A stretch of DNA of 28,087 bases from a virus. The position numbers were made by a program, and so were the translations under genes. How positions within the stretch are numbered: position 1 is the stretch's first letter; the number at the start of each line of letters is the position of its first letter. Below the pieces are notes generated by a model. The model ran no database searches, was not told the origin of the DNA, and worked only from the letters and a program-made list of their open reading frames with translations. The DNA lies in IMG/VR virus record IMGVR_UViG_3300032245_001022, positions 1 through 28,087 of that record. One strand, given 5' to 3'. Positions 1-28,087 of this stretch are shown in pieces.

Positions 1-369
1 CGCAGCTTTTGGTATCCAAAAATCGTGAATGGTCTCGGCACTAAAAATCTTACCCCATATGTGATACGACTTATCTTTTTCAATTAAAATCTTTTCAACA
101 TAGATTTTATCAGGTTCCTTAATGAACGGATTGTCCTCAACAAGTTTTTGAGAAAAGTAAGAATCAATCTCGACCCATTTTTTGGCAACTTTTGGAACTA
201 CTAAATTGTAGTCAATAACGTAATCACATTGAGCTCTTGTTGGAAGATACTTCTTGTTTGACTCAATCTGTTTTTTTAATTTAAGGATATAGTTATTTGA
301 CCCCTGATAATTTTCAAGAATAGATATTGCTTGTTGTTCAATACTTAAATGTCCTGTAGAAGTTGTCAA
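1..369 (-). CDS. Unidentified minus-strand gene, N-terminal part (runs off window)
   Basis: An open minus-strand frame runs 123 codons from base 369 to the window edge with no stop. An in-frame TAA lies at 378-376 and there is no ATG anywhere in the visible part, so the only ordinary initiator is TTG at 369-367. The translation reads LTTSTGHLSIEQQAISIL..., then KYLPTRAQCDYVIDYNLV and ends ...SYHIWGKIF...HDFWIPKAA. It is rich in charged and aromatic residues like a real soluble protein. I do not recognise it securely; the tone of the sequence is reminiscent of N-terminal regions of phage SNF2/UvsW-type helicases, but no helicase motif is in view. It is divergent from the neck gene at 427. Confidence 0.55.
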   Translation of the reverse strand, partial: MTTSTGHLSIEQQAISILENYQGSNNYILKLKKQIESNKKYLPTRAQCDYVIDYNLVVPKVAKKWVEIDSYFSQKLVEDNPFIKEPDKIYVEKILIEKDKSYHIWGKIFSAETIHDFWIPKAA

Positions 370-415
370 ATTATTTTAATTAACTATACAACTATAATAA
401 TAATCAAAAAAGAAA

Positions 416-422
416 TATTTAT
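416..422 (+). promoter_or_regulatory. TATTTAT element upstream of neck gene
   Basis: TATTTAT lies 4 bases before the ATG at 427 in the divergent intergenic region. The same element precedes most non-overlapping genes here. It is a candidate phage promoter or leader element; this very short spacing would give a leaderless or nearly leaderless message if it acted as a -10 box. Confidence 0.4.
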
Positions 423-426
423 CAAT

Positions 427-942
427 ATGTCAAACAGAATAGTTCCAATAACAAGATTAGGTAAATTTTTCGGAGCGGAAGATTATAGCTTAGATATTAA
501 TATGGGTAGAGAGTGGTTAGAAGGTGATATGAACTTCACTCTTGTATTATATCGTGTTGATAAACAGAAAACAAATGTTGATGATGTGTATGGTGAAGCG
601 TCTGTTGACGGTATAAAATTTTTACCTCCTGTTGAGTTTAAAGCTTTCTTACAAATTGTTGCACCTGAAAATAAATTTCTAGGGTCAAGTAAGATTAGTC
701 AGATGGAACCAGGTAATGCAAGAATTTCAGTTTATCAAAAACATTTAGACGAATTAGAAATTGATATAGAACTTGGAGATTATATTGGATATTACGAAAC
801 TGAAACCCAAGTAAGATATTATGTAGTGAATAATGATGGCCGTGTTGTTTCAGATAACAAACACACATACGCAGGATACAAGCCGTTTTATAGAACAATA
901 AATGCATCACCTGTAATGGAAAACGAATTTAGAGGATTATAA
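427..942 (+). CDS. Neck protein, T4 gp14-like
   Basis: A 171-residue protein beginning MSNRIVPITRLGKFF. The frame is open from an ATG at 349, but that start would overlap the divergent gene and adds low-complexity Ile/Thr residues; 427 is preferred because the TATTTAT element precedes it. The middle (KTNVDDVYGEA ... FKAFL ... LGDYIGYYE) and the end (YKPFYRTINASPV) follow the pattern of T4 gp14: a tyrosine followed by a DxxYGE-type stretch, a GD-L/Y-I-Y strand and a PFY motif. In T4, gp14 with gp13 forms the head-tail neck. The gp15-like gene follows with a TAATG overlap, as in the T4 order 14-15. Identification is by pattern and position, not alignment. Confidence 0.55.
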   Translation: MSNRIVPITRLGKFFGAEDYSLDINMGREWLEGDMNFTLVLYRVDKQKTNVDDVYGEASVDGIKFLPPVEFKAFLQIVAPENKFLGSSKISQMEPGNARISVYQKHLDELEIDIELGDYIGYYETETQVRYYVVNNDGRVVSDNKHTYAGYKPFYRTINASPVMENEFRGL

Positions 943-1994
943 TGGCATTACCAAAAATTAAAAAAACTTTACCACTTACATACCCACCTGTTGGTTATGA
1001 AAGAAGGTTAGAACTACTTGAAGATATCAACAAGGATACGACTTATTTACCTAAATCCATTTTACATGAAGATTTAGATAGGGGGTTTTTGGATTTCGTT
1101 AAAGATGATTTAAAAACTGTTGTTGGGGGTAAGGTTGTTAAAGTTGTAGATATACTAATGACAACTCAGAATTGGGCACAATTCACTCAAACTTGGGATT
1201 TTAATAATATTGATAAAAATGTTCAACCACCAATTATCACAACAGTAAGGACACCTGAAGTAAAATATGGTAGTTTACCATCACTAAGATATAATATTCC
1301 AAATAGAAAGCAATATTATTACGCTGCGGTTCCCACATGGGACGGACAAAGAAAAGGTATGGACATTTATACTATACCACAACCTGTACCTGTAGATATC
1401 AAATATTCTGTTAAAATTATTTGTAATAGAATGAGAGAATTAAATAAATTCAATCAAATTGTTATCGAAAAATTTGCGTCACGTCAGGCTTATCGACAAA
1501 TTAAAGGTCATTATATTCCAATAATACTTGATGAAATATCTGATGAATCGGTTATGGATGTGGAAAAAAGAAGATACTATATACAATCTTACGCTTTCAC
1601 TCTACAAGGATTTTTAAGTGATGAAGAAGAATATGAAGTTAAACCTGCAATTAGTAGAAGTTTAATGTTAGTTGAGTTAGACAACAGAAAGAAAAAAGTT
1701 AAAAGAAAACAATACCCACCAAATCCTGACCAATATGTTTTTAAAGCCAATTTTCCAATAGGTGTGACATCATATACACAGACATTTAATTATTCAACAA
1801 ATATTACAATTAATGGGGATGTTAATATTGATACATACGAATTTTTAATTAACGGTCTATACTATGGAAACGACATATCAACATTACCTGATGGCGTAAT
1901 ACAAATTAATACAAATGATATTTTAACTATTAATATTTTTAAAACAAATAATGGGGGATTATCATCATTAAATTTAGTTGCAACACTAATTTAA
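942..1994 (+). CDS. Tail sheath stabiliser/tail completion protein, T4 gp15-like
   Basis: A 350-residue protein whose ATG shares an A with the upstream stop. Residues about 100-225 resemble T4 gp15: a region ending in TIPQPVPVDIKYSV, a long helix (NRMRELNKFNQIVIEKF), and a strand-rich segment with DEISDES ... RRYYIQSYAFTLQGF, matching gp15's order of polar-proline strand, helix, and RR-(I/Y)-x-(W/Y)-S/A-L/F-T strand. T4 gp15 caps the tail at the head-proximal end and joins it to the neck. T4 gp15 is 272 residues; here about 85 extra C-terminal residues follow a basic linker (NRKKKVKRKQ) and look like a small beta domain rich in Asn, Ile and Thr. The last bases overlap a convergent minus-strand gene. 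Confidence 0.55.
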   Translation: MALPKIKKTLPLTYPPVGYERRLELLEDINKDTTYLPKSILHEDLDRGFLDFVKDDLKTVVGGKVVKVVDILMTTQNWAQFTQTWDFNNIDKNVQPPIITTVRTPEVKYGSLPSLRYNIPNRKQYYYAAVPTWDGQRKGMDIYTIPQPVPVDIKYSVKIICNRMRELNKFNQIVIEKFASRQAYRQIKGHYIPIILDEISDESVMDVEKRRYYIQSYAFTLQGFLSDEEEYEVKPAISRSLMLVELDNRKKKVKRKQYPPNPDQYVFKANFPIGVTSYTQTFNYSTNITINGDVNIDTYEFLINGLYYGNDISTLPDGVIQINTNDILTINIFKTNNGGLSSLNLVATLI

Positions 1995-2140
1995 CGTTCC
2001 CCATAAATGTCTTTTTTTTCTTCACAATTATCCTTAATTAGTTTTTCTAAAAATTTGTGAATTTTCAAACCATGTTTTAAACAGTAGTCCTTTAGGATTT
2101 TATGACTGTCAGGAGATATTTTTATATTCTTGATTTCCAA
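1991..2140 (-). CDS. Small ribbon-helix-helix-like protein, TTG start
   Basis: A 49-residue frame on the minus strand, reading (M)EIKNIKISPDSHKIL, then KDYCLKHGLKIHKFLEKLIK and a charged tail ending DIYGER. A short strand (IKIS) followed by two helices split by HGLK is the classic ribbon-helix-helix (Arc/CopG/MetJ) layout, usually a DNA-binding dimer that acts as a repressor or antitoxin. No ATG is available; TTG at 2140-2138 gives a start directly before the strand. Its stop overlaps the stop of the gp15-like gene tail to tail. A TATTTAT element on the same strand lies 35 bases upstream. It sits where T4 carries terminase genes 16 and 17. DNA binding is inferred. Confidence 0.6.
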   Translation of the reverse strand: MEIKNIKISPDSHKILKDYCLKHGLKIHKFLEKLIKDNCEEKKDIYGER

Positions 2141-2175
2141 GGTAGAAAAAAGGTAGAATTTATTCTTACTGATTT

Positions 2176-2182
2176 ATAAATA
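2176..2182 (-). promoter_or_regulatory. TATTTAT element for the minus-strand mini-gene
   Basis: The minus strand reads TATTTATAAATC here, 35 bases before the TTG start at 2140, the same spacing as the element before the sheath gene. On the plus strand the same bases are TATAAATA (2175-2182), the exact T4 late promoter core, so the site could alternatively serve the sheath gene. Confidence 0.4.
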
Positions 2183-2218
2183 GTTAGTAAACCCATTAGT
2201 TTTTGATTAAAATGACAA

Positions 2219-2225
2219 TATTTAT
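2219..2225 (+). promoter_or_regulatory. TATTTAT element upstream of sheath gene
   Basis: The sequence GACAATATTTATCAATAAA places TATTTAT 35 bases before the sheath ATG. The element before the tube gene has a similar GACA prefix and a 34-base spacing, so the two most highly expressed tail genes share context. Confidence 0.5.
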
Positions 2226-2260
2226 CAATAAATAAATTTTTAAAAACATTTAAAATAAAC

Positions 2261-5200
2261 ATGGCAACATCAAACAAAGTTTTTGTCTCGCCGGGTGTAT
2301 ACACATCAGAAAGAGACTTATCATTTGTTTCACAAAGTGTCGGAGTTACTACTTTAGGTATAGTTGGGGAAACCTTAAAAGGACCAGCGTTTGAACCTAT
2401 ATTCATTTCAAGCTACGGAGAATTTGAAACTTACTTCGGTGGTACACTTCCTGAAAAATTTGTGAACACACAAATCCCAAAATATGAAGCAGCATACATT
2501 GCTAAATCATATTTACAACAATCAAATCAACTTTTTGTAACAAGAGTTTTAGGTTTATCAGGTTATGACGCAGGTCCTTCTTGGTCTATCACAACTGTTG
2601 CGAATGTTGATTGTAATACAATTGCAATTACAGGGGGAACTTCATTTAGTTTTAACTTTACAGGTTCTACCGCTTCAACAACTTCAATACAGTTTACTTC
2701 GGCGGTCCCATCAGTAATTTCAGGTAATACATATTACAATAATAATTACATTAAATTTAATGGAGGTAATTCTTCAATATTGTCAGATTTAAAAAATCAA
2801 TTATTTACGATATTATTGAGTAATTCACTATCTGCAACATCGGCTTATTATTTTGGACCTGTTTCAGGTACTCAAGTTAATGCGAATGTTGTTGCTGGTT
2901 TAACTAACGCAACAAATGTATTTTCAGTTGATAGTATTAGTTCTTCAACTATAGATTATTGTTCAGGAACTAATGACGCTTGGTTTTACGCTAATTTTGT
3001 ACCACCAACAACTGGTGAACAATATAACGGTAATTCATTCTATACTAATGTTAGTTCTTTATCAGGTACTGCATTTGGAACTTCAGGAAATTTTTCAGGA
3101 ACTGTTTCAGGTTATTATTACGGATTTTCAGGTTTAACTTATTCAGGTTATAATGATTTAGTAATAGCAACTTTACGTTCAAGAGGTGTTACTAATTATT
3201 CATCAAGTCAACATGGACCAAGTTACCAAGTTTCAGGAGTTAATGATGTACAAATTATTTGTACAGGTTCTTATTCTGGTGTATCACAAAATCCATTTAA
3301 AACTTTTGCAATATCAGGAAATACTATTGATTCTGCAAACTTTACATTTGAAACATCATTTACACCGTCAAACGCTAATTTTATAACTAAAGTATTTGGT
3401 GTTGAAAATTTTGCGAAAGATAGAACTGAAGTACCTTTGTTTGTTGAAGAAAGATATTCAACATTACTTTCTTATGGGTATAACAAAGGATACATTAGAG
3501 GTTTAAATTGTAATTTATTAGCGTTAGAAGAAGCTAGAAATAATGATACTAATTCTATCGGATATTATCTTGAAAGATATCAAACCCCTGAATCACCATG
3601 GGTTGTATCTGAACTTAGAGGTAATATTGTATATCGATTATTTAAAGCGTTAACAATATCTGATGGTAATGATGCAAATACTGAAATAAAAATATCAGTT
3701 GCAAATATATCATTTAATAACAATACGTTTGATTTAATCATTAGAGATTTCTTCGATACTGATTCTAACCCTGTAGTTTTGGAAAAATTCACTAATTGTA
3801 GTATGGACCCAAATGAAAACAACTATGTTGCTAAAAAGGTAGGAACTTCAGATGGTGAATATGCAATTAAATCAAAATACATAATGGTAGAGGTTAATAC
3901 TGAGGCTCCAGTAGATGCGTTACCTTGTGGATTTGAAGGGTTTATTACTCGTAAATATTCAGGAGTGAAATCACCATTCCAAATTTATAAAACAAAGTAT
4001 GACTATCCAGGTGAAGTTATTTATAACCCACCATTTGGAACTAAATCAGGTGTTGATGATGCGGTAAGAAGTTCTGGTGATAATGTAAGAAAAACATATT
4101 TAGGTATTTCTTCAGCGGTAGCCTTTTCATCGGATTCACCAGGTTATGACCCTGATTTCTTCCAATATAAAGGAATGCCAAATCCAACAACTACAACTTG
4201 TACTGAAGCGTCACATGTTAGTTGGGGAATACAAACAAAAGGTTTCCACATGGATAGCGGAGCAACTTCTGTAACAATTGCAAATCTTTACACTAATAGT
4301 GGAACAACTGCATTTAGTGTTGGGGCAGGTTCATTTAGTTCTGAACCAACATCACAAACTAATCCATATTATTTCTTATATTCACGTAAATTTACTTTCT
4401 TAGTTCAAGGAGGTTTTGACGGATGGGATATCTATAGAGAATATAGAACAAATGCTGATAGTTTCCGTTTAGGAAGTACAGGTTACAAACAAGGAGCGTT
4501 GGCTGGTTGTGTACCATATGTAGACGCAACAGGATGGGGAGCGTTTAAACAAATCACTGTTGGTGATAACACAGTTGATTATGCAAACACTGACTATTAC
4601 GCATACCTATTAGGTGTTCAATCATTTGCAAATCCTGAAGTAACAAACATTAATGTTTTAGTTACACCTGGTGTTGACTACGTTAACAATAGTGCGTTAG
4701 TTGAATCAACAATTAATATTATTGAAAACGACAGAGCGGATTCTATCTATATCTGTACAACACCTGACTTTGACTTGTTACAATCATCAACTTCTATGGA
4801 TAATTTAATCTACGTACAAGAAGCTGTTGATAATTTAGAATCGACAGGTATTGATTCTAACTATACCGCAACTTACTACCCATGGGTTCTTACTCGTGAC
4901 ACAGTAAACAATACACAAATTTATATTCCATCAACTGCGGAAGTTACAAGAAACTTAGCATTGACTGATAATATAGCTTTCCCATGGTTCGCAACTGCGG
5001 GTTACACAAGAGGTATTGTAAATGCGGTTAGAGCAAGAAAAAGATTAACTCAAGAAGATAGAGATACTCTTTATAAGGGAAGAATTAACCCAATCGCAAC
5101 TTTCAACGATGTTGGAACTGTTATATGGGGTAATAAAACACTTCAAATTAGAGAATCTGCTCTTGACAGAATTAACGTAAGAAGATTGTTATTACAAGCT

Positions 5201-5476
5201 CGTAAATTGATTTCAGCAGTAGCCGTAAGATTATTGTTTGAACAAAACGATAACTTAGTAAGACAACAGTTCTTAGATTCAGTTAATCCAATCTTAGATG
5301 CAATTCGTAGGGACAGAGGTTTGTATGACTTCCGTGTTGTTGTTCAAAACACACCTGAAGATTTAGATGCTAACCAAATGGTAGGTAAGATTTATATCAA
5401 ACCAACTAAAGCTCTTGAATTCATTGACATTGAGTTCTTAATCACTCCAACAGGAGCATCGTTTGAAAATATCTAA
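2261..5476 (+). CDS. 18: Contractile tail sheath protein (gp18)
   Basis: A 1071-residue sheath protein. The N terminus (FVSPGVYTSERDLSFV, then a VGVTTLGIVGET strand and a GPAFEPIFISS turn) and the C terminus (IRRDRGLYDFRVVVQNTPED, then MVGKIYIKPTKALEFIDIEF) are textbook contractile-sheath sequences; these ends form the conserved core beta sheet that links neighbouring subunits. T4 gp18 is 659 residues. The extra length sits mainly at residues about 110-370, a Ser/Thr/Gly/Asn/Tyr-rich stretch with repeated SG and FSG/TYSG units, and in a second variable zone around 640-760. Both are probably surface domains outside the conserved core. A terminator follows directly. Sheath contracts around the gp19 tube encoded two genes downstream. 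Confidence 0.95.
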   Translation: MATSNKVFVSPGVYTSERDLSFVSQSVGVTTLGIVGETLKGPAFEPIFISSYGEFETYFGGTLPEKFVNTQIPKYEAAYIAKSYLQQSNQLFVTRVLGLSGYDAGPSWSITTVANVDCNTIAITGGTSFSFNFTGSTASTTSIQFTSAVPSVISGNTYYNNNYIKFNGGNSSILSDLKNQLFTILLSNSLSATSAYYFGPVSGTQVNANVVAGLTNATNVFSVDSISSSTIDYCSGTNDAWFYANFVPPTTGEQYNGNSFYTNVSSLSGTAFGTSGNFSGTVSGYYYGFSGLTYSGYNDLVIATLRSRGVTNYSSSQHGPSYQVSGVNDVQIICTGSYSGVSQNPFKTFAISGNTIDSANFTFETSFTPSNANFITKVFGVENFAKDRTEVPLFVEERYSTLLSYGYNKGYIRGLNCNLLALEEARNNDTNSIGYYLERYQTPESPWVVSELRGNIVYRLFKALTISDGNDANTEIKISVANISFNNNTFDLIIRDFFDTDSNPVVLEKFTNCSMDPNENNYVAKKVGTSDGEYAIKSKYIMVEVNTEAPVDALPCGFEGFITRKYSGVKSPFQIYKTKYDYPGEVIYNPPFGTKSGVDDAVRSSGDNVRKTYLGISSAVAFSSDSPGYDPDFFQYKGMPNPTTTTCTEASHVSWGIQTKGFHMDSGATSVTIANLYTNSGTTAFSVGAGSFSSEPTSQTNPYYFLYSRKFTFLVQGGFDGWDIYREYRTNADSFRLGSTGYKQGALAGCVPYVDATGWGAFKQITVGDNTVDYANTDYYAYLLGVQSFANPEVTNINVLVTPGVDYVNNSALVESTINIIENDRADSIYICTTPDFDLLQSSTSMDNLIYVQEAVDNLESTGIDSNYTATYYPWVLTRDTVNNTQIYIPSTAEVTRNLALTDNIAFPWFATAGYTRGIVNAVRARKRLTQEDRDTLYKGRINPIATFNDVGTVIWGNKTLQIRESALDRINVRRLLLQARKLISAVAVRLLFEQNDNLVRQQFLDSVNPILDAIRRDRGLYDFRVVVQNTPEDLDANQMVGKIYIKPTKALEFIDIEFLITPTGASFENI

Positions 5477-5494
5477 TCAACGATAAAATAATTG

Positions 5495-5520
5495 AAAACC
5501 CTCACGAAAGTGGGGGTTTT
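5495..5520 (+). terminator. Hairpin terminator after sheath gene
   Basis: AAAACCCTCAC, loop GAAA, then GTGGGGGTTTT: an 11-pair stem with one T-G wobble and a stable GAAA tetraloop, ending in a T run. It begins 18 bases after the sheath stop. Confidence 0.85.
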
Positions 5521-5532
5521 TATTTTACATAA

Positions 5533-5539
5533 TATTTAT
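5533..5539 (+). promoter_or_regulatory. TATTTAT element upstream of HAD gene
   Basis: TATTTATA lies between the sheath terminator and the ATG at 5544, with 4 bases between the seven-base core and the start codon. It is the only available signal between terminator and gene, so the HAD gene probably has its own promoter here. Confidence 0.45.
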
Positions 5540-5543
5540 AGTT

Positions 5544-6359
5544 ATGAAAATATTTTTAGTAGAAGAATTTGATGAAGAAATCACACCCGATTTAAAATAT
5601 TATGCATTTGATTGGGATGATAATATTCTTACAATGCCGACACAAATAATACTTCGTACAGAAGATAATGAAGAAGTTGGTATGTCAACAGAAGACTTTG
5701 CGGAATATCGTGTTAAAGTTGGTGTTGAACCTTTTGTATATAAGAAAAAAACTATTGTAGGGTTTGCTGACGACCCGTTTAGGAACTTTGGGACTAAAGG
5801 TGATAAAAGATTCATCATTGACTCGATGATGGCAAAACCAGGTCCTGCATGGGATGATTTTGAAGAAGCGATTAATGGTGGTTCAATTTTTTCAATAGTT
5901 ACCGCAAGGGGACATTCACCATTGGCTTTACGTAGAGCAATTGAAAATATGATTGAAACTAATTTTAAAGGAATATCTAAAAAAGAATTGGTTAAAAATC
6001 TAAGAAAATTTAGAAAGTTTGCTGGTGAAGAAGATATGAGTGATAAAGAACTTATAGAAGCTTATATGGATATGAATAAGTATTATCCTGTAACATTTGG
6101 TTCCGGGTCAGCACAAAGTCCTGAGGTTGGTAAAGTTGCGGCTTTAAAAGAATTTCAACAATATGTAAAATATTTAGCTGGTAGATTAAATAAACCAGTA
6201 ATGTTTAAAGATGATATTAGTAATAGATTCATACCTAAAATAGGTTTTTCAGATGATGATTTAAGAAATCTGGAAAAAGTTAAAGATGAATTATCTAAAG
6301 ACCCAGAAAATATTATTCAAACAATATCAACACATGGAGGTGAAAAGAAATTATACTAA
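5544..6359 (+). CDS. HAD-superfamily phosphatase-like protein
   Basis: A 271-residue protein. Motif I is FDWDDN (nucleophile D23 and general acid/base D25), motif II is IVTARGH with T120, a candidate motif III lysine is at about 197 (EVGKVAALK), and motif IV is IGFSDDD (acids at 237-239). Together these form the Mg-dependent HAD active site. A cap-like insert of about 90 residues separates motifs I and II, and a helical KELVKNLRKF region lies between II and III. The substrate cannot be read from sequence; nucleotide or polynucleotide 3'-phosphate, or a protein phosphate, are possibilities. The unusual point is the location between sheath and tube genes, where T4 has nothing. The only ATG ahead of motif I is 5544. 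Confidence 0.8.
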   Translation: MKIFLVEEFDEEITPDLKYYAFDWDDNILTMPTQIILRTEDNEEVGMSTEDFAEYRVKVGVEPFVYKKKTIVGFADDPFRNFGTKGDKRFIIDSMMAKPGPAWDDFEEAINGGSIFSIVTARGHSPLALRRAIENMIETNFKGISKKELVKNLRKFRKFAGEEDMSDKELIEAYMDMNKYYPVTFGSGSAQSPEVGKVAALKEFQQYVKYLAGRLNKPVMFKDDISNRFIPKIGFSDDDLRNLEKVKDELSKDPENIIQTISTHGGEKKLY

Positions 6360-6366
6360 TATTTAT
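6360..6366 (+). promoter_or_regulatory. TATTTAT element just after HAD stop
   Basis: TATTTATA begins one base after the HAD stop codon and 109 bases before the tube ATG. It is the first of two copies in this 116-base gap, which otherwise holds only A/T-rich sequence. Confidence 0.3.
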
Positions 6367-6434
6367 AAACTGGACTTATAGCAAGTTTGACTGAAAAAAA
6401 GTTCAAAGTAAATAGAAAAATATTTAGTTGACAC

Positions 6435-6441
6435 TATTTAT
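6435..6441 (+). promoter_or_regulatory. TATTTAT element upstream of tube gene
   Basis: TTGACACTATTTATAATAAA places TATTTAT 34 bases before the tube ATG at 6476, almost the spacing seen for the sheath gene. Confidence 0.5.
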
Positions 6442-6475
6442 AATAAAATAAAAGAAAATTTAAAAACAAAATAAT

Positions 6476-6964
6476 ATGGCTGATTTACTGATGAAAATGC
6501 CTTTTCCATATGAACCCAAAAGAAAAAACAGGTTCATATTACGATTCCCTTCAGAACTAGGTATTAACGAATGGTTTGTAGAAACAACAAATAGACCTAA
6601 AATGACAATTAAAAGTACTGAAATTCCTTTTTTAAATACAAAAAGATATGTTGCAGGAATTTATGAATGGGGAACTATTGGTGTTAAATTACGTGACCCA
6701 ATCGGACCTTCAGCTGCTCAAGCAATGATGGAATGGGTTCGTTTACATGCTGAATCTGTAACAGGTCGTATGGGATACGCTGCGGGATATAAGAAAGACA
6801 TTGAACTTGAAATGTTAGACCCAACAGGTGTTGTTATTGAAAAGTGGTCTTTAATCCAATGTTTCTTAACTGACGTTGATTTTGGTTCACTTGGTTATTC
6901 TGATGATGCATTAGCGGATATCACATTAACTCTTCGTCCTGACTATTGTGTATTACTTTACTAA
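6476..6964 (+). CDS. 19: Tail tube protein (gp19)
   Basis: A 162-residue protein, essentially the length of T4 gp19 (163). It opens with an FPYEPKRKNRFILRFP strand, then an IPFLNTKRYVAG strand and WGTIGVKLRDPIGPSA, the conserved tube signature in which the DP-x-GPS turn precedes the helix AQAMMEWVRLH. It ends with LTLRPDYCVLLY. The protein forms stacked hexameric rings inside the sheath. It is flanked by its own TATTTAT element and terminator, so it is probably transcribed as a strong single-gene unit. Confidence 0.95.
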   Translation: MADLLMKMPFPYEPKRKNRFILRFPSELGINEWFVETTNRPKMTIKSTEIPFLNTKRYVAGIYEWGTIGVKLRDPIGPSAAQAMMEWVRLHAESVTGRMGYAAGYKKDIELEMLDPTGVVIEKWSLIQCFLTDVDFGSLGYSDDALADITLTLRPDYCVLLY

Positions 6965-6988
6965 TACTATAACAAATACTATGTTAAG

Positions 6989-7006
6989 ACCCACAGAAAT
7001 GTGGGT
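6989..7006 (+). terminator. Hairpin terminator after tube gene
   Basis: ACCCACA, loop GAAA, TGTGGGT, followed by a run of seven or more T residues. It has the same GAAA tetraloop as the terminator after the sheath gene and starts 24 bases after the tube stop. Confidence 0.85.
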
Positions 7007-7059
7007 TTTTTTGTTTACAAAAGTATAAAAATTAATATGTTATAAACAAAAACGAATTT

Positions 7060-7812
7060 ATGGAAGAACAAAATGTTAATCAGATGAATTTAAATTTACC
7101 TCATGACGTAATCCAATTACCGAGTCAAGGTAGATTTTATAAGAATAAAAAAAAATCGGTTAAAGTTGGTTTTTTAACTGCTGCTGATGAAAATATTTTG
7201 GCAAACGCATCTAATATGTCTGGTGACCAAATAATCCATAATTTAGTTAGAGCTAAGGTATACGAACCTGACTTAAAGATTGAAGAAATGTTAGATGGTG
7301 ATATTGAAGCGATATTGATTTTTTTAAGAAATACATCATTTGGTACTGAATATACATTTACTTTATTAGACCCACAGACTGAAAAAACATTTGAATCAAC
7401 TATTACGTTAGATGAAGTAGATTTTGTTAAACCTGAAGTTGAACCTGATGAAAATGGTTTATTTACAACAGTTCTTCCAAAATCGGGTAAAACAGTTAAA
7501 TTAAAATTGTTAACATTCGGAGATAAAAAAGAATTAAATGACAGAGAAAGTTCATATCCTAAAAATATGGTAGCTCCAAGAGTTACATGGAGATTGGCAA
7601 AACAAATAGTTTCTATTGACGGTAACGATGATAAAACTGAAATAGTTAAATTTATCGATAAGATGCCAATTATGGACTCAAAATATATCACGCAATTTTT
7701 AAATAAAAATCAACCGTCTATTAATTTAGAGAGAGAATTTAACGCCCCATCAGGAAAAAAGGTCAAATCACGGATTGCCTTTGGGGTGGAGTTTTTTCGC
7801 CCTTTCTTCTGA
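7060..7812 (+). CDS. 26: Baseplate/tail assembly chaperone, T4 gp26-like (unshifted product)
   Basis: A 250-residue protein. The N-terminal VIQLPSQGRFY, the LTAADENILANAS helix start, GDIEAILIFLRNTSFG and the C-terminal FGVEFFRPFF are typical of the T4 gp26 baseplate-hub family, which behaves like the G-type tail chaperone of other phages. The 0-frame product stops at TGA 7810-7812, four codons past a T6 run. A second open segment in the +1 frame continues to 7954 and looks like the partner domain (separate entry). The tape measure gene follows, the usual place for a G/GT-type chaperone pair. No TATTTAT element precedes this gene; the leader is A-rich (ATAAACAAAAACGAATTT). Confidence 0.8.
   Translation: MEEQNVNQMNLNLPHDVIQLPSQGRFYKNKKKSVKVGFLTAADENILANASNMSGDQIIHNLVRAKVYEPDLKIEEMLDGDIEAILIFLRNTSFGTEYTFTLLDPQTEKTFESTITLDEVDFVKPEVEPDENGLFTTVLPKSGKTVKLKLLTFGDKKELNDRESSYPKNMVAPRVTWRLAKQIVSIDGNDDKTEIVKFIDKMPIMDSKYITQFLNKNQPSINLEREFNAPSGKKVKSRIAFGVEFFRPFF
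7792..7798 (+). other. Candidate +1 ribosomal frameshift site TTT TTT C
   Basis: In the chaperone frame the codons are GAG TTT TTT CGC CCT. A peptidyl Phe-tRNA on the second TTT can move one base forward onto TTC, which its GAA anticodon reads better, while the next 0-frame codon CGC should be slow in this AT-rich genome. Reading then continues GCC CTT TCT TCT GAT. A weak 5-pair stem (GGGTG 7784-7788 with CGCCC 7798-7802) places the T run in its loop. A homopolymer sequencing error (true run T5) would give the same fused frame and cannot be excluded from sequence alone. Confidence 0.6.
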
Positions 7813-7954
7813 TTATATAAAAAATTTATTGGACCAATATATTTTATTGAGTCGGTTTATGCATATGTCATATTCCGATTTTTTAATTATTCCTATATCA
7901 CATCGTAGATATTTGGTGGACACTATTATTGAGATGAATACGCCAAAAACTTAA
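7799..7954 (+). CDS. gp51/GT-like chaperone extension in the +1 frame
   Basis: This is a 51-codon segment plus stop, with no credible start of its own near its beginning, lying one base ahead of the gp26-like frame. It reads ALSSDYIKNLLDQYILLSRF, then MHMSYSDFLIIPISHRRYLV and DTIIEMNTPKT. The pattern of two helices, a short MSYxDxxxxP turn and a HRRYLVDxII helix is what tail-chaperone C-terminal partners (gpT of lambda; gp51-type in T4-like phages) look like. Fused to gp26 through the +1 site it gives about 297 residues. An internal ATG at 7859 could give only a short piece. As in other tailed phages, the extended chaperone would bind the tape measure protein encoded at once downstream. Confidence 0.65.
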   Translation, partial: ALSSDYIKNLLDQYILLSRFMHMSYSDFLIIPISHRRYLVDTIIEMNTPKT

Positions 7955-7961
7955 TTTGTGT

Positions 7962-7968
7962 TATTTAT
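7962..7968 (+). promoter_or_regulatory. TATTTAT element upstream of tape measure gene
   Basis: GTTATTTATTAATAAAAA starts 7 bases after the shifted-frame stop and places TATTTAT 12 bases before the tape measure ATG at 7981. Confidence 0.45.
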
Positions 7969-7980
7969 TAATAAAAAACT

Positions 7981-9972
7981 ATGATGATGTTTGTTGATGA
8001 ACCAGTAGATAATTCTTCACTTGGTATTGGTAAGGACCTTACTACTTTCATTGGAAATATGGGTAACGCCCTTAAAGGGGCCGAGTCTCTTGGAAATTCT
8101 TTTTTAAATACATTTAAAGCAATACAAGATGTTGATGCTGCAATGTCCAAAGTTGTTACTAAATTAGGTACAGGTGCTCAAAATTCTGAACAAATTAAAG
8201 AATCTTTTGGTAAGGCTTATTCTAACATCGCGTTATTTGGTGGTACATTTGCTGAGTTACAAACTGCTCAAGAAGAGTTTTTAGCGGTAAACCAAAGAAA
8301 TGTAATACTTAGTTCTGAAAATTTAACTGATTTAGTTGCGGTTACTAAAGTGACTGGTGTGGCAGCTAAAGACTTATTAACTGGATTTGAAAACGCTGGA
8401 TTTTCTATGGACCATATTAGTGATACTATGACTAGTGTTACTAAAATTTCTAGGGATATGGGAGTTAATGCTCAAGTAGTATCTAAAAGTGTTGTTGATA
8501 ATTTAGATAAACTAAATAAGTTTGGATTCCCAAATGGTGTTGAAGGTTTGGCTAAAATGGCAGCTAAAGCCGCAAGTTTAAGAATGGATATGGCAACCAC
8601 TTTTAAAATTGCTGATGACATATTCAATAGAGGCCCTGAAGCTGCAATTGAAATATCTTCTGCATTACAAAGATTAGGGGCTGCGTCAGGCTCGTTACTT
8701 GACCCAATTAAATTAATGGATTTAGCTCAAAATAACGTTCCTGAGTTAAACAATCAACTTATTGAATTAAGTAAACAATATACAGTTTTTAACGAAAAAA
8801 CTGGACAGTTTGAAATTATGCCTGGTGCTAGACGACAAATAAATGAAGTTGAAAAGGCTTTAGGTATGAGTTCTGGTGAATTATCAAAAATGTCGTTAGA
8901 AGCAGCTAAATTAGATAAAAAATTATCTGATATCGATTTTAGTCAGTTAGGGTTTAATGTTACTGATGAAGAAAAAACTATGATTGCTAACATGTCAGAG
9001 TTTAATAAAGATAAGGGTGGATTTACCGTTAAGTTAAAAAATGAAAAAACAGGTGAATTTGAAGAAAAATTATTAAGTCAATTAGAACCTGGTGAATTAG
9101 CAAAATTACAAGAAGGACAATTAAGTGAAACTGCGGAAATGAAAGATATTGCTTACCAACAACTTGGTCTGCAAGGACAGATGGTGGCACAACAAATTGC
9201 TATGAATAATTCAGTATCAATGTTAATTGCTACAACTGATATGGGTACTAAAATTTTAGAAAGTGCTCAAGAAAGACAAACAAAAAATTTAGGGTTAGAA
9301 ACGTCAGGTAACCAAAAAAATACATTAGATTTACTTAACGCTAATAATAAAGAAACTGTTGCGGCCATGAACACGATGGGTGCAAATGTTGAAAAACTTT
9401 TTGATAGTTTAAAAGGTGATAGTGTAGAAGATATACCTAAAATGATTGATGCGTTTAAAACTTTTGCCGGAAGTTTTGCAAGTGTTACGGGTGATGTTGC
9501 TAAAAATCAATTTCAAAATCTAAGTTTTGGAGATGTAATGACAACTGCTGTGACTAAATTGGCAACATCTGCAGAAGGGCTTGAAACAATTATAACTAAC
9601 ATAAAAACTTTAATAGGTGTTAAAGACTCAATTATAACGCCCAATGGTATTGTCCAACCTTTAGAACAAGACACTATTATCACCATGACACAAGGTGAAA
9701 AATTCAAAGAAAATTTATTAGGTAAAGGTAACACTCAGCCAAATCAAACGGCAATGATTGACAAAGAAATGATGATGTCTACACCACAATCAAAAAACAA
9801 TACCCCAAACAATTCAAAAGTTGAAATTGCTTTTACACATAAAGTTGATGGTCCAGTTACTGCTGATGTTGCAAACGCATTTTCTAAATCTTTAAGGGAT
9901 AATCCTACATTACAAAAACAAATTATTGACACTATAAATCAAGCGAACACAAATTTTGGTTTAACTGCATAA
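7981..9972 (+). CDS. Tail tape measure protein (T4 gp29 position)
   Basis: A 663-residue, largely helical protein beginning MMMFVDEPVDNSSLG; starts at 7984 or 7987 are equally possible. Residues about 30-240 carry tape-measure-type helices with repeated small-residue patterns (VTKVTGVAAKDLLTGFENAG, MAAKAASLRMDMATTF, ISSALQRLGAASGSLLDP). A charged middle follows (SEFNKDKGGFTVKLKNEKTG), and the C terminus is glutamine- and asparagine-rich. Length class, helicity and the position right after the chaperone gene identify it as the protein that sets tail length and fills the tube; direct similarity to T4 gp29 is not obvious to me. Downstream lie the tube-cap and hub-like proteins it would meet in the baseplate. 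Confidence 0.8.
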   Translation: MMMFVDEPVDNSSLGIGKDLTTFIGNMGNALKGAESLGNSFLNTFKAIQDVDAAMSKVVTKLGTGAQNSEQIKESFGKAYSNIALFGGTFAELQTAQEEFLAVNQRNVILSSENLTDLVAVTKVTGVAAKDLLTGFENAGFSMDHISDTMTSVTKISRDMGVNAQVVSKSVVDNLDKLNKFGFPNGVEGLAKMAAKAASLRMDMATTFKIADDIFNRGPEAAIEISSALQRLGAASGSLLDPIKLMDLAQNNVPELNNQLIELSKQYTVFNEKTGQFEIMPGARRQINEVEKALGMSSGELSKMSLEAAKLDKKLSDIDFSQLGFNVTDEEKTMIANMSEFNKDKGGFTVKLKNEKTGEFEEKLLSQLEPGELAKLQEGQLSETAEMKDIAYQQLGLQGQMVAQQIAMNNSVSMLIATTDMGTKILESAQERQTKNLGLETSGNQKNTLDLLNANNKETVAAMNTMGANVEKLFDSLKGDSVEDIPKMIDAFKTFAGSFASVTGDVAKNQFQNLSFGDVMTTAVTKLATSAEGLETIITNIKTLIGVKDSIITPNGIVQPLEQDTIITMTQGEKFKENLLGKGNTQPNQTAMIDKEMMMSTPQSKNNTPNNSKVEIAFTHKVDGPVTADVANAFSKSLRDNPTLQKQIIDTINQANTNFGLTA

Positions 9973-9986
9973 AACCTAATTTATTC

Positions 9987-9993
9987 TATTTAT
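9987..9993 (+). promoter_or_regulatory. TATTTAT element upstream of tube-cap gene
   Basis: TATTTATTATAAAA lies 14 bases after the tape measure stop and 14 bases before the ATG at 10008. It would drive the overlapping three-gene baseplate unit that runs to 21365. Confidence 0.45.
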
Positions 9994-10007
9994 TATAAAA
10001 GAACTAA

Positions 10008-13000
10008 ATGTCTGAAAATATATTATCATTTGGTGGTTCGCAACAGTTTAGAAAAAAACTTGTAAGTAGAAATTTAAAACCTTACAAAATTGATGGTGCG
10101 TATTCTTCACATCAAGACCCTATTAATTTTGAAACTGTTTTACACGATTCTTCACCAACGGATAGTCCAAATGTTAGTGATACTATTTTTGTTGAACCGA
10201 CTGAAATGACAACTATTAATATATTTGGACCTTCAGGTAAATTTATTGATGGTGCTCAAATTATTGATAATGTAACTATACCATCATATCCTAAAGATTA
10301 CACTGGTGGACAATCTGAATATAGTCCTAAAGACACTAAAATGGACCTTATCAATGAAGCGTTTATTGATAATGTTGCGGTTGTTAATCGATATACACCC
10401 GAAGAAAATTATTCAGATTTATTTATTGTTACTGAGAAAATTTTACCAAAAACAAAATTACAATCAGGTGTTTATCCAGAATCTTTTGTTCAAGGGGACT
10501 ATACGGCGTATGAAATATTAAATAATGACCCTGAATTAGGAAATGATTCATATATACAAAGGATTGGTGCTGAAAGACTAACCGAAGCATTTCAGGCTAG
10601 AATTGCACGAGAAATTGAAAGAAATACAATTGGTCTAATTAATCTTGACGCTTTAACCAATGTGTTTGATGCTACATTAGTTGCGACAGGACAAGAACCT
10701 TTAATACAAAAAAATTATACAATAACAGTTCCTAACGGAATTATTGATTACGCGGCTTTTTTTATCCAAAGAATAACAGGGGCTTATTTACCTGCGTCAC
10801 CAATTGAAGGAAGTTATTTTTCTTTACCTCAAAGACAAAGGATGAAACCTTTACAGACTTTAGGTAATTTAGGTGGTAATATTTTAAATAGACAAAATCC
10901 TTCCGTAATATTTTTAAATAACACTGGTTCAGGACAAAAATCAATATTATTTAATACGTTATCATATAATCGATACAAACCCGATTATACATTAACTAGA
11001 ACTCAAGTAGGAGCATTTATTGAAAATTTATTTGACAATCCTAGCTCAATTGGTAATTTATATATTGGAAGACAAGAAAGTGATATTACAAGGGTTTCAT
11101 CACCACCTAATGCTACACCTGTCAATGCGTTTGGTATACCGATGCAAACAACGGTATATGGACCTGATAAGGTAGGTACACTTTATGAAGGTGACCAAAA
11201 TTTCCAATTTGGTCTAGCTGGTAAAAGTTATAGTGAAAGACCTGTATTTGATGGTGGATTTGTTTGGATTTCTAATCTTACAAAAGTTGAAGCCGGAAGA
11301 ACCGTAGGACAAGACGGAAAAATATATGGTAATAATCCGCAATTTACGCCTTTAAGTTCATCTTACTCACAAGTTTTATCGACAAATTATGTTTTTAGAC
11401 CTGGTTCTATTTTAGATGTTACTCAAAGAATTATTGATTCAACACCCGCTCAAGGTAAAGATAGATTAGGACATGTTGGTAATGCTATGAACCAAGTTTC
11501 TAAAGTGTTTTGGGACGGGTATAAAGAACTTACTAAAGGTTCTAAAATTAAAAAATATATTGACCAAGCTGGACAACAAGTTGGTACGGAATACTGTAGA
11601 ATCTTTTCAAAAGATAGACCGTATTCTACTTACGGTGATTTACAAGGAACATATGCAAATACTAGTGGAATGGATACTAATGGTAATATTAGAAGGTATT
11701 CATATTCAGTTTTAGATAGTGCGTATAACTTAAATATAGTACCATATAAAGATGGTGGTACATCGATGTTAGGTGGTAGTGTTAAAAAATATATGTTTTC
11801 TATTGAAAACTTAGCTTGGAAAAATTCTCCTGAATTTGAATCATTACCCGATTGTGAAAAGGGTCCTAATGGTGGTAGAATTATGTGGTTTCCACCGTAT
11901 GATTTAACTTTTGATGACTCAACATCAGCATCATTTACTGAAACTAAATTTATAGGAAGACCTGAACCAATATATACTTATAATAATACAAGTAGGTCAG
12001 GTTCGGTTGGATTTAAAATAATTGTTGACCACCCATCTGTATTGAATTTAATTGCTAATAAAGAATTAGAAAATCAAAATAGTGAAGTTGTTAACGGTGT
12101 AGTTAATTCATTTTTTGCTGGATGTAAAAAATATGACATATATGAATTGGCTAAAAAATTCGGTCAATTAGATTTTAACACAATATCTGAATTATATCAA
12201 GAAGTATTATCAAGTGATGGTACATCTGATGAAGATAAAATAGATGCTTTACAATCATTACCATCTGAAGGTGGAAATTCCATTGGTACTGAAAATATAT
12301 CATTATCTCAAAGTTTTAATGATTGGGGTTTTTATTTTGATTTTAGTGATTCTCCTTCTGAAAATTATACAGATTTATATAATACGTATACTAGCACGTT
12401 AATTAGAACTAACTATTCAACACTTAACCCAACAGAAAATACCAGTTTAATTTTTGATTCAGTAATAACTGAAAACTATAATAAAATGGTTAGTTTAAGA
12501 GCGGAAATTGCTACAATATTACAAAAGGGCGGTGGTGTTGAAATTGTTTTTCAAGGAACACAAGGTGTTAACGAATCACCTGATTCGTCAATAGCGACTA
12601 ATGATAGTTTACTTGAAAGTATTAAATTATTTTTTAATGATTTTAGTTTAGGTACTGACGGTAAAAATTTATCTTATTATGAGTCTCAAACAAAATTAAA
12701 ATATACTATTTTAAATTCAGTAATTGTTGATACAATACCACAATCAAGTCAAAGTTTTGAAAGTGTTAATTGTAGTGATGGTTTTAATCCTGAATCTGCA
12801 ATTCTTGACTACACAAGACAAGCGATGCTTTGTAGGGCAATAAAAATAAAAAATATTAATTTAAATCAAGTATCACCTACTGACGAAAGTGCGAATGTAC
12901 CAAATGATAGTAGTCCACAAAGTAATACTCGAAGATTAAATAATTCACCTGGCCAATTTTTGGCGGATTTGTTTGGAAATAAAAAAAGTAATAAAGAAAG

Positions 13001-14831
13001 TATTGAAGCTAAGGCTAAAAATATTAGTAAAAAAATAATAAGAAATTTATTAAACGAACAAAATTATTTTGAAATACTTAAAGAACAAGACCCATTTTTA
13101 TACGACAGTTATAAAACAAAAATTAAATTCTTTAATCCAGCGTTTCACTCAATAACACCTGAAGGGTTTAACTCAAGACTAACATTTTTAAATCAATGTT
13201 TTAGACCTGGTAATACAATACCAACTAAAAATGAAGGTGGTGAATTTATTAAAAAAGATTCATTTAATACTAATTTTGGCACACCACCAATATTAGTGTT
13301 AAGAATTGGTGATTTTTATAATTGTAAAATTGTACCTGATGGAGGATTAACTTTATCCTATGAAAATTTAGATATCAATCCCGAAGGTATTGGAGTACAA
13401 CCAATGATTGTAACTGTTAAATTAACTTTTAAAATGATTGGTGGTCACGGTCTTAAAGAACCTGTTGAAAGATTACAAAATGCGTTATCTTTTAATTATT
13501 ATGCAAACACTGAAATGTATGATGAAAGGTCAGTGTCTACAGATACGACACAATTAACCGCCATTGTTGATAGTACTAAATCAATATTAACAACTTTACA
13601 AACATTACAAGGTATTGCAGCACAACCATCAAATAATTTAATATCTTCAAATCAAGCAACAATACAAAACCCAACTGATGGTGGTGTTACAATAGGATTA
13701 ATTACTGAATCAAATCAAAGTAACGGTTCTGAAACTGGAACTATTAGTTATAAATCGTTTTTTGATGGTAACGTTGATTCAACTCAAAGTTATTTTAATT
13801 TGGTTGAAAGTTTTATAAAATCAATTATTAGTGACACTAATTATGGTGTATTTAAACAATTATATAGTGATAGAAAATTTAATAATGGAAGTTTTAATTC
13901 TTTACAATCACCAATTAATAATGTTAAAATAATTGGTAAATTTAATGATTACTCAAAATATATTGACGATGTAACAAGTGCTTATATTACTGAAGTTGAA
14001 AATAATACTGATTTTATCACTCAATATTTGATAACAAATAATGTATCCGCAAATGATTTAAGAATTGTTACAAGTAATTTAAAGGCTAAGGCTCAAACTC
14101 AAAAAAATAAAATATTAAATTTAATATCCAATAAATCACAATCGATAGCGGTTAGTCAATCAGAGATATATCAAGGATATAGAAAAATGGATTTAATATG
14201 TGATGCTACCGATGGTAAATTAGCAACATACGGAACTCCAATAATATATACAAATACTGGAGTTATTGTTGGTACATCAGATACATTAACAGATATTAGA
14301 AATGATTATACTAAAATTGCAAATGATATTAATGATTATTATAGTTATTTATTAAGTAAAAATTTAATTTTAGAAATAACAACTCCTAATGTGTATTTTA
14401 CACCATTAACGACATTAAGTTCTACAGGTAGTATTAATTTATTTTTTACACTTTTTGCGAACGACATTATCAATGACACAACAAGAAATGAATTTATACA
14501 ATATGTTAGTTCTAATTTATTGTCACAAACGTTACCGCAAACAGTAGATAAAGTTAGTGTTGCGGTTAATTCTGTTGTTAGTTCATTTAATACTGAAAAA
14601 AATGCTCAAAATTTATTAGTTAATGATACATTTAATTCTAATGAATATAAATTTTTTAAAACATATAATCCACAAGTTAATAATGTGAGTATAAAAGGAA
14701 GGGACAGGGATTTTACATTTACAAGTATTGGAGCAACAAACGTTCAGAAAACAAATTTATCTGATGTTTATAAAAATGTTAATATTAATAATGATAATAG
14801 TACCTATAATGGTAAAAAATATTTTAACTAA
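10008..14831 (+). CDS. Giant baseplate protein with gp48/gp54-type tube-cap segments
   Basis: A 1607-residue protein. Around residue 623 it reads RIMWFPPYDLTFDDS followed by FIGRPEPIYTYNNTSRSGSV and GFKIIVDHPS, and around residue 1115-1165 YENLDINPEGIGVQPM followed by VKLTFKMIGGHGLKEPV and LQNALSFNYYAN. Such GR-x-EPIY-Y and D-NPEGIGVQPM signatures occur in myophage tube-initiator/baseplate proteins of the gp48/gp54 sort, which seed tail-tube polymerisation on the hub. T4 gp48 and gp54 are each under 400 residues, so this protein is several times longer, with Asn/Ser/Thr-rich filler between the recognisable parts. It is followed by gp53 with a TAATG overlap. Family assignment is by recognition of these signatures only. 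Confidence 0.6.
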   Translation: MSENILSFGGSQQFRKKLVSRNLKPYKIDGAYSSHQDPINFETVLHDSSPTDSPNVSDTIFVEPTEMTTINIFGPSGKFIDGAQIIDNVTIPSYPKDYTGGQSEYSPKDTKMDLINEAFIDNVAVVNRYTPEENYSDLFIVTEKILPKTKLQSGVYPESFVQGDYTAYEILNNDPELGNDSYIQRIGAERLTEAFQARIAREIERNTIGLINLDALTNVFDATLVATGQEPLIQKNYTITVPNGIIDYAAFFIQRITGAYLPASPIEGSYFSLPQRQRMKPLQTLGNLGGNILNRQNPSVIFLNNTGSGQKSILFNTLSYNRYKPDYTLTRTQVGAFIENLFDNPSSIGNLYIGRQESDITRVSSPPNATPVNAFGIPMQTTVYGPDKVGTLYEGDQNFQFGLAGKSYSERPVFDGGFVWISNLTKVEAGRTVGQDGKIYGNNPQFTPLSSSYSQVLSTNYVFRPGSILDVTQRIIDSTPAQGKDRLGHVGNAMNQVSKVFWDGYKELTKGSKIKKYIDQAGQQVGTEYCRIFSKDRPYSTYGDLQGTYANTSGMDTNGNIRRYSYSVLDSAYNLNIVPYKDGGTSMLGGSVKKYMFSIENLAWKNSPEFESLPDCEKGPNGGRIMWFPPYDLTFDDSTSASFTETKFIGRPEPIYTYNNTSRSGSVGFKIIVDHPSVLNLIANKELENQNSEVVNGVVNSFFAGCKKYDIYELAKKFGQLDFNTISELYQEVLSSDGTSDEDKIDALQSLPSEGGNSIGTENISLSQSFNDWGFYFDFSDSPSENYTDLYNTYTSTLIRTNYSTLNPTENTSLIFDSVITENYNKMVSLRAEIATILQKGGGVEIVFQGTQGVNESPDSSIATNDSLLESIKLFFNDFSLGTDGKNLSYYESQTKLKYTILNSVIVDTIPQSSQSFESVNCSDGFNPESAILDYTRQAMLCRAIKIKNINLNQVSPTDESANVPNDSSPQSNTRRLNNSPGQFLADLFGNKKSNKESIEAKAKNISKKIIRNLLNEQNYFEILKEQDPFLYDSYKTKIKFFNPAFHSITPEGFNSRLTFLNQCFRPGNTIPTKNEGGEFIKKDSFNTNFGTPPILVLRIGDFYNCKIVPDGGLTLSYENLDINPEGIGVQPMIVTVKLTFKMIGGHGLKEPVERLQNALSFNYYANTEMYDERSVSTDTTQLTAIVDSTKSILTTLQTLQGIAAQPSNNLISSNQATIQNPTDGGVTIGLITESNQSNGSETGTISYKSFFDGNVDSTQSYFNLVESFIKSIISDTNYGVFKQLYSDRKFNNGSFNSLQSPINNVKIIGKFNDYSKYIDDVTSAYITEVENNTDFITQYLITNNVSANDLRIVTSNLKAKAQTQKNKILNLISNKSQSIAVSQSEIYQGYRKMDLICDATDGKLATYGTPIIYTNTGVIVGTSDTLTDIRNDYTKIANDINDYYSYLLSKNLILEITTPNVYFTPLTTLSSTGSINLFFTLFANDIINDTTRNEFIQYVSSNLLSQTLPQTVDKVSVAVNSVVSSFNTEKNAQNLLVNDTFNSNEYKFFKTYNPQVNNVSIKGRDRDFTFTSIGATNVQKTNLSDVYKNVNINNDNSTYNGKKYFN

Positions 14832-15154
14832 TGGCAAACGAATATTATAACAGGTATCAAAATTTTATTGTTAATGGGGAACAAACTACATTACCTTTTG
14901 TTAACATACCTTTAAAAACTACAGATAAAAAATATATCTATAGGGTTGGTGTATCAAGATTAGATAAAGTATCACAAATGTATTACAACTCACCATATTT
15001 TGGATGGTTAATCATGCAATCTAACCCACAATATGGGGGTTCTGAAATAGATATCCCTGATAATGCGGTGCTTAATATACCATTCCCTTTAAATAATTCT
15101 TTATTAGATTATAAAACAGCACTTCAACAGTACTTCTATTATTATGGAGAGTAA
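14831..15154 (+). CDS. 53: Baseplate wedge protein gp53-like (short)
   Basis: A 107-residue protein. After an N-terminal strand region it reads IYRVGVSRLDKVSQMYYNSP followed by YFGWLIMQSNPQYGG, the gp53/LysM-like pattern of a YR-x-G strand, a helix over a tyrosine pair, and a W-(L/I)-(I/L) strand. T4 gp53 is 196 residues and joins baseplate wedges around the hub; this one keeps only the core. Its ATG overlaps the preceding stop by one base, and its last 11 bases overlap the start of the hub-like gene, so the three genes look translationally coupled. Confidence 0.75.
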   Translation: MANEYYNRYQNFIVNGEQTTLPFVNIPLKTTDKKYIYRVGVSRLDKVSQMYYNSPYFGWLIMQSNPQYGGSEIDIPDNAVLNIPFPLNNSLLDYKTALQQYFYYYGE

Positions 15155-18100
15155 TGACATTTTTGTAGAGAAAAATTTTGATAACATTTTTATTGTTAAT
15201 CCTAATCGTGTATTAAATCAATATGGCAATCCTGAAGATAGATATATTAAACACGAAGAATTAATATATTATGTTAATTTAGAATGTGAACTTAAACCAA
15301 GAAGTAGATTAATTAGTGGTGATGATAAAGGTACGACTTTAACACAAATTGCTATTGGTAAGGTTAATTTTTTAAAACCAAATGACCAAGATTATTTAAC
15401 AACTAACTGGACTAAATTACAGAGTGATGTTAGTGACCCAAATGTCATTAACGGTGAATTGTTAGGTTTAAAAACTGTAACATATAAAGTTAACACATCT
15501 TTTGTCCCAACAATAACTATAACGTTAGAAGATTCAAAAGGAAGAGCTTTAATGGAAAGTGGGGACAACTCAATATATGCCGCGTTTTTTAATCTACCAT
15601 ATCCTGTTTTTTATTTGACTTTAAAAGGGTATTATGGTAAAGCAATTAGATATCCAATTATTTTACAAAAATTTAATTCTTCATTTAATTCAAGTTCTGG
15701 TAATTTTGAAATTACTCTTAATTTTATTGCGTATCAATTTAATGTGTTGACAGATATAACAATGGGGTCTTTGTTGGCAACACCTCAAATGTATATCAAA
15801 AGAGTTAGTGAAGGAGGTTCGGTTAGGTCATCAAATAATACAAATGCGTCTTTATCACAATTATCGCCACAAACGCAAAATGTTGGTCAAATTATTGAAC
15901 AAAAAGGTTTAAAAAAGATAAAAAATGTTTATGCAAAATATAAAGAAAAAGGACTTATTGATGAAAACGTTCCTGAATTAACAATACAAGAATTAATTAC
16001 TAAATTAGATAATTTTGTTAATTATAGTTTAGCACAGTTTGGTCAGTTATCTTTAGGACCACTTAACGATATTAAAGAATATAATACTATAATTGATGAA
16101 TATCGAAAGAAAATTTTAACAGGTAAAGGGACTTCATGGTTTAATACTTATTTATCTGAAAGTAATTTTTTTATTTACGATAATGTATCAGGTGATGTTA
16201 ACGACGAAGATAATATAGGTTTAAAAATATATACATATAACGGTAAAAAAAATAATGAATCTATTATTGAAAATACTGATGATGTTAACAGTCAAAAATA
16301 TACGGCTCTTAATGAACTTGAAAGTATTATAAACGAATATAATGATAAATTATTAAGTAATCCTACATTTGGAACTAATGGAAAATATTTCATCCCTGTT
16401 AACATTAATTTAAATAGTGTTGGTATTAAAATTAATGATGGGAATGTTAATTTGGGTAAAACTTATGAATTACGAAAGGGTATTAGTCGTGCAAACGAAA
16501 ATCAAAAAATTGAAATAGAAACAGAATTAAATACTGTTAACGAAATTAATAATAAATTAAATACTAACAATGGAGAAACAACACCAAAGAAAGAATTAAA
16601 ATATTGGTTTTTTAATTTTGATGGTGTAAATAGATTTAACGAACAGTTAAATGAAATACAAATTAAATTACAGCAAAATAGTCAGAATGTTGAAAAACAA
16701 TTATCTGATGAATTATCAAAATTTATATCTGACGCATCTGGATTAGGATTTACGCCTAGTCTTAAAAATATAATGGGTGTTATATTGGCATCATCTGAAG
16801 CTTTTTTATTATTACTTAATGATGTTCATGAAGCGGCTATTGATGTTAGAAATAATAAAAAAAGAAAGGGAGCTGTTAAAGATACTGATATTAAAAATCC
16901 AAATGATGTTAACGCACCTGTATATCCTTGGCCATTATACGTTGTCGATAAAAGTGTAAATTGCGACCAAAAATTCCAAATAACATATCCTGGTGACCCT
17001 GAAGTAATATCTAAAACAAGAGCATATGATTACATAATTTGGCCGGAAGTTGAATTTGTTGAAGAATTTTTAAAAGGTTATACCCAAAGAAAAACACCTG
17101 CGGCCCCCGAAAGTAATTTAGAAAAAACTAATGAAGTTAAAAGAATTATGGTATCAGCATTTGATACCGTACCAAGTAATACACCATATTCTAATTTAGA
17201 AACCGTTGATTATTTTTTCGAAGTTTTTGAAAGGGTTAGTTCAATAGTACAATACAATGGATTTTTAAGAAAAAAAGTAACTGAACCAAAATACAATGGT
17301 AATTTAATTCAGTACTTATCTGAATCTGAAGGTACTAATATGATAAATTCTATTTTAAATTTATCACCTGATTTACAATTAATGTTTAGTGATAATGGTC
17401 CTAATTTTACTGTAGACACCTATCAACAAAACCTTATAGAAATTACTAATTCTGGACAAAATACTTATTACTATAATTTACTAACAGGTGTTTTTAATAC
17501 ACAATATTTAAAAGAAAAAATTGTAGATTCACCTAATGGTATTTTACAATCTGAATTACCATCAATAACTATAACATTAAAAGGTGAAAAATCTTTTGAA
17601 AATTATATTGGGAGTAGTGTTCATAATCTTAAGACAGATTATGATTTAATGCCATTTACAAATGAATTATGGAGAAGACAAAATTTACCTAATGGTACTA
17701 ATAAATTTTCATTTAATAATGATTTTAATGTAACTAGTAATTCATTATTTTATAACACTTATACTAAAAAAATATCGAATTATATTACACCACTTGGTAA
17801 CAGAAGTAATAATGATAAAGATATTATAAAACCATTTACAGATTTTAAAATTTTAAATAATAAAATTACTAATCCTGTTACCTTAAATGATTTTTATAAA
17901 AATCGTACTGAGTTTATACTAACTGAGGGTAACATTTACTATAGTAGTGGTACTCAAACAACTTCAATTATTAATACCCCATATTTTATCAATGCAGTTC
18001 AATTAGGTATTAATCGTGAAATATCAAACCAAAGTGCTCCGTATGTTGAAGCGGCGTACCTTTTCTTAAATAGTTTACCACTCGCAACATTAAAAGAAAA

Positions 18101-21100
18101 ATATCTTTCTTTTATTAACAGTGAAAATAAAGTATTAGATTTTATTGCACCAACTTTAACAAAATTTGCGGGGGTTCATAGTCTTCCTCAATTTTGGTTT
18201 TTAAAGTTAGGTTCTATATGGCATAGATATAAACAAAATATACAAAGTAATAATAATTTTGATAATCTTGACCAAATATGGACAGATTTTGATGTTTTAT
18301 CTAATTACTATCCTGCGGAAAATCCAACATTATCATATACTTATATTTTTACAGGTTCAAATTATAGTTATACTATAACATGTCAGGCCGAAATACCAAG
18401 TGCTCAAGGTACTTATAATAAAATTGATTTAGGGTTTTATCCTAAATTAATTAATGAATATTTTTATTTTGTTAATAAAAAATTAATATTTCCTGTTAAT
18501 AGTACAATTGAAACTATTAGACAAAAATTGAATGACAGTATTGATAGTGGTGATATTGTTTTAGTTAATACATCTGGTGCAAACTTTGGGTCATTAAGTA
18601 CTTGGTCAGTATTTGTTAAAAAACAAAACTCAGATGATAATACAAATGCTAGTAAATATTTTATAGTACCATCATTTGGAACAATTAGTAATGAGTTACA
18701 ACTTAAATTTGCAAATTCACCAAATAGTTTATTTAATAATCCTTCAGTTTTTAATGGTTCAGTAAGAACTTTGTGGGGTGGACCAAACTATGGTTATTTT
18801 GATACAAATGGTATAAAAAAACCAACACCTAAACAATATTTTAAAAAAATTAACACCCAACAATCGTATCAACAACCGTTTGAATTAAGAGCTGATAATG
18901 AGTATTCTTCAATTGAAGAAATATTTTCAGTTTTTGAAAAATCAGAACTTGATTTATTTGAAAGTTTATTTTTAGAATTCTGTGAAACACCGTCGACTAC
19001 TTTAAACTCAATTAATTTTAAAAGAATTTATGGTGATATTATATCGGGAACTTTTAAAGTTACAGGTACAAGTAATAATGATATTATTCAAACTGTCCAA
19101 AACAAACAGATTGATATTTTAAATTCATCAATACCTGGTAAATTAACTATAAATTATTTATACAAAAGAAGTAACCCTAATGGATTTGACCCACAATCAT
19201 TTAATTATATATCAACAATAAAAAGATATACCCAAACAATTATAGTAAATCTATATACTGATAATCTACCACCTGAATTATCATATACTAATTCTTTACA
19301 ACAATATCCTAATGAATGGTTAACGTTACAAGAAGTTGTCGGATTTTCAACATTAAACGGAATGTCTTATGATACTATTGGTGGGTCAAAAATTACAAGT
19401 TTCTTTAAAGATTTCAACATTGAATTTACTGTTGGTAATATTAATACATTTAGTAAATTAATAAAAATGTACGCAACTTTAAAAGATGCTTCTAATACAA
19501 ATCAAAATTTATCAGATACGTTTAGAACTAATATTGATAATATTCTTCAAAATGAAAATAATCTTTATAGTGAAGTTTTTGAAGGTATTATGAATTACTT
19601 AATTACTAATTTACCTACTTCAGAAAAAAATCAAACCCAAGAAATATCAACAGTAATTGATGGATATCAAAGTAAGGTTGAATTATATGATATGTTTAAA
19701 GCGGTTAATGATAAATGGATTTCATCTAATGATTATAATACAAAAACATTATTTGAAGATTTTTTATTTTTAGATAGGGCAAATAGGGATATTGGTGGGG
19801 ACGTGTACTTGGATATTACCTTGGTAAATAAGTATCTTAAAAATTTATCACCTAAAACGAATGTGTTTACAGTAATAGATTCAATTTTAAAATCCCATCA
19901 TTTTATTACATTCTCAATGCCATCCTATATTAATTTTTATAATTCATACGTTCCGTCAAAAAACGGTACAAATAATGAGTATGGGCAAAAAGAATTTGCA
20001 AATAATTTATTTGGTACATTTACAAATGTTGATTATCAACAAACAACTGCTAAATTGGTTAGTATCTATAGTGAAAAACCATCGAACCAACTACCAGTAC
20101 AAAGTAGTAAAAATGGTTATAAAGATGATGGTTTAAATATTGATGATGCAACTAACAATGAATTAAGAAATCCGTGTCAAAAAGATTATGCAAAATCAAA
20201 TAAAGTTGTTGGGTTTTCAGTTGACTTTGAACTACAAAATCAAAGTGTGTTTGAAAATATATCAGTATCGCAAGAATTAGGTAAAGCAACTTCTGAATCT
20301 TTAGCTGCAACAGACGCTTTAGCAAACCAAAGTGCGGGTATTCAAACATCAACTCAAAATGTAAGTTTATATAACATCTATAAAGATAGAAGTTATTCAT
20401 GTACTGTTGATGGATTTGGTAACGCGATGATACAACCAACAATGTATTTTATATTAAGAAATGTGCCTCTTTTTGCTGGTTCGTATTACATTACGGAAGT
20501 TACACATACTGTTACTTTGGATTCATTTAAAACATCATTTACAGGTACTCGACAAAGTAAATATACACTTCCTAAAGTTGAAAATACGTTCCAGACATTA
20601 AAAACACAATTATTAAGTACTGTTAATAGTAATTTGAAAAATAGTAAAACTACTGTGGGCGCGTCTCAAACATTAAATAAAACTGCAATTAAATCATTAA
20701 TGGTGTCGAATATAAATGGTAATGAAGCGTTAAATTCATCAAATTTATGTTCATCTGTATTGTATTCAGATTTTGCAGAATATCAGGCATATACTCAAAA
20801 TGCCGTTACAAAAACAGAATCAGAAATACATAAACTAGTTAATAATAATATTGATAACCCACTATCATTTTACACTGTTATTGCAATTTTTACAATTGCA
20901 AGTCAATTTGATACGTTACCAAACGCATCATTACCGGCTCATGGATTTAAATATATTGGTAATAATTTAGCGGACATTAGTTTGGAGTACCCAATATACG
21001 GTGAATTAAAACAATATCTTTCACCTGAGTTTACATGTTTAACAGGTTCAGACAACAAAAATAGACCATATGCTGTTTTCAATAGTACCGAAGATTGTGT

Positions 21101-21365
21101 TAGTTTTATAGATAAGCGTTATTCAAGTTTCTTTAAAAATGCGGTACCAACATTTAATACTGTTTCTGATTTAATAGATACTGTTGAAAATTATAATCCC
21201 GTACAGACTTTAGAATTTAAAGAAAAAATTGCAAAAGTTTGGATTGAACATTTCCCATATACTAAAATTAATGACTATCCAAATATTTACGAAGATTTTA
21301 AAACAACCAATAAAACTGAATATGAAAAATTATTATCAAAAATACCGACAGACTTTTATATTTGA
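15144..21365 (+). CDS. Giant baseplate hub-like protein (gp27-type) with extra C-terminal domain
   Basis: A 2073-residue protein starting MESNDIFVEKNFDNIF. Near residues 115-200 it has a beta-rich tube-like domain (SFVPTITITLEDSKGRALME, then FNLPYPVFYLTLKGYYGKA). At about 1745-1800 it reads YSCTVDGFGNAMIQPTMYFI followed by VPLFAGSYYITEVTHTVT and FKTSFTGTRQSKY, the P-x-F-x-G-x-Y-x-(I/V)-xx-V-x-H ... T-x-F-x-G-x-R pattern of myophage hub proteins (gp27/gpD-like). The last 200 residues form a separate domain (HGFKYIGNNLADI, AVFNSTEDCVSFIDKRY) that faintly recalls glucosaminidase-type wall hydrolases, without a catalytic glutamate I can point to. Its middle is Asn/Ser-rich. T4 gp27 is 391 residues. 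Hub role is inferred. Confidence 0.6.
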   Translation: MESNDIFVEKNFDNIFIVNPNRVLNQYGNPEDRYIKHEELIYYVNLECELKPRSRLISGDDKGTTLTQIAIGKVNFLKPNDQDYLTTNWTKLQSDVSDPNVINGELLGLKTVTYKVNTSFVPTITITLEDSKGRALMESGDNSIYAAFFNLPYPVFYLTLKGYYGKAIRYPIILQKFNSSFNSSSGNFEITLNFIAYQFNVLTDITMGSLLATPQMYIKRVSEGGSVRSSNNTNASLSQLSPQTQNVGQIIEQKGLKKIKNVYAKYKEKGLIDENVPELTIQELITKLDNFVNYSLAQFGQLSLGPLNDIKEYNTIIDEYRKKILTGKGTSWFNTYLSESNFFIYDNVSGDVNDEDNIGLKIYTYNGKKNNESIIENTDDVNSQKYTALNELESIINEYNDKLLSNPTFGTNGKYFIPVNINLNSVGIKINDGNVNLGKTYELRKGISRANENQKIEIETELNTVNEINNKLNTNNGETTPKKELKYWFFNFDGVNRFNEQLNEIQIKLQQNSQNVEKQLSDELSKFISDASGLGFTPSLKNIMGVILASSEAFLLLLNDVHEAAIDVRNNKKRKGAVKDTDIKNPNDVNAPVYPWPLYVVDKSVNCDQKFQITYPGDPEVISKTRAYDYIIWPEVEFVEEFLKGYTQRKTPAAPESNLEKTNEVKRIMVSAFDTVPSNTPYSNLETVDYFFEVFERVSSIVQYNGFLRKKVTEPKYNGNLIQYLSESEGTNMINSILNLSPDLQLMFSDNGPNFTVDTYQQNLIEITNSGQNTYYYNLLTGVFNTQYLKEKIVDSPNGILQSELPSITITLKGEKSFENYIGSSVHNLKTDYDLMPFTNELWRRQNLPNGTNKFSFNNDFNVTSNSLFYNTYTKKISNYITPLGNRSNNDKDIIKPFTDFKILNNKITNPVTLNDFYKNRTEFILTEGNIYYSSGTQTTSIINTPYFINAVQLGINREISNQSAPYVEAAYLFLNSLPLATLKEKYLSFINSENKVLDFIAPTLTKFAGVHSLPQFWFLKLGSIWHRYKQNIQSNNNFDNLDQIWTDFDVLSNYYPAENPTLSYTYIFTGSNYSYTITCQAEIPSAQGTYNKIDLGFYPKLINEYFYFVNKKLIFPVNSTIETIRQKLNDSIDSGDIVLVNTSGANFGSLSTWSVFVKKQNSDDNTNASKYFIVPSFGTISNELQLKFANSPNSLFNNPSVFNGSVRTLWGGPNYGYFDTNGIKKPTPKQYFKKINTQQSYQQPFELRADNEYSSIEEIFSVFEKSELDLFESLFLEFCETPSTTLNSINFKRIYGDIISGTFKVTGTSNNDIIQTVQNKQIDILNSSIPGKLTINYLYKRSNPNGFDPQSFNYISTIKRYTQTIIVNLYTDNLPPELSYTNSLQQYPNEWLTLQEVVGFSTLNGMSYDTIGGSKITSFFKDFNIEFTVGNINTFSKLIKMYATLKDASNTNQNLSDTFRTNIDNILQNENNLYSEVFEGIMNYLITNLPTSEKNQTQEISTVIDGYQSKVELYDMFKAVNDKWISSNDYNTKTLFEDFLFLDRANRDIGGDVYLDITLVNKYLKNLSPKTNVFTVIDSILKSHHFITFSMPSYINFYNSYVPSKNGTNNEYGQKEFANNLFGTFTNVDYQQTTAKLVSIYSEKPSNQLPVQSSKNGYKDDGLNIDDATNNELRNPCQKDYAKSNKVVGFSVDFELQNQSVFENISVSQELGKATSESLAATDALANQSAGIQTSTQNVSLYNIYKDRSYSCTVDGFGNAMIQPTMYFILRNVPLFAGSYYITEVTHTVTLDSFKTSFTGTRQSKYTLPKVENTFQTLKTQLLSTVNSNLKNSKTTVGASQTLNKTAIKSLMVSNINGNEALNSSNLCSSVLYSDFAEYQAYTQNAVTKTESEIHKLVNNNIDNPLSFYTVIAIFTIASQFDTLPNASLPAHGFKYIGNNLADISLEYPIYGELKQYLSPEFTCLTGSDNKNRPYAVFNSTEDCVSFIDKRYSSFFKNAVPTFNTVSDLIDTVENYNPVQTLEFKEKIAKVWIEHFPYTKINDYPNIYEDFKTTNKTEYEKLLSKIPTDFYI

Positions 21366-21376
21366 TAATATTAACA

Positions 21377-21383
21377 TATTTAT
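21377..21383 (+). promoter_or_regulatory. TATTTAT element upstream of 74-residue gene
   Basis: ACATATTTATAATAAAAC lies in the 32-base gap after the hub gene, 14 bases before the ATG at 21398. Confidence 0.45.
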
Positions 21384-21397
21384 AATAAAACAATTTT

Positions 21398-21622
21398 ATG
21401 AACACAAAACAAATTTTAGATACGTATCTTGGTAAAAGTACAAGAATTACAGAAACTGATAAAGGAAACGGATTCAAAGAAGTGTGTGATTTAGATACAG
21501 GTGATTGTTATACAATCAGAATGAAAGATGGATTAATTGAAAGAGTTAATAATACCCTTTATACTAATAAAAAAATAAACGTAGAAACAACACAAGGTTT
21601 CAAACAATTACTAAACGGTTAA
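21398..21622 (+). CDS. Small protein of unknown function (74 residues)
   Basis: Reads MNTKQILDTYLGKSTRITET, then a strand-turn-strand (CDLDTGDCYTIRMKDGLIE) and a C-terminal NVETTQGFKQLLNG. It looks like a compact beta hairpin domain with an N-terminal helix; two cysteines six residues apart flank the DTGD turn. I do not recognise a family. It has its own TATTTAT element and is followed after one base by the next gene, so the two are probably co-transcribed. The position after the baseplate cluster suggests a virion or assembly accessory role, which is only a guess. Confidence 0.75.
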   Translation: MNTKQILDTYLGKSTRITETDKGNGFKEVCDLDTGDCYTIRMKDGLIERVNNTLYTNKKINVETTQGFKQLLNG

Positions 21623-21623
21623 T

Positions 21624-22280
21624 ATGGCAATTTCAGAAACAATTATTGAAGAATTAAGAAGATATAATAAAATTAATAATTATATTACAGAGCAAGAAAC
21701 AGGATTACCACCAGCACCTGAAGGTGATATTCCACCAGCACCTGACGCAGGAGCGTTACCACCAGCACCTGATGCTGGAGCACCTGCCGCTGGAGCACCT
21801 GAGGCTGATGCTACACCACAACCTATTGATGTTGCTTCAGACCCTGATGTTGAAAAAGTTGGTGAAGAAGATAACGAATCAGAAGAACTTGAAATTACTG
21901 ATTTAGTAAATTCTCAAAAAAATATTGAAACTAAACAAGAAGAATACTTTAATAATCTTTTTAACCAATTAAATGGTTTAGAAAGTAAATTGAAAGACAT
22001 GGAAGGTATTTTCACTAAATTAAATGATATCGAAGCTAAGATTGAAAAATACAGAGAAAAAACTCCACAAGAAAAACTTGAATTAAGAAGTTTAGATTCA
22101 GGACCATTTAATCAAAAATTATCTGATTTTTTTGTTGATAAAGAACAAGAAATGGAAAAATCAGGAAAAAATGAATATGTTTTAACTACAGATGAAGTTG
22201 AAGATTTTACACCTTCAGAAATTAAAACAACTTTTAATGATTTTGGAAATGAAAATGGTTACAAACCATTGAAATTCTAA
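21624..22280 (+). CDS. Pro/Ala-repeat coiled-coil protein of unknown function
   Basis: A 218-residue protein in four parts: an N-terminal helix (MAISETIIEELRRYNKI), a Pro/Ala/Asp repeat linker at about 27-68 built on PPAPDAGA units, an acidic segment (VEKVGEEDNESEELEITDL), and a coiled coil at about 96-145 (LFNQLNGLESKLKDMEGIFTKLNDIEAKIE). It ends with a charged C-terminal region. The layout suggests a flexible, elongated virion or scaffold-type protein, but no known T4 protein matches to my eye. The repeat DNA is visibly GC-richer than its surroundings. Confidence 0.75.
   Translation: MAISETIIEELRRYNKINNYITEQETGLPPAPEGDIPPAPDAGALPPAPDAGAPAAGAPEADATPQPIDVASDPDVEKVGEEDNESEELEITDLVNSQKNIETKQEEYFNNLFNQLNGLESKLKDMEGIFTKLNDIEAKIEKYREKTPQEKLELRSLDSGPFNQKLSDFFVDKEQEMEKSGKNEYVLTTDEVEDFTPSEIKTTFNDFGNENGYKPLKF
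21708..21801 (+). repeat. Short tandem repeats coding for the Pro/Ala linker
   Basis: CCACCAGCACCTG occurs identically at 21708, 21732 and 21759 (spacing 24 and 27), followed by two copies of GCTGGAGCACCTG at 21774 and 21789 (spacing 15). All spacings are multiples of three, so copy number can change without breaking the frame. Confidence 0.9.
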
Positions 22281-22288
22281 ATTTCAAA

Positions 22289-22320
22289 TTTGACTATCAC
22301 GGCTGACACACTTATACTTG
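22289..22320 (+). promoter_or_regulatory. Promoter upstream of gp32, host-sigma type
   Basis: TTGACT (22290-22295) and TATACT (22313-22318) are separated by 17 bases, a good sigma70-like pair. The same stretch also reads TTTG, 20 bases, TATACTTG, which matches the Bacteroidetes consensus TTTG/TAnnTTTG at all but one position. Transcription would start about 25 bases before the gp32 ATG. This gene lacks the TATTTAT element. Confidence 0.55.
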
Positions 22321-22348
22321 AATATTAACTAATAAATTATATACACAA

Positions 22349-23188
22349 ATGGCGACAAATTCCCTAGATGCTGTACTCGCACAGTATGAAAAAGCGAAAA
22401 GTGGAGGTAACTCTGCAAACAAAATGTCTCAAGAAGACAGAATGAAAAAATATTTTGCGGCAATATTGATGCAAAATGAAAACTCAGGACAGAAACGTCT
22501 TCGTATCCTGCCTACACCTGATGGGTCATCACCTTTCAAAGAAGTATGGTATCACGAAGTACAAGTTGAGGGTAAATGGAATAAAATCTATGACCCAGGA
22601 AAGAACGATAATGAGCGTTCACCTTTGACCGAAATTCATGATGAATTAATGTCAACAGGTAAAGAGTCTGATAAAGAACTTGCAAAGGCTTATAAACCAC
22701 GTAAATTTTACATTGTTAAAGTAATTGACCGTGATAACGAAGCTGACGGAGTTAAGTTTTGGCGTTTTAAACACAATTACAAGAACGAAGGTATCCTTGA
22801 TAAAATCATTCCAATTTGGAAAGCTAAAGGTGATATCACTGACCCTGTTAATGGTCGTGACCTTATCATTGAGTTAACAAAGGCTAAAACTCCAAAAGGA
22901 GCAACTTATACAGTTATTCAGACTGTTATGCATGACGACCCAACACCTGTTCACGCAGATGCTGCGACGGCTAAGGATTGGACTGAAGACCCACTTACTT
23001 GGGCTGATGTTTACTCTAAAAAACCTGTTGAGTACTTGGAAGCAATTGCTCGTGGAGAAACACCAAGATGGTCATCTGATTTAGGTAAATACGTTTATGG
23101 TGATAGTTCATCTGACGAAGGTACTATTGGTGGTTCGTATGTTGACCCACAAGCAGGTGACGAACCTGATGGTGATTTACCATTCTAA
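22349..23188 (+). CDS. 32: Single-stranded DNA-binding protein gp32
   Basis: A 279-residue protein (T4 gp32 is 301). It has the basic N-terminal segment (LDAVLAQYEKAKSGG), the core OB-fold with LRILPTPDGSSPFKEVWYHE and YKPRKFYIVKVIDR, a WRFKHNY strand, and an acidic tail ending GDEPDGDLPF like other replication SSBs, where the tail recruits partner proteins. It coats ssDNA for replication and UvsX recombination. The protein contains no cysteine at all: the T4 zinc module (His-Cys-CxxC between the strands) is replaced by a charged loop around DNERSPLTEIHDEL, so it should not bind zinc there. A terminator hairpin follows. Confidence 0.9.
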   Translation: MATNSLDAVLAQYEKAKSGGNSANKMSQEDRMKKYFAAILMQNENSGQKRLRILPTPDGSSPFKEVWYHEVQVEGKWNKIYDPGKNDNERSPLTEIHDELMSTGKESDKELAKAYKPRKFYIVKVIDRDNEADGVKFWRFKHNYKNEGILDKIIPIWKAKGDITDPVNGRDLIIELTKAKTPKGATYTVIQTVMHDDPTPVHADAATAKDWTEDPLTWADVYSKKPVEYLEAIARGETPRWSSDLGKYVYGDSSSDEGTIGGSYVDPQAGDEPDGDLPF

Positions 23189-23194
23189 TTTATA

Positions 23195-23233
23195 AAAGGT
23201 TGGACACTAACATACACAAAGTGTCCAACCTTT
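23195..23233 (+). terminator. Hairpin terminator after gp32
   Basis: AAAGGTTGGACACT (23195-23208) pairs perfectly with AGTGTCCAACCTTT (23220-23233) across an 11-base loop, giving a 14-pair stem, followed by GCTATTTTT. It would let gp32, needed in large amounts, be made from a short transcript. Confidence 0.8.
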
Positions 23234-23273
23234 GCTATTTTTAAACAACAAACAATTTAAATCATAGACATTT

Positions 23274-24272
23274 ATGGCAATAAAGAAAAAAGAATTTTCA
23301 TTAGATGCAATCAAAGACAAATATTCAACTAAAACAAAATATAAAGAAACCGACTTTTATGAAGTCGGCGAAGCTTTCCATAATAGTTGCGGTTTACCTG
23401 GTCCTGCTTTGGGCAACATCAATATGTTCTTGGGGCACTCAAATTCTTCCAAAACGACGGCTCTTGTCAAAGCCGCTGTGTCTGCTCAGCAGAAGGGGCA
23501 TTTGCCTGTTTTTGTTATCACCGAGAAAAAATGGAGCTGGGAACACGCAGTAGAACTTGGTCTTGAAGCCAAAATGGTGGACGGAGAGTGGGACGGACAA
23601 TTCCTATTTAACGATGATTTTGATTATATAGAACAGGCGACTGATTATATTAACGAATTATTGGACGAACAAGAAAAAGGTAACATTCCTTACTCACTTT
23701 GTTTCCTTTGGGATTCTGTGGGTTCTATACCTTGTAAAATGACTTTTGACGGGAAAGGTGGTGGTATGCATAACGCAAAAGTTTTTGCAGATAAAATAGG
23801 TATGGGTATTCACGCTCGTATTACTAAATCTAAAAAAGAAGATTATCCGTATTATAATACTTTGATTGTTGTAAATCAGCCTTGGGTTGAGTTACCCGAT
23901 AACCCTTTTGGACAACCTCAAATAAAATCAAAAGGTGGCGAAGCTATTTGGTTAGCGTCTGCACTTGTATTTTTATTTGGTAATCAGAAAAATGCGGGGA
24001 TTAACCATATTACTGCGACTAAAAACGGTAGAACTGTATCCTACGCAATTAGAACAAAAATATCCGTTCTAAAGAACCACATTAATGGACTTGGTTATAA
24101 AGACGGTAAGATTATTGCAACGCCACAAGGATATATTGCGGATACAAAAGAGGCTTTAGAAGATTATAAAAAACAATATTCACAATATTGGAACGCAATT
24201 CTTTCTGGAACAGGAGAAATTGCTTTTGGTGAGGAAAGTGAAGAACCTACTATAAATACTTTTGACGAATAA
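23274..24272 (+). CDS. uvsX: RecA-like recombinase UvsX
   Basis: A 332-residue protein. The Walker A loop is GHSNSSKT (54-61) after the strand INMFLGH, Walker B is LCFLWD with D147, and a TLIVVNQPWVEL segment followed by KSKGGEAIWL matches the region before and through DNA-binding loop 2. It is shorter than T4 UvsX (391), mainly at the C terminus, which still ends acidic (GEESEEPTINTFDE). It forms filaments on gp32-coated ssDNA and drives strand exchange and recombination-dependent replication. Roughly 23350-23600 is markedly GC-richer (about 45-48 percent by hand count) than the rest of the gene (20 percent at its start). Confidence 0.9.
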   Translation: MAIKKKEFSLDAIKDKYSTKTKYKETDFYEVGEAFHNSCGLPGPALGNINMFLGHSNSSKTTALVKAAVSAQQKGHLPVFVITEKKWSWEHAVELGLEAKMVDGEWDGQFLFNDDFDYIEQATDYINELLDEQEKGNIPYSLCFLWDSVGSIPCKMTFDGKGGGMHNAKVFADKIGMGIHARITKSKKEDYPYYNTLIVVNQPWVELPDNPFGQPQIKSKGGEAIWLASALVFLFGNQKNAGINHITATKNGRTVSYAIRTKISVLKNHINGLGYKDGKIIATPQGYIADTKEALEDYKKQYSQYWNAILSGTGEIAFGEESEEPTINTFDE

Positions 24273-24307
24273 AAGTTATATTATTTCCACTTTTATATAA
24301 CGTTAGA

Positions 24308-24314
24308 TATTTAT
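24308..24314 (+). promoter_or_regulatory. TATTTAT element upstream of ribbon-helix-helix gene
   Basis: GATATTTATTAATAATG: TATTTAT lies 5 bases before the ATG at 24320, in the short gap after uvsX. Confidence 0.4.
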
Positions 24315-24319
24315 TAATA

Positions 24320-24472
24320 ATGGGTAGAAAAAAAATTATTGAAAAATTTAAAAAGGTTAAAATCGGGGTATCAATTGACCCCGATTTACCTGAATATTTT
24401 AAAGAAAAATCAATTAATCTATCGTCATTAGTTAATAAATTATTAAGAAAACATATTGAAGATGGAAACTAA
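24320..24472 (+). CDS. Small ribbon-helix-helix-like protein (50 residues)
   Basis: Reads MGRKKIIEKFKKVKIGVSID, then PDLPEYFKEKSINLSSLVNK and LLRKHIEDGN. A basic arm is followed by a strand (VKIGVSI), then helix, turn (INLS) and helix, the ribbon-helix-helix form of CopG/Arc-type DNA binders. Its last 11 bases overlap the start of the HNH endonuclease gene. A plausible role is local regulation of the endonuclease or RNase H gene, but that is inference. It resembles in layout the minus-strand protein at 1991-2140, though not closely in sequence. Confidence 0.75.
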   Translation: MGRKKIIEKFKKVKIGVSIDPDLPEYFKEKSINLSSLVNKLLRKHIEDGN

Positions 24473-25145
24473 AGTTTGTTATAAATGTAAGGAAGAAAAG
24501 GATGTTTGTGAATTTGGTAATCGTTCAAATACTAAAGACGGTAAATCTTCACAATGTAAAAAATGTCACAATCTAAGGTCTGCGGATTACCAAAAACGAA
24601 ATTATAAAGAATGTTTGGAAAGACAAAGACAGTGGAGAAGTAAAAATCCTGAATGGGTGAGTAATGCTAACAAAAAAAACTATGATAATAATAGGGAATA
24701 TAATTTAAATAGAGTTAAAGATTGGTATGAAAATAACCCAAACAAAAGAAAAGAATACCGAGAAAATTACAAACCAAGGAAACACGAAAAAAGAAAAGAA
24801 AGAAGAGAATCTGACCCTATTTTTTCATTAATTAATAATGTCAGAAGTCGTCTTTACAAATACCTAACCAAGTTGGATATCACTAAAAAAAACAAAACAT
24901 TTGACATTGTGGGGTGTAATCCATTACAATTAAAAGAACATTTAGAAAAACAATTTACTAACGGTATGTGTTGGGAAAATAGAAATGAATGGCATATTGA
25001 CCACATAATTCCATTGTCGTCAGCAAAAACAGAAGATGAATTATATAAACTATGTCATTATACTAATTTGCAACCGCTTTGGGCGATTGATAATATTAAA
25101 AAAGGTAAAAAAATTTTGTCAAACAATTCAAACACTAATTCGTGA
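24462..25145 (+). CDS. HNH endonuclease, free-standing homing type
   Basis: A 227-residue protein starting METKVCYKCKEEKDVCEF. Paired CxxC motifs at 6/9 and 32/35 form a zinc ribbon of the kind common in phage HNH enzymes. A long, very basic central region (KKNYDNNREYNLNRVKDW, RKEYRENYKPRKHEKRKERR) would contact DNA. The HNH site near the C terminus reads EWHIDHIIPLSSAKTEDEL (H178, D180, H181), then YTNLQPLWAIDNIKKGKK, giving the Asn and last basic positions. The ATG at 24462 is preferred over a TTG two codons earlier. It overlaps the gene before it by 11 bases and the RNase H gene by 4, fitting insertion of a mobile gene between uvsX and rnh. Confidence 0.9.
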   Translation: METKVCYKCKEEKDVCEFGNRSNTKDGKSSQCKKCHNLRSADYQKRNYKECLERQRQWRSKNPEWVSNANKKNYDNNREYNLNRVKDWYENNPNKRKEYRENYKPRKHEKRKERRESDPIFSLINNVRSRLYKYLTKLDITKKNKTFDIVGCNPLQLKEHLEKQFTNGMCWENRNEWHIDHIIPLSSAKTEDELYKLCHYTNLQPLWAIDNIKKGKKILSNNSNTNS

Positions 25146-26146
25146 AAAAAACTCTACTTGTAGATGGTAATAATTTGATGAAGATTGGGTTTCATGGGGT
25201 GAAAGATTACTTTCACAACGGAGAACATATCGGAGCGATTTATCACTTCATTAACACTTTAAGAAAGTTTATTGAAGAACAAAATTTTGATAAGGTAGTT
25301 GTTTGTTGGGATGGAGAAGATTCCACGAGTTTACGTGGAATTCTTTATCCCAAATACAAACAAAATCGCACATTAACTATGGAGGACGCAATCTTTATGT
25401 CCTACCTAAAACAAAAAAATCGTGTCAAACAATATCTTGAAGAGGTCTATATTAGACAACTTGAGATTAGTGGTAGAGAGGCTGATGATTTAATTGCTTA
25501 TTATTGCCAAGTATCTGAAAATGAAGATAAACTTATTTTTTCATCAGACAGAGACTTAACACAACTTATTTCCGAAAAGGTGTCAGTATACTCACCATCA
25601 GTTAAAGCTACGTTTAAACACGGGGATAGGATTAAATTTGATGATTTTGAGTTTCCACACTATAACGTAAAAACTTTAAAGATATTAACTGGTGATAAAT
25701 CGGATAATATTGAAGGTATCTATCTTTTGGGTGAAAAAACTTTAGTTAAATTTTTTCCTGAGATACTTGAAAAAGAAGTTTCTTATAACGATATTTTAAC
25801 AAGAGCTGAAGATTTGTTAAAAGAACAAAAAGACAATCAAGCTCTAAAGAATCTTTTAACAGGTAAAACAAAATCAGGTATTTTTGAAAAAGAATTTTTC
25901 CAAGTTAACGAACAGATTGTTGACTTATCTAATCCTTTATTGAGAGATGAAGACAAAGAAGAAATACTATCAATTGTTACAGAAAAATTAGATATTGAAG
26001 GTAGAAGTTACAAGAACTTAATTAAGTATATGGTTGAGGACGGGTTATTCAAATACCTCCCAAAAGGGGATGACTCATGGACATACTTCATCCAACCATT
26101 TATGAAGTTAACAAGAAAAGAAAAAACAAAAACAAACAAAAAATAA
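25142..26146 (+). CDS. rnh: RNase H / FEN-type 5'-3' exonuclease (T4 Rnh-like)
   Basis: A 334-residue protein (T4 Rnh is 305), with a GTG start overlapping the upstream stop as GTGA. All acidic metal ligands of the FEN/PIN-like nuclease are present: D8 (LLVDGNN), D57 (VCWDGED), E113/D115/D116 (GREADDL), D136/D138 (SSDRDL) and D185/D188 (TGDKSDN). The following GIYLLGEKT helix-hairpin-helix binds the duplex. In T4 this enzyme removes RNA primers from Okazaki fragments with gp32's help. The C terminus is a lysine/threonine-rich tail (KLTRKEKTKTNKK). Confidence 0.88.
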   Translation: MKKTLLVDGNNLMKIGFHGVKDYFHNGEHIGAIYHFINTLRKFIEEQNFDKVVVCWDGEDSTSLRGILYPKYKQNRTLTMEDAIFMSYLKQKNRVKQYLEEVYIRQLEISGREADDLIAYYCQVSENEDKLIFSSDRDLTQLISEKVSVYSPSVKATFKHGDRIKFDDFEFPHYNVKTLKILTGDKSDNIEGIYLLGEKTLVKFFPEILEKEVSYNDILTRAEDLLKEQKDNQALKNLLTGKTKSGIFEKEFFQVNEQIVDLSNPLLRDEDKEEILSIVTEKLDIEGRSYKNLIKYMVEDGLFKYLPKGDDSWTYFIQPFMKLTRKEKTKTNKK

Positions 26147-26154
26147 CATAAATT

Positions 26155-26607
26155 ATGAAAGAACAAGACATTACCAAACTGGAATTCTTGATGACGGTAA
26201 ACAACAATTTTATCGTACAACGTTTTTTTAACGTTAAGGGGTATAACCCAAGAGCTCACAACTCGGCTGAGTTGATTGATTTGATGGATGGTTTCATTTC
26301 AGAATTGAAAGAAAATTTCAAAATGAAAACTGTAAACTACATGTTGGACAATCAATATCAGATTAGTGAAGACCCTGAGGTATTGAACACATCATTCACT
26401 GACGGACCTGAGTCGTTTAACATCTATATCAAAAATGGTGATACGACAATGTGTCATTATACGTTTGATGCTAAACTTTATCCACCGAAGGTAAGATACA
26501 CCGTAGACATACGCCCGTTCCTAAAAGGTATCCTTTTTGGTCTTACTGACGTGTTGTCATCTAGAAATTTAACACACGAATACATGGGTTATCAGCTGGC
26601 TCGTTGA
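26155..26607 (+). CDS. Protein of unknown function between rnh and gp41 (150 residues)
   Basis: Starts MKEQDITKLEFLMTVNNNFI eight bases after the rnh stop, with no TATTTAT element, so it is probably co-transcribed with rnh. The first half is helical (AELIDLMDGFISELKENFK), and the second half looks like a beta sheet (SFNIYIKNGDTTMCHYTFDA, then KVRYTVDIRPFLKGI). No membrane segment or catalytic motif is evident. T4 has other small genes near rnh and before 41 (dsbA, 33, 40), but I see no convincing match to any. A replication or transcription accessory role is a guess from its neighbours. Confidence 0.8.
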   Translation: MKEQDITKLEFLMTVNNNFIVQRFFNVKGYNPRAHNSAELIDLMDGFISELKENFKMKTVNYMLDNQYQISEDPEVLNTSFTDGPESFNIYIKNGDTTMCHYTFDAKLYPPKVRYTVDIRPFLKGILFGLTDVLSSRNLTHEYMGYQLAR

Positions 26608-26614
26608 TATTTAT
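26608..26614 (+). promoter_or_regulatory. TATTTAT element upstream of helicase gene
   Basis: TATTTATTCAAAAAACAAA starts directly after the TGA of the preceding gene and ends 18 bases before the ATG at 26633. Confidence 0.4.
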
Positions 26615-26632
26615 TCAAAAAACAAACATAAT

Positions 26633-28003
26633 ATGGCTGACAAAAATTTTGATTATTTGGGAGAGACCTTCCAATTACAACTTCTTAACCAAATGATAGT
26701 TGATAAGGACTTTTCACACTCAATTATTGAGGTGATTGAACCTAACTATTTTGAAAACAAATACTTCCGATTATTTGTTCAGATGGTAAAAGAATACTAC
26801 TCAAAGTTTGAACACAGTCCTAGTTTTGAGACAATTCAACAAAAAGCTAAGAGTGAAATTAGTCAGGAGTTATTATTAAAGATAACTCTTGACACTATTT
26901 CTGATATACAAAATGTTACTGAAGAAGGTACTCAGTTTGTTCAGGAAAAGGCTTTGAAGTTTTGTAAACAACAAGAACTTCAAAAGGTTATGGATAAAGC
27001 TAAGAAAATCATTGACCACGGTGAGTTTGAAAACTACGACACTTTGGAAGAAATGGTTAGAGAAGCTTTACAGGTTGGAAACGTGGATAGAGGAACGGGA
27101 GATGTGTTTCAAGACTTAGATGAGGTATTGGCGGATGATTATAGACATCCAATCCCAATGGGAATACCGGGTATTGACAATCTTTTGAAAGGTGGTTTGG
27201 CAAAAGGAGAAATTGGTGTTATATTAGCGCCCACAGGTGTTGGTAAATCAACACTGACTACAAAAATTGCTAATCACGCTTTTAATTTAGGGTTTAATGT
27301 TTTACAAATTTTCTTTGAGGATAACTATAAGATTATTCAGAGAAAACATTTTACATGTTGGACAGGTATAGCACCTGATGACCTTAGTAATCATAAAGAA
27401 AAAGTATTGGCAAAAGTTGCAGAAATTAAAGAAACAATGCCAAACAAGTTAGTGATGAAGAAGTTACCTTCTGACACATTAACTATGAATCAGATTAAAA
27501 ATCAGATTAGAAAAATGATTGCTGATGGGATAAAGATTGATATGGTTATTTTAGACTATATTGATTGTGTGACACCTGAAAAGATGATGGACGATGAATG
27601 GAAATCTGAAGGTTCAGTGATGAGAGCATTTGAATCAATGTGTCACGAATTAGATATTGCCGGTTGGACTGCAACACAGGGTAATAGAAGTTCTATTTCA
27701 TCTGATGTGGTAACAACTGACCAAATGGGTGGTTCTATTAAGAAAGCTCAAGTCGGGCACGTCATCATTACGGTGGCTAAGTCACTACAACAAAAAGAAT
27801 TAAATCTTGCAACTATTGCAATCACAAAGTCAAGAATTGGTAAAGACGGGGTGGTATTTGAAAACTGTAAGTTCAATAACGAAATGTTAGAAAGTGATAC
27901 AGAAAGTACTACAACATTCTTAGGACTTGAAGAACAAAAGGAAGAAAGAAATAGAAGTAGAATTAAAGAAATTATGGAGAAAAGAAAACAAACAACAGTA
28001 TAA
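26633..28003 (+). CDS. 41: Replicative DNA helicase gp41 (DnaB family)
   Basis: A 456-residue protein (T4 gp41 is 475). The N-terminal helical domain (FQLQLLNQMIVDKDF onwards) packs the hexamer and binds primase. The RecA-type motor has Walker A APTGVGKST (199-207) preceded by GIPGIDNLLKGGLAKGE, Walker B MVILDYIDC with D308, the Gln motif ATQGNR, and a downstream KAQVGHVIITVAKS strand with IAITKSRIGKDG carrying the arginine-finger region. It unwinds DNA 5' to 3' on the lagging strand ahead of the phage polymerase. The C terminus is charged (RIKEIMEKRKQTTV). The primase gene is not in the window. Confidence 0.92.
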   Translation: MADKNFDYLGETFQLQLLNQMIVDKDFSHSIIEVIEPNYFENKYFRLFVQMVKEYYSKFEHSPSFETIQQKAKSEISQELLLKITLDTISDIQNVTEEGTQFVQEKALKFCKQQELQKVMDKAKKIIDHGEFENYDTLEEMVREALQVGNVDRGTGDVFQDLDEVLADDYRHPIPMGIPGIDNLLKGGLAKGEIGVILAPTGVGKSTLTTKIANHAFNLGFNVLQIFFEDNYKIIQRKHFTCWTGIAPDDLSNHKEKVLAKVAEIKETMPNKLVMKKLPSDTLTMNQIKNQIRKMIADGIKIDMVILDYIDCVTPEKMMDDEWKSEGSVMRAFESMCHELDIAGWTATQGNRSSISSDVVTTDQMGGSIKKAQVGHVIITVAKSLQQKELNLATIAITKSRIGKDGVVFENCKFNNEMLESDTESTTTFLGLEEQKEERNRSRIKEIMEKRKQTTV

Positions 28004-28016
28004 TTATTAAAACAAT

Positions 28017-28087
28017 ATGGAACAAAATATGGAAAAATTATTAGAAGAAAATCCAAATCGTTTTGTGATATTCCCAATCAAGTATAA
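28017..28087 (+). CDS. nrdB: Ribonucleotide reductase beta subunit NrdB, N-terminal fragment
   Basis: Twenty-three codons are visible before the window ends: MEQNMEKLLEENPNRFVIFP, then IKY. The NRFVIFPIK stretch is the hallmark N terminus of class Ia NrdB, where it precedes the helices that carry the diiron-tyrosyl site. Starts at 28017 or 28029 are both possible. The gene would supply deoxynucleotides for replication, as nrdA/nrdB do in T4. No TATTTAT element precedes it, so it probably continues the gp41 transcript. Confidence 0.8.
   Translation, partial: MEQNMEKLLEENPNRFVIFPIKY

Follow-up and report, generated by a model that had tools for sequence, protein, structure and literature searches.

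The window considered here is the whole 28,087-base stretch of a virus record, has a GC content of 30%, and comes from an uncultured virus with T4-like tail genes. Profile searches of the window recognized T4-like genes for a tail sheath, a tail tube, a gp32-like protein, a 5'-3' exonuclease and a DnaB-like helicase, together with a weak match for a RecA-like protein; no tRNA genes were found in the 28,087 bases. Related MAG contigs are mostly Flavobacteria, at only 26-30% identity. The tail sheath protein (window 2261-5476) is unusually large, at 1071 amino acids, with the recognized sheath domains confined to its last third. A 271-residue ORF at 5544-6359, with the tail sheath on one side and the tail tube on the other, has no match in Pfam or PHROG, and its start, YYAFDWDDNIL, bears a by-eye likeness to the HAD-type phosphatase motif. 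Further downstream, an HNH-type endonuclease-like ORF (24456-25145; PF01844 at 1.3e-3, below the cut-off) is flanked by the RecA-like gene and the 5'-3' exonuclease gene, and is possibly a homing endonuclease.

The gene of interest, as all features described below, lies on the + strand. Its frame-0 ORF (7060-7812) encodes a 250-residue, T4 gp26-like putative tail assembly chaperone, here termed TAC-N. The gp19-like tail tube gene (6476-6964) adjoins it upstream and is assigned by PHROG-4542 (tail tube, 3.5e-28), with PF06841 at 7e-5, below the cut-off. Downstream lies a gene of 663 codons (7981-9972) that matches no family in Pfam or PHROG; its position corresponds to that of the annotated tape measure genes of phages phiM12 and LIS04, and on that ground alone it is taken as the probable tape measure gene. 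The first-pass annotation had placed the chaperone gene just before the tape measure; the tail tube on the upstream side is clear, and the identity of the downstream neighbor is positional.

The frame-0 reading of TAC-N ends with GAG TTT TTT CGC CCT TTC TTC TGA, the stop codon being at 7810-7812. A shift of +1 at the TTT of 7795-7797, which is itself preceded by a TTT codon (7792-7794), leads into a frame that is open from 7799 to 7951 and closed by TAA at 7952-7954. This tail of 51 codons plus TAA (7799-7954) contains MSYSDFLIIP and HRRYLVDTIIEMN, and would form the C-terminal domain of a 297-residue frameshift product, TAC-NC (P0001; 7060-7954), as translated across the +1 shift. The predicted trans-frame junction peptide is IAFGVEFFALSSDYIK for a +1 shift and IAFGVEFFFALSSDYIK for a -2 shift, and the unshifted TAC-N ends in IAFGVEFFRPFF. 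On re-reading of the sequence, the earlier description of the GAG TTT TTT CGC end, the 51-codon +1 frame and their coordinates proved correct.

Family membership of the frame-0 product is well marked. TAC-N matches PF12322, "T4 bacteriophage base plate protein", at 3.4e-11 (43.7 bits, cut-off 24.5) and PHROG-150, "baseplate hub", at 1.2e-15, and all 35 of the 35 fused relatives match PF12322. Both gp26 and gp51 of T4 belong to the same family (5e-63 and 4e-52, respectively) and are related to each other by BLASTP at 2e-6. T4 gp51 covers nearly the whole PHROG-150 profile, its C-terminal part included, and the unshifted product is therefore gp26-like and the shifted product gp51-like: gp26 consists of the N-terminal part only and gp51 of N plus C, matching the two products of the window. 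A fusion of gp26 with gp51, as had been proposed, does not describe the locus, as the two T4 proteins are paralogues and gp51 alone spans the profile; it is better put that one gene yields a gp26-like and a gp51-like product. The +1 tail and the C-terminus of T4 gp51 share, by eye, a similar P...R motif. In the profile comparison, A4 gave no significant match to T4 gp51 or gp26, and the homology of the tail to the gp51 C-terminus was not significant.

The two-frame arrangement is not peculiar to this record. The same layout and the same site are present in 23 of 23 independent viral contigs at 73-97% identity, and the junction carries TTT_CGN in all 224 IMG/VR loci examined; this agreement rules out a sequencing or assembly error. 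Within the window the site pattern occurs once, against none expected. For closer analysis, 72 loci were used that had not been chosen by any DNA pattern and had been dereplicated at more than about 5% protein difference. Their +1 tails run for 48-61 codons without a stop. In-frame stops in the tail region were absent from the +1 frame in all of 71 loci, and were present in 71 of 71 and 69 of 71 loci in the other two frames. The median dN/dS of the tail is 0.52-0.54 in the +1 frame and 1.1-1.2 in the other two; the ratios are rough because dS is near 1, close to saturation, while the contrast between frames is clear. Purifying selection thus acts on the tail only when it is read in +1, and since the tail is stop-free in all loci with low dN/dS in that frame alone, chance is excluded as well. 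The two-frame observation is confirmed as real.

A conserved tail could also be a small gp51-like gene in its own right, initiated at a start codon of its own through coupling or re-initiation. The annotation of Mel-JY01 lists the tail as a distinct gene, records of phiM12 and cyanophages name it "gp51" or "baseplate hub assembly catalyst", and a genuine arrangement of this type, with TAATG, occurs in LR756511. The tails of the 72 loci have no conserved start codon, eight of them lacking any ATG and the rest having it at differing positions. Independent initiation would moreover leave unexplained the fixed UUU and the rare CGG or CGC at the junction, as well as the onset of +1 conservation precisely at the slip codon, and is very improbable here.

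Translation through a +1 programmed frameshift would account for these features. The shift site, UUU_CGC (7795-7800), comprises a P-site UUU (7795-7797) that can re-pair on UUC (7796-7798) and a rare arginine codon, CGC, in the A site. All 72 of the 72 dereplicated loci have TTT as slip codon, preceded by TTT in 71 and TTC in one, and the A-site codon is CGN in every case: CGG in 44, CGC in 13, CGT in 13 and CGA in 2. Together CGG and CGC occupy the A site in 57 of 72 loci and account for only 3 of 616 arginine codons elsewhere in the same genes (AGA 495, CGT 47, AGG 43, CGA 28, CGG 2, CGC 1). Arginine usage in the genes of the window itself is similarly skewed (AGA 175, CGT 38, AGG 28, CGA 14, CGC 2, CGG 1). 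The rarest arginine codons are thus strongly favored exactly where +1 frameshifting predicts them. By phage codon usage, then, the A-site codon would be a slow one in the window's clade, the abundance of the tRNA being judged from phage codons only. Synonymous variation is also depressed at the TTT codons of the shift site. Re-pairing of the P-site tRNA one base 3' is possible throughout, UUU being followed by C in 72 of 72 loci, which supports the slip of tRNA-Phe from UUU to UUC that the first-pass annotation had put forward. A contribution of the frame-0 stop codon to the signal was considered and rejected; the stop lies four or more codons past the A site, and because this distance varies among relatives it does not appear to be a signal in itself.

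More distant members of the family were gathered by scanning with a remote relative, a huge phage, as anchor; this gave 79 usable loci with tails read by eye. The homologous tail is in the +1 frame in all 79, and the P-site tRNA could again re-pair one base 3', on UUU_U or CUU_U, in 79 of 79. Their junctions are mostly TTT_TGG, with TTT_TAC in seven, TTC TTT TGG in three and TTT CTT TGG in two. Two further explanations for the junction can be judged against these variants. RNA polymerase slippage on the T6 run would yield mRNAs of varied length and make the shift a transcriptional one, and a homopolymer of T6-T7 is indeed found at the site in most members. The run is short, however, and members with TTCTTTC (L103, L107), TTCTTTTGG or TTTCTTTGG keep both frames; slippage would also give no role to a fixed CGN with a preference for rare codons, and it seems hardly credible as the source of the shift. 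A translational shift of -2 would reach the same frame as +1. Shifts of -2 have been reported for other tail genes, and tRNA-Phe could re-pair on T6 after such a slip too. The junctions TTC TTT CGG and TTT CTT TGG permit re-pairing after a +1 but not after a -2 slip, and only a +1 slip requires that the following codon begin strictly with C or U; a -2 event is very unlikely. The TTC TTT TGG and TTT CTT TGG types argue against both, and show that T6 is not needed. The T6 run had earlier been singled out, and an alignment of relatives had been proposed for the T6-C site and the two frames; the two frames and TTT_CGN are kept, and the T6 run is not constant, L103 and L107 reading TTC TTT CGG. The key element is UUU followed by C or U, plus a rare A-site codon in the window's clade. 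With site conservation and selection on the +1 tail both in its favor, the +1 programmed frameshift in a gp26-type chaperone suggested by the first-pass annotation very likely produces both TAC-N (250 residues) and a minor TAC-NC (297 residues).

The frame of the tail is not the same across the family. It is also +1 in Mel-JY01, SP-15 and LIS04, and in MAG contigs labeled Flavobacteriaceae, Winogradskyella and Flavobacteriales (Bacteroidota). It is -1, behind poly-T, in Sinorhizobium phage phiM12, XacN1 and cyanophages, which often are annotated with gp26 and gp51. Loci L367-L370, L006 and L009 represent gp26 of cyanophage, Pelagibacter phage (Kyanoviridae), Sinorhizobium phage and XacN1 with the homologous or corresponding -1 tail; many records among these phages annotate a separate "gp51" gene. 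In LR756511 the tail is a separate, overlapping gene, and in T4 gp26 and gp51 are divergently transcribed.

A second conserved feature, absent from the earlier reading, lies just before the shift site. RNAalifold applied to all 72 sequences found, as the main conserved structure, a stem of the form GCCCCR/YGGGGY, whose 5' arm in the window is CGCCCCA (7743-7749; family-wide core 7744-7749) and whose 3' arm is TGGGGTG (7782-7788; core 7782-7787). The stem core is 4-7 bp and the loop 32 nt. The 3' arm is about 8-13 nt upstream of the P-site codon, the GGGG ending 8 nt upstream, and the stem ends 6-7 nt before that codon and 4 nt before the TTT TTT pair. No stimulatory structure was found by RNAalifold downstream of the shift site in the 72 sequences. 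Coding constraint marks the same positions: codon 242, in the 3' arm, is GGG in 69 of 72 loci, compared with 82 of 893 glycine codons (9%) elsewhere in these genes, and codon 229, in the 5' arm, is GCC or ACC in 69 of 72, although these make up only some 10% of the codons used for the amino acids concerned. Synonymous variation relative to expectation falls to 0.11 at codon 229, 0.12 and 0.15 at codons 232-233, and 0.18 at codon 242.

Pairing is kept where the arms differ. In L064 and L079 both arms are changed, to GCACC/GGUGU, and in L046 to GUCC/GGAC; the fifth stem pair is G.U, G-C or A-U in 71 of 72 loci. A covariation test used 30 sequences selected so that no exception was lost. Of the stem cells, 98.3% were paired, shuffles giving 92.1 ± 1.0% and slid controls no more than 63%, and the covariation score was 0.335 against 0.192 ± 0.025 in shuffles (0 of 500), with changes on both sides at three pairs. 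Among 158 distinct regions, CCCC is present in 137 of 137 with GGGG and in 2 of 19 without it. The compensatory changes come from few lineages (L046, and L064 with L079, plus outer pairs), the 5' arm of L064 can alternatively pair locally with GGTGC, and single-sequence folding z-scores are modest, from -1.0 to -2.5. A pairing of GGGG with the downstream CCT across the shift site was rejected: L051, L096, L097, L104 and L112 have GTT there, yet keep GGGG.

The GGGG could instead serve as an internal Shine-Dalgarno sequence and not as a hairpin arm, a reading that concerns the stimulator only and leaves the +1 shift in place. Internal Shine-Dalgarno sequences stimulate the +1 shift in prfB (PMC6321510), and pairing of GGGGUG to the 16S tail is possible with a single G.U. 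The 8 nt to the P-site codon differ from the E-site-juxtaposed position in prfB, and a prfB-like element is unlikely because of this unsuitable spacing. The distant CCCC of the 5' arm is equally constrained and, in the counts given above, accompanies GGGG, and L046 and L064/L079 alter both arms. Bacteroidota, which are among the possible hosts, make little use of Shine-Dalgarno sequences. Overall, an internal Shine-Dalgarno role is unlikely, if less so than the rivals to the +1 shift itself, and a stimulatory role of the upstream hairpin in the +1 shift is somewhat more likely than not.

Two observations extend beyond the stem. In a sister clade (L242, L244, L248-L251, L253-L254, L257-L260, L264, L275, L277, L279-L281 and L283) TTT_CGT is kept and the conserved stem is absent; the A-site codon is always CGT, and the loci read TTT TTT CGT CCT TTC, then TAC or TTC, then GG. 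This clade should have another stimulator or none. In the window's hairpin loop, the element TCNGGARAA (7750-7758, codons 231-233) is under strong synonymous constraint, with GGA in 70 of 72 loci. No pairing partner for it was found, and the element may contact rRNA or form part of a more extensive RNA structure.

The fold of the fused protein was predicted with AlphaFold2 for a relative, L039, with a mean pLDDT of 84.8. The +1 tail is predicted as three helices, at pLDDT mostly 74-91, joined through less certain linker residues (241-250). In Foldseek searches of viral models, 56 matches reached E <= 0.001; they include T4-like proteins of the baseplate hub and of hub assembly, and several matches to the hub assembly proteins cover nearly the full length. 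Nothing significant was found for this fold in the PDB, and searches of solved structures by sequence returned nothing relevant; the HK97 protein 2ob9 is the sole tail-chaperone entry among the matches listed, and a weak one (probability 0.33, E 1.7, TM 0.44 by target). A chaperone role for TAC-N and TAC-NC is thus suggested by family membership and position, not by a solved fold.

Taken together, a T4-like myovirus would obtain both of its tail assembly chaperones from one gene. Most ribosomes would terminate at the TGA of 7810 to give the gp26-like TAC-N. We infer that some ribosomes, a minority, pause while tRNA-Phe occupies the second UUU (7795-7797) and the rare CGC stands in the A site, awaiting the scarce tRNA for CGC or CGG, and that during this pause tRNA-Phe may slip one base forward onto UUC, so that translation would continue in the +1 frame to give the gp51-like TAC-NC. 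In the window's clade the hairpin, located near the mRNA exit, probably refolds on leaving the ribosome and would favor the forward slip. In yeast, engineered hairpins that lie upstream and refold stimulate +1 frameshifting at CUU_CGG (PMC3639245), and upstream hairpins do so at CUUUGA on 70S ribosomes (PMC6321510); the related -1 attenuation by such hairpins weakens as the spacing is widened from 2 nt through 5 nt and further (PMC3639245). With the stem 4 nt before TTT TTT and 7 nt before the P-site codon, spacing in the phage family comes close to the limit of the spacings tried. By analogy with the lambda model (PMC5009743), the role of TAC-N would be to coat the tape measure protein, and that of TAC-NC to bring in subunits of the tail tube.

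Several known systems offer comparison. In lambda gpG/gpGT and other tail assembly chaperones, one gene before the tape measure gene likewise gives a short major and a long minor product; lambda shifts -1, whereas the window's gene would shift +1 and its protein is of the PF12322 family of T4 gp26/gp51. T4 has two divergently transcribed paralogous genes where the window has a predicted frameshift, and a 2016 review names T4 as an exception to G-T frameshifting (PMC5009743). In cyanophages and Sinorhizobium phage the homologous tail is likewise out of frame at the end of gp26 behind poly-T, but in -1, at U_UUU_UUC or U_UUU_UUU. For T4-like phages, the title of a 2022 paper puts forward a mechanism that is not frameshifting. 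In PMC12846349, poly-T -1 signals in T4-like tail assembly chaperones are credited to Vladimirov et al. 2022 (doi 10.1016/j.virol.2021.11.003). The motif UUU_CGN of the window's clade is identical to that of influenza A PA-X, where the site is UUU_CGU with an A-site codon seldom used in the host (excerpts of PMC8310308), and of amalgaviruses, with UUU_CGN (excerpts of PMC9559581). These viruses are unrelated and use eukaryotic ribosomes, and those excerpts describe no upstream hairpin; the likeness is convergent. The engineered hairpins (6BPGC and others) are, as here, short, GC-rich and a few nucleotides upstream, and act on +1 sites that include a CGG A site (PMC3639245) and on 70S ribosomes (PMC6321510). 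They were designed or derive from a -1 attenuator, whereas the hairpin of the window is natural and conserved, with a putative stimulatory role.

Frameshifting in tail assembly chaperones is known; its combination of UUU_CGN with a hairpin in T4-like phages looks new. No description of this combination was found in the literature, the novelty being provisional. It is about an even proposition that a large uncultured T4-like group uses a natural, conserved, hairpin-driven +1 shift, through refolding at the mRNA exit together with UUU_CGN. T4 has long been stated to be the exception to conserved tail-chaperone frameshifting (PMC5009743), and the T4-like family of the window does appear to shift; if true, frameshifting operates in a T4-like group where it was thought absent or -1. 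The PF12322 family then has four layouts, namely a +1 shift, a -1 shift, an adjacent separate gene, and a duplication as in T4, and offers a clear example of how recoding can arise, reverse its direction or give way to another arrangement. A mechanism demonstrated until now in engineered constructs would, with this hairpin, gain a natural system for its study, and the shift motif allows the two frames of TAC-NC to be joined correctly when hundreds of viral genomes are annotated.
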